Below are positions 1 through 64,000 of a DNA stretch of 64,000 bases, piece by piece (position 1 is the first letter of the stretch; each line of letters begins with the position of its first letter). Below the pieces are notes generated by a model that made no database searches, was not told where the DNA came from, and worked only from the letters and a program-made list of their open reading frames with translations. The position numbers were made by a program, and so were the translations under genes. This DNA is from Phycomyces nitens (lineage: Eukaryota; Mucoromycota; Mucoromycetes; Mucorales; Phycomycetaceae). The stretch spans positions 1,426,001 to 1,490,000 of the forward strand of contig JAHRBC010000006.1 of the NCBI GenBank assembly GCA_022702545.1. The letters are read 5' to 3'.

Positions 1-165
1 ATTCCTGTTGGTTTCTCTCTCTGTTCTCTCTGTCTTCCATCTGTTTTCCTCTGTCTTTCTCTTTGTTCCGTCTGTTTTCCGTTTGTCTTTCTTGTTCTGT
101 CTCTGTTTTCCGTTTTCTGTTTTCTATTTTCTTGCGAAGTCCGAACTCCTTCCAAGAATATCATT
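1..165. repeat. Pyrimidine-rich low-complexity tract
   Basis: The top strand is almost entirely C and T, built from irregular variants of CTGTTTTCC and CTCTGT. No reading frame or unit of fixed length is evident. Confidence 0.7.
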
Positions 166-1160
166 TATCAAACAATTCTGACCAGTTGCTTCACAACCCA
201 TAACTCAACACGTGTCACATTTGACTGACTAACTTGCAGTTTTTTAAAAACCTAAATACACAGTCAGAAACACGTGACCCATTTTTCTCTCATATTTTTT
301 TTTAAATTTCCGACATCCTACAAAAAAACAATTAAATTTCCAACAATAACCTTTCAGCCTGTTTCAATTTCATGAAAATTATGATCTCCGCTATGTAATT
401 GTCTCATACCAGGACATTTTTAAAACACTAAGGCTTTTTTTTTAAACCATTTAATTAAAAATGAAGCCGTGGGATACATTAATAGCTACCATGGCTATCG
501 AACGCGTGGCTCAGATTTTTGATAGCTTTATTTTTGCAAAAGTCTTAGGCTTTTGAAAAGTACGTAAAAAAGTTGATATCTAAGTCCGAATGCACCATAA
601 TAGTTGATTTATTTATTATTTCTACTGAAATTAATTTCACAACATATTTACAAAAAGTAGAAATAAATTGCAAACAAATTTCACATCTAAAAGGATCTAC
701 TTTATTATTCTATCCAATAGAACATATTGAATAATATAATTGCCATCAAAAATAAAAAAAAAGTTTATTATGTTTCGCTTCAGTCTACTATTGGTAAGAT
801 AATATAGTAGTTGGCTATGAGTGAAACTACTCAATTTTTGTAGTGTAACTTGTCATAGTCTATAATTATTCTCGATGGACTGTCAAAACATACTATAAAA
901 TCCACTATAAAATATAATGAAAAATAAAACTGGTTGTTTGTAAGTAGTCAGTCTCCCCTGACACAAACTTTCTATGTATTGTAAAATATAATGCTTAAAA
1001 AGGTAGATTGACTAAGCATATATTGTGGCTACAATATATATTTAAGTTCTGTGCTGTTTGAGAACATTTAAATATTCTACATTGAATTCTTATATACCAG
1101 TAGGTAGGATGATTCAGTTCACCCCCATATCTTTTTAGCCTACTACAAATCATGATCATA
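166..1160. other. AT-rich intergenic DNA, nothing recognised
   Basis: No credible gene, tRNA or complete transposon was seen. The short open frame near 995-1222 runs across the boundary of the Tc1 element and is spurious. Confidence 0.5.
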
Positions 1161-1162
1161 TA

Positions 1163-1200
1163 CAGGGGATTAAAAAATATATTGTGGTTTAAATCTCCGA
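1163..1200. repeat. Left TIR of Tc1 element
   Basis: Starts CAGGGGATTA directly after a TA and matches the reverse complement of 2475-2512 at 32 of 38 bases. The TGTGGTTT core is identical in both ends. Confidence 0.9.
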
Positions 1201-1339
1201 AAGAAGTGCAAATGAAAGGCAAATGAAAGACAAATCTTTACATTGCTCTTATTCTTTATGAATACAAGCAATCAATATAGAACTCTGTAATAATAAAGTA
1301 TATCATCTGTATTATATATAGTATAAATATAGTGTTTAT

Positions 1340-2413
1340 TTAATATGGGATAGGCCCACCTTTATACTTTTGTAAAGCTAGTAGTCTATTATGCATAGAG
1401 AGGCAATATTTCTCACATACTCTCTCATCTATGTTTTTCCACTCTTCATTCAGAGCCTCTTTTAACTGTGCCAGTGTTGTAGGTTGAACTGCCCTGGAGC
1501 GCATATTGTCATCCAATCTATTCCAGATGTTCTCGATTGGACTCAAGTCAGGACTTTTTGATGGCCAGTCAAGAACATCTATTCCAAGATCATCTTTACA
1601 CTTTCTTGACATTGCAGCTTTATGTGGCGTGGCATTATCTTCTTGGAATCGATAGCCGCCAAGCTCATTGTGCCGTAGTGTGTCATAGAATGGCTTGAAC
1701 TTGTCTTGCAAGACCTTGACATATTGTCTTGCATTCATATTGCCATCCAGAAAGACAAGGGGACCAACACCTCCAGACCAGATGCACCCCCACACCATCA
1801 CCGATCCTCCATCTCCCTGGATTTTTGGATGAAGGCAGTCAGGCAGGTACTTCTCATCGGGTCTCCTCCACACATAGTCTCTTCCATTTTTTTTAAAAAG
1901 AGTGAATTGAGACTCATCACTCCAGATCACCGTCTTCCACTCTTCTTTCCAGCCCATCTTCTCTTGAGCCCATTTATGCCTTGCAGCCATGTTTGCCTGA
2001 GTCAGAAAAGGCTTTGCCAATGCAACACAGCAGTTGTAGCCAAGGCTGTGTAAAGTATTTCTTATCGTAGCCTTTGAAATGGGGACTTTGATGATGTCCT
2101 CCATGTCATTTGTAATTGAAGATAATGTTTGATGTCGATTTTCTCTAACAATCATCTCCAAATGACGTTCATCTCTGGGAGTGAGAATCTTAGGCCGGCC
2201 TGTGCGAGATTTATCTTCTACGGATCCAGTCTTGTAGTACTTGTGTACTATACGGCGTACTGTTTCTTTATTGACATTACGACGTTTCTCAATTTCAACA
2301 AATGATAATCCTGCCATGTGTAAACCGACGAGAATTCCCTTATCAGTGTTTGAGAGCTTAGTATAGATGTGATGGCGTGTCTCCTTTTCATTGCTTGATT
2401 GCGAGGTAGACAT
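1340..2413 (-). CDS. Tc1/mariner transposase
   Basis: An intact 357-residue protein of normal length for Tc1 transposases. It cuts and pastes the surrounding element. The N-terminal third is a paired-type helix-turn-helix region ending in a GRPK-type hinge (SRTGRPKILT). The DDE domain follows, with the first Asp in IWSDESQF, the second in QEDNATPHKA and the Glu in SPDLSPIENIW. There are 34 residues between the second Asp and the Glu, the DD34E spacing of Tc1. The start is the first Met of the frame and lies just inside the right TIR. No stops or frameshifts are present, unlike every other Tc1 copy in the window, so this is the youngest copy here. It has no introns. Confidence 0.95.
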   Translation of the reverse strand: MSTSQSSNEKETRHHIYTKLSNTDKGILVGLHMAGLSFVEIEKRRNVNKETVRRIVHKYYKTGSVEDKSRTGRPKILTPRDERHLEMIVRENRHQTLSSITNDMEDIIKVPISKATIRNTLHSLGYNCCVALAKPFLTQANMAARHKWAQEKMGWKEEWKTVIWSDESQFTLFKKNGRDYVWRRPDEKYLPDCLHPKIQGDGGSVMVWGCIWSGGVGPLVFLDGNMNARQYVKVLQDKFKPFYDTLRHNELGGYRFQEDNATPHKAAMSRKCKDDLGIDVLDWPSKSPDLSPIENIWNRLDDNMRSRAVQPTTLAQLKEALNEEWKNIDERVCEKYCLSMHNRLLALQKYKGGPIPY

Positions 2414-2474
2414 GTTTAGATTATTAAAGAAAAAGAACTAAAAATGAAAAATACAAGCATATCAAGGTATGCAG

Positions 2475-2512
2475 TCGGAAATTCAAACCACAAAATTTTT
2501 TTGATTACCCTG
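2475..2512. repeat. Right TIR of Tc1 element
   Basis: Inverted partner of 1163-1200, ending in ACCCTG before the TA duplication at 2513-2514. Confidence 0.9.
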
Positions 2513-2584
2513 TATTACCAAAAGCATAGTAAAACTATACAATTCAGTAGCTTATTTTATAAGTTTCATCTACATAATACTCTT

Positions 2585-2965
2585 AGACTTTTGTAGTGCA
2601 ATTACAGCCTTAATTCAATCAGGCATACTTACAACAAGCCTTGCACCAATTTCAGGATTTATCTACTCCCACGCCTTGGTAATACAGGCCTTGAGATCTT
2701 TAGCATTATTTGTATGTCTTTTTATCTACAATAAGTTCTTTGATGATCTTCCAAAAATGCTCAATTGGATTTGAATCAGAGCTTTGAGATGGCTAGTAGT
2801 CAAGCCTTTTGATTGGCCATCTATTTTTACACCATGTTTTGTATGAGCTATTATGGCTGCTGGCACCATATTCTTGGAGGGTAAAAATGGTATCATGTTT
2901 ATCATTCAATTTTTTATACCAAGGATTGAGTTCCTAGAGCAAACAGTTCACTGCAAGAAATATCC
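2585..2965 (-). pseudogene. Tc1-like transposase C-terminal fragment
   Basis: Translating the minus strand gives the second half of a Tc1-type DDE domain. A segment reading LQEYGASSH stands where QEDxAxxH is expected, so the second catalytic Asp is replaced by Tyr. It is followed by a stop in place of Trp and then SDSNPIEHFWK with the final Glu. More stops and a frameshift follow near the C-terminus. No TIRs were found. It is unrelated in sequence detail to the intact neighbour at 1340-2413, so it is a separate and older insertion. Confidence 0.75.
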
Positions 2966-3838
2966 GATTTCAACTCTGAATATATCAATTGAAACGAGGG
3001 GAGTATAGGTCTTGGATTAGCTCTTTTCTTGATTACTCACTTTAGACGGTGTTAAGAATATTTGGTAGTTCTATTGGATGGACATTAGAATATGTCTTTA
3101 TTTTTGCTGATTATTCAACTACAATATTTTCTCTGTCTTTTGAAGGTCGCGAAATTAATATTCTTGGGGGTGATTAAAATGAATTATCAGATATAGGTAA
3201 TTTTACAAGACCTTGACTTAAAACTGATTAGTCTTTCTTGGTTAAATAAAACATCTAACTGTAAAATGAAAATAATGATTACATTATTTTTTGGGATTAT
3301 TGGTTTTACAGACCGCACTTTTTTAGGGGTAAATCATCTTGGAATGCAAATTATTTTTTGTTCTTTCTCTTTTGCCTCTTGCTTTTATACACATATTGGT
3401 AATTATTTTATTCTTATTATTTTATGTGATTACTTAATGATTTTGCCATTATCTTTACAGATAATTAACAAGCTTCTCCTCTTTGGTGATTTTACATGGT
3501 TTAATAAGATAAAATAATATTTGCTCAAAGCTTCTCTTTACTAATGACTTGATGTCTCTAGTCATCACGGCTTTGAATGTCACTCAATCTTGTAAGAAAA
3601 CATCATGGTAAGTTATTATATTATTACAAATCATATATATATCTTTACTTATATATATAATTATGTTTTATTCTCTATTAGATATATTAAAAATATTATC
3701 TGCATGCCTGAATAGAAAATATCAACCAACAGCTAATATGCTGAAATATTCTCATGAATCTATCAAGCAGTACATCTACTCATGATATCAATATTGTAAG
3801 TACAACAGCAAATAATTTGATCTATTACGATTATTTAA
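2966..3838. other. AT-rich intergenic DNA
   Basis: Hydrophobic open frames such as that at 3266-3517 are T-rich and low in complexity, with no recognisable domain. Nothing else is seen before the piggyBac target site. Confidence 0.5.
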
Positions 3839-3862
3839 TTAACAAGTAGAGATTACCTGAAT

Positions 3863-4064
3863 CGGCCCATTTGGGCCGATTTGCTTTAATGTTTTTCTCT
3901 CGAAAAAATATATGTATTAAATATTTTTTTTTGGTGCGTTTGAACAAGAAAACCTTCTTTTTATTTGTGGTTTTTGTATTTTTCTTAAAAATCAAAAAGT
4001 GGGGCATCAGTCCATTATTTAGTAAAGGTGGTTTTGTAAAAAATTTGGCGGCCCCTTTGGGCCG
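3863..4064. repeat. Left subterminal palindromes of piggyBac element
   Basis: Two copies of a 16-bp GC-rich palindrome with arms CGGCCC/GGGCCG lie at 3863-3878 and 4049-4064. They stand out in AT-rich DNA and recur at the other end of the element, so they are probably transposase-binding sites. Confidence 0.75.
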
Positions 4065-4139
4065 TCTCTTTGATCAACTATTCTACATATAAGAATTTCA
4101 ATTATTTTTATTTGCAATAGTATATTTATATGCTTTAGG

Positions 4140-6156
4140 TTACAAAGAATTATTAAGGTGGGTTTGGGTAACCCAGGTTGTACGTAAATGATCGTTGTAG
4201 CATGTTTTACACATTGGTGTAGTTGGGTCGCAGCTACAAGATTTCTCTACTCTTGTACGACGAGCACCCAAAATTTGGCAGTTTTTACAACCCAACCTCA
4301 TTCTTTTTTTGCCATTCATTCCTCTCATTGACACATAAAGATGGCTGGTATCCGACCTGAGCACTCTTTGATCATCCAAGTTAGGTTCTGTGCCATGAAC
4401 CAACTCTTTGCAGTGCTTCAACAAAGTCCAAGCCAAAGTATCCTTGAAGGTGCTATGGCTTGTGCTCCCACCATTGCCAAATACGCGAAACGAGCTGAAT
4501 GCATTTGCTTCACAAATTCCCAGAAAGAACCCAAGGAAGCGCATTTCCCACCTTTCAGTAGAGATGATATCGTGGTAAGATATCATATTGTCTCTTAAAT
4601 TATTGGCTGCATCTACAGCACCTATAATAATAAACTCATTAATATGGCAGTATATATTTTTTGGAATCAATCTTTTACTCACTTTTATGAGTCTCATACT
4701 CATCTACTACTTCTGGTCGCTTGATGGCAACAAGACTGCCCCCAGAACCCAGAAAAGTTCTTTCGCTGGTAAGTCTTGTGGTACTGCACGAAGATACAAA
4801 AGCTTTCACTTTTTGATCTCGATAGGCACACACAAAGAGCTTACCGCTACTCAAGACTTTTCTTATGGTATAGTGGCTACCACGCTCTTCACCAACCGTC
4901 TCCACAATATCCGTGGTGGGCATTCCGCGGGGCCAGTAGCGACGTTTGGCCACCTGCATGATGGAGTAGAGGCCAAGATCGCTCAGCATCGTAGTCATTG
5001 CTGGTGATCCAAACCAGGAGTCAGCAATCACGGTGCGACCACTTCCGAACCAAGGCTTCACCAAACGCTTCATTGTGGCAGTCAATTTTTTCATGCCTGG
5101 TTCATCGTCAAACTCCTTCACCTTTGGGTCACTGACCGTATCCATGCGCAGAATGCAGTAGGTGTGGTGGTCAGCCAACATCTTGAATTCTTAACCGATT
5201 GGGTGTGGCTTGCGAGGAACATCCTTCAAGTTTGGCATGCCTGCACCCAACCACTGGTTCATTGATTCATCAACAACCAAATACTTGCCTGGTGTTACAC
5301 AAGTAGCCATATGATCATTAAAGGCTTCAATTGCAGACCGGATTTGATACAAAGGATCAACTTTTTGCTTCTCCACAGAGTAAACCTCGAACACATGCAT
5401 TCGCATAATATCATTGAATTGTTTGTATGACATGTACTGAGAAAAGTCAATGTTCATCATGAAATGGCTTGACCCTTGTTTCCAGTACGCTTTACGGTCA
5501 GAGTGCTTGAGTACTGTCATCACAGTCAAGAGCGCAATCCACATCAAGTACTCATTGAATGTGAGATCTGACCACAGGTTGTTGGTCAAATCCCTGGCAT
5601 TGGTGTTGATATTGGCGATTATCTGATGAAAGTAGTTCAATGGTAAGAAAAACAGAAAATAATCCAAAGGCAAGGCAGATCCTGGGTTAGCCAAGCTCAG
5701 TCTTGCATTCTGTTGTTGATAGCTATCATCACAGAGTCTGCTATCAATAGCCACTTCTCCAGGGGTCCATCCTTCCGAAAGATCTTCGCCATCCTCATCT
5801 TCCGTCTCTTCCTCTTCTTGGATTTCATCCTCTGAATCCTCCTCTGTTGCTACAAGAGCAGCAGGATCCTCTAAAGGTCCATCTCTGGTAGGAGAGCTGG
5901 TTTCAATTGGACCCAGGTATTTCAAGCAACCTTGCTTGAGTGTCAAAGTGATACCAGGTACTTCATCTAGTACGATATCATAAAGTACTGCACCATTGAC
6001 TGATGAACAGGCAATTGTCTTTCCTTTGAAGCTTAGAAGTGGGGTATTCCAGTCATACTTGTTGCACAAAAGGTCTTTGACTTCCTGGTTATTGATAAAG
6101 CGCTTATGAACTGACACAAGTACGTTAACAGCGAGATTGGAGTTGGCGAGAGGCAT
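4140..6156 (-). pseudogene. piggyBac transposase with one in-frame stop
   Basis: The minus strand encodes about 650 residues of a DDE_Tnp_1_7-type transposase, which excises and inserts the element at TTAA. An acidic N-terminal region (EDEIQEEEETEDEDGED) precedes the catalytic core. The expected three Asp residues are visible in VVDESMNQW, VIADSWFGS and AVDAANNLRD. The C-terminus has a cysteine-rich, RING-like segment (CKNC, CSC, CKTC) typical of the family. A 61-nt GT-AG intron (4622-4682, GTGAGT to TTATAG, phase 1) lies just before the third Asp; splicing it restores the frame exactly. One TAA at 5191-5193 interrupts the frame, in a context where Gln (CAA) would be natural, so a single C-to-T change may explain it. 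The rest is open. Confidence 0.9.
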
Positions 6157-6335
6157 ATTTTTTGGTGTTTTAGAAGTGAAAGGTGTTTATTTCAAAAGAA
6201 ATTTTCAACTGATCCTAACTAATGAAAATAATTTGAAATAAACGTAACATATTACCCCTTATTCTGAAGAGTGTAACCAAAACAAAGAGATAAAAAAAAA
6301 CATTGTCAACCCCTTCAAAAAATCATATTAATTAT

Positions 6336-6370
6336 CGGCCCCTTTGGGCCGACCAGGCCCCTTTGGGCCG
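6336..6370. repeat. Right subterminal palindromes of piggyBac element
   Basis: Two adjacent copies (6336-6351 and 6356-6370) of the same GGCCCCTTTGGGCCG palindrome found at the left end, immediately inside the right TIR. Confidence 0.75.
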
Positions 6371-6390
6371 GCGTAATTTCAACTTGTTAA

Positions 6391-7028
6391 TCTTTGCTTA
6401 TATTACTATTAAATAGCGCCATTCTCCTCCAAGACAGTATCCAATATCTATCAGGTAGGAACTTGTTGGTCTTGCTAAATGCAAAATATCAAACAATACT
6501 CTAGAAATAGCATATATATTATTATTATATGATTAGAGCATTCATCTAGAAATATATATATTAAATAAATAAAAAAATAAATAAAAAATGATTTATTTTT
6601 TAAAAATCAACAAACAAATAAGGCTTGTATGTAAACATATGATATGGTGCTTTTCAGTCTAAAAGACATTATTTCTCTTTGCTTTTCAGTCTAAAAGACA
6701 TTATTTCCCTTTGCTTCAGTCTAAAGACACTATTTCTCCTTACTTTTCAGTCTAAAGACATTATTTCCCTTTGCTTTTCAGCCTAAAGAGATGAGTTACT
6801 GAGGTTAAAAGTAAAGGATATGAATAGATTGTAAATTGTGATATTGTGATTAGCTTTATATGGCACAAAATACAATAAATAATAGGCTTACTTGACACGA
6901 AATATAAAATAAACTAGACCTCTTTAATAACAGAAAAGTTGGGGGATATCAAAGGGTTTTCAAGCGGAACTAAAAATCTATTTCTCTGATAGACCAGGCA
7001 TCATTCCCTATAGTATCATTCATATTTG
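6391..7028. other. Intergenic DNA with a minisatellite
   Basis: Apart from the tandem repeat at 6649-6789 there is only AT-rich DNA between the piggyBac element and the next Tc1 debris. Confidence 0.5.
6649..6789. repeat. Minisatellite, about five units of ~30 bp
   Basis: Imperfect direct repeats of GCTTTTCAGTCTAAAAGAC followed by ATTATTTCYCTTT are visible end to end, with small indels between units. No coding potential is seen. Confidence 0.8.
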
Positions 7029-7105
7029 TATGGTGGAGAAATATAGATTGAAATAACAATAAATCGATAATGGTACTTTAATACTACAGATATTTCTCCA
7101 CCATA
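7029..7105. repeat. Small TA-flanked inverted-repeat element
   Basis: Between TA dinucleotides at 7029-7030 and 7104-7105 lies a 73-bp stretch whose ends are perfect 14-bp inverted repeats (TGGTGGAGAAATAT at 7031-7044 and its complement at 7090-7103). This looks like a tiny MITE or a collapsed Tc1 end. It abuts the truncated Tc1 fragment that follows. Confidence 0.5.
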
Positions 7106-7850
7106 AAATTATATACTTTTTCCAGTGGTTGACATACCCATCTTGATTAACAGAGTCAGCAAGCATGGTTAGAGACCCAAATCCTCTGCTAGAAGAAGCC
7201 CCACATCATCACCAAGCCTCTTCTAAACTTATCAGTTTGAAGGATATGTATATCTTGAAAGTGTTCTCCAGATTTACAAAGCATAGATGGGTCAGAAGTA
7301 TTGTCCTTTACCATGAACCTAGAATCATTTGACCAAATAACCTTTCCCCAGTAATCAACTGTTAAACCAGGCCTGGCTCTTGCCCAACAAAGCCAATTCT
7401 TCTTCTGTTCAGGTTTCAGTCTTGGTCTGGATGCTGGTACATAAAAAGCAAATCTATTTGCCCAAAGATAGTTGACAACCATCTTTCTACATACATTGAC
7501 ACCAACAAGTGCCAAGTTTTGCTGGTGATACCCATAGCTCTCAAAAGGATGGTGACTCACACTCAAACAAAGTGCATTATTCTCTGCAGTACTGAGTTTT
7601 TTGGGTTTTCCTGACCTAGGCTTTGACTTTGTTGTGCCAGTTTCTTCCCGCCGTTTGATAAATGCTTCTACTCGTGGATTGAGGGATGTCTATGATGATT
7701 TTATCTCCTAAAAAATTGTTAGCCTTGAGCAGAAAAATAATTCTTCCACAAGTAAACTTTAATAACTCATGGCGAGGTGCAGTCTTTTTGAATTGTTCTT
7801 CAACTGATGACATGGGGGCATTGTTAATGTAGTTTCGGTTTTAAAGGCAA
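7106..7850 (-). pseudogene. Tc1-like transposase, truncated and frameshifted
   Basis: The minus strand shows an N-terminal HTH/hinge segment (REETGTTKSKPRSGKPKKL, about 7600-7680), then VIWSNDSRF, where the first catalytic Asp is replaced by Asn, and GLVMMWGFF near 7190. A frameshift near 7680 and a stop near 7187 break the gene. The C-terminal half with the second Asp and Glu is missing. It is a dead fragment of a lineage distinct from the two TIR-bounded copies. Confidence 0.8.
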
Positions 7851-7929
7851 AAGAAAACAACAAGTAATAATCTTTTTTCTAATTTTGGTTGGTTTGCAAT
7901 CGCTTTATTTTTTCTTTGGAGAGGATATA

Positions 7930-9277
7930 CAGTTGCTACCACTTGAATCTCGTACGGTTGATAAAAATTGATAATTCCAAAATACATGGTCCATTTTCAA
8001 TAATACTATACTCCATGAATAAATTTGATAAAATTCTTAAACTTTGTAAAAGTATAGTTTAATGTATATATTTTAGTAATATGTAAAGAAAAAAGAGATT
8101 TCAACACTTGGTAGTACCACCACGATCGTGAATTACAGCTTGAAATCTTCTCTGCATACTGTCAATTAAACGCCTTGCATACTCGAGGCCTAACCTCGTC
8201 CATTCTTCTTGAAGGCCCACCTCCATATCAGCTAGATAACTGATTTTTCTCCTCCACTTCTCAAAAAACAGCTCCAGAGCATTTCAGATGTGCTCGATTG
8301 GGTTCAGATCAGGACTTTGAGCTGGCCAGTACTCAAATCTCCTGATCTTATTAGTCTCTTTCTACCATCACGCATATCCACCAATATGACAAGTGGCATC
8401 ATCTTCCTAGAAGATAAAATCCTTATCCTCACCCTTGGTGACCTTTCTGAACCATGAGTAGAAGGATTGGGCCAGTATCTCGACATATACATCTTGATTG
8501 ACAAAGTAAGTGTCAATTATTTTTAATGGGCCAAATCCTCCACCCCAAAAGCACCCCCAAACCATGAGTCCATCACCGCCCCATTTCACTGTCAATACAG
8601 TATTCTTTCCTTTGTATCTTTCTCCAACTTTTCTGAAAACGAGCTTGGCAGCAACATTTTTGTTCAAGCAAAAACGGGATTCGTCTGACCACACCACATT
8701 GTTCCATTGGTCATTCGACCAATTCACCTTTTCCTTGGGTCAGCAAAGTCTGGCCTGCTTGTGTTTTTTTTGTGAGGGGAGGCTTATGTGCTGCGATACA
8801 GTATTTGAAGTCAAGTTGCTTGACATAGTTGATGATGCTATTTTTGCACACATCAACACCCATCTTGGCCATGTCTAATTTGAGCTGTTTATAGTTGGTG
8901 AATGGGTCGTCCCGTATAATTCTCTCAAGATGTCTGATTGTCCTCTCATTCACTTTTTCGTGTTGTCCAGGTGATTATCTAGGCAATGGACACCAGTTTT
9001 CTCTAATGCATTCAACAATTGATTGCACAGTTGACTTGGGCATCTCAACTGTACTTGCCATCAGTCCAAGAGATATATGAACCTTATAAAGGTAAAAAAC
9101 ACCCCAATACTTCTGTTGATCTTTTTTTAGACAAAGGTCTCAAGTGCTACTTTGTGATTCTAAAGGTTGCATATTTTCAAGTAATCTATTGATAGATAAA
9201 ATGAAGTTTTTATTTTAAAATATTTTGGAAATTTTGTCCTTTTTATCAATCGTACGAGATTCAAGTGGTAGTAACTG
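7930..9277 (-). mobile_element. Tc1/mariner element with intact ends, dead gene
   Basis: This 1348-bp element lies between TA duplications at 7928-7929 and 9278-9279. Its 38-bp TIRs begin CAGTTRCTACCACTTGAATC and match at 36 of 38 bases. The well-preserved ends contrast with the multiply broken transposase inside. The TIR sequence differs from that of the element at 1163-2512, so the two are different families. Confidence 0.92.
8101..9080 (-). pseudogene. Tc1/mariner transposase, multiple stops
   Basis: The reading frame can be followed through the whole length. It shows an N-terminal HTH ending near STVEMPKSTVQSIV, a TAA near 8975, a second HTH (NERTIRHLERIIRDDP), the first Asp in VVWSDESRF, a segment reading EEDDATCH, and SPDLNPIEH with the final Glu. 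At least four further stops occur, several where CAG, CGA or TGG codons are expected (TAG before EEDDATCH, TGA in place of Trp after PIEH). The catalytic residues are retained, so decay is by scattered nonsense changes and small frameshifts rather than deletion. Confidence 0.88.
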
Positions 9278-9379
9278 TATATGGACATGAGATATAGACT
9301 TGTCGAAATATAAGATATACATATAGATTATACTCCATGTTCTTTTTGGAACGACTTGCTGTGTTTTAGAGTATCGTCT

Positions 9380-12300
9380 TACGCACTTTTTGGTAAAGGT
9401 CCCATTGATTTATTCTATGAATCCAGCACAACCAGGACAGACACACTCTCAGGTGATTGAGTATCCTTGTCTCCATTGAATGAATAAACTTGAATAGTTA
9501 GCACGGCACTTTCCAGATTAAAAACATCATCGTAATATATCTTGTGAACAGTATACATGTAAGTTTGTCACTCCAAGTAAACTGAATCCATAATGTATTT
9601 TACCTTTCTGATGTATTGCTCAATATCTAAACAGTGTCTTTGATAATGATCCCCAAAATTATAGCTTGGATACAGCTATAAAATGCTTTATATAGAGGTT
9701 TTTTGCAGAAGCGCACAAGGAGTCCTTGTGAACATCTCGATTCAAATTTATGGGCATTGTACTGATAATTATGCTCACACTAGTGTACTTATTCTTTTTT
9801 ATCTCTCAAAACAAAAACATCAAGTATTGCTCATCCAAGATCATAGAGGATTCCTTTTTGTGTGTGTAACGTTTGTTACTGTTTATCCGTATTATTATAG
9901 AAAATTGTACTACATTATATCTTTCTCAAATAGTCGATACTTTTATTCCCCTATCCAAAGCATCAACAACTTTTCCTGATGACTTGGATGTAAATTTTTT
10001 TTCGGCTTAGTAATAAACCTATAGATGCTTAATTTATGGCCAAGATTTAACATAGAAAGAAAACAGACATAAGCTTTGGTATTTTATCAAAAAGCAACTT
10101 GGGATTTCAAGGTTGTCCCGTTCAAAAAAAAGGGCATGGTCCACTGTATAACCCTGGATACATTGTTTCTCCTGCCCGCCACAAACCACTCCCAGAAATT
10201 CTATGTCTTTCTTTTTTCCTTGGCAAACACACTTTTATTAGAAAGAACCAATAAACTTTGTTACATACATATTAAGTATTACCTTCTTCTTCTTTTATAA
10301 AAAATAAGCATAAACACACAATGACAAAGTGCCTTGTTATTGAATGTAACAAATACCAAAACTATAGTTTTGGGAAAATGAAATGTTGTTAAATGACTCG
10401 ATACTTTGATAAAAACTTTGAAAATACCAGTGGCTTGCTATTTCTTGAGACAGATTTCTATAAATCTAAAATATATGTTACGATGCTTTCTGTAGAGTTT
10501 TTATTGGTATCATACTAATAATAGAGTGCAAACGATGAGCTTCTCTTGAACTTTGAGCAAAATTTGTTTCTGGATTTTCAGATTGTATTAACCAGCCCAG
10601 TCCTACTTGTAAAAAAAAAGAGAAACTTCCAAAGACTATAATAACTAATGAGCAGTTGTTACTCACTTTAATTGATTGTCTTTTTTGATATAGAGTCTTT
10701 ATATGGCCTGTCTGCCAAGGTTGTCTGTTTGTATGCTTTTGGTTTAGATGGGACTTTTACTTTGGCAGGGACATTTGGATACATATATATTTGTGTGTGT
10801 GACAAATGCTTTTGCATTCCGAGTAATGTGAGTATATTGACAAAGAAGGTGGTTTATTTGGTAGCTCCTTAAAAAGCATAAATGGTTTACCCAAAAAAAC
10901 ATTTCGTTATGGTATTAAAGGTACCTCCATGAAACATCTTGACTAAAAGTTAAAAAAGAATGTCCACTATTCTATCAACAATTCAATTAATTTTAGATTA
11001 TACTTTGTCACTTTGAAAAATAGTATTGGCTAAATAATTTGGTATACAATCAAAATAAATATAAAGATGCCCAAGTTCAACATATTCATTTCATCTCTAT
11101 TATTAGTACCTCAAGGTCACATGGTTACTGTTTGAGATCAAGTATTGTTAGATACTATCCACATAAGGTGCCAGGTATCTTCGGGCATGAATTTGATTCA
11201 AAGAACATTGTTATGCTTTTAATTGTACCAAAAAAAAACTCATCTATTCGATATTTCTACCCATCTGCCTCTGTGAATAATTACCAACAGCATTTATATA
11301 CAATCTTATTCAATTTCCTAATCTTTAACAACTTGTCAGAGTCGTCGTTTTCCATTCAATACAGGAACAAGCATAAAGAGATATTAGACAGAAATACCAA
11401 TTATTGGTCTGTATAGTGTTGGATAGCCTGGAGTGTAGTAGCTAAGAATCTCAAACAAGAGCACCATTCGAGAAGCATATTCATCATGCCCAATACCACA
11501 AACACAGCTCCACAATAAGATCTTCAAAGAAAATTAAACTCAGAGACTGCCAATAAAATCAATGGTGGCGGCAATCAGTCTTGGATTCTGCAAATTGGTA
11601 GGACAAACTATTTGTGTTTGTACAAATGCCTTGACAACCATCAATATATATATATATTATATACCTGAAAATAAAAGCGTGTTTCTATGGTTCCTTTTAG
11701 TCACAGTGGGATCAAAAGAGAAGGATATTTAATAGCAGAACCCCCAATCTTTGGACTGATTATGGTTTCTGGCCATATTTGTTTCTGACGGGCAAGACTA
11801 GACGGATCCAATCTGATCTACTGGTTTATAAGCAGTGGTAAATGTCTGTTGTTTCAAGCATTTGATAATCACTCGTATTTTATTTTCATAATATTTTGTC
11901 GTGCATCTAAATAGACTTTTTAGCCCAGAACATCTTACTTTAATGTATACTAATTTGGTTTCTGGCCATGTTCAAGTATAACCGGCCAACAGAGACTCAA
12001 TGCGATCACCAAGAGAATCAGGATATCTTACAAATGAAATGCATAGTTCTCATGATGACATCGTTATTGGTCGTGGTAGTAGATTGTGGCGTTTGTAATC
12101 ATGTTATATATTGAATTATCCCCAATAAATCAAAAACGTTCCAAAACACGGCACTTTGAGCAAAGAAATTCCGCTTGATGGCTATTCTAGAGGCTGATTT
12201 GGTCCAATCCGGACCTGTGTTGCAATTCGAGTGCCAGACTGACTACCGTTATTTTTGCCGAAATGAAATCCATATATTTGGTTTAGAGACTATATTGGTT

Positions 12301-12794
12301 GTAATTGGCGTATAATTACATTATTAATACCCAAGTGGGTGTAAAGAGCTCTGCTTTCAAGTAGGCTTATCTCAACGGCATCTAGAGTCTCCGAGGCAAG
12401 GGCCGAAAACTACCGCCTTTTAGAAATAAAACAAGGGCCGTCTGCGGAGTGTCAAGAGTAAAAGGGCAATAAAAGACAATAATATAGAATATGTGTGGAG
12501 TTTGGCAGAAAAGTTGCTCATAGGGATTGCGATAACAGAGACCTCGATTATGAGAGACAAAAGGGCAGGCTGGTTGTACTCTGTATTGACATGAGCCAAC
12601 TATAGGTAACCTATAACAATATGAATAGCTTTGTGCCAAGTTATCACGCATTTATGTCAGTGGTCTGTGTCCTTTTTGAGAGAAACCCCAGGTAAAATTC
12701 AACTATGAATCATATTGATATGCCGGACCGGAACGGGTACACAGATAAACATGGGTTGGAATCTTGCAAAAGGGCTCTCTACTAGACACTTTAC
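9380..12794 (-). other. Unrecognised coding-like tract, minus strand
   Basis: Several minus-strand stretches read like ordinary protein rather than AT-rich noise. Examples are YYDDVFNLESAVLTIQVYSF near 9.5 kb, ENPETNFAQSSREAHRLHSI near 10.55 kb, TNLQNPRLIAATIDFIGSL near 11.55 kb, GHDEYASRMVLLFEILSYY near 11.45 kb and DPSSLARQKQIWPETIISP near 11.8 kb. Some are next to plausible splice sites. I could not join them into one model, and stops lie between them, so they may be the downstream exons of the gene that starts above 13 kb or a decaying gene. I do not recognise the family. No domain name is claimed. Confidence 0.35.
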
Positions 12795-13091
12795 CTCTTT
12801 TAAAAATAAAAGGCAAAACATTATTGTTCACATAATTTGATTGCCACAGAAAATAACTCTCTTTTTCTTCTTCTTCTACAAGCCATGAATTATGCATTAC
12901 CATGTCAAGAAGCTCATGATTATATACGTGTTTTATAATTAGATTTCTCGATTCATTAAATTGGCTACGAGGCTTTTATGTTGACCAAAGTTTAACCAAT
13001 CTTGAACTTTATGCTTGGGAAAATAGAAGGAACCCATTGTTCCAACTAGGTCAATGGTCAATAAAGGCTCAAAGGATACAGGTGTATTTTC
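12795..13091 (-). CDS. Unrecognised gene, two internal exons
   Basis: Two exons can be joined with confidence. Exon 13091-12969 encodes 41 residues including TIDLVGTMGSFYFPKHKVQD. Exon 12912-12795 encodes 39 residues including LVEEEEKESYFLWQSNYV. The 56-nt intron between them (GTAGCC to CATGAG) is phase 0 and keeps the frame, while reading through would hit two stops. A donor (GTAAAG) follows at 12794 and an acceptor (TATAAG) precedes 13091, so both are internal exons of a longer gene. An upstream coding-like piece (HVCLNSPYRGSQPLDKIKAK, about 13325-13410) probably belongs to it. I cannot name the protein. Whether the complete gene is functional is open. Confidence 0.45.
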
Positions 13092-13916
13092 CTTATAGTT
13101 AATATATATATATAAATATATAAATGCTGAATATCCTATTCCGATAAACTGGAATTCTTACCATATACTATGATGTAAAAGCACAAGCCTAGATAAACCA
13201 AATATATATATATAGATAAATGTATGGACACGTTTACAAATGAATAAATAATATTAGATCTAGTTCCACCAGCATCATCATTCTTGAAAACATAGGTTTG
13301 TGTTTTGCACCCTTGTTTCCTTACGCATAATCATACCACACTTTTGCCTTTATCTTGTCTAATGGCTGACTGCCACGATATGGGCTATTTAGACACACGT
13401 GAAATTTTGGTCAAATGGAATCCATCACAATTCTCTTACGGCTCTTGAGCGATGTAAACCAACTTTTTATTATTCTATTCCCTATCCTTCCACAAGAACC
13501 GACACGTAAACAAAATATCCATTTATAGCATATATCTCAATTATATTATTATTATTTTTTTAATATGGTCCAACTGGGTCTTTTTCGATCGTCTTTAAAT
13601 AGAAGAACTGATTTACCTTGTAGCACAATTTCCTTATTTATCGCGGTCGTACATGACCAAGGAGTTTAATTCCGCCCCCAAATATCCCCATAGCAACAAT
13701 GCGCAAGAAGGAAAAAAAGAAAAAAAGAAAAAAAAACAAGGTTTAGAAACATGAGCTTGAAATTTTATTCTACATAAAAAGAAATGGTTGGCGGCTGTTT
13801 TACCTTTACAGCATATGTGCATCTAAAGGAAAAGCGGTCACCAAGCTATAGAAAGCGGACCGTTCACTATCTTTCTATTGCGTCCTTACACATCTTGTCT
13901 TTAACCAATCTGTCAA

Positions 13917-16900
13917 ATGAGCGCACCAAACAACCAGGGCCCATATCGCCCTCAAAACACGACGTACAAACAGCAACATCCAGACTATCAGATTCATGGC
14001 AATTTTCCTGGAATCCTACCCATGCCAGCTCCTCAACAAAAACCCATCGACATCCATCGTGTGAAACGAACCCGAGCAAAACGAAGCTGTGACATGTGCA
14101 GGAAGAAAAAGACTCGATGTGATGTTGATGTTAATAAGCCATGCACAACCTGTCGTACTGCCAAAACCGAATGTCAATTTGTCATTGAGCAAAAAAAGCG
14201 TGGACCTGCCACAGGGTAACAGACGGCTATAGAGGCAACGAGTTTGGCTCATCAACTTATATAATCCTTGGTTCCCTTTCTCAGGTCCTATGTAGAAGCA
14301 CTCGAGTCTCGGCTGAAACGCATGGAGGCCATGTTGGAAAACATGGCTAGCTTAAAACAGGCTGACTCTGCCAGCGTATCCCCCAAACCAAGTCAAGCAA
14401 ACTCGCCTAACAATACACCATCGCCAGTAGATACAGGATCTCCAGTCGACCGGGCGTCCTCAGTGGATAGGGGATCGCCTTTGAATAGACCATCAACGAT
14501 TGACCGAGAGCCAATCCACAAGAGCTCATCTATACTGAATCTAGCTCCACTCAATGAAGATACACCTAGCCGAGTATTTAACCCAGGCGATAATTCTGAT
14601 ATGATACACATTCTCTTGGGACGAAATATACAATCGTCTCATAACGTAGATTCATTGGGACCACAAATCTCAGCCGATCTTTCAGAGCACCTGAATGCAC
14701 TCACGATCACGGATTATGATAGAACCCGTTATATTGGTTCTAGTTCTGGATTGCATATGTTGAACCAGGAACTTCTGCAGTCAAACAAACGACACCGCTT
14801 GGTGGACCATCCGTCTTGGATAGTCCAGAAACTGAATGACGATGTTGACGAGCATGTTATCATGAAGACAGAAGAGATTGATAAATCTAGAATACACGAC
14901 AGACTGCCACTTGTAGTCGAACGGTTTTCGTTTTTTGATGATATTCCAAACATGACACAGGAACTAGCAGATGCGATGGTGCACCAGTAGGTTTATATTT
15001 GTTGTTTGTGTACATTTTGTACTCCATAATATTGACACTAGCACTTGAATAGTTACTTTACGTATGTACATTCTTACTGTCCGATCCTGAACAAAATAGG
15101 CTTCTTGGAACAGTATTATTACCATAACCCAAGCCCTCCAGACGAATTCCTGCTCTACGCAATATGTTCTATTGGCGCACGTTTTGTTAATTTCGAGTCT
15201 CATTCTGACCTGAGATCTTATTGCAACATCACCACTGAAGACCTCTTGGTTCTCCAGGCTACACTTTTAAGCAGATCGCGTGATATCCTAAAGATTATCT
15301 ACAAGCGGTCTAGGATTGGATCTGTCCAGACACTGATTCTTTTGACCATGTTTGTGGAGGATTCAGAGGATGATTCAGAGGACACTAGCCACTGGTAAAT
15401 GAGATTGATAATTTCATGAAGAAGTGCTTATTTTATTTTATTCTATTCTATTCTATTCTATTTACTTTGAATAGGTTTATTACTGGCATGGTAAGGACTG
15501 AAGCATCAATTAGACGTCTGATTTTCTCACCAGAATATACTAAAACCCTTTGCTGATTGGCCCAAAGGCTATTCGAATGGTAAGCCTTTGACTTTAACAA
15601 ACAGAAGCACAAGAAAAACAAATAGATCTTTAAGGGTTGTAATACAATTTGTCTAGGCACAAGATCTGGGATTACACAGGAATTCAGGAAAATGGCAAAT
15701 TCCTGAACATGAAATCGAACTTCGAAGGCGAATCTGGTTTGCCACTTATGTTATGGACAGATGGGTAAGCACCACAGAAAGCTAAAGTACCAATGGGCCA
15801 CTAAACAGTTATATATATATATAAATATAAATATAAAAGGTGGGGGCAGAAATAGGTCGTCCGGTTTCTATCCTGGATCATGAATTTGATGTTGAATTGC
15901 CATCTCCATATGAAATCAATACAACCCATCGTACACATGTCAGCCACATAAACAGCATGGAGTACAAGCCAACTCTAATATCCGAGGCTGAAAAGGCTAT
16001 TAAAGAGAGAAAGATGGTCTATGAGCCATTTTTACATGCAGTGACACTCTCTCAAATCCTTGGCCAGATCCTTGTTGGCCTATACTCTCCAAAGGCAAAA
16101 CATGCCGGAAGACGCAACGCCAGCCTTGTTTCTTTCCTGGACTCCAACCTAAAGAGCTGGAAACTCAATTTGCCACCGAGCATCAAGATTGACTATAGTG
16201 TTGGTGAGCCATTTAATGTGGTTACAGGTAAGATAATCATTGATATTTATATTGTAAAAACTTATTTAGCTGTAGGAATGCTCAACATGTGCTACAACTG
16301 TGTTATCATCCTTCTCCATCGTCCATTTATTGTCAAGGACGAGAATGAGAGCATGACGTCCGCATTTCATTCCCTAAGTACTTGTACAGCTGCTGCAACC
16401 AACCTTTTGGACGTGGTAGAGCAAATGGAAATGGAAACCTTTCAGTCAATTCCATGGAGCATAGCGTTGTAGTATGTACAATACCAAATCTGCCTTAATG
16501 ATATTAACCAGTGAATATATAATGTAATCCACAAAAGCTCCATCTTCCAGTCAGCCATCATATTCTTGCACAACTCAAAGGGAGACAACCCTTACGTTAG
16601 CCTTGAAGGGATCCGAAACCTGAGAAGATGCTCTAGCCTGTTCCAAAGAGACATCCATATTAGTTCGACCCGAATAGCAAAGGTGCTTTCGTCTCTGGTG
16701 GCCAACTTTTCCGCATATACAGATGAAGAAATGACAGAAGTCGATCCAAATGCTGATAACAAGTCCCAAAACCAACTAGTCGTCAGCAACCGCTATAAAA
16801 ATACATTCCCGAGAAAGCGTGATTCATCTTCACAGCTAGATAACCAAGAAGGCTCATTGAAAGACACATCACAATCACGAACTTTTGGTGGCAATGAAAG

Positions 16901-17582
16901 CTCTAATTCTAGCGAGACTCAATCTCAAGAGTCTTTTTCAGAATCCTCTCCTGAACCTGTCGCAAAACACGCACGACAAGATACAGGAGACAGCTACCGA
17001 TATTCACAGTCTAGTAGTGGTGGGAATCGTTTGGACCCCATGGGATTCTCAAGTAAAAACTATCCACCCAGTGGCCCCAATCCGTCTCTTGTCAATCCTC
17101 AATTTCCATCCAACCCACTTGATGCTCAACCAGAGGACATGTTCCTCACCTCATTATCATTGAGCCTTGGAAAGAACATTGTGCCACAACCACGAGAGCA
17201 AGATACAGCCCACATGCCATTTCCGTCTAATGAACCTAACCGAACACCTCTACCTACTCATCCAGACTGTCCAAGACCAGTTGATCAAGCACAATTCTTC
17301 CAATGCCCAGAGGATGCCTATTACACAAGCCAATTACTAGGACATCAACTAAACAACCAAACCTTGCCACCCCCACAAAATTCTAACCCTGAAGGACCAA
17401 TCCCAACCCCTTCTGCATCATATCCATTCTTGACTTCCATGATGACAGACATGCAAGATACCCAGTTTGATGCCAACTGTCTGAATTCCCAGGTTCCTCT
17501 GTGGGACATGCCAAGTGGAGCAACATGGGATGAATGGGATTCGTTCCTAAAATCCAATATACATGGATTTAAAAGGATGTAA
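13917..17582 (+). CDS. Zn2Cys6 fungal-specific transcription factor (paralogue 1)
   Basis: Nine exons: 13917-14215, 14285-14986, 15053-15394, 15475-15490, 15568-15579, 15657-15764, 15840-16227, 16276-16471 and 16538-17582. They encode 1035 residues. All introns are GT-AG of 48-84 nt and every junction keeps frame. A Zn(II)2Cys6 cluster (Cys 58, 61, 68, 76, 79 and 86) binds DNA. It is followed by the usual linker and short coiled coil (GSYVEALESRLKRME). After a Ser/Pro-rich linker comes the fungal-specific transcription factor domain from about residue 334 (HYFTYVHSYCPILNK), including AIRMAQDLGLHR. The C-terminal 300 residues are Ser, Asn, Gln and Pro rich, as in activation regions. Exons 4 and 5 are only 16 and 12 nt. 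The gene is convergent with Duo1 and is a paralogue of the factor at 24850-29014. No target genes can be inferred. Confidence 0.9.
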
Positions 17583-17822
17583 AGGGATCTAGGGGTGAGG
17601 GTGGGTATGTACACATGCACAATTCATAGTTAGATAATATATAAAACATAAGCAATAATAACGACAGATAAATCTAATAAGTCAGGGTATGGTACCAATA
17701 AATAATAATCATTATAATAAATATATGCGCAATACCATTAAATTATTCTAAACACAGAATCGAATTTTTGATTTATGACATAAACTTGAACAAATATCCA
17801 AAATGTTTAGTATAATCAAGCC

Positions 17823-18561
17823 TTATCTTTTTGTCAAGGAGCCTTCACCACCAATAGGTCGTTTAAAAGACACTTGCTTTGGTCCTTGGAGTCTTGTATT
17901 CCTCGGTGTTGATGTCGATAGGTTTGGCTTTTTGCGATTTTGGGATCGAGATGGCTCAATATCTATCACACAATTTAGTCACATACATAAACATCTTGAC
18001 AAGCCAACCCAAGCCTACCAGTCTTTTCTATCGGACGCTTCTTTGGACTCTGGGACTCCTGATGTCTTGGTTGGTCTTCCTATTTAATCTATAAAAACAT
18101 CTGTCTAAAGAGTCCATGCTTCCTTACTGCTTGCTTTCCATGCCAGTCTGGATCCTCTAAAAGACGCTTTGTGTGCTCTGCTTGAGACATGAGAGAAATC
18201 CATTTATCCAACAAGAGTTCTGATTGATTTACTGTTTCGGCTAGTTCCTGAAAACAGAAAGTGTGAGCAGTCGTCTTGATTTAAGAATCCTTAAACTTGC
18301 CTTGATGTGCGTACTGCTCTTGCCAAAGTTTTCAATCACTTGTTCAATTACATGATTTATACTCTTAATTGCTTCATACTCGTGTCTGCGTTGAACATTA
18401 ATGTGAGGTGGGTTTGAAGGATCTTCTATCGGGGGTTGGGTATGGTCCATTGTGCGATAGAGTAATGTTGCGCGTCGATCTGATGGGAGCAGAGTGCTCT
18501 TGCGTGGAGCATTGTTGGATGCATCCTCTCGTGATTGACCATTAGGTTCATTTGGATTCAT
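17823..18561 (-). CDS. DUO1: DASH/Dam1 complex subunit Duo1
   Basis: Four exons on the minus strand (18561-18301, 18247-18128, 18079-18019, 17962-17823) encode 193 residues. The central segment SELLLDKWISLMSQAEHTKR, followed by LLEDPDWHG, is the Duo1 family signature. Duo1 is part of the DASH ring that couples kinetochores to spindle microtubules. An N-terminal helix (EYEAIKSINHVIEQVIENFG) precedes it and a basic, disordered tail ends in SLTKR. Intron 1 has a GC donor (AAG|GCAAGT) and a TTTTCAG acceptor; the other two are GT-AG of 48 and 56 nt. All junctions preserve the frame. The short C-terminal exons are supported by frame and splice sites only. It is convergent with the transcription factor upstream, with 240 bp between the stops. 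Confidence 0.82.
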
Positions 18562-20729
18562 TGTTGTAGTGTAATGGTTTTTTTTTATGAATTAGGCATA
18601 ATGATTTTTTTTACTGGTGTAAGAGTACTAAGCCTCAGATTCTATTGGTCAGACCGCATAGTGGCATTAGTTGATTGTGTAAATTATGTTGGCTATTAGA
18701 CTTGTTGGGTAATAGATCGATGTTTTTTGATCAGTGATACCAGTGTGGTCAAGCTTTTAATCAGATATCTTCAAGTACAATTCTTGGTATCAATATGGCT
18801 TGGGAAAGCCAAGAAAGTATATGTTCAATGCTACTTTGAAAGATCTGTATGTAGTATTGTTCAAATTCAATTGAGTTGATATCCTTCATAAACGTGAAAT
18901 ACAGGTAGATCTAATGGGATCAAGGAATTGATCATATTATTTCAAACACAAGCTACAGGTACAGGTACCTCTCAATGGCCAATATACTTTTTTTTTTACA
19001 ATTCTTATCAAAAGAACCAAATTCACAATCGTCAGAATCGGTATTGACCTTACCCCCCCCTTGCCCCCCTCTTTTTCAACCATCTTTAGACGTTGTTCAA
19101 ATATCAACACATTCATTCCCACAAAATACACACTCTTATTATAATTGCATATTAAGTTTTAGTGACAACATTTCTCGTGATACTATTGAGCCCAATTGAT
19201 TATAAATAAAGTCGTATCAGAAACCAAACACTTGCTCATATATTGCCACCATTCAGAGTACCCATATAAACCCTAGGAACTCTTGGTGTCTTGAGTGTCT
19301 GGTCATAAACCGCATTTTTCCAAAAAATAATAATAATTATATCGACTCTAGTCAATTTTAGCAATGGCATCTTGGTTTTCAACTCGCAAATAAAGTGTAG
19401 TCTTTAAAGACAAGAATAAATCTGCTGATTTTGATCTCTGGGAAATATTTGCAAATTGATAGTAAATCTAGATAATCATGATTTGAATGATTGGGATTTA
19501 TGTACATGGTGACAAGACATTGAACCAGTTGGGTTTGTTACTCTGTAGAGTATTCCATTTATCGCTATTGAGTAGAGATCCAAACACAATTAGAGCCCAA
19601 TGTCCTAATGGTGCACAATCTGGTGGGATAAACAGCCAAACGAGACATTCTTTTATCCAATTGCAAGTGATTGACAGCCTTTGTTCCAAAATAAAATAAA
19701 GATTGATCAACATTGTACCTCTTGCCCTTTGATACATGTCTGCAAGAAACATTCCTAAAGAATAGTGCCTTGTTTGGCGGCCTATATATATATATTGCAT
19801 GTATGTGTTAACTTGCTCTGGAGCCATACCTGTGTCTCTTGGCCGACTCTATATGCCTTGTTATTGCAATGCAAATATGTCCATGAAAACAAAAAAGGAC
19901 AGGATATTTGGTCTGATGCAATACAAACGGTTCCTAGAGACCTCGAGTATTCTGATAACTGATAATGTCTTGCTTTCAAAATATTAATTGCTGATTAAAT
20001 CACCATTATAATCAGTATCCAGACTTGGAATGTTATATAGCAACAAACACTTGCTGACAAGTTTTGTAGTATTGATTGTTCAAAAAGTGTGTCTGGCCAA
20101 ATTCGTCTAAATTGGTTGTGTGATTCTTTCCAAAAAAGGAAATCAGAGTCGTCCAAATTAAAATTTTATTCGTTTAAAAAAATAAATTCCAAATCGTCTG
20201 AATCTCAAGTTTAATGTATTTCTGTGATTCCAAAAGGGTTGAACAAGAATTCGGCAGCGAGCCGCCATGGTTGGACAGCCAAGACGATGAATATAAGAAT
20301 ATCGATGGTGAACTACGCAATGGAAAGCCACCCGAACCGGCCACCAAGACAAGCTCATTTTGAATCACTAGGCATTAAGTAGCCAACAGAATCAGCCTAC
20401 GAAACAGTATAAATAAATATAAAATAGGAGTGCTTGAACCAATTAAACCAAAAGTAATAGTAATAAAATAAATAAATAAATGGCAATGGCAACCAAGGGT
20501 CACTGTATCCTTACACAGCCAGGCCGTCCAACTCTTTCTGTTCAATTATCCAGCCCTGACCTTGTTCATACCAAAAAACAAAAAACAAAAAAAAACAGAT
20601 CAAAAATCTTTGGCTTACGGACTGTCTTTTAAATCACACCTACTCCGCCGGCACAGCACTGATGTAAGTGACGACTTGTACAGTTGTATTATAAAAACGT
20701 CGCCTTCAAAAAACGACTTAGAAATATTC
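18562..20729. other. Intergenic DNA, mostly unexplained
   Basis: This region separates DUO1 from TOP1. It is AT-rich with a poly-C/T patch near 19050. Apart from a coding-like fragment at 20226-20363 nothing was recognised, and open frames here are short and low in complexity. Confidence 0.45.
20226..20363 (+). pseudogene. Possible terminal-exon fragment of unknown gene
   Basis: A 45-codon stretch ending in a stop has normal amino acid use (EQEFGSEPPWLDSQDDEY and so on to TKTSSF) and raised GC content in an AT-rich neighbourhood. No upstream exon could be attached. It may be a leftover 3' exon of a lost gene or coincidence. Confidence 0.25.
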
Positions 20730-20815
20730 TCCTTTTTTTTTACCTTGTCGCCTTTTTTTTTATTTTTTGCTTCTTTCTCTTTAGTTTCTTTCTCTCTTTC
20801 TTACTCTTTCTGCTA
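20730..20815 (+). promoter_or_regulatory. CT-rich promoter tract of TOP1
   Basis: A long pyrimidine run on the coding strand ends about 37 bases before the TOP1 start. Such CT blocks are common just upstream of transcription starts of strongly expressed fungal genes. The role is inferred from position. Confidence 0.5.
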
Positions 20816-20851
20816 TTTACACGCGATCCCACGCGAAATTGAACAAAAGAG

Positions 20852-23800
20852 ATGTCGGATTCAGAAGATGATAAACCTCTTTACCAGAGAACTCCTCAAA
20901 GGGCATCAAATGGTACGTATTTGGCCCCAAAAAACAACAACAAGAACTACTACAAGATAATTGTTATTGTTATCAATATTGCATTTTTACAAATAATATT
21001 CTAAAACAAAAAACAACAAAAAAAAAACAAACAAACAAACCCATTTCAATTCTCTAGCCATTCAAAGACCAGTGAAGATCGAAACACCCGATCAAGCGTA
21101 TTCGAGGTCTAGCAAGCCTTCAGCTGATGGCTTTGAGACTTCGAATGCCAAGCGATCTACAAATATTCCTTCCAAGCGCACTCAGGAACTCGACTCCAAC
21201 CAAGCCAGTAGCCCATCGGTATGTTTTTTTCTTTTTCTTTTTTCATTTATTTGTACATGTACATAAATGTGTGTATGTGTGTGTGTGTATATATAATTCG
21301 AGTGACTAGATTTATTTATGCCAAGAATCTTACGCACACATATAATAAACACATTTATAATGTGTATTTTATACATATCACAAAATACAAGTGAAATTCA
21401 ACATTAAATCTGTATCCTAGGCAAAGCGCAACCAGACCACCAAAACCGGTATCAAGAAAGAGGCAAGGATCCTTTTTGGACATTGGACCGCGACAAAACA
21501 CATCTTGGATATTGACTCTTTCTATAGGGAAAAACCGTCAAGAAGGAGACCCAGAGTTCTGTAGAAAGACGTCTTGATTCCCACCCCGTCAAAAAACCCA
21601 CAGTCAAGAAGGAGACCCAGAGCGTTGTTGAGAAACGCTCCGAGTCCCATGCTATCAAAAAACCTACAGTCAAGAAGGAGAGCCAGAATGGTGTAGATAA
21701 ACGCTCTACCTCCACGGTCGAGAAAGCCAAAGTCAAGACAGAAACTACAAATAAATTAGGAAAGCGGTCTTCATCTACGGTCGAGAAAACTACGGTCAAG
21801 AAAGTCAAGTCTAAAAAGGCCAAGGAAGAAGAGGAAGAGGTCTACAAGTGGTGGGAAGAAGATATCCAGAAATCCGAAGATGTGGATGATAGTATCAAGT
21901 GGACCACCCTGGAACACAATGGTGTCTTGTTTCCTCCAGAGTATGTGCCTCATGGTGTCAAGATGAAGTATGATGGAAAGCCAATCACACTCAGTCCTGA
22001 AGCGGAGGAGGTAGCCAGTTTCTTTGCTGCTCTCCTTGAGACAGATCATGCAAAGAATCCCACGTTTCAAAAGAACTTTTTCAGAGACTGGCAGGAAGTT
22101 TTGAAAAAGGATCCAAGGGTAATTTTTATTTATTTAATTGATTAATTAATTGTATACACAATATTGCTCTTCTGGCTTGGCTCATCGTTTCTCTCTTCAA
22201 GAACCCCGAGATCAAGGATTTTAAAAAGTGCGACTTTAGACCCATCTGGGAAAAGTTTGAATTGGACAAGGAAAAGAAGAAGCAGGCAACAAAGGAAGAG
22301 AAGCAGGTGTGTTTCAAGTTTGGTTTCAATTGCCATTACTAACATGATCATTTTAGAAAGCAAAAGAAGAACGCATGAAGATTGAAGAGCCCTTTTTGTA
22401 TGCGTATGTTGATGGCAGAAAGGAAAAGGTTGGAAACTTTAGAATCGAACCCCCAAGTCTCTTCCGTGGCCGTGGTGACCATCCAAAGACTGGCACTTTA
22501 AAGGTAGCAACAAGCCAAAAGAGTTCATCTTGGAAATCTACTGACAAAAATAAATACTGGTTCATAGAAACGCGTTACTCCAGAACAAGTCACTATCAAC
22601 ATTGGTCACAATGCCAAGGTTCCTGAACCTCCAGCAGGCCACAAATGGGCTTTGGTTGCCCATGACCAGACCGCCACTTGGCTTGCGACATGGAAAGAGA
22701 ATGTCAATGGCTCTTTCAAGTATGTCTTCTTGGCCGCCTCATCTGCCTGGAAGGGTCAGAGTGACATGCAAAAGTTTGAAAAGGCCAGAGAACTAAAGGT
22801 ACTCAATTTTCAACCGGCTGATCCATAAACTAAACCTAGCAACCAAATCTGTGTCTTGCAGAAATATGTCAAGCAAATCAGAGAAAACTACACTTCCGAG
22901 TTGAAAGACAAGCTTAGTGAGACCAGACAGCGTGCTACTGCCATGTATCTCATCGACAGATTTGCCCTCAGAGCCGGTAACGAAAAGGGTGATGATGAGG
23001 CTGATACTGTTGGCTGCTGTTCCCTGCGTTATGAGCATGTCGAACTTGTTCCTCCCACCACCCTCAAATTCGATTTCCTTGGTAAGGATTCTATCCGTTA
23101 CGAAAACTCTGTCGATGTGGATCTTCAGGTCTACAAGAACATCAAGATTTTCAAGAACCAAGTCGGTCCTGGCCACATGATTTTTGATCGTTTGACGGTA
23201 AATTATTGGATCACACAAACCCTTGTTATTAGTATTTCTGCCATTGGTTGGTTGGTTTGTGCAGAGGAATTTGAGAACTTATTTTTTTTTCTTTGTACGT
23301 TTTGTAACTGAATTTCAGACAGTTGGCCTGAACAAGTATCTCAACAGCTGTATGAAGGGCCTCTCTGCAAAGGTCTTCCGTACCTACAATGCATCACACA
23401 CCTTCCAGCAGCAGCTGGATAAGCTGACTGTCCCAACAGATCCGATTTCCGATAAGATGCTCTCCTACAACCGAGCCAACAGAGAAGTCGCTGTTTTGTG
23501 TAACCATCAGCGTACAGTCTCCAAATCTCACGCACAACAGATTGAAAAAATCAAAGACAAGGCAAGTGTGTGTTTTTTTTTAACTTGTTCAAGAGTATAA
23601 TTGATTAATTTGGTTTTTTTTTGGAACATTCACCATAGATCCGTGCACTTAAATATCAGAACATGAAGCTGAAAAGACAGGCGCTCACTTTGGAGCCAAC
23701 CTTGAAAAAGAAGAAGCCAGAACTTACCAAAGAGGATCCCGAATTGACTGAGGAGTGGATCATTAAATACGAGGCCAGCCTTGTGGAAAAGGAGCGGGAA

Positions 23801-24353
23801 AAGATCAAGCAAAAGTTTGAAAAGCAAAACGAAAAGCTGGCAGAAGAAGGCAAAAAACCCATGTCAGAAAACGAATTGAAGCAGAAGCTCGAGGCTGCAA
23901 ATGAGATGGAAGCACGTCTCAAGAAAGAGCGCGAGACTAAAAAGGTTGAAAGCAAGCCCAATATGACTGTACAGAAGCTGTTGGCTGCTATCGAAAAGAC
24001 TAATGCCAAGATCAAGATGACCATGGTGCAAGAGACAGACAAGGTAAAGAGAAGAAGAAGAAAAGGCCAAATAAATAAAGAAAGAAAAAACTCGGAGTCT
24101 AACGGTTTCAACAGGAAGAAAACAAGGAGATTGCATTGAGTACATCCAAGATGAACTACATTGATCCTAGAATTAGTGTTGCATGGTGCAAGAAATACAA
24201 CGTACCGCTGGAAAAAGTGTTTAGCAAGACACTGATCGAGAAGTTTAGATGGGCTCAAAACATTGATGATTCATGGGTAAGTTACAAAGTGTATATATAT
24301 ATATATATATACCTGGTGTCTTGGATTCTAACGGGCTTTGCTAGACATTTTAA
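20852..24353 (+). CDS. TOP1: DNA topoisomerase I (type IB)
   Basis: Twelve exons encode 830 residues: 20852-20912, 21058-21218, 21421-21462, 21528-22118, 22202-22306, 22357-22503, 22568-22798, 22862-23197, 23319-23561, 23639-24043, 24115-24276 and 24345-24353. The enzyme relaxes DNA supercoils in the nucleus by a transient 3'-phosphotyrosine. A charged N-terminal region contains three tandem ~20-residue repeats ([10 protein letters not shown]...). The core begins at [20 protein letters not shown]. Active-site Arg and Lys regions are seen in [10 protein letters not shown] and [10 protein letters not shown] Lys-rich linker follows, then the active Tyr in [10 protein letters not shown]. The protein ends DDSWTF, matching the W-x-F or E-F end of the family. 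Introns 3 (21463-21527) and 9 (23562-23638) use GC donors. The final exon is only 9 nt including the stop. Confidence 0.96.
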
Positions 24354-24849
24354 ATTCTGAAATGGTGGTGGGCCAACCATGCATATTCAAAAAATTTGTT
24401 CAAGGGATTAGTTGAACAAATTTTTTGGAATAAAAATTCATTGGTTTGATGGACCATGTTTTTGTTGATAATGTTGGAGAGTTTAGTGTAGAGGACTAAA
24501 CAGAGATTTTAAAGGTTTGAATATCAATATAAAAAAACAGGCATATAATTCACATTTAACCCTCTGGAAATTACATGGGAATTGGTGCGTTAAGAAATGG
24601 TTACAAATGAACAATTGGGAATGAATGTGTGTTGGAGAGTATGGGAGTATGAGTGAAGGAATTGGAGTGGACGAGTATATGTGTGTGGGGGGTGTATTAT
24701 ACAAAATGTATTATTAGATAGATGGAGGCTCAAGAGAAGAAGAAAAAAAGAGATAGAGAGAGGGCTGTTTTTTTTTGCATGGAATGAATTTGTAGCTCTT
24801 ATCGAAACATATGCAAAGAGATGGTTGAACAATATTTTAGAGATATGGG
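24354..24849. other. Convergent intergenic spacer
   Basis: This spacer lies between the stops of TOP1 and the minus-strand transcription factor. Only AT-rich terminator-type sequence is seen. Confidence 0.6.
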
Positions 24850-27800
24850 TTACATTGGGCATAGAGGCCAGGGTTGTTGATGTGTACTATTATTCCTGTT
24901 CTCAGTTTGACTTTGCGCTTGTGTGGATGGTGGTTTTGGTGGTGCCGAGGTAGAAAAGCCTTGTTGAAATTCTTCTGGTAAAAGATAAGCTGCCCAGTCG
25001 TCGAATTCGATACTACTTGGCACTGACCAAAAGGGATTGTCTGGTCGGTTGCGGAAGAATGTGTTTTCTAAATTGGTCGCTGAAGAAACGACTGGAGCTT
25101 GGAATAGATGAGGTTGCATAGAGTACATGGAACCAAAGTCGGTCATATTGAAATTAGATAGTCGTTGTTGTTGATTTTGGCTGTCGTTTTGATGTTGTAC
25201 TTGGGGTGTTTGGCTTGTGGTAGAGTATGGATTTGAAGGCTGCTGCCATGGCGTCTGGAATCCACCTGTAGCATTATTTTGTAATCCAAACATGAATCTT
25301 TCTTGTTGATTTGGAGCCATGACCATGTTATTCGCAAGGTTTCTTTCGGGCTGCCGATACTGTTGCATATCCTGCAGTTGAGGCGGTACCTGCTGCCGTG
25401 GTTGTGCTTGAAGTTGTGTTTGTTGGCCTTGATTGGATGAAAAGCTTTCCAGTGGCGTAAACAGTTGACCAGGCAACAATCCAAACTGCCGCAATATATG
25501 AGGATCAGTATCCAGAACGTTGTTTGCCGAAGGTCCTTCTGTAGTCAGGGACATGGCTAAAAATCAATGATTTGGAGGTTTAATAATTGGACTGCAATAG
25601 TACGGAACCTTTTAGGCCTATTTACCTTGAGTATTGGGCTTTTGCATAGAAGGATAAAGCCCGTTTATCCAGTCGCCGTAAACAGCAGATGAGCCTGAGC
25701 CTGCACTACTGGGCCTTTCTACCGACCCTTCCATTGGGGATACTGAAACGCTAATTTGGCCATGAGGCGAATCTCCTAAATGTATAATTTGGTTAAGATA
25801 TTTCAAGAAACTTCTGCAAAAACTTTTGATATTCCTTGTATTCACAGCCCATAACTTTATCAATTGGCCAGAATTCACATATCGATAAATCTTACCTGCG
25901 CTATTGTCATTTTGACTCTCTGAACTACTTCGCATCACATGCTTTCGCTTTGGAGTCTTTTTTCTATATGTGATATGTGTCTTTTTAGGCAATTGACCAT
26001 CAGGTGCTGTCTTCTCTTCTTGGTCAGATAGGTCATGGTGATTAAACGGGATTTTGTTGAATTCCATAAGTTTTATCAGGATATTGTAGAGCCGTTCGGC
26101 GGAATGGGTCATCTTTGATAATCGCTTAATAACCAAAACAGACCTCACCAGGTTGGCCCTTGCAACCTCTGACACAATACTATCAGGATTAGCAGCATTG
26201 TAGATATGGATCACAGCTGCTGTAAAGATTGGATAAATGGCAAAATTCCAAGATACCAACAGGAAATCTCGATAGTGCATTTTCTCGGCAATGTCTGTAC
26301 ATCGAGTAGCTGCACTTGTACAGATGCTGAGTGAGGAGAGCGAAGACCGCGTTTTTTGCTCTCCATTTTTTTCGATAAATGGTCGGTGAAGTAATATAAG
26401 CAATGTACAATATGAAAGGTATATCAATCCTAAACGCACAAAGTTAGCTTGTACAATGTTGCTTTCATTTTAAATAATAATAATAATAATATTATTATAT
26501 CATCCAACTATTGTTTACCTGACATGGACAGGAGAGGGGTCTGTCCTCGACTATCGAGACGGTGTACATTGACATTTGATATCTGAAGGGCAGGAGGAAG
26601 AGCAGATTTCCACTCGGATAAAACACCATCAAGATAAGATATAATTGAATCACTGCCATGTAATGCACTGTGTTTCTTGGCCTTGGGAGTGTACAGACCC
26701 TGAAGGACCTTTCCGAGTATTTCTGACAGCTTTACCAGCTGCACAAAGGGCTGGTAGATTGGTATCTTTTCGCCCTTTATTTTACGTGCCACGCTTGTGT
26801 CCAGAGAGGGAAATCGTGGGCCAGATTCTTCGCCTGTTTCAGTTTCATCAGGCGTGTCCATGACTTCATCCCACGATGCAGCCTCACAGGGATACTCTTC
26901 ATCACAGTCCTTGAGAGACGGGCCATTGTTTAGGCAAAAATATAGGAAACAGTTATAATAAATGTACTTGCCTCGTCAAAAATTGTTTGGGGTCTTCCAG
27001 TGCCAGCCGAAGACCACTTGTCCATAATATAAACTGCCCACCACACACGTTTTCTAGTCTCCTTTTCACTTTCAGGAATGTCCCACTTCTCGCTTGACCG
27101 ATGAAGACCAAGATCTTGCGCCTAAATATGGGATTAGATTTACGTCGACTTTGAAATGTCTGAGAGATGTGTTACCATACGAATAGCCTTTTAGACGGCA
27201 ACGGTTAAAGACAAACCAAGGAATAGGAGTCATCAGCTTGTCATTAAGACCATAATTTTCCGGGACACATCCCTCGTTGTTAAATAACAATGGCTTACCG
27301 CAGAATTCAACAGCCAGCCACTTGTCGCCCTTCCATCTACACTGGCCCGATGGTTGTGTCCAATGACAATTGCTTGAATTGTCGATATACAGGGATTATA
27401 TCTTCCCTTGACATAGACAATCAGGTTGTTGAATAATTTTTCAGACCAGCCTTCTGGAATGGGTCTGTCGTTCCCATACTCAGGCGGAGCCTTATCTCCA
27501 AACAGCTTGCACATCTCAATGTATCTTACAGCAGCCCCGTATATGGCATTTAGAAGAGGTGCTGAGGGATAATCGCCTACATTTCCTCTATACTGTTTCA
27601 AGAATAGCTTCTTGTTGATCACGGGTAGACCAGGGTGTATGTAGAGAAAGTATCTAGAAACAAAAGTCGAGATGCTTTGTTAAGTATTTTCGGTTGAATG
27701 GGATGGCTTACATTTTCATAAGTCGATCGCTCATCTGCTTATCCAGACCTGATACTTTGTAGATCCAATCGTTCATACCCTTGATTGTTTCACTTGGGCC

Positions 27801-29014
27801 CAAAATTCCTAGTTCTCTCAAGATACCCTCGCTTAAACGACCGTCTCTCTGGTCCTTTGAGTCATAAAACACCAGACTCTGGCCAAATCGGCGAACCTGC
27901 ATTCCAAATTGACTCGTAAACCGAGAATCCTCAAAGTCTATCTTGTGGGCCAATAGTGGCAAAGGGCTCATTTCGCCCACATAGCGCGTGCGTGATTCGT
28001 TGCTGATGGAGGACAGGCCAACCGCAAGTGGTTTTTCGTCAGGTTTGGGCTCCTGGGCCAATATTATCTCCTCATTGTTCTTGTCAGTGGCGAGTGGCTG
28101 TGTAACTGTGGCACTTTCGAAAGAATCTTGAGTCGCCACACTTTTGTCTGAGCTTTCAGCCTTCTTGGCGACCTTCTTTTTTGGATTGCCATCATCAGGA
28201 GCTTCGGTGTCGGATAAACCGCCGAGAATGCGTTCCATCCTCTTTAAGCGGTTCTCAAGGATATCAATGTAACTATGGAAACATTAATTTTAGAAAACCA
28301 GAGAAAGGCTGAAAAGTACGATTCTGGAAACCACAAAGACTTAAATTTACTCTATTAGGAAATCCAATTTTACCCTTTTGGCGGTCCTCGACGCTTTGCC
28401 CTATATTCATGTATTTTTACATTAAAATGCAAGTCCTTGGCTTTGTTACTGTCATCCAAAATTAACAAAAATGGAAATGTCGAATTTAATACCTGTCGTT
28501 GTAGGTACACTCGACGCATGATTGAGTGCAGTTTCTACAAGGCCCACCATTGGCATTGTTACTGGCGTTTGTGTCCGTTGTGCACTTGATCTTCTTTCGA
28601 CGGCACGCATCACTAGTTAAACAACGATAAGATATGGCGGCTGGCTTGTTTCCAAGACACAAACCATGCTCTGCTAATTCGAATGCGCTTGGACTCTGAA
28701 CTCTCGCTGGATCCTCTGTAGTTCTGTCCAATGCCTGGTGCAATAGGTTGTATGCGAGCGTAGGTTGAGGGTTGATAGGGCTGCTGGAAATAGGGTTGTG
28801 GTTGGCACTTTGGCTGCAATAGGCTGTAATCCTGTGGGGTCTCTACTGGATAGTATTTGTCTGATTTTATATATTGGCCTTGGGCAGCCGGTGCCTGTGG
28901 TCCTAGCTCAGTTGGTTGCTGTGGTGGTTGTGGTTGCTGTGGCGGTTGTGGTTGCTGTGGTGGTTGGGTTGGTGGCGGTGGTTGTTGCCGTGTCCAGCGC
29001 GTGGGCGTCGACAT
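24850..29014 (-). CDS. Zn2Cys6 fungal-specific transcription factor (paralogue 2)
   Basis: Eleven exons encode 1118 residues: 29014-28665, 28612-28493, 28400-28374, 28272-27712, 27653-27299, 27187-27176, 27121-26972, 26909-26519, 26429-25896, 25775-25626 and 25556-24850. The N-terminus is a Pro/Gln repeat. The Zn(II)2Cys6 cluster reads CDACRRKKIKC, then CRNC and a final Cys, with an unusually long 14-residue loop between the third and fourth Cys (seven in paralogue 1). The linker is RRGPPKGYIDILENRLKRME. The fungal transcription factor domain contains AIRMAQDLGLHR and a YQPFVQLVKLSEILGKVLQG segment that aligns with YEPFLHAVTLSQILGQILVG of paralogue 1. The C-terminal 230 residues are Gln/Asn-rich. 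Exon 6 is a 12-nt micro-exon. Intron 7 (26910-26971) has a GC donor (GAG|GCAAGT). Confidence 0.9.
28905..28985. repeat. In-frame CAACCACCACAG-type repeat
   Basis: Imperfect 9- and 18-bp repeats within exon 1 of the minus-strand transcription factor encode PPQQPQ units. Length variation between strains is likely. Confidence 0.7.
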
Positions 29015-29488
29015 TAGAACAAAAAAAAAAGAAGAAAATGAAACTCGACGATGAATGCGAAAGAGAGAGGATTGATTCGCAGGTTAGATCTATAACAGTA
29101 ATCAGTTGCCAAAATGTTGCAAACAAAAAAATCAGTCGAGCACAGGCAAAACTGTCTTGTCTATTCTTCCCTTCGGCATCGGGGCTATTTTTTTCCATCC
29201 AATAGGATTTCTTATTCACGTGCCTTTAGTGCCAAGCAAAGCATTCGAGAGTCTAATGCGTTTGACAGTCGTTGGCTTCTTGGAGAAAAACAAAAATAAT
29301 ATCAACATCACACGCAGTTTTTTTTCCAGCCACGCCAAAAAGCTTTTCACCAGCACAAACATAGATTTTGGTGTGGCCGGTAAACAATAGCCTTGTCAGA
29401 GGCGGTAAAGAAGTGCCACATGGGCTGTGCTTCAAAAAATGGACGGTTTAATTGATTCTTGCTCATCATACGTCCATCAACAGAAACA
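29015..29488. promoter_or_regulatory. Divergent promoter region
   Basis: This is the shared 474-bp upstream region of the minus-strand Zn2Cys6 factor and the plus-strand Shg1-like gene. No sharp motif is recognised, so regulation is undetermined. Confidence 0.4.
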
Positions 29489-29988
29489 ATGACGCCCGAG
29501 GATGTTGTGTTGCAGTTGAAACGCAAGGGCACCTTTGACAGTCTACGCAAACGCCTCTTGTCAGAGTTTCAATCAGAGGTAGGCGCAATAACCTGTCAGC
29601 CAAGCCCAACTCATTAGCTGTCTAATCTCAATCGATCCCTTTGTTTAGTCTACCGGCCAGAGTTTTCTCGAAAAGACAAATGGATTTATGGAAGAGATTG
29701 TGAAAAAAGACGATTCATTACTAGACAAAGACAGAAATTCCTTTTACGAACATGTAACAAATGAACTAGAGAGGTACGATGGTGATCGATGGATTGCAAC
29801 CCATTAAACCGCATTCAAGGGCAAAATTTTACGATAGCATTCGAGAAGAGATCCTCGAAAGATTACTCAAAGACGAATACTACCAAAAACAAGTAGACGA
29901 TGCCATGGAGACTGTAATGAATGAAATGAACACCAGTACTGTAACCGAAACCCAATTCCGATCTGGAAAGGAAGATAGGTCATTGTGA
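29489..29988 (+). CDS. Shg1/BOD1-like COMPASS subunit
   Basis: Three exons (29489-29578, 29649-29773, 29820-29988) encode 127 residues, with GT-AG introns of 70 and 46 nt. The N-terminus, VVLQLKRKGTFDSLRKRLLS, carries the diagnostic Shg1/BOD1 pattern of a Lys-x-Gly-x-Phe-Asp-x-x-Arg motif. It is followed by a helical segment with alternating hydrophobic residues. In yeast Shg1 is a small accessory subunit of the Set1/COMPASS histone H3K4 methyltransferase. Length fits this small family. The alternative of a BOD1-like kinetochore regulator cannot be excluded, since both share the domain. It is divergent from the Zn2Cys6 gene. The start is the first ATG in frame. Confidence 0.72.
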
Positions 29989-31039
29989 TTCATTTCAGAC
30001 TTTAAGGATCCCAGCATATGAGTTTGCAGAATAGAAAGAGAAAACCAGAGTCTTTTTCACACTTGTCAAATTACAAAAAGACCAGGACAAAGATATAGAT
30101 TTGGTTAAACTTGCAAGTGTTGCCATTCATCGTTTGACGATATTCACGTCCTAGTTGATTTAAACCTCTCTTTTTTGTACATGTCAATATATATAATGTG
30201 TATATACGTGCGTTTATCAGCTTTCGGTTGTCGGCCTTGCATGTGTCTCTCAAGAACCGTTACACTCTACCGACTTTTTACTTGCCAAAAATGAAAGATA
30301 GATGCTTACAAGATCAAAGCTCCAACGTAATACGATATATTCCATCTTTGCCTCTTTAATTTCTTATTGGCTACCAAATTCTTTCTTTAAATGACATGAA
30401 ATACACAAACGTGGCATTTAACATTAGGTCCAAGAATGGGAATTAAATGCTCTCCTTTGGATTTTGTGTTGTGAATGTATACTTTAGGGGAATAACCTCT
30501 GAGTTTTTTATTGTATTTTTGAGATTGGGAACTGTATATAGCATAATACCCTTATTATGGAACAGTGATTATATAGATATATGTCGAAATGACCATACTG
30601 TCACATCATCCTGTCTCTCTCTCTCTGGAAAAGTGTTTAACGATGTTGGGAACAAATATAGTTGTTCATATTGCGGTTTGGTTTCTTGGCATCTTGTAAT
30701 AAGAAGCTTCTGTTTTCTCGATTGGTTTATTGGGCGATTTTCCATGGACCACTAAACTTTGCCTTTGGGAACTTTTATGTTTATTTTGGTCTAATATTCA
30801 TCACACTATTACCCAGTTTGGATGCTAGATATTCTTTGCTATTTTTGTTGTAATATTGGTGTTGCCTTTCTTGGGCTCTTTTAATGCTTATTCTTATGTT
30901 ATTTTTTGTATTATTGGTAAGTAGTGATTAAAGTAAACATCCCAGGTTTTTGTAGTTTGCGTCTATATAATTAGTGGGTTGAATTTTACTGTTGTTGGAA
31001 AGAGTTGCTTCCCTTTAAAACATTATCTCAAATGGCGAC
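29989..31039. other. AT/T-rich intergenic DNA
   Basis: Downstream of the Shg1-like gene only T-rich, hydrophobic spurious frames are seen (for example 30447-30755). No gene is supported. Confidence 0.5.
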
Positions 31040-31420
31040 TTTTGTTTTATGGAGGCTTGTTTTGAGGTATTGATTGCAAAAAGTTACAAAAGGTAAATAA
31101 ATACTCATCCCACAAATGAGGTTCATTTTCAACATTTGTCGCCAGTAATATTTTTATAGTTTCGTTCATTCTTTCTACAAGGCCATCTATCTGTGGGTGC
31201 TCCATGCTTGAGTTTGAGTTTGCTATTCTAATGTGAGCACATACAGTTTTCATGGCTTTTGATACAAAGTTGGTTCTATTGTCGGTTACAAGTCAATTGG
31301 GCACGCCGTGGATAAGGACTACTTTGTAGGAGCGACATATTTACCATCTCGTTTGAGTCAAATTGTGTTGGAGCCGCTGTGATCACCCATAGGTCAATAT
31401 AGTTATACAAAAAAAAAGAT
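31040..31420 (-). pseudogene. Ty3/gypsy integrase fragment
   Basis: The minus strand reads through HGVPN, a TGA stop, LVTDNRTNFVSKAM and then HPQIDGLVERMNETIK, WDEYLFTFCNFLQSIP. This is the integrase core of Ty3/gypsy retrotransposons, including the second catalytic Asp (in TDN) and the HPQxDGxxERxN motif with the Glu region. A frameshift near 31325 and the stop show decay. No LTRs, reverse transcriptase or RNase H were found nearby, so this is an isolated fragment. Confidence 0.75.
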
Positions 31421-32039
31421 CCTGCTAGAAATATATGAATATATTTCACTTTCAAAAAGTAACCTCGTGTTGACATGTCCCTGATACAATACTGTTTTTC
31501 CTTTTTCCTTTTCCTTTTTATTTTTCAGTGAGTTTAGCTGCCAAATTATCTGTATAAAGAAACAAGGTTGGTACTTCAGATTGCTTGGTTTTCTATTCAA
31601 TTAGATATAATAAATATGGTATTACAGAGGCTTATAATTTATTGTAGCAACCATACATAATACGGGTTCATTAGACTCCGTTATATATCATATTTCCAAG
31701 CCTTCCTTCTCAAGTATCTTGACCAGACTGATTAGATTTTTTATTGTATGGTTTGTGAAATTACATATAAATTGCTCGTTATTTTGCAATAATCAACGTA
31801 CCAAAGGGAAACAGATAGAGATAAAAGAGAAAAGAAAGGGCAACGATAATGACCATGTAAACAGAGACCAGGTAAATAAGTCTTGTGGTTATTTAATAAA
31901 AATTGCACAGCATTCCGTAATCAATCATTATGAATATTCCTTTCTTCTTCTTTGAGGATTGGCATGGAAACATCATAAATGAGCAAGGAATCAAAGCGAT
32001 GGATTTTCAAGACTATATTGATCTCTATAATATTGTCAC

Positions 32040-32335
32040 TCTCACCAATATGAGCAGGTATCGGTTAATTCATCCATCTACACTCATAAGGACATCTAAA
32101 AAAATAATTGCGAGAGGTTGCATATCCCTATACATTTTAAAGTACTTGCCAGAGCTCAATCCTATCAATTTCTTAGGCCACGATCAAAGATTCCATCAAA
32201 TGAAGCATGTTCAAGGAGGACAAGGATTTGCAAGCTAAAATTAAGAAAGCTAGTGAAAAGGACATTAGGAAAAGTTTTCGCACCTTCACTCAATGTTCTG
32301 TAAACGACTTTCAAAAATGTCGATAGAAACTCACT
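32040..32335 (+). pseudogene. DDE-superfamily transposase C-terminal remnant
   Basis: Readable fragments LIHPSTLIRTSKKIIARG, then YLPELNPINF, and after a frameshift FTQCSVNDFQKC follow the order of IH-x-S, YSPELNPIE and the C-terminal helix of IS630/Tc1-like DDE transposases. The Glu after PELNPI is changed to Asn. No TIRs were found. Confidence 0.6.
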
Positions 32336-34683
32336 TTAGTAAAATCTTTTATCATAAAATGTTCAATTTATAATCGCAGAAAAGCGCAAACTGATATGAA
32401 CAAAAGTGTAATTTTGGCATGACAGAAACGAAAATTGGTGTGATTGGCTGCTTTATGGTTAAAACCTCTGTCTTTATTGAGATAAGAATATTAAGTAGGA
32501 TATAGGATGTTGTGCAGGGTTTGAGTATATATGGAAATGGGATAATATATGTTTGATAGTTACATAATTTGGTTGTACAATAACGCAAATTGAGTCTTAT
32601 ACCAAGGCCCAAAAGGATTTTTATATACGTAAATTGGTACATGAGGCATTGTATTGTTCATTTGTCTTTTTTTTTAATAAAAATTTTGTTTGATTTGGTC
32701 GAGTGGAGGTGCAAGATATCTATTCTAAGCATACGTCTGTGGTACTTTTAATAACCTTTTATTAACGTAAACCTTAAGAAATTAAAATCAGTATACCTGT
32801 TTTGTTAAACACGGGCAAAGCCTAATACTTTAAGCGCTCACATTTGTCAAGAATAACCATCATTACTGTGGAGACGGCATGGGTATGTATATTAATATCA
32901 CCATCTTTCAAGCAAATCTCAACAAAATAGTTGCATGACAATTTTTAATCTATAGCTTATTAAACCTTGTTCTAAAATACTAATCAAACAGTACTAAATC
33001 TTAGAGTAGTTAACAACCAATAATAGTCGTCTTTGATGTTCTTTTTCATTATTATTCTTTTATAATCCAACATATATATATAAGAATACTTTGAGAACCA
33101 CTGGTTAAATTTATGCATATTTATAAAGTATACTAAGCAAAGCAATAAAGGCAGCTACAGGTCATGCTTGTTTACATCATTTACAACATTGGCCCTTTTT
33201 ATCAATAAAGACACGCACACAAGTTTACTATTTATAATCATAATAAGCACATATAGACCAAACATTATAAACCTGCCTATTCCAGCCTGCGCTTGACAAG
33301 TAGCACATGCAAATATATTTATAATAGAAATTCATATTAACACGCAATATTACTATAGTTGGATAACATTATATGCATTTCATCCCAAATTTGATATTTA
33401 CAACAAGTGATCTGGTAATATAATGATTATTTTATTATTTTTCTATTGTCTACTGCTACTTTCTTTTAAATATTCCCTGGGTAGAAAAATTGTCTAGATA
33501 GTATATATGTATAGCCATAGGTACTAGTAAAGTAGATTTGGTTAAAGGAATCTTGTAGATATTAGTAAAATGGCGTGGAGAAAAATGTCGACAAGATAGG
33601 AAAGATAGGCAAGTACAGAACAGAAATGGAAAGTAAACGTTGGAAAAAAAAACTAGTTAAACTAATGAAGCCGTCTGTTTTACTAAGATATTGGATGTTT
33701 CTTGCACTACTATTTTTAGGAAAAGTAGTAGGGTGTTCATCAAAATCGAACTTTCAGCAAACAATCCAAATGAACAAACCGAGTTTGAAAGAGTGCAGAT
33801 TTTTGAGGCCTTAGATGTGGATTAACTTGATCAACCTAGATCAATGGGAAAGAATACATTTGTTTAAGAGTCATTAATTACCAAGGTTGCAGGTAAGTCA
33901 TAAATGAGAGGTAATTATATTCCTGGAAAGAGTTTGCCAATACTCCCAAAGGAAACTAACATTCATCTTTGATAGCTTCATCATATATTTGGCAAATAGA
34001 GTTGGTGAGGCAAAGGAACATACAGTGTTGTAGTAACTATATTGGGTTTTAATCCCACATTATTTCCTGGCAGAATACAGATGTAGTTGTATATAAGCCA
34101 TATAATAGTAATATATATAACCTCTTATACTACACAATAAAAAGATTGAGAGTATTTTATACGGATGAAGCAAGTTTCGATCAAAACAATTAGAAGACCT
34201 AGATTTTTGGAATATAATATAATTGGCCAATGAGGCTTCTATACCTAGAAATTATATCTCTCGTATATTTACATAAATAATTGTATGCAAGCTGCTATTG
34301 GTAAAGTATAGTGACATCTTTAAGACGTTGAAATGGAACCGTGAATACTATAATTTATTCAAATTTCATTACAATTTTGATGTGGATGAGTTGGAAGATC
34401 TACTTTGATTCCTGTCTTTAAATTTTATATCTGGCTATTTTATATATATTGCATAGTTTTTAATACATATACATATACATATACATATATATATATATAT
34501 ATCCTGTCTATCCTTTTATAAAATAAGGCATATCATATAAATAAAGTTAAGTAAGTTAAATTTTGAAATACTGTATCTAGCATGGTTTTTGCATGGTAGT
34601 TAAAACGTATGATGCCAACAAAACAAGAGATATATTTACAAGATCAAGTATAAATAGATAAAAGCATATTTATACAAGTGTGG
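32336..34683. other. AT-rich intergenic DNA
   Basis: No gene is supported. An open frame at 33575-33814 has a short hydrophobic stretch but no homologue I recognise and no promoter of the array type. A microsatellite sits at 34464-34502. Confidence 0.45.
34464..34502. repeat. ACATAT/AT microsatellite
   Basis: (ACATAT)n passing into (AT)n. Confidence 0.85.
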
Positions 34684-34980
34684 CTAAGAGCTAGTAGAGC
34701 CATTGAGTAGACATGGTCTTTCAAGAGAGACAACTCGATAGGAGGCCCGTTTCCTTGGAGGCAGAGAGGCCTCGTTTAAAGCCGTCAAAGGCGTAGCTTC
34801 AGTGGCCTTTGGTGGCGGATTCACCCCAATCTCAGCAGGCTCGACATCATCAGAAACTTGTATAAATAAAAAAATATCAATTAAATTGCAAATACAAAAA
34901 CAACCAAATATCATGTAAAAATTACTTTGGAGGGCAGCGATTTGAGCACCAAGAACAGTAAGTAGGGCTTGAAGAGGCAT
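34684..34980 (-). CDS. Array gene 1, small basic protein of unknown family (type I)
   Basis: Exon 1 (34980-34926, 18 codons plus one base) and exon 2 (34856-34684) are joined by a 69-nt GT-AG intron of phase 1. The product is 75 residues. Residues 2-18 form a hydrophobic/amphipathic segment (LLTVLGAQIAALQ). Residues 20-45 are acidic and Pro-rich. Residues 46-63 contain the family block NEASLPPRKRASYRVVSL. The tail is Cys/Ser-rich. There is no signal peptide or membrane segment. The basic PPRKR suggests a nuclear protein, by inference only. Without splicing, frame 1 reads through into AT-rich intron sequence, but all six copies show the same splice sites. It is the most downstream copy of the array and groups with copies 3 and 6. 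Function unknown. Confidence 0.75.
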   Translation of the reverse strand: MPLQALLTVLGAQIAALQSNFYMIFGCFCICNLIDIFLFIQVSDDVEPAEIGVNPPPKATEATPLTALNEASLPPRKRASYRVVSLERPCLLNGSTSS

Positions 34981-35024
34981 CTTTTGAATCGAATAAAGTG
35001 ATCATATTTTGGCAAAGTTTTCTC

Positions 35025-35100
35025 ACATTTTTATATACATTTTTTAGCAAATTTTTATTTACTAAATAAACAAATCAATGAGCTGGAATATATTATGGTT
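35025..35100 (-). promoter_or_regulatory. Array promoter block, copy 1
   Basis: TATATAAA lies about 50-60 bases before the ATG, followed upstream by an A-run, TAAATAAA and TATTCCAGCTCAT (minus strand). The same order is found before all six array genes. Confidence 0.6.
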
Positions 35101-36770
35101 TCTCATGGCCTTTATATTGTCTAAAACATTTATTAATACAATACAATACAAGCCATTATATATTCATATTTTCCCATTATTGTAATGCATTATATGACTC
35201 ACAACACATTCAAAAAAGACGTATATATACGAATACCATACAGTAAGTTTAATCTATTCTTCACTATGCCTATTATATCCATATGTCTGCCAAAGATCTT
35301 CAAATAGTGGAAATGCTTTATTTTCTTGAAACAATAGCAGTGACGTAAAAGATAGTATTGATCCCTTTATTGATGGTACAGACATACCATTATTGCTAGA
35401 AACCAGACTAAAATTCAAATTAAGCGCAATAGATTGTATGCCATTGCATCGTATTTTATTAGAAATAATGATAATAGCCACACAAGGTATTAATTGTATC
35501 TGGAGAAATCAAAAAATTCTAATCAATAGTTAAAGCAGGCAAAAATATATATACTGAGATATGTTTAAATAGCTAGAAACTTTTGTTCTGATAGCTTTTA
35601 ATTTATTATATACAGAAAGTTTTATTAATCACTTTTTTACATTGCTACTTTCACGTATTGATACAATTCGTTCTTTTAGAGGCCTGAATATATCCTTGAT
35701 ACCCATATTTCTTATATACTGTAGAGAAATTATGTATTCTATAGAAACCTCTATATACTTTCTAAAACTTGATTACTTTGCATGATCAAAGTTCAATGGT
35801 TTAAAGAAAAGCTGATATTTAACAGGATGAAATATAAAAGTACTCTCTATTTATTTTTAAACCCACCAAAATCAATTTGTTTCAATTTTTAGACAAGATG
35901 TTTTATTGATTAAAGTTGCCAGCGAGTGCACTTATATTAGAGCTAAAGATATAATTAACGTGAAATGCAGTATTGTACTATTAAACAGTAGGTGTGTATA
36001 AAGCTATCATCTTTATTGAACATTATATTATCTGGCACACTCAAGTTTCATATGAAATGATTATCCGTGGCTATCATTTTTAAAAAAATAAATATCACGT
36101 TTCATTCATGCAAATGACATCAGAATATATGTTCCAAAACCAGAGCTATTGCAGCTTTGCAAAGACACGGATATCATTGTAAATTCAAAAGGTGTTGGTA
36201 GAGAATAATAAACATACCAAGGTTCTAGACTACACGTTAAAGAGTTTGTGAATATTGTATATAAAAAAACAGATTTTGGATCGAATGATTAAAAACACCA
36301 ATTTTTTATGCTACTATAACTAGCGAATGAGATCTTCATGCCTAGAGAATATATCTCTTGTATATATATTAGTATATAAGTTAATAAAGTTATACAGGTG
36401 AATTGCTATTAACAAAATAGCATAGTAATAATAATACCAATACAAAAACAGCACTGTAAATAATATACTCTCCTAAAACTCTATTTGAATTTTGACTTGC
36501 ATGTCTTAAGAAATATATAAATGTTTTTATATACCAAATTGCATACTAGACTGATCTATAGGCGTTGCATACTTTTGAATATGTGTGTATCCTAATATTA
36601 AATTGTTAGTTTCTATCATATCATATATGATAGAAAGTAAAGTAAGGAAGAAAATAATAAACAAATTACTAACCACTATTTTATGATAGTTAAAATGTAT
36701 GTTATCAATGAAAGCCGGTATTTATTTACAAGAGGTACAAACGGATCAAATTATATACATGCTTAATTGG

Positions 36771-37065
36771 TTACAAGCTAACCAAGTTTTTTGGGGCCGA
36801 AGGACTCTCCAAAGACACCACCCGGTATGAACCCCTTTTCTTCGGAGGGAGGGAGGCTTCGTTCACCAAGTTTGTGAACTCCACACCTGTCATTGGTGTG
36901 GGTAGATGGCTACCACTTTCGCCAGGGTTGGCATCATCAGAAACTGGGTCGAGTAAATAAACATAATTAGGTTTAAATATAATAGGAATCAAGTAACATG
37001 TAGAACTTACTTTGGAGATTGGCAATTTTATCGCCAAGAGCAGCAAGAGTGGTTTGGAGAGACAT
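36771..37065 (-). CDS. Array gene 2, small basic protein (type II)
   Basis: Exon 1 (37065-37011) and exon 2 (36943-36771) with a 67-nt phase-1 intron encode exactly 75 residues. The start ATG lies 19 bases above the longest unspliced frame and is chosen because it matches the MSLQ start of copies 3, 4 and 5. The N-terminal segment is TTLAALGDKIANLQ. The middle carries PTPMTGVE, shared only with copies 4 and 5. The family block reads NEASLPPKKRGSYRVVSLE. There is no signal peptide. PPKKR resembles a monopartite nuclear localisation signal. Function unknown. Confidence 0.75.
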
Positions 37066-37107
37066 GGTTGATTTTATAAAGTTATTATCAGCTCTTCAGG
37101 TTTATTC

Positions 37108-37175
37108 ACTCTTTTATATCTTTTTTTTAGCGGATTTTATTTATCTGATCAGTAAATGAATACATGAGCTGGCAT
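37108..37175 (-). promoter_or_regulatory. Array promoter block, copy 2
   Basis: On the minus strand the block reads GCCAGCTCAT, an AT spacer, AAATCCGCTAAAAAAAA and GATATAAAAG before the ATG. It matches the other array promoters, especially copy 5. Confidence 0.65.
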
Positions 37176-38909
37176 ATATCATGTATTCTAGTGACTTTGA
37201 TAATATCAGTCACTTTTCTCAATAGGATCCAAATCATCATCTGTTTAGATCCTTTTATTATTAAAATATATTATATGGCCAACTGGGTATTCAGCAAAGA
37301 TAGATACTCATCATATAGTATACGATCCAAATAATATTATTTATTTCACGTAGAATGTCAAATGTATTCTTCACTTCAACTGTTGCTTTTATTTATATTA
37401 ATCGAGAACATTGTAATAGAAAAAAGCTTAAATAAAAAAATATCAGTGACATACAAGATAATGACGATTTATTTATTAATAAGACAGACATGCATTTACA
37501 GTCAATGGCAGTCATTATATCAACATTTAAAGAAAAAGATTGTATATTATGACATGGGATTATAAAATGAATTATTTTAATATCCACATAGAATATACAT
37601 TATCTTTTTGTATGTCCCAAAAAATAGTTAATTCATAATCAAGAGGAGCGTATACTGAAATATATTCTAAAGGTTAAAAACGTTCATGCCGATATTTATT
37701 ACTTTAGTATAGACAATTGTCTTAACCAACATTTTTCATTTTTTAACTTTCTTTACAGTAATACAGTTTGTTCTTTTAGAGGTCAAAATATAACGTTGAT
37801 ACAGATATTTTCATGTACTTTGTAGAGAAATCATGTGCTTAATAGAAACTCTTATGTACTTTCCTTGAATCTAGTAATCTTTTATTATTCTATTTCAGTA
37901 GTTGAGAAAAGTATGGAGTTTGGAAGAATAGAGTATCAAACTACGCACTATTTCCTTTTGAAACCATTCAAAGCACTTTGTTTCAATTTTTAGATACAAA
38001 TTATTTTATTACATAAAATTAGTAAATAGGGCAGAATTACTTGCCAATTAGATATATAATTATTATGAGATAAATTATCGAGTTATTGAAAAGCTTGTAT
38101 ATATAAAAAAATTATCTTCACTTGGCATAAAATTATCTGATAGATTAATGTCTCAGGCAATTATTACCCATGGATTTATTCTATTTAAATACAAACCAAG
38201 TTTGATTCATGCAAATGGTATAATATCATATATCAAGCTCAGATTTATTTTATATTGACTATAATACGAAAGAAACTGTATATTTAAATGTATCACCAGA
38301 TAGTAATGTATATACTAAATACATGGGCCTCATGAAAAAGAGTTGGAGATTATTGTAAATGAAAGCTTCAATTTTTGATCAGATAATTAGAAGTGCTAGA
38401 TCCTTAAAATATAATATAGTCGGCCAATGTGCTTTCTATAAGTAGAAATTATCTATCACTCGTACACGTGCATAGATAATTTTATGTATGTTGTCTGACA
38501 TGGAGGAATGAAAGCAGACATGTAAATTGCTATTGTTAAATTATATTCTCTTAATGGCGATGTCGAGATGGTACTGTGAATACTATTATTCATTCAAATT
38601 CCATTAAAATTTTGCTGCAAATGGTTTGGAAGATCTACTTTGTTTGCTGATTATATAATTTTATACTAGGTTATTTTATAAATATTTTGTATTTTTCAAT
38701 ACATATATATATACATATAAATAAATAACCTCTTGTCTAGCTTTCTATAAAACAAGCCATATCATATAAATAAAGCCAAACAAGTGAGTTAGCGTTTACA
38801 ACACTATTAAACGCAGGTTTTACAAGGAATTCAAAACTTTTGATGCCAACAAAACAAGAGATATATTTACAAAATATAGTACAGATGAACAAAACAAATA
38901 TATTTGTGA

Positions 38910-39206
38910 CTAAAGTTTAGTCGAGCTGTTGAGTGATGCTGGCTTTTCAAAAGAGAGAAATCGGTATGAAGCTCGTTTTCTTGGAGGTAGACAGGCTTCG
39001 TTGAAAGAAGACAATGGTATAATGTCAGCAACCATTGGTGCTGGATCCACACCACCTTCAGCTGGCTTGGTATTGTCCGAGACTGGTGTAAATAAAAAAA
39101 TATTAGGAAAATTTGAAGAGCAAAAACAATCCAATATCACAAAACACTTACTTTGGAGTGCAGCAAGCTGAGAGTCAAGAGCAGTAAGATGGGCTTGAAG
39201 AGACAT
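38910..39206 (-). CDS. Array gene 3, small basic protein (type I)
   Basis: Exon 1 (39206-39152) and exon 2 (39082-38910) with a 69-nt phase-1 intron (GTAAGT donor, CCAG acceptor) encode 75 residues. The N-terminal segment is SLQAHLTALDSQLAALQ, with Leu/Ile spaced as in an amphipathic helix. The family block reads NEACLPPRKRASYRFLSFE. The tail LNSSTKL resembles NGSTSS of copy 1 and NDSIEF of copy 6. An in-frame ATG lies 13 codons further upstream, but the MSLQ start is preferred because it is shared and correctly spaced from the TATA box. Function unknown. Confidence 0.75.
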   Translation of the reverse strand: MSLQAHLTALDSQLAALQSKCFVILDCFCSSNFPNIFLFTPVSDNTKPAEGGVDPAPMVADIIPLSSFNEACLPPRKRASYRFLSFEKPASLNSSTKL

Positions 39207-39254
39207 TTTTAACTTGAATTGAATAAAGTCATTATCCATTTTCAAAGTTTTCTC

Positions 39255-39325
39255 GCATTTATATACCTTTTTTTAGCGGATTTTTTATTTACTTAATAAA
39301 CGACTCGATGAGCTGGAATATAATA
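39255..39325 (-). promoter_or_regulatory. Array promoter block, copy 3
   Basis: GGTATATAAATG lies 52-59 bases before the ATG, preceded by ATCCGCTAAAAAAA and further up TATTCCAGCTCAT. It is nearly identical to the block of copy 6. Confidence 0.7.
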
Positions 39326-40877
39326 TGGTTTCTTGTGATCTTTATATGGCCTCTAACATTTAGCAGTAAGATCCAAGTCAATATCTATTCATATTATTCT
39401 ATCGTCGAAATGCATCATATGGCATAAAAGACATTTAACAAAGATATACATATCTACCATATAACATTATTAGCAGAGTTTATTGCATATTTCAAGTCGT
39501 GAGTTTACTTTATTCTTTACTATGTCTATTATTTCCATCTGTCGATCAAAGATCTTCCAATAGATGAAAAGCTTAAACTAAAAAATAGCAGTGACGTAAA
39601 AATAATATTTATTTATTTATTTATTCCTACTCCAGACATACACTTATTTCCAGAAGCCAGTCTACAATTTGCATTCAGCGCAATAGATTGTATGGCATCA
39701 CATAGTATTATATTGAGAATAATGATACTAGACATATAAAGTATTGATTGTTTCTGAATAAATCCAAAATTCAAATCAATAGCCACCAAAGAGAGAATAT
39801 ATACTGAAATACGTTTAAAACGTTAGTAACTTCTGTGTTGGTATCTTTTAATTTATTATATAAAAAAAGTTCTATTAATCATTTTTTACATTGCTACTTT
39901 CACACATTGACACAATCCATCCTTTCAAAAACCTTAACATATCCTTGATACTGATATTTCCTTGTACTTTATAGAGGAATTATGTGCTTTACAGACACTT
40001 TTATTTACTTTTCTTGAATCTAGTAATCTTGCGTTATTACATTTTAGTTGTTAAAAGAAGTGTGGAGTTTGGAATAATAGAAGATTAAACTATGCATTAT
40101 TTTCTTTTTAAAACTGTTGGACGCAGTTTGTTCAATTTTTATATACAAATTATTTTATTGCATATAATTGGTAGATAGGACAGAGTTACTTGAAGATTAG
40201 ATATAGAATTATTATGAGAGGATTTATTGAAAAGCTTGTATATTTAAGAATTACATCTTCACTTAACATTAAATTATTTGATAGATTCATGTCAAATGAA
40301 CAATTATTATCCATGAATTTATTCTATTTAAATAAAAACCAAGTTTCATTCATGCAAATGACATCCTATAATATGTATTAGAGCCAAAGTTGTTTTAGCT
40401 AGTATAGCACATAGATATTTGTATATCTAGGATGTACCGCTGGATACTGATGTATATATTAAAATGTTTAGAATATATAATAAAGAGTTTGATATTAATA
40501 TAGAAGAAATATTATTCTTTTGGTAGAAGGATGAAAGCGCTAGGTCTTTAAAAATTATATAATGGGATGAGATCTCTATCCAAAAACAAATGATGCTCTC
40601 TATACAAATTATATACCAAACTGCTTAATACACACTTCTTGATCTTTTGCAAATATACATAATATTTGCTAATCCTTAGTATGTTTTAAAAGTCATGTAA
40701 CGTAAAGAAATAAAACTAGTATATCAACCTCTACAATATTTTATAACCATTGTTTTTATAATATAGTCAAAATGTATGTTGTCATTAAAAACAAACTTTA
40801 TTTCAGAAAGAAAAAATACAAATATATACAAGTATGTACATATGGTGGCGGTTAAAGGTGGCCGGGTAACTGTGCCA

Positions 40878-41146
40878 CTATGGCTTCTTCAGAGAAACGA
40901 CTCTGTACGATCGCCTTTTTTTTGGCGGCAGTGAGGCTTCGCTCAAAGAGTCTGCTGGCTCAACGCCTGTCATTGGTGTTGGCCCATGGCCGTTGCATTC
41001 TCCAGACTTGTAGGGCTCAGAGACTAAATCAAGCAAATAAGATTAATTAGATTGAAGATATCAAAAGAATCAACATTCTTTATAAACATACTTTGAAGGT
41101 TGGCGATTTTATCGCTAATAGCGGCAAGAAGGAGTTGTAGAGACAT
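40878..41146 (-). CDS. Array gene 4, small basic protein (type II, short)
   Basis: Exon 1 (41146-41092) and exon 2 (41023-40878) with a 68-nt phase-1 intron (GTATGT donor, TTTAG acceptor) encode 66 residues. The start is MSLQ. The N-terminal segment ends DKIANLQ and the middle carries PTPMTGVEP, as in copies 2 and 5. The family block is intact (SEASLPPKKRRSYRVVSL). The protein then stops after KKP, nine residues earlier than the 75-residue copies; copy 5 stops at the same point. The unspliced frame is not long enough to show as an open frame, so this gene is easily missed. Function unknown. Confidence 0.72.
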
Positions 41147-41189
41147 TTTGAATTGGATAAAGTGATGATCAAATTTTCAAGTTTATCCA

Positions 41190-41262
41190 CACTTTTATAC
41201 CTTTTTTTATTGGATTTAATTTATCTTATCAATAAATGAATGTATAAGCTGGAGTATAATAT
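41190..41262 (-). promoter_or_regulatory. Array promoter block, copy 4
   Basis: On the minus strand the block reads CTCCAGCTTAT, a spacer, ATCCAATAAAAAAAGG and TATAAAAG. It is the most diverged of the six blocks but keeps the order. Confidence 0.6.
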
Positions 41263-41599
41263 GGATTCAAGTGATCTTGATAATATGCATCCATTTGACC
41301 GATACAATCCAAGCCAAGATATTTTCAGACCCTTGAGTTATTCTAATGGGCTATAGGACAGTAGTTATCTACTACCAATATATAGACTTTTTCTGGTATA
41401 AATGAGTCTTCATTAAAGCTTCTCAAGAAAGGATACCAATACTACATTCTTACTATTATCTTTCTATACCTTTTTGCTCATATGAACCACACAATGTATC
41501 ACCACATTAGCAAGAAAGTTCATTATAAGCGAAAACAAGTCTCAGATTACTAGAAAGGTCTGATCATTAAAAGTACTCTTCATGACATCTCACAGTCTT

Positions 41600-42540
41600 G
41601 TATATCAATCAAAACTGGTATACCCAAAGCAACTGCTCAAAGGATTATACACATACATAAGACAACCACTGAATTTTTTGAAAAGCAAAAAAAAAAGTTC
41701 AAAGATTCTTAATGAGCCCAATCTATCCCATCTTAAGACTGAAATAAAAAATAACTGTAGGGCTACACTTGGAGAGCTGCCAAACACCATGAGACGTAGT
41801 AGCCAATTATATTTTAAAGAATACTATCTACTATGACATTTGTAGAAGCGTAATGTCTTTTCAATGTACTGTGTTTAAACCACGTCTATCCAAACGGCAC
41901 AAAAAGAAGTGATAAGCTTTTGCACATCACTCCAAGAAAACTAATCAAGGATGGGATTGTGTTATCTGAAATGATAAATCTAGCTTTATGCTTTTTCCAA
42001 GAATAACAACATGTGAGTATAGTACTCTTTAGTAGAAGTGTTTAGAAAAGTCTGAATTACACTAAGAAAGTAGTCTGGTAGTAGCTTTATAATGGTTTTG
42101 GCATGTGTATAGGCTGAAAGGGTTGACCTTTTGAAGACCATAATCAACACTCTTAACCAGTATGCATATATAAAGTTTTTTGGGAAGAAAACACTTCCTT
42201 TTGTGAAACGATTTAAATACACCTAGTAGGAATTATCAAGAAGACAACATTTCTTGTCACAAATCAAAACTGACTAAGGACTTGAAGAAGTACCAAAGTA
42301 TTTCAATAATAGCATTGTCATCAAATAGTCCAAATCTAGGTCATTTTGAGAACTTGTACGTTTATTTTTGGAAGATGGCAAGGACAACAGTACCAACTCC
42401 AAGAACTATTAAGGAGCTGAATTCTGCAATCTACGAATAGTAAAATAAAGTACCTGAAGTATCTGAAAATCATTGCATGTCAATGTCAAATTATCTAGAC
42501 CAAATAAAGAAGGCCGGTAGTGGATCCACAAAGTACTAAA
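41600..42540 (+). pseudogene. Tc1-like transposase, heavily decayed, inside the array
   Basis: Plus-strand fragments follow the order of a Tc1 transposase. They are LSHLKTEIKNNCRATLGEL (HTH region), CVI-NDKSSFMLF (first Asp block), QEDNISCHKSKLTK (second Asp), SSNSPNLGHFENLY (Glu block), then TPRTIKELNSAIYE and a C-terminus ending GSGSTKY. Numerous stops and frameshifts interrupt it. It lies between array genes 4 and 5 and explains why that spacing is larger than the others. Confidence 0.75.
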
Positions 42541-43267
42541 TGTGGTATACACACCACAGTTGAGTGAAATACAGACTCCACAACCGATCTCCGGTTACTA
42601 CTTGCTAATGACCCTGGCAAGTTAACATCTCAGGAGCAGTTACACACCAGGCACACATACACTTCACACTGCTACAGTGATAACCAACCATTACACGACG
42701 GGGACTTTAATTACAAGGGAATTTGAATAATAGTATATAAGCAATAATAATATTCTTTCTTCAATAAATAACACTCTCACAGTATTCTTATTTCCCTTAA
42801 AAGATACTAACAAACCATATACCTCACTAAATATTAAAAAAAAAACACTTTATCATTATTGAATGATGTATGTCTCCACTCGTTCATTATTAGCTATTAC
42901 TTGTTAAATAAAATCTGATATAATACAATGAGAGAGCTAAAATAGATAGTTTTTATTTGGTAAATATTGAATTAACTCGTTGCTAAGGGAATGAGTCTAC
43001 ATCTAAAATTTTACGTTACACTTGCATAAATATTGCAAAGCTTTCAATAAGTATACAATTTTATGGTTATTTTTTGGTCTTTCTAAGTTGTACAATAAAA
43101 AGTAAAATGAGCTTGTGAGTCTTTACAAGACTTTACTAAAAGTTGTCTTGATATGGCAGTCAAGATTTGTTATTGATGATAAGAAATTTATTTACAAAAA
43201 ATATATACAGATTGGTGCATGAGTGTACAAGTATTTACAGAAGACATTCAGCTGGGCTGTTGTATGC

Positions 43268-43536
43268 CTATGCCCTCTTCGGAGGGGTATGCCAGCATGG
43301 CACCCTTTTCTTTGGTGGCAAGGGAGCCTCGTCCAAGAAACCGAATGGCTCTACACCTGTCATTGGTGTAGGCCCCTGGTAGTAGCATTCTTCCACCTTG
43401 GTAGGATCAGAAACTGAATCAAGTGAAACGGATGAATAAGATTTAAGATAACAAAGTCATCAAATAATATAGAAAATTTACTTTGAAGGTTGGCAATCTT
43501 GTTGCTGATGATATCAAGAAGGATTTGGAGAGACAT
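43268..43536 (-). CDS. Array gene 5, small protein (type II, short, diverged)
   Basis: Exon 1 (43536-43482) and exon 2 (43413-43268) with a 68-nt phase-1 intron encode 66 residues. MSLQ, NKIANLQISD, PTPMTGVEP and LPPKKR are conserved, but SYRVVSL of the other copies is replaced by PCWHTPP. By hand alignment it is 31 of 66 identical to copy 2, although their upstream DNA is about 96 percent identical. Open frame, splice sites and promoter are all intact, so it looks like a diverged gene rather than a pseudogene. Function unknown. Confidence 0.68.
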
Positions 43537-43579
43537 TTTTGAGTGTATAGAGTGATTATTAGCTCTTTAGGTCTATTCA

Positions 43580-43650
43580 CTTTTTTATACCTTTTTTAAG
43601 CGGATTTTATTTATCCGATAAATACATGAATATATGAGCTGGCATATATC
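43580..43650 (-). promoter_or_regulatory. Array promoter block, copy 5
   Basis: GCCAGCTCAT, spacer, AAATCCGCTTAAAAAAGG and TATAAAAA on the minus strand, as in copy 2. Confidence 0.65.
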
Positions 43651-45372
43651 ATATATTCTAGTGACTTTGATAGTATCAGTCACTTTTTTCAATAGAATCC
43701 AAATCATCGTCTGCTTATATCCTTTTATTATTAAAATATATTATATTGCCAACTGGCTATTCAGTAAAGATAGATACTCATCATATAGTATACGATCCAA
43801 ATAATATTGTTTAATTCATGTAGAATGTCAAATGTCAAATGTATTCTTCACTTCAACTATTATTTTTATTTATATTAATCGAGAACATTCTAATAGGAAA
43901 AAGCTTAAATAAAAATATCAGTGACGTACAAGATAATGACGATCTATTTATTAATAAGACAGACATGCATTTACAGTCAATGGCAGTCATTATATCAACA
44001 TTGAAAGAAAAAGATTGTATATTATGACATGGGATTATAAAATAAATTATTTTAATATCCACATAGAATATACATTATCATTGTGTATATTTCAAAATAA
44101 TAACTAATGTATAATCAAGAGAAGCGTATACTGAAATATATTCTAAAGGTTAAAAACATTCGTGCCGATATTTATTACTTTAGTATAGACAATTGTCTTA
44201 ACCAACATTTTTCACTTTTTAACTTTCTTTACAGTGATACAGTTTGTTCTTTTAGAGGTCAAAATATAACGTTGATACAGATACTTTTATGTACTTTGTA
44301 GAGAAATCATGTGCTTAATAGAAACTCTTATGTACTTTCCTTGAATCTAGTAATCTTTTATTATTCTATTTCAGTAGTTGAGAAAAGTGTGGAGTTTGGA
44401 AGAATAGAGTATCAAACTACGCACTATTTCCTTTTGAAACCATTCAAAGCACTTTGTTTCAATTTTTAGATACAAATTATTTTATTACATAAAATTAGTA
44501 AATAGGGCAGAATTACTTGCCAATTAGATATATAATTATTATGAGATAAATTATCGAGTTATTGAAAAGCTTGTATATATAAAAAAATTATCTTCACTTG
44601 GCATAAAATTATCTGATAGATTAATGTCTCAGGCAATTATTACCCATGGATTTATTCTATTTAAATACAAACCAAGTTTGATTCATGCAAATGGTATAAT
44701 ATCATATATCAAGCTCAGATTTATTTTATATTGACTATAATACGAAAGAAACTATATATTTAAATGTATCACCAGATAGTAATGTATATAATAAATACAT
44801 GGGCCTCATGAAAAAGAGTTGGAGATTATTGTAAATGAAAGCTTCAATTTTTGATCAGATAATTAGAAGTGCTAGATCCTTAAAATATAATATAGTCGGC
44901 CAATGTGCTTTCTATAAGTAGAAATTATCTATCTCTCGTACACGTGCATAGATAATTTTATGTATGTTGTCTGACATGGAAGAATGAAAGCAGACATGTA
45001 AATTGCTATTGTTAAATTATATTCTCTTAATGGCGACATCGAGATGGTATTGTGAATACTATAATTCATTCAAATTTGATAACAAACTTGACGTGAATGA
45101 TTTGGAAGATATACTTTAATTCATGTCTCTAAAATTTTCTGTTAGGTTGTTTTATAAATATTGGATAGTTCTCAATACACACACGTATATATATATAAAC
45201 TCATGTCTAGATTTCTATAAAATAAGTCATCATATAAATAAAATCAAATAAGCAAGTCAACTTTTACAACACTATTAAATGTAGTTTTACAAGGAATTTA
45301 AAACGTTTGGTTATGAAAAACAAGAGATATATTTACAAAGTATAGTACAGACAAATAAATATACATTCATGA

Positions 45373-45665
45373 CTAAAACTCAATCGAGTCATTGATTGAG
45401 CATGGTCTTTTAGAAGAGACAACTCGGTAAGATGCTCGTTTTTTTGGAGGTAAGGATGCTTCTTTGAAAGAAGCCAACGGCAGAACGTCAATATCCATTG
45501 GTACTGGACCCGCACCACTTTCATCTGGCTTGGTATTATCAGTGACTGGTGAAAATAAAAAATATTAAGAAAATTGTAAGAGCAAAAATAATTAAATATT
45601 ATATAACACTTACTTTGTAGTGCAGAAAGCTGAGAGCGAAGAAGAGCAATAAGGGCTTGAGACAT
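45373..45665 (-). CDS. Array gene 6, small basic protein (type I)
   Basis: Exon 1 (45665-45614, one codon shorter than in the other copies) and exon 2 (45545-45373) with a 68-nt phase-1 intron encode 74 residues. The N-terminal segment is ALIALLRSQLSALQ. The family block reads KEASLPPKKRASYRVVS. The tail is CSINDSIEF. By hand alignment 43 of 75 positions match copy 3, its segmental counterpart. The longest unspliced frame starts 13 codons upstream and runs into the intron, so it gives a false C-terminus. Function unknown. Confidence 0.74.
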
Positions 45666-45713
45666 TTTTATCTTGAATTGAATAAAGTGATTATCCATTT
45701 TCAAAGTTTTCTC

Positions 45714-45782
45714 ACATTTATATACCTTTTTTTAGCGGATTTTTTATTTACTTAATCAACGACTCGATGAGCTGGAATATAA
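45714..45782 (-). promoter_or_regulatory. Array promoter block, copy 6
   Basis: GGTATATAAATG, ATCCGCTAAAAAAA and TATTCCAGCTCAT in the same positions as before copy 3. Confidence 0.7.
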
Positions 45783-46930
45783 TATGGTATCTTGTGACCT
45801 TTACATGGGTTCTAACATTTAGCAATACGGTTCAAGCCATCATCTATTCATATTATTATATCGTCGAAATGCATCATATGGCATAAAAGACATTTAACAA
45901 AGATATATATATCTACCATATAGCATTATTAGCATAGTTTATTGCATATTTCAAGTCGTGAGTTTACTTTATTCTTTACTATGTCTATTATTTCCATCTG
46001 TCGATCAAAGATCTTCCAATAGATGAAAAGCTTAAACTAAAAAATAGCAGTGACGTAAAAATAATATTTATTTATTTATTTATTCATACTCCAGACATAC
46101 ACTTATTTCCAGAAGCCAGTCTACAATTTGCATTCAGCGCAATAGATTGTATGGCATCACATAGTATTATATTGAGAATAATGATACTAGACATATAAAG
46201 TATTGATTGTTTCTGAATAAATCCAAAATTCAAATCAATAGCCACCAAAGAGAAAATATATACTGAAATACGTTTAAAACGTTAGTAACTTTTGTGTTGG
46301 TATCTTTTAATTTATTATATAAAAAAGTTCTATTAATCATTTTTTACATTGCTACTTTCACACATTGACACAATACATCCTTTCAAAAACCTTAACATAT
46401 CTTTGATACTAATATTTCCTTGTACTTTATAGAGGAGTTGTGTGATTTACAGACACTTTTATTTACTTTTCTTGAATCTAGTAATCTTGCGTTATTACAT
46501 TTCAGTTTTTAAAAGAAGTGTGGAGTTTGGAATAATAGAATATTAAACTATGCATTATTTTCTTTTTAAAACTGTCGGAAGCAGTTTGTTTCAATTTTTA
46601 TATACAAATTATTTTATTGCATAAAATTGGTAGATAGGACAGAGTTACTTGAAGATTAGATACAGAATTATTATGAGAGGATTTATTGAGTTATTGAAAA
46701 GCTTGTATCTTTAAGAATTACATCTTCACTTAACATTAAATTATCTGATAGATTCATGTCTCATAGAAAATTATTATCCATGAATTTATTTTGTGTAAAT
46801 AAAAAACAAAGTTTCATTCATGCAAATGTCACCATATTATATATCATCACTAAAGCTATCAGAGTTTTGTTATTGCACATAGACAATTTTATGCCCAAAT
46901 ATATCACCAGATAGTAATGTATACACCAAA

Positions 46931-48171
46931 TATGTAGACCTCATGAGAAAGATATTGAGATTCTTGTAAATGGAGGATGAAGTTTTTGGATCAGACAATT
47001 AAAAGTGTCAGATTGTTGGAATATAATATAGTTTCCAAATAAAGTCTCTATGATGTGTTGTATGATTATAATTACAGAATTTTTTGTAATTTTTGTATAT
47101 AGGCGCTCTAGCTTTACCTTGAAGATTTATGCTCACACATATATTCATTTGAACACTCCAAGATTATATTTTGCTAATAGATGTACTTGCATAAAGGCTG
47201 AATTTCTTATAATGTTCAAGACGTTTTATGGGTTTAATGAGATTATGTTGTTGACCTTACAGCTGTATTATTGAATAGGGTTCTTTAAAGAAAATTACTT
47301 GATTCATAAATATGTATCTATTCCCTACAACTTTATTCATATACTTTAAAGAGGATCAATAGTAAACGCTATATATTCTTGTAGTAGAATATATATAACT
47401 GTCTGCTATTGTACCAATTTCCTAGTCTCAATTATTTGAATCAACAAAGATTTATATTTATGGAATATAACACTTGTCAAGCGTGTCATACTTGGGATTT
47501 GAGTAAAACTAACAGACTATACATAGGTACCAAGTATAAATTTTGTTTATCCAAGTTTTGTGCTCTAATTTATTTGTGTCTTGGCTTGCATATTATTGAT
47601 ATCTATCTTTTTGATTTTTTTTAAACTATACAATAAGAAAGTTTTTGTAATATTCATCTATTCAACAAAAAGTAAAATAGTGTAAAGATTGAAGAGTACA
47701 CTTACACAAGCGTAGATTATCAACATTTAGTCTCAAAGTAATAAATTATAAAGAACAGAACTATGATTATTACTAACCAAGGGATAATAATTATATTACT
47801 AAATAAAATAAACCCATTATTATTTTAATATATTTAATCATATATAAAAAATATCTATTAATCACAATAAAAGACCTTGAAACACAAGCGACACTATATA
47901 CTTGATAGAACCTGATTAATATATTATTCGTATGAATGCTACCTATGAGCTATAACATATTTTTAAAGCAACTGTTTTGGGATTACAATTCTCTAGAGCA
48001 TTTATACATATCCTTAAAGTTAGCCAGTCTTTCTGTCAGAACTGTAGTGAGAAAATGCTTGGATATTAAATGGTAAGAATTATTTTATTAAGATATTGAG
48101 AGTAATTTACAAAAGGAGGAATACACATAGGAGGGGTTAAATATTAGTTTGACTTGAGATAGAAGGCCGTC
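46931..48171. other. AT-rich intergenic DNA beyond the array
   Basis: No seventh array copy was found. Short frames at 47050-47274 and 47409-47624 lack any family signature. Confidence 0.5.
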
Positions 48172-50048
48172 TTACAAGGGAGATTTCTCTTCATAGGATC
48201 GATCCTCCTTGGACTTTTCAATACCAGCCCTGCTGACTTCTTCACGAATGCGTTCAATTTCTTCGCGGTGAGCAGAAAGATATTCTTCGTAGTTGAGGTT
48301 GGTGACAATCAAAGGACCCTTGAAGATGACCTCCATTTCTTCGAGGGAGAGACCCTTGGGCTCGGGAGCAAAGAGAATGACCCAAACAAGCATCATAATA
48401 CCAATTGCACCGTAGATCAAGTAGGTACCCCACGTAATACTGTCCATAAGAACGGGTGTTACTTGACCGACAACAATGTTTCCGATCCAGAGTACAGAAG
48501 AGGCCAAAGCAAAACCCTTTGAACGGATACGAAGAGGGAAAATCTCGGCAATGTAGATCCAGGCAACAGGGGCCCAGGTAGTAGCGTAAAAGGCAACAAA
48601 GATAAAGATAAATGCAATAACAGCGTTCTGGGCACTTGGATTCTCAGACATGTTGACAACATGGCTCATACTGGCCTCGTCCCACTCTTTAAATCCACAG
48701 CCACCATAAAGACCAGCAATGATAAAGAAGCAGACACACATTCCGGTAGATCCCCAAATCATTAGTTTTACACGACCAACTCTGTCGACAAGGAGCATGC
48801 CAGGAATACAAAAGACAACCATGACAATATCTAATCAATGAGAAGATGAGTTTACTGGCTTACACAGAAAACAATAAAGCAAGGGACTTACAATTGATAC
48901 CGTTTGCCATCAAAGACATGGATCCCTTAAGACCAGCTTGTTGGAACATGAAGGCGGCATAGTACATGATAACGTTTGCACCAGTGAGTTGCTGGAAAAT
49001 AGCAATGGAGCATCCGACCCAGAGTACACGATGGTTTCGAGAATCCTTGAAAAGATCCATATAGCTTCCGACAGAGATGTTGCTTTCGAGAATGACGGAA
49101 TCCTTGATTTCTTTGAATTCTTGCTGGACATAGGGATGGCTTTGGTCGCCCTTTCCGTGAACCCGGGCCAGAACTACCATGGCTTCATCGTATCTTCCTT
49201 TCTCAACCAACCAGCGTGGAGAACGAGGCAAGATAAAAGGACAGAATGCGAGCACAATAGCTGGAAGGATCTGAACCATGTAGGGAATACGCCACGACCA
49301 GTCACTGTCGATGTACATGGTACCAAAATCAAGCCATCCAGAGACCAAAAGACCAATGTCAACCATGAGCTGCTGGAAACCAACAAGACGGCCACGGATT
49401 TCTTTGGGTGCCAATTCAGCATTGTACATAGGGGCTATGTAGATGGGTAAGTATGGGGGGTTTGATTGAGCAGATATACTCTTATTCCAAAATATACTTA
49501 CACAATACAGAGCAAGCACCAACAGAAAGACCAGAAACAAAACGACCGATCAATTGCATTTCAATGTTCTGGGAGGCAGTCTGGAGGACACCACCGACGA
49601 TAAAGATCAAAGAGGCACCAGCAATCGTATCACGACGGCCAAATCGGTCAGAGAGAATACCCACAATCAAACATCCAAAGACAGCACCACAACCCATAAG
49701 CGAGTTCAAGGCACCCTGAAAATGATTGGGATTAGTAAAGGGCCACAGGCGCATATAATGTGCTATGCTTCTGACAGGTTACCTTGATTGCGGGGGTCAA
49801 TTCGTAAAAGTATGCTTGGAAGTGAGGCATAGCCATCACACCACTTGTTACACCAAAATCATAACCAAACAGAAATCCACCAAGGGCTGCAAATGCAGTG
49901 ATGCTATCATGGTTAAGAATCAACAAGTGTCAGAATAATGATTTATCAAAGATCAATACAGTTTAGCTTACACATATAGAATGAAGCCAGCTTCAGATTT
50001 GATGTTTGGATCTCCTTTTCCACCCGAGACTGGTATGATTGGAGACAT
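48172..50048 (-). CDS. MFS sugar transporter (sugar porter family)
   Basis: Five exons (50048-49972, 49903-49783, 49715-49502, 49434-48892, 48830-48172) encode 537 residues, the normal length for fungal hexose/sugar proton symporters of the plasma membrane. Introns are 61-68 nt GT-AG. Motifs in order are FAALGGFLFGYDFGVTSG in TM1, DRFGRRDTI between TM2 and TM3, PKEIRGRLVGFQQL, PRSPRWLVEKGR at the end of TM6, QQLTGANVIMYYA in TM7, VDRVGRVKLM between TM8 and TM9, and PEPKGLSLEE at the C-terminus, where Pro replaces the usual Thr of PETKG. The cytoplasmic tail is charged. The exact sugar cannot be told. There are no neighbouring catabolic genes. Confidence 0.93.
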
Positions 50049-50099
50049 CTTTTTCGAATATGAATAGAGAGAAAGATAATGGTAAAGAAGTTGTGAAGA

Positions 50100-50290
50100 T
50101 TGTGCTCTTTATATACCCAAGTTTCTCCTTCCCTCATATTCCTGGTTTCCCGCCATGTAACTCTACAAGGTATAATATCCACAAGTCCATTTAATAAATT
50201 GTTTTCCCCGTTTGGCATTTTTCTAACCATAACCTTCTGTGCTGCTTGATGGAGAATTTCATGTGGGGAAAGCACAGGGTGACCTGGTTT
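50100..50290 (-). promoter_or_regulatory. Promoter of sugar transporter gene
   Basis: TATATAAA (50108-50115, minus strand) sits about 60 bases before the ATG. Further upstream are several GGGG runs, including GTGGGG at 50263-50268, which fits the SYGGRG site of CreA/Mig1-type glucose repressors. The repression role is inferred. Confidence 0.5.
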
Positions 50291-53200
50291 GAATGACTAT
50301 CTTTATGCTCCGCGTCTATTCTCAGACGTTACTTCTTTCCCCGCACTTCTCCACAAGTTGAGAAAGATGGGGTAGGGTTCCCCGGAAAATTATATACGGG
50401 GAGGTGATAAGGATGATAAAGGGGATGGCAGGTACATCCAAACTACCATCATCTAATGGGATTCTGCAGACTCTGATCAATTTACGGCACCAAAAGCCAA
50501 ACATGAAAACCCTATTATTTGTGCCTTGCATTTCATCTTAGTTTTCTCATGGTGCGACTTTCGGGTCCCATCTGTCTTATTGAAATATAGTTTGATGTCA
50601 TGCCTGCGAGCGAACAGTTCACAGTTTTCAGTCTTTCGGAAAATTATCCAAATTGGATTTATTTTATTAAATCCTCCGGTAAGAAAGGTCTGAACTTTAT
50701 CCGTTTATTGGGTGGAAATCCCAGGACATGACCTTGACAAAACGCTGGGAGGATCTTGTTAAAACAAAGAGAAAGAGAGAAAATAACGCTCCGAATTTCC
50801 CCCCAAAGCTTGCTAGCATCCCTTTCAGCAATCCAACACCAAGACTCCCTCAAGTCCAAAAAGAGACTTATTTTGATCGGTTAGATGTAGCCCTGGTTCA
50901 TAAAGGACATGTCACTCAGTTCCAAAACCAAGATCGCTTGGCTTTCAAGACAAACCCCCAAGATCTGTACTTGGCCTGTAAATGAGTGTGTGACATGGAG
51001 TTGGTCATTTTGGCCGCGGGTCCAATTCTACTTGTCTTGGTTGTCTTGAAGCGAGTATAAACCATAAAGTCCCAATTAAAGTCGGGACTTGACTGGGTCG
51101 AATTCGGGTGTCAACCAAAGGAACTTGAGAGTATAGACCAAGCCATGTCCGATACTCATTGAAAGTCTATTTGACCTCTTGTCCATGAAGAATATCAGAG
51201 TGATTGGTTTACCATCTCTTGTCAAACGTTCCATTATAGCTCAAGTCTATTAACAAAGTGCCTCAACCTGTTCGTGTTAATAATCTGCATTCAACCCTCC
51301 AAATACATTCATCATCGATACTCAACAAAACAATAGAAGTATATCAGATCAGTCAAGTTGTATCTCAGCAATCGCCTGGTTAGGTTACTTTAGAAATACA
51401 AGGGTGTTATAGTATAAACGTACGATGAGTAAACAATTTGACGGTGTGGCAAAAAGGGATTTGGGTTTTCGCACCTTAAAGTAGTATAGGTAGAGGATGT
51501 ATTCCTATCAAAGACAAATACGTTGGATATTGTCCATACATTATTTACTCTGAACGGTCTCGTAAAACAACTTGCTTACATAACCAAATAATAGTAAATA
51601 CTGGATGTCATGGCTAGATCTGGCTATATAATCAATAAATATATAAAAAGGAGGGTGGATCAAAATGTTCAACTCTTCCTTAACAACGGGTTTGAAAGAT
51701 GAAATGATGATAAAACATGTTCTTCTTTAAAGATATACACTGTGAAAGCTTTATTATAATTGAAATGCCCTCTCCAAGAGACTACAAAATAAATCCGTTT
51801 ACCAACTCAATCGACGTCTTCTTGACGTACAAGAGTTATTAGCCATACAATATTTCATACACAGGATACGAAAAAAAAGATATATTTGGTCAATATAATT
51901 TTAATCTCTACAAAGGACGTCATGTTTGTGCCATGTACGAGCTTGTAGCTTTTTACGATACAAAATGGAGAAATAGAATGGTTGTTGTTGCAAGATACAC
52001 TAGGCGTAATATATAATATCGAATTTAGTGTAACTTTATGGAGAATTATATGTTTTCGTTCAAGAGACATTATAACCCAATGGTTTGAAGGGTGATCTAA
52101 AGTCAAGTTAATTGGCTAGTAACATTAGTATCCAATCGAGGCTCTCTTGAAAGTTGAAAAGGATACGTTTCCAAACAACGCTTAATGTGTACACCCTATA
52201 TTGCTCAAAAGCTAATATTTTGGATCTAATTTATTTTTCTTGCAGCTAAACCTTGTTCTTTAGCTATTTTACCATTAATATCATTTTACCTTTACATTTA
52301 TTTGATTTACTATATATGCTGTCCTTGCAGGGTTAGATGAGGTGCCATATGGGTGCGTAAGATCTCTTGAGAACGGTGTATACATCACCAGATACGTTTA
52401 TGGTACTTGTCCAATAAGTTGATTGTAAATTGTGTTTAATCCGCCTAAAATAACAAATTCAGTATTCTCCTTTAAGCACAATGTTTATTTCTTTTGGTTT
52501 TCGTTGCTTAACCGCCGGAATATTACTTCAATTATCACCTTTTGTGTGTGGGCAAATACATGGTTTGTGTTTAAACGAGTTTGTAAATAAAGCAAATGTG
52601 TACATTTATACCTCAAACGAATCAATTGTGAAAAAAAATATCATAAAATTTATAGGTAACCGATAGAATGTACCCAGACAAAATAAGCTTGATTACAATT
52701 GATAGGCAACGGATGTTTTTATTCCTGCAGTAAAGTAATAATATGGTTATTTCCAAGCACATTCTATTGTCATACACAATGGGTCTATTCCAATATCTGT
52801 CGGCAATCGACATACAATATAGCACTACAAATTATAAGCAAAAGGATATTTTACTCGATCATTTACCCTTGCAAACTGACAAGTACTATAGTCCCAAGTA
52901 CAGCAGATCCAATGTATCAAGACACTTTGGATATATGAGATGCTTGCACAGATAATCTTTTTCTAAACACATTTTTTGGGGGTTGTGTTGGTTTTAAAAT
53001 CAATTTTCCAAAGTTGTACCCAAATTAACCCTGTATAATCTATAGACATCTCGCTAGATCAATATCCGAAATATATCTCTTCACTAGCCACGTATAAGCT
53101 TTCAATTAATCCTGAATTCATCTGAATATACCTTTAGTTGTCCTGGGTGCAAACACCCACAATATATACTAATAAATGTGAAACTATATTGTCAGCGATT

Positions 53201-54943
53201 ATTCTTAAGAGCTACCTTTCTGGATCTTGTCCAGACTCAGATACACATAAAAAAAACAGACCAAGAACTGATATGATTATTAGTATGACCTTTATTATTA
53301 GGCACCCTACATACTACCACGACTATATGACGATCGACTGCTGGAGTTCCCGCATTGATTTGAGATAATAAATGTATTTACAAGATGATTCGGAAAACAT
53401 GCTTTACCGGAGAAATGAACAGAGTATACAGTCTAGTCTATTAAACTAAATACAAAAGGAACACATTCGCCTACCATTGTTTCTGATCCACTAACAATAG
53501 ACATGGTAGCTTCTAAAAAGTTGACTGGTTAAATTAGACAAACATTTAATACACACCTTCCGAGTATAATGTAGAAATCATTTGATAGAGTATTTCATTT
53601 AATGCATTCGACAAGGTATAAAAATCAGTTATTAATCCTAGGTGCTGTGGTTGTTGGGAGTATAGCAAGGCGAAGAAATATATAATACTTTCTTTAAAGA
53701 GTAATGTAGTGATGATGTATTCAAGATTCCAGATAACAATTACAAGACAGTTGACATTAATGTTAGTCAACTATACTAAAGGCATGTTATTTACTTGGAA
53801 TGTAAGACAATGGGGTACAACTAACTCCATCCAAGTTAAAGAGGTAGTAATGTAAGAGCTACTGCCACTCAAGAGTATGAAGATCAGGTGATTCGATTAT
53901 TACCGGCCAATTTTAATCCCTCACCCTCCTATATCTTCCTTTATCAGACTCCTATCCAATATGCAAACGGAGTATTAAAATAATCTGTTAGTGCCACATG
54001 ATAAAAAAAAGGAACCTTAAATTATGCAAAAATATACCTAAAAATACTACGCTCTTTTGCTTGTCTTGGTGCTCCAAGAGCATCTTGATACCAGTTGATA
54101 TATTCACTCAACACGACATATTCTAGTCAACCAAAGACTTTGGCCGACTGTCATTGCAGAGTCTTGCTTCAATAATGTGCTAATTCACATGCCAACTACT
54201 TGACGAAATCAGGATTACCTCTGGGCTATACCAAATTGACTAGACCATTGATCAAATCCACAGTGTCAAAACTGCTTTTACCTTTTTGAATTGCCTGGTT
54301 TTTTGTCATAAAGTGCCATACAGTTAACCACGTTTTATCCATGGCATTTCCAAGTAACATCAACTTGAAAATATCTATACTAGTAATAATAAGCCACATT
54401 TTGGTTGAACAAGTAAAGGACGAAATCAAACAAGATAGTGTGGCGTCGAGGGGTTTGAACTGGCTAGACTGCAGAGCATCCCAAGCTATAGGATAGTCAT
54501 TTTATCAAATATAGTCTTATAAATGACACTGGTACCTATCAATGTCTAAATACAAGGACATGGCTAGAATAAAAGTGATGCATGTTAAAAACAAACGGGT
54601 ATCTTTAATAGCCTTTGTTGACCTAACGGGACTTTGGCTGTCAAACTAGACATGAACCTCTTTTATGATATAAAAAAAATACAAAGTAATTGTAATATCA
54701 AGCCAATACAAACAAAAAATCCTGGTCATGATTAAACGCAACATTATAAAGAATGATTCAAAGAGATTGTTGTTGTTGTTGTTGTTGATTGTATCTAGCA
54801 TTGCCTCGGAAAAGAATTTGCCCAATCAATGTGCCACCAAACTTTTAAACCTAGAGTGTGTTGTGCAATATCCACTTTATATTTTTGGTTTTATTTGGCC
54901 CTAGAATAAAACCAGTTTATTCGAATCTCTTTCACTCTTGGAT
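50291..54943. other. Long gene-poor interval
   Basis: No gene could be supported. GC content is a little higher near 50.6-51.0 kb, where a plus-strand 85-codon frame (50728-50985) lacks any recognised domain. A few minus-strand coding-like words near 54.05-54.43 kb (for example VVLSEYINWYQDALGAPRQA) are broken by stops. A (TTG)n tract sits at 54767-54787. Confidence 0.45.
54767..54787. repeat. (TTG)n microsatellite
   Basis: Seven uninterrupted TTG units about 160 bases upstream of the RNase III-like gene. Confidence 0.9.
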
Positions 54944-56547
54944 ATGGCACTTTCCAAAGAAAATGCGCTCGTTCGAGACATTCTGTCGAAAATGCTCGTA
55001 AATCTTGTGGACAAATGCGGTGATCAATTATTGGTGGATGTGGAATTACCAATGTTCAAGATTGCATTTGGTGATCAAAATGTGCTCACCAACAAAAATA
55101 ACAATTTATTCTTCAATGTAAATGAGAATAGGGATAAACTTTCCTCAATAGAGCATTATATTAAAGCACATTTGATTAATGGTAGCATCCCGCATTTATT
55201 GGAAGGAATGTATTGAACTTGGCAGTAAGAAAGTTCATTTCAACAGAGTATTACTGGGTAGACCAGGAGAAGATGGAAGAAATGGCTACACTGATATATT
55301 CAAGCGATAAAATATACGAGTTGATTGAAAAGAGATTCGGGCTAGATAAGCACTGCCTTGGTGCCGATCCACACAAAGAAGCCATGTTAATAATCGATGG
55401 ATTTGTTGGCATACTATACGAACTTCATGACTATTCCGCAGTCGAGCAATGGATTACACCTCTCTTGAAAATATTCTGTCCAGTGTTATTTATAAAGCTC
55501 CCAAAACTGCTATACAACCAGCTGTTCGGATTAGTAAAGGAAGATGATGATCAATCGTCCGACTATAAGCCTGGAAAGAACTTTTTGAACTATGTTGTAC
55601 GTGGAAAAGGAGAGATCAGGGCCAAGGACGTTGAGGTTGTGTTTCCAGCTCCTTTTTCTGGATGGACCGTAGACGTTATGTACAAGCTATCACCCACAGC
55701 AGAATGGTATGTACATAGTCGCCATGGTCCCAGTAAAAGGAAAGCACGTGAACTGGCCGTGATAGATATTCGGTCATATTACAGCAGAAATCCAGAGGCT
55801 ATTCACATTCATCACTTGTCATGTCCTAATTCCAATGAAAACAATCCAAAAATATTACCTATACCATCCGAAGACTATTATGACAGAGAAACCTCTCTTA
55901 GGTCTCTCATAATTGTAAAGCCTTTGAGCCAGAAAGAAGAGGTTCTGGTCTGTGCTGGATACCAAAGAAAAATAATATTTTTGGAAGCAAACGATGATGA
56001 TGAGACCATGATGGCTGCACTGCTAGGTGACTTTGGGATGCAAGATCTTGCAGAAGAGAAGATTGTCAACAAGCCACTAAAGAATCCCTCTTCCAATATC
56101 GACAAAAAACCCAATGCTTCTCTCGACCTTGTCTCTCCAAAAGCATCGCCTTGTCCTACCAACCCAACTAAGTCCAAATGCACAGCCAAGCCTTCTTCCT
56201 CCACCAAAAGCATTACCCATGATCTATCTACTTCTAGTCTAAATATCCAATCCGATATTCTCAATATCAAAGCAGCGATTGATCAAATACCCAAGTTAAA
56301 GAGCTTTTTAAACGATCCTTCTGGACAAAAGAGACCAAAGGATTATATTGAGAGGATCAAGATTTTGCTAGGTGCTGAGATAACTGTAAGATTTGAGATG
56401 TCGGGGCCACATCATTCACTTGTATTCAAAGCTACATGCGTACTTTGCCTCAATGATCTCAAAGTTACCACAAAGGCAGAGTCGACAAAGAAGAGCGATG
56501 CCGAGATGCAAGCATACAGTAGCTTGATTGAACTATTGAAAGAATAA
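54944..56547 (+). CDS. R3B2-like RNase III protein with two dsRBDs
   Basis: Two exons (54944-55117 and 55186-56547) joined by a 68-nt GT-AG intron encode 511 residues. Splicing puts HPAFIGRNVLNLAVRKF together, which aligns with the RNase III signature LEFLGDAVLNLAV. An RNase III fold continues to about residue 160. A dsRBD-like segment follows (VFPAPFSGWTVDVMYKLSPT to SKRKARELAVIDIRSYY). After a Ser/Pro linker there is a clear C-terminal dsRBD (VRFEMSGPHHSLVFKATCV to STKKSDAEMQAYSSLIELL). This architecture matches R3B2, the Mucorales enzyme of the Dicer-independent non-canonical RNAi degradation pathway. Catalytic positions are altered: Glu to Ala and Asp to Arg in the signature, and Asp to Leu and Glu to Asp in the second acidic motif (KEAMLIIDGFVG). 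Reported R3B2 proteins likewise have an unusual active site that cuts single-stranded RNA. Confidence 0.8.
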
Positions 56548-56879
56548 AAAAAAAAAGGTTAAACAAAACCTGTTTTATAATGTTGTCTTTATAAACTACT
56601 ACATAGCATGCATAGCATGTAACAATCTGTGTAAACATCTGCGAGACTAATAATCGCCTGTATTCAAAGCCTTTACTTGGCATAGATGATACTTTAACTA
56701 CATTATACCTTATCCAGCCTTGGTTATAGTGAGTGAGAGCATTGGTTTTGTCATTTCTGTCCAGAACATCCATACTAATTCTATGAATTTAACAAGCTGT
56801 GTCTTTTTTGAGTACCACAGGTTTTTTTTAAGGTTTATGAAAAAAAAATGGTAAAGGGAAACCAACAATACTTATATTC

Positions 56880-57345
56880 ACTCTCTTTACATCTACTTTA
56901 CAACTGTGGGAACTCCAACTTTTGACCAACTACAGTTTCTTATTAAAGACAAACTTTTCACAGATACGCTTGTATAACCCAGAAAGAGAGACTTGAGACC
57001 TTTAAAATGTTTACACAACTTTTGCCTTGCTTCTTCAAGAGCAATATATGCGTTAGTATCAAACGTTATTGATTGAGGTTTAGGAATTGTGTCGAGATCA
57101 ATAAGCATTAAAGATTGCCATTTTCTATGGCTGTATTATCATATTTCTCAATAGTACTGTCATCAAATACTATAAGCGATTCTTCTTTAGGATAATGAAT
57201 AAGTCCATTTTTTAGAATTAAATGAAAGGCGTCTCGATTGGTAATATGATTTTGTCTAAAAAGATTCCAAAGTTGTCTCAATCTCAAGTAAAAACACTGT
57301 ATTAATGAGCGCAATCTGGCACTAGAACCACAGTATAGCAAAAGC
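56880..57345 (-). pseudogene. Possible DDE transposase remnant
   Basis: Two overlapping minus-strand frames are separated by a frameshift near 57108. The downstream one ends KSLSLIRNCSWSKVGVPTVV, which resembles the WSKxGxPAxVK block that follows the first catalytic Asp in IS630/Tc1-like transposases of Mucoromycota. The expected DEAGF block is degraded, and no second Asp, Glu or TIR is seen. Confidence 0.4.
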
Positions 57346-57462
57346 AGACTCCCAATAGGCAGAGAACCTAGTTGAATAATTACCGAAAACTATTTAATAA
57401 AATGATACGAAATATTCACACAATAGATATATCAAGAGTATTTAATATTAATTTATTGATTA

Positions 57463-59340
57463 TCAAAAACCTTCAAATATCTTTTGCCAAACATGTTCAT
57501 TACTGAACCATTTTCCAGTAATAGTATGTTGAGAGAAACTTGCGCACTTTAGCAAAACATATCCATCGGAAAGACTGCTTTTCCAATTATTCTTCGTAAT
57601 ATATCCATTACCAGTACAAGACCTCAGGGCTTCTTTAAAAGGGTTTGCATTAAAGTGAGAAAAGTACTTTGTGGCAAACTTGGCTTCACTCTGGGTTAAA
57701 TTCCAGACCTCCGAAGTCCATTCATCCCTGTAGAAATCTTTGTATAGTGTGTAGAACCAGCTGCTTCTTGGGTCTCTGTTAAAAACTCTTCCTCGACTCG
57801 GTTCTTCATCAATTGTCCTATCAAAATAATGGTCCTTTTTTGCCATAGTTTGGGCTATGTTAATGAGGCTTATTGTATGACTTTCATGCTTGGCATCGAG
57901 AAAAGTGGTGAATAGTACTTGATGGAGTTGGAGGGTCCGAAAGTGAGTGTGTGACATGTCGATAACGAGACTTCCTGTATCTTTGGATATATTGCCAGAT
58001 AACATTGATTTGTTCAGGCACATGTGTTCCAGAAACTTGCACCGAAATGAAATGTAATTGAGTATGTCAGCAGAAATGGATAGTCTTCCGATAATCAGCA
58101 TGCGTAGCGGGTGAGTCTTTGATGTAACAGACTCATCTGGGCCAATAAACATGAGTCCTGACTCGATCTTTAGTCTTTGGAGGGATGGGCATTTGTCCAA
58201 AAGAACATTTACTGCGACAGAGGAACGGTGGGCATCAATATATATATCCACTAGACAAGGATACAGATTCATGTCTTTTGTGATTATCCAATTATTTCCA
58301 CAGCCATGACATTCTTTGATGTAGAGTGTTTCCAGTGTATTTGCAAAGTAATTGAAAGAGTTTTTAATAGCATCTTGAACTGTCACCGGTATATTTACAT
58401 AGGAATAAGCGAAATAATCAATGTATTTGATTGGGATCTTGAACAGGCGAAAGAATCTCCAAATGGCTGGCTCTAGTTGTCCTGTGTTTGCTTGGGCATT
58501 TATTTTGACGGTGTTCAAGTACTGAAAAACAGCAGGATGGCTCTTGAGAATCAATTCAGACGGCTGCCAAAGTTCATTTGGCTCGTTATTCTTAAATGTC
58601 AATTCTTCGAGGGTTTGTAGGTTTGGATACTTGAAAGCAAAGTAACATAGCCATCCATACACTGAATTTCTGACATTAAACCTTGCAGTTCTTAAGTTGG
58701 GTGCTGGTGTTACTTGTGTGATTCTCACAAGATCGTCTGCTGTGAGGACAGGAGGCTGTATGTCTAACTTGATGATTTCCAATCGGGGCATATAGTCATG
58801 GATTTTGTCGATTTCTTCTAGGCTGAGGGATGGGTAAATGTCTCCGTAGTCTTGATCGAGCTTTAGTATTTTAAGATGTGACAAGAAAGGGAATATGCCC
58901 ATGAATTCCCTTATTGGATCAACGTCTTCCCAGTCGGTCAGGTCAATGTGCAGCTGCGTAAGGGATCTCCATAGGCGCCAATTGGACTGCTTCCCAAACT
59001 CTTCTTCGCTTATACAAGAGTTGGCACTGTAGAGACACTCTAGGTTTGGTAACAGGCGTTGAATGGCGAGGAGTTGCCTATCGTCAATGCACACATCGCC
59101 ATTCAGGGTCAATGTTTTGACATGGCAGCCGTTTCGTTTGTAGGCACTGTGCTTAGTTGAATTAATATTGCAAATCTTGTCCAGAGATCTTTGAGAATAT
59201 ATATTTATATTGTTCCATAGAGATTCCTCAAGAGCTGTACCCCACGTACTGATAGCATCCATGCAATTGATTTTATCCTTGTAGCCAAGGAATCCTACAA
59301 TGGAAACGATTATTTCAAAGGGTAGATCCTGGGCAAGCAT
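57463..59340 (-). CDS. F-box/LRR-like protein
   Basis: A single-exon gene of 625 residues from the chosen start. The N-terminus MLAQDLPFEIIVSIVGFLG is an F-box, which docks a substrate receptor to Skp1 in SCF ubiquitin ligases. The rest has irregular leucine-rich segments (for example LTQLHIDL, LKILKLDQ, LETLYIKE, LQRLKIES) in the manner of LRR receptors. An in-frame Met 17 codons upstream (59391) would add a hydrophobic stretch (KKNIIVFLILFQ) not expected before an F-box, so the inner Met is preferred. Large divergent families of such proteins are typical of Mucorales. The substrate is unknown. The GC content and codon use look normal, and no damage is seen. Confidence 0.82.
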   Translation of the reverse strand: MLAQDLPFEIIVSIVGFLGYKDKINCMDAISTWGTALEESLWNNINIYSQRSLDKICNINSTKHSAYKRNGCHVKTLTLNGDVCIDDRQLLAIQRLLPNLECLYSANSCISEEEFGKQSNWRLWRSLTQLHIDLTDWEDVDPIREFMGIFPFLSHLKILKLDQDYGDIYPSLSLEEIDKIHDYMPRLEIIKLDIQPPVLTADDLVRITQVTPAPNLRTARFNVRNSVYGWLCYFAFKYPNLQTLEELTFKNNEPNELWQPSELILKSHPAVFQYLNTVKINAQANTGQLEPAIWRFFRLFKIPIKYIDYFAYSYVNIPVTVQDAIKNSFNYFANTLETLYIKECHGCGNNWIITKDMNLYPCLVDIYIDAHRSSVAVNVLLDKCPSLQRLKIESGLMFIGPDESVTSKTHPLRMLIIGRLSISADILNYISFRCKFLEHMCLNKSMLSGNISKDTGSLVIDMSHTHFRTLQLHQVLFTTFLDAKHESHTISLINIAQTMAKKDHYFDRTIDEEPSRGRVFNRDPRSSWFYTLYKDFYRDEWTSEVWNLTQSEAKFATKYFSHFNANPFKEALRSCTGNGYITKNNWKSSLSDGYVLLKCASFSQHTITGKWFSNEHVWQKIFEGF

Positions 59341-59391
59341 TTGAAAGAGAATAAGGAATACTATGATATTTTTCTTTAAAAAAATGTCCAA

Positions 59392-60469
59392 ATATGAAGC
59401 CTTTATTAATGTTCGATCTGTACAAGGTTACATGCTGATAACAAATAGTTTCTTGGATAATGACCAACCTTATTTCACAAATATAAGCAGCTACATATAT
59501 AAACTCAACATATTTGTCCATGTCATTGGCACCTTTTTGTTAAGCATGTTAAAGTATAATTAGCCTTGGCCAACTATTCTTTAATTTTTGAGACACTGTT
59601 TCTACATGGCTATCTATCCCAAAATATTTAAAGCAAAAAAAAAACTAATTGTCAATATCATATTGAAAAGAGCCAAGATAAATCAATCTATATCTCTATG
59701 GGCCAAGACATAACATTTAGTACTACTCCAATGATATCCTGTCCCATGCATAAAGAGCCAAGGATATAAGCAGCTGGTAGTAAAATGTCATATCAGGCGA
59801 GAGAACTGTGCCTTGGAGCTTTAAATAGGCTTTATTCTTGGGCACGAATTTATTTCTACTGAAATATGTATGATCCACAGAGTTGCCAATTGTACTCATT
59901 GAATGTATAATTCTATACTTTTATATGAAAATGCTGCAATATTTTTACATTGGAGTCTATATAACTTATCCCGACATTTAATATTTGCTTAACTACATAG
60001 ATCAGGCTAACACGAGTCCCGACACCTGATGGAATCATGAATCCCAATATCCAGAGAGAGAGAGAGTACATCTTTGCAAAAATTATGGCGATTAGATCTC
60101 CGTAAAATAAAGAGTCAATTGCACATTCTACCTTTTGCAATTGTTTCCTCATTCAAATCACGCAAGTCTCAACAATAAAAGAGATTCAGGTTATAAATCT
60201 TACTTTTCTATTGGTAAAATTTTTGTGAATGAATCGTCTCTAGCTATTTCTGAAAAGACTAGTATATATATACAAACAGCATACAATAAAATCAAAAGGT
60301 GCAGAGTCATTGGAAACACATTTCCCAAGGTAAAAGAGTATCCAAACTTGTGATCGAGCGAGTTCAGCACTATTTAATTTATCAAACAAAGACAAATTGT
60401 GCAGCAACACTTTGAGATCTTATAGCCTTTGTGTCAGACGCAAGGAGTCAATCAATCTCCAAATCTACA
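59392..60469. other. AT-rich intergenic DNA
   Basis: Upstream region of the F-box gene. No other gene is supported. Confidence 0.5.
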
Positions 60470-60770
60470 TTTCAGAGGACTATTCGTAGAATCGGCAAGT
60501 CTTCTTGTTGAGCTGTATACAAGCCACATTTATCAAAAATATACAAGAAGTGATTAGCATTTGCCAATCACTCCAAGAAAAAAACAATCAGAGATGGAAT
60601 CGTGTCATTTGGAGTAACGAGTCAAGATTCATGGGTTTTCCCAAAGACAAAAAGATTAGTGTTTTGTGTTACCCGGTAGGAAAAAAAAGACTGTGTGGTA
60701 CCAACTATGGGATTTTTTTTGGGTTGAAAGAAAGATGTGCCCATGGGATTGAAATTGTTGTGAGGATGAG
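60470..60770 (+). pseudogene. Tc1-like transposase middle fragment
   Basis: ISICQSLQEKNNQRW and VIWSNESRFMGFPKDKKI, then a Cys/Pro-Gly block, follow the region around the first catalytic Asp of Tc1 transposases. The Asp is replaced by Asn (WSNES). The rest of the DDE domain is absent. The HTH part upstream is only faintly visible (about 60430-60500). Confidence 0.6.
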
Positions 60771-60933
60771 ACAAAATGATGATAGTCACAGCGATATATA
60801 TATATATAAAGATAACAATAGTAGGGACTCTCTATACGCCTCAGATAGTAATAACTGACCAGAGCAACCTGTGTTAACAGCAAATATTATAGACTTTAAT
60901 TGGATGAAAGATGTTTGATGAAATTGGCTGGTA

Positions 60934-61430
60934 CTAGATTAATTTGATCAAAGGCTCTATGGTGGTACCATCTTCCAAGTATTTTTCAGCATCATCGTAT
61001 AGATCCTTGCACACAAGAGACTGATCAATTGGCGGATTTACTTTAGTATTTGATGCAGAGTTAGCCGATGAGAAAGTTACACTTTTGACAGAAAAGTATA
61101 TGGTATGTCAAACATTCGATTAATGAGAAGGATATGCTTGCAAAGCTTGGAATTGTCAGAGCAGGTACAATTTCACAAAGACCTTCTTTGAGATGAAATT
61201 TGTAGATGGTATCTGATGTAGATTTACAAGTAAACAGATTGCCATCCATCTGCTCTACCATAGAAGCTGCAATATTATAGTCTAACTCATATACCTTCTC
61301 TTGGTGTGTCAAAAGTATAGACTGAAATCTACAAATATTTCTAATGGCATCTTGTCTATAATCAAGTGCCATAACCTTTGATAAAAAATATACCAGTCTG
61401 TCAACACAAAGAGGATTAGGACGTCCAAGA
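60934..61430 (-). pseudogene. Unrecognised coding fragment
   Basis: On the minus strand a stretch starting near 61430 reads like protein: LGRPNPLCVDRLVYFLSK, then MALDYRQDAIRNICRFQ and VYELDYNIAASMVEQMDG. A second coding-like stretch ending in a stop (60934-60936) contains NPPIDQSLVCKDLYDDAEKY. No intron joining them in frame was found. Either this is a small unmodelled gene with a non-obvious splice or a decayed one. The family was not recognised. Confidence 0.35.
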
Positions 61431-61969
61431 TAGCAAGTCTTTAGCTAACTGAGATATGACTCAATCAGGTTATTTGGGTGAAAGGTTATAGCCTTTTATT
61501 TATCAGCGATCTTAGGGGACACGAATCCAGTTTGGTAAGGAGACAGAGGGTCGCTGGCCGAACAAAACCCAAGTAGTCGCACTCAAGCTTTTTTTTAGCC
61601 GGAACAGTGAAAATATTTTGTATAACATCCTGTACTTTACAGGTGTCCCCTAAGATTAACGATCACTTTCCCTTTGTTTTCAAAATCTTGATGTTGACGA
61701 AACAAAGTCGCTAATTTATTGAGTCCGAGTGTAGTGATTGTTCCTGCCCTATTGGCTTAATGGTCTCTGATTTTTTTTTGGAGAACTTTGGATCGGCCAA
61801 TAAATCTAGTTTCTATGAGTATTTATAAAGTATACTAATAATTGCCAATGTAAAATATATAAGATGTTTCAAAATAATTTATTTGTGATGGTACATAGTC
61901 AAGTCAAGTCAAGTCAATTCAATTTAAAGATGTTGGAAAATAATAGGGATTGTTTTGTGATTTTGGTTT

Positions 61970-62260
61970 TGATTTTTGTTTTTTTTTTGCTTTTTTTTGC
62001 TTTTGCTTTTGATTTTTTTTTTGCTTTTACTTTTCCTTTTGCTTTTGGTTTTGGGGGTTGGTTTTGGGGGTTGGTTTTGTGGTTTGATTTTGGGATTGAT
62101 TTTGGGTATTCATTTTAATTTTTGTTGATATTTTTTTTTGATTTTGATTTTGATTTGCTTTTGATTTTGCTTTTGATTTTGCTTTTGATTTTTGTTTTTG
62201 ATTGTTTTTTGATTGTTTTTGGTGTTTTCTTTTTTGCTTTTGATTTTTGTTCTTGATTTG
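61970..62260. repeat. T-rich low-complexity tract of GCTTTTGATTTT units
   Basis: Irregular 6- and 12-bp units. Read on the minus strand it would give Lys/Gln/Asn-rich repeats (KQKSKAKSKAKSKANQNQNQ), which is a composition effect rather than evidence of a gene. Confidence 0.8.
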
Positions 62261-62335
62261 CTTTTGTCCTTTGTCTTGGTCAATCTTCTTCTTCTGCTTC
62301 CATTCGATCCTCATCTTCCCGCATCGCAGCAGCTT

Positions 62336-62527
62336 GGTCTTCGGGCTTTGCCACCACTCGGTCTTCCTGCACTGTCAAGGATCGGTCTTCCACTCTGATC
62401 AATGATGGCCTTTCCGCACGATTCAATGCTAGTCTTCTTGCGCCATTCGATCTAGGTCTTCTCTCTTTATCCAATCCAGGTCTTCTGCTTCATCCAACAC
62501 AAAGTCTTCTCGCCTTTTTCGATCTTC
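62336..62527. repeat. 24-bp minisatellite, eight units
   Basis: GGTCTTC recurs at 62336, 62360, 62384, then with variants at about 62408, 62431, 62455, 62479 and 62503, a 23-24 bp period. On the minus strand this is a frame of 8-residue repeats (EDRSLTVQ, EDRVVAKP, RRPRSNGA and similar) open for the last six or so units, with one TGA further upstream. Confidence 0.85.
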
Positions 62528-63282
62528 GTTTGCTTTCTTTGTCCAATTTCAATTTTTTTGGAGTTTGATACTTGTCTTTTTACTTTGTTCTTGTTCATTG
62601 TCAAATTTTAACGGATTCCGTACATTCATTTTTTTTTGTTTTTTTTAAATGGTCGATAATTTGGAAACCAAGCCTCACAAGCGCCCTAGAGGAAAGAACA
62701 TCTACTCATATGCTTGCAACTCACCTTAAGACTATCTGGCCTACAGGCATAGTGTATGTCTTCCCTGATTCTTACCACATAGAAACATATGACCTTGTAC
62801 ATTTTCTTCTCAAGGGCCCGTTTTATAGGACTATTCCAGAAGATGAAAATGTACTAAAGCCATATGCTTCTATATAGGGATCAACAAAAGAGATACCTGA
62901 TGCCTGTAGACGAGATAGCCAAAAGGGGAGTTGCAAGCACATGAGTTGGTGTTCTTTCCTGGAGGACTCCTGTGGACCATCGTCTTTCATTATGTCATCT
63001 TTAACATTTTGGACATCTAGAGAAAGATAATACATATATATTAGTACATGTTCTTCATTATAAATTACAAGAGATCAATAGGTACTTACAGTTCAAATTG
63101 TATAAAGGATGCTACCACCACTTTAACCATCGAAGGCGTCTTTCGAGAGATCTTCCTTCTTGCGGAGAGCGCCTTTTTTTAGCACTTCTCCTTTTTTTTG
63201 TTTTTTTTTTTTGATTGTTTGTAATTTCATTGCAATTCTTCTTTGAATTAAACTCATAATTGGATTCATAGGAAACGGCATT
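62528..63282. other. Interval between minisatellites
   Basis: A coding-like plus-strand stretch near 62650-62880 (for example TIWPTGIVYVFPDSYHIET) has no recognised domain and no supported start or splice. Otherwise nothing is seen. Confidence 0.35.
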
Positions 63283-63596
63283 AATCTTGTCTTCAAACGC
63301 AGAAAGCAAACTTGGAATCGAATTCGGAAATCCAACCTGGCATCAAACTCGGCATCGAACTTGGCGTTGAACTCGGAAATCCAACTTGACATCAAACTTT
63401 GCCTTTGGACTTTGCACCAAACCACGCATCGGACCACACCAAACATTGCTTCGGACTTCACCTTGAGCCATACACTGGACTTTGCAACGGACATAGCACT
63501 GGACCTTGCATTCAACTTTGCACTGGACTTGGACTTGAACTTGGCATTGGAATATGGATTGAATTTGACATTGGACTTTTGCAGGTATACATTTGA
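63283..63596. repeat. TTGGACTTNGCA-type minisatellite
   Basis: Degenerate 12- and 18-bp units around TTGGACTT and GCATTGGAC/GAACTTGGC. In one frame this gives FALDLA/DLNLALE-like periodic peptides. Probably non-coding. Confidence 0.75.
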
Positions 63597-63705
63597 GATT
63601 TGGTTTTTGGAAGATTGGGATTTGGTTTTTGGAAGATTGGGATTTGGTTTTTGGGAGATTGGGATTTGGTTTTTGGGAGATTGGGATTTGATTTTTGTAA
63701 GGCAG
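63597..63705. repeat. 22-bp tandem repeat
   Basis: Unit GATTTGGTTTTTGGAAGATT followed by GG, repeated about five times with a GA/GG difference in the last units. Confidence 0.85.
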
Positions 63706-63719
63706 AGATTTGGTTCTTT

Positions 63720-63741
63720 TGACTTGACTTGTTTTGTTTTG

Positions 63742-63772
<31 letters not shown>

Positions 63773-63990
63773 TTTGTTTTTTTTTGTTTTTTTTTGTTTT
63801 GTTTGATTTGTTTTGACTTGACTTGACTTGTTTTGTTTTTTTTTTGTTTTTTTTGTTTGGTTTGACTTGACTTGACTTGACTTGACTTGACTTGACTTGA
63901 CTTGACTTGTTTTGTTTTTCTTTGTTTTTTGTTTTTGTTTTTTTTTTTGGTTTGGTTTGGTTTGGTTTGGTTTGATATGGCTTGACTTTA
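63720..63990. repeat. Pentanucleotide tracts
   Basis: Blocks of (TTTTG)n, (GACTT)n and (TTTGG)n follow one another to the end of the window, with longer T-runs between. Confidence 0.9.
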
Positions 63991-64000
63991 ATTAGTCTGA

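Follow-up and report, generated by a model that had tools for sequence, protein, structure and literature searches.

An array of six tandem two-exon mini-genes in Phycomyces nitens, best read as a lineage-restricted family

Orphan genes of fungi are in general short and fast-evolving and have no detected homologues outside their lineage, and for many lineage-specific genes in fungi failure of detection is a sufficient explanation (PMC7660931). The array described here, located in a 64,000-nucleotide stretch of the Phycomyces nitens genome (referred to as the window), resembles them in these respects, with no homologue detected outside the lineage among annotated proteins, and differs in being a six-member tandem family with a common intron and a strongly constrained block. 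Since there are six tandem copies and a constrained block, selection can be tested within one genome. The array belongs to a class of objects already known, its best reading being a lineage-restricted (orphan) P. nitens family, young or fast-evolving, which has spread by tandem duplication of units of ~2.1 kb. No published work on these genes was found, and the locus-tag prefix CLU79DRAFT was likewise absent from the papers searched.

The array, its public records and the search for homologues

A sequence-only reading of the window had proposed six minus-strand genes of two exons each, and these were confirmed in every copy at the positions listed in Table 1, together with the predicted product lengths, the LQ that forms the last full codons of exon 1 and the phase-1 GT...AG introns. 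The copies are arranged head-to-tail inside homologous units, as in a tandem gene family, and the duplicated segment is the whole unit, i.e. the gene plus its surroundings.

Table 1. Positions of the genes, repeat units and core promoter within the window
Feature	Position	Strand	Exon 1	Intron	Exon 2	Product	Remarks
Copy 1 gene (A type)	34684..34980	-	34926-34980 (55 nt)	34857-34925 (69 nt)	34684-34856	75 aa	identical to P0004 = CLU79DRAFT_840892
Copy 2 gene (B type)	36771..37065	-	37011-37065 (55 nt)	36944-37010 (67 nt)	36771-36943	75 aa	identical to P0001 = CLU79DRAFT_840891
Copy 3 gene (A type)	38910..39206	-	39152-39206 (55 nt)	39083-39151 (69 nt)	38910-39082	75 aa	identical to P0003 = CLU79DRAFT_840890
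Copy 4 gene (B type)	40878..41146	-	41092-41146 (55 nt)	41024-41091 (68 nt)	40878-41023	66 aa	identical to P0002 = CLU79DRAFT_840889
Copy 5 gene (B type)	43268..43536	-	43482-43536 (55 nt)	43414-43481 (68 nt)	43268-43413	66 aa	SYRVVS part of block missing
Copy 6 gene (A type)	45373..45665	-	45614-45665 (52 nt)	45546-45613 (68 nt)	45373-45545	74 aa	identical to P0005 = CLU79DRAFT_840887
Repeat unit, copy 1	34139..36132	-					end-to-end alignment ~70% with 38335-40376 (copy 3) and 44811-46842 (copy 6)
Two-unit block, copies 2+3	36833..40374	-					90% identical to 43303-46842 (copies 5+6)
Core promoter, copy 3	39207..39326	-					TATA-like run + ATCCGCTAAAAAAAGGTATA

Five of the six spliced products proved to be identical, over their full length, to hypothetical proteins of P. 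nitens in NCBI/NR, while the product of copy 5 was not among the matches found. The description of the family as unrecognised therefore applies to its function and not to its annotation, although the public entries name neither a family nor a function and do not remark that the proteins form one family. No Pfam or NCBIfam family was assigned to any of the six members at E≤1, and the sole match in a PDB sequence search up to E 10 was a 17-residue helix (9tls_A, E 6.8), which is no usable relative. A scan of positions 33500-48000 against Rfam gave nothing at gathering scores, and thus no described RNA family was found in the intergenic DNA.

Matches in three protein searches of the genome were confined to the array. 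Pattern scans of viral contigs (16 matches) and of bacterial and archaeal genomes (48 matches) yielded no confirmed relative, and a viral or bacterial source is therefore unsupported. A lack of homologues in related species, which the sequence-only reading had named among the findings that would speak against it, was checked on annotated proteins: a profile built from the six sequences and run at E 10 covered 597 candidates and returned only five P. nitens proteins, with none from outside this species.

A serious alternative, although one less likely than not, is that the family evolves rapidly and is also present in P. blakesleeanus and other Mucorales, where such small, rapidly diverging and poorly annotated proteins would have escaped the search. 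No protein homologue was found in P. blakesleeanus, while the protein of a neighbouring gene, used as a control, retrieved three relatives from this species. Identity to these relatives was just 53-56%, however, and at this level a 75-aa protein may not have a single 5-residue word in common with the query; the array copies themselves are already down to about 40% identity, and detection failure is a sufficient explanation of many such fungal genes in the source cited above. Against this stands the result of the profile search, which found nothing beyond P. nitens despite the strong conservation of the block among the copies.

Gene structure and repeat units

Each unit contains a single gene, which has a TATA-like core promoter, a short phase-1 intron and a product of 66-75 aa. 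The exons have a GC content of 0.43-0.51, as opposed to 0.17-0.28 for the introns. A stretch like ATCCGCTAAAAAAAGGTATA is also present upstream of the other five ATGs; the string occurs exactly or with ≤2 mismatches at copies 3, 4, 5 and 6. These are the only four matches in the genome (≤2 mismatches), all of them upstream of array members, and this search revealed no co-regulated genes outside the array. Conservation of core promoter and gene relative to the surroundings of copy 4 was considered as additional evidence of constraint; upstream of the gene this argument was abandoned, since a dispersed repeat is present there from about 41401.

Plain ORF searching was said to overlook copies 4 and 5 and to misplace the ends of copies 2, 3 and 6, and this was the case; copy 1 is also misread, since its 69-nt intron is open and produces a 98-aa frame. 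The intron of copy 3, of the same length, is open too (unspliced frame of 111 aa), and in-frame ATGs lie upstream of the modelled start in copies 3 and 6. It is conceivable, but very unlikely, that the gene is longer or spliced otherwise, with (i) a non-terminal exon 2, (ii) a start 12 codons upstream in copies 3 and 6, or (iii) retention of the intron in copies 1 and 3. The 67- and 68-nt introns of copies 2, 4, 5 and 6 break the frame, the two-exon form agrees with five public models, and no further coding signal at or above gene level was found by a scan of the repeat units. The upstream ATGs follow the TATA-like run at a short distance and might lie outside the transcript.

Evidence for selection on the two-exon genes

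The two-exon genes evolve as coding sequence. In all six, the best coding-score window (177.5 to 243.8) exceeded the maximum recorded elsewhere in the units (146.0, among 20,780 overlapping windows covering the rest of the units on both strands and in all frames). The dN/dS value over all pairs of copies was 0.37, and pS exceeded pN across the six copies, with none of 400 bootstraps of codon columns at or below zero. Selection, which had been proposed on the basis of conserved splice sites, lengths and basic block, is upheld by codon-level tests as purifying selection, whereas the shared sites and lengths are themselves weak evidence, because whole ~2.1-kb units were duplicated and these features were partly inherited with the unit.

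Frames and splice sites are intact in all six copies at a CDS identity of 50-78%. In a neutral simulation with assumed rates and no indels, one copy retained its ATG, splice sites and open frame in 3.7% of runs at 22% divergence, in 1.0% at 30% and in 0.2% at 40%, and survival was rarer with indels. We are highly confident that these are real, selected orphan genes. That they are a decaying or neutral tandem repeat, whose common frames are functionless leftovers of recent duplication, is in our view very unlikely: the duplication does cover whole units, copy 5 has lost the block and constraint is not significant between copies 3 and 6, but the survival of all six gene structures far exceeds the neutral expectation per copy, the coding scores lie above those of all non-gene windows, and dN/dS in the block is very low.

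The block, which had been described as LPP[RK]KRxSYR[VF][VL]S, is present in five copies and not in copy 5, where LPPKKR is followed by VPCWHTPPKRA; this copy is probably in decay or has acquired a different role. Constraint peaks in the 18 codons of (N)EASLPP[KR]KRxSYRVVSL (dN/dS of 0.07 in the five block-bearing copies and 0.11 in all six), as compared with 0.45-0.68 for segments outside the block, with either five or six copies. A DNA pattern for PP[KR]KRxSYR, which omits some Arg and Ser codons, occurs at five places in the genome, all within the array (control, 0).

In the sister pair formed by copies 3 and 6, the synonymous excess is not significant (bootstrap of pS-pN, -0.10..0.17) and dN/dS reaches 0.88. 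Positive selection on the exons of this pair is not claimed (CDS versus intron plus 3′ flank, Fisher p = 0.075).

Exon 2 differs between copies more than the intron does (0.29 versus 0.22 in A-A comparisons, 0.49 versus 0.41 in A-B comparisons), unlike the usual situation of strongly constrained exons.

Candidate mechanism, flanking DNA and significance

An AF2 model calculated from an alignment of five sequences contains one helix, spanning residues 3-15, and is otherwise devoid of secondary structure (mean pLDDT 63.1, pTM 0.22). It suggests that the mini-proteins are mostly disordered, with one short helix; because the model is weak, both features are suggestions only.

Exon 1 may encode a short amphipathic helix for association with itself or with a partner, the linker would be disordered and free to vary, and the block could be a short linear motif that does the work of the protein. 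Basophilic kinases such as PKA recognize the consensus [KR][KR]xS, and five of the six copies fit it at the level of sequence. The core [KR]KRxS would be compatible with a signal for nuclear import and/or a kinase site of this type, and the proteins might act as small phosphorylation-switched adaptors. In the pKID region of the transcription factor CREB, basic residues likewise precede x-S-Y-R and a hydrophobic segment, the serine being a PKA site. This likeness extends over about six residues, and is a lead rather than a relationship; the bZIP domain of CREB is absent from the mini-proteins, which have no Pfam match. We put forward the motif-adaptor mechanism only tentatively, and judge it rather unlikely as it stands. 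For the explanation as a whole (an orphan family generated by tandem duplication, with a constrained block and a helix-plus-motif adaptor) we consider the chances to be evenly balanced.

Two sister pairs have upstream DNA that is 96-98% identical, yet their exons differ by 17-41%: divergence is 2% and 4% in the region 300-1000 nt upstream, and 24% and 41% in exon 2. In the pair of copies 3 and 6, identity recovers on either side of the gene. The array might be a repertoire in which selection keeps the copies different while recombination homogenizes the DNA between them, though we think this improbable. Mini-proteins with a common docking motif and differing partners, as found in recognition systems, would fit this contrast together with the nearly fixed block, the free linker and the dN/dS of copies 3 and 6, a reading that appears to us equally doubtful.

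Spliced mini-genes such as these six are misread by plain ORF calling. Single orphan genes do not offer an internal selection test of the kind that six diverged copies in one genome provide, and which here singles out an 18-codon block as the presumed working part. The function of the family thereby becomes directly testable, in a fungus that has a close sister species for comparison. Should the contrast between homogenized flanks and divergent genes turn out to reflect selection, the array would represent a natural repertoire on a small scale; otherwise, it is a young gene family of the ordinary sort.

Gene models and evidence of selection

Splice enumeration and direct reading bore out the six minus-strand, two-exon genes that the sequence-only reading had placed at window positions 34684, 36771, 38910, 40878, 43268 and 45373 (copies 1-6). 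Exon 1 measures 55 nt in copies 1-5 and 52 nt in copy 6, the introns 69, 67, 69, 68, 68 and 68 nt (all phase-1, GT...AG) and the products 75, 75, 75, 66, 66 and 74 aa, with a GC content of 0.43-0.51 in exons versus 0.17-0.28 in introns. The common signature, a first exon MSLQ...LQ and a block (N)EASLPP[KR]KRxSYR in exon 2, had been ascribed to all six copies; it holds for five, because copy 5 leaves the block after KKR, where its DNA is 46% identical to copy 2 and 53% to copy 4 (60-column window). The upstream in-frame ATGs of copies 3 and 6 lie directly behind a TATA-like run, and starts there would extend the N-terminus by MDN[DH]FIQFK[LI]K.

A BLOSUM-based coding score (observed minus expected at an equal number of changes) peaked at 243.8, 231.3, 177.5, 234.0, 185.0 and 212.2 in copies 1-6, the highest non-gene value in 20,780 overlapping windows being 146.0. 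Of the 15 pairs, copies 3 and 6 have a Nei-Gojobori dN/dS of 0.88 and the other 14 range from 0.21 to 0.49; the value pooled over all six copies is 0.37. Individual values are rough, since many pairs are near synonymous saturation. By segment, dN/dS was 0.68 in the helix, 0.56 in the linker, 0.07 in the 18-codon block and 0.48 in the tail (five copies, without copy 5), or 0.54, 0.53, 0.11 and 0.45, respectively, for all six. In a neutral simulation with assumed rates and indel sizes, every feature was kept per copy, indels left out, in 3.7%, 1.0% and 0.2% of cases at 22%, 30% and 40% divergence. The six gene models are very probably real, selected orphan genes.

Duplicated units and their divergence

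The duplicated element is a whole unit of approx. 2.1 kb. Units of copies 1, 3 and 6 (A type) share approx. 70% identity across about 2 kb, adjacent A and B units (B type: copies 2, 4 and 5) 69-70%, and the two-unit blocks 2-3 and 5-6, either of which may have given rise to the other, 90%. As units were duplicated whole, shared splice sites are by themselves weak proof, and the claim that conserved splice structure argues for selection stands only in that selection is seen in the codon-level tests. The segment resembling DNA downstream of copy 1 (see table) is perhaps, from its sequence, a remnant of a further, lost unit.

Blocks 2-3 and 5-6 share 95.8% and 97.9% identity in their intergenic stretches. 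Identities for copies 3 and 6 are 96.7% (promoter), 82.7% (exon 1), 85.3% (intron), 76.3% (exon 2) and 83.4% (3′ flank); copies 2 and 5 differ by 4% upstream (-1000 to -300), 41% in exon 2 and 51% downstream (120-600 nt). The plain explanation is recent duplication or gene conversion, with tracts ending before the genes; since copies 2 and 5 have also diverged downstream, the gene in that pair lies at the border of a recent tract and is not an island. A higher mutation rate in GC-richer DNA could account for the pattern too. Selection keeping the copies divergent is possible, but in copies 3 and 6 the comparison of exons with intron plus 3′ flank fell short of significance (p = 0.075).

In the alignment, each of the six ATGs is preceded within approx. 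140 nt by a TATA-like run as well as the string CAGCT[CT]AT. The -120 to 0 stretch differs least in three of five pair groupings (AA 0.13, AB 0.30, AB with copy 4 0.26); the exceptions are copies 2/5 (0.15, versus 0.04-0.07 further upstream) and pairs 2/4 and 4/5 (0.25, versus 0.21 in exon 1). The DNA upstream of copy 4 cannot be aligned with that of the other copies because of the repeat insert between copies 4 and 5.

Distribution and genomic surroundings

The products of copies 2, 4, 3, 1 and 6 are identical over their full length (100%) to the hypothetical proteins CLU79DRAFT_840891, 840889, 840890, 840892 and 840887 [Phycomyces nitens]; the family is therefore unrecognised as to function, not in the sense of unannotated. 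Together with the 99% identity of a neighbouring frame (55213-56547) to another P. nitens protein, these matches place the source in P. nitens or a very close relative. Within the genome (48.98 Mb, 11 contigs, window included), protein searches with copies 2, 6 and 1 (E up to 10) returned 7, 6 and 6 hits, none of them outside the array. A degenerate DNA pattern for PP[KR]KRxSYR matched the five block-bearing copies (control, 0), and the array also held all four matches to a second pattern, all five to the DNA upstream of copy 2 and all four to the promoter string ATCCGCTAAAAAAAGGTATA (up to 2 mismatches).

Among 5.8 billion proteins, the family profile (E<=10, 597 candidates) recovered those five P. 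nitens proteins and no others. Phycomyces blakesleeanus is represented there, since the neighbouring 444-aa frame retrieves three of its proteins, but their 53-56% identity weakens the negative, as a 75-aa protein that distant may share no 5-residue word. None of 16 viral and 48 bacterial/archaeal pattern matches was confirmed as a relative, and none of the six members matched Pfam or NCBIfam.

Features of the array surroundings (window positions)
Feature	Position	Strand	Observation
357-aa open frame	1340-2413	minus	Tc3-type HTH and DDE_3 transposase domains (Pfam)
321-aa frame	5191-6156	minus	DDE_Tnp_1_7 domain
Upstream ATG, copy 3	39206-39239	minus	
Dispersed repeat, ~1.14 kb	41401-42541		between copies 4 and 5; three copies elsewhere, 74-75% identity
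286-nt repeat	directly after the ~1.14-kb repeat (together 41401-42827)		at least 40 further copies, near-identical
Upstream ATG, copy 6	45665-45698	minus	
~104-nt segment	46948-47051		73% identity to 34139-34242
Sugar_tr frame	48172-48822	minus	Pfam
444-aa frame	55213-56547	plus	0 Pfam matches

By eye, the ~1.14-kb repeat looks like a remnant of a Tc1-type transposon, and the Sugar_tr frame like part of a multi-exon sugar transporter gene extending to ~50050. The 357-aa frame possibly represents, on its sequence, an intact Tc1/mariner-type element, and DDE_Tnp_1_7 is the transposase domain of piggyBac-like elements. Relatives of the 444-aa frame were retrieved from Phycomyces only (99% in P. 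nitens, besides those of P. blakesleeanus); one is named 'RNase III domain-cont...'.

Possible role of the products

The AF2 model from the five public proteins (mean pLDDT 63.1, pTM 0.22) contains a single helix at residues 3-15, which hints at a short helix plus disorder. Judging by constraint, the block would be the working part, and its [KR]KRxS core would suit a basic signal for import or a target site of a basophilic kinase. Constraint and motif together favour, tentatively, small adaptors bearing a putative signal or site of this kind.

The array is a tandem mini-gene family, probably orphan and largely annotated already as hypothetical proteins; the original observation was sound and its reading right in part. 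What is new is the recognition of these genes as one family, of a kind that is itself ordinary.
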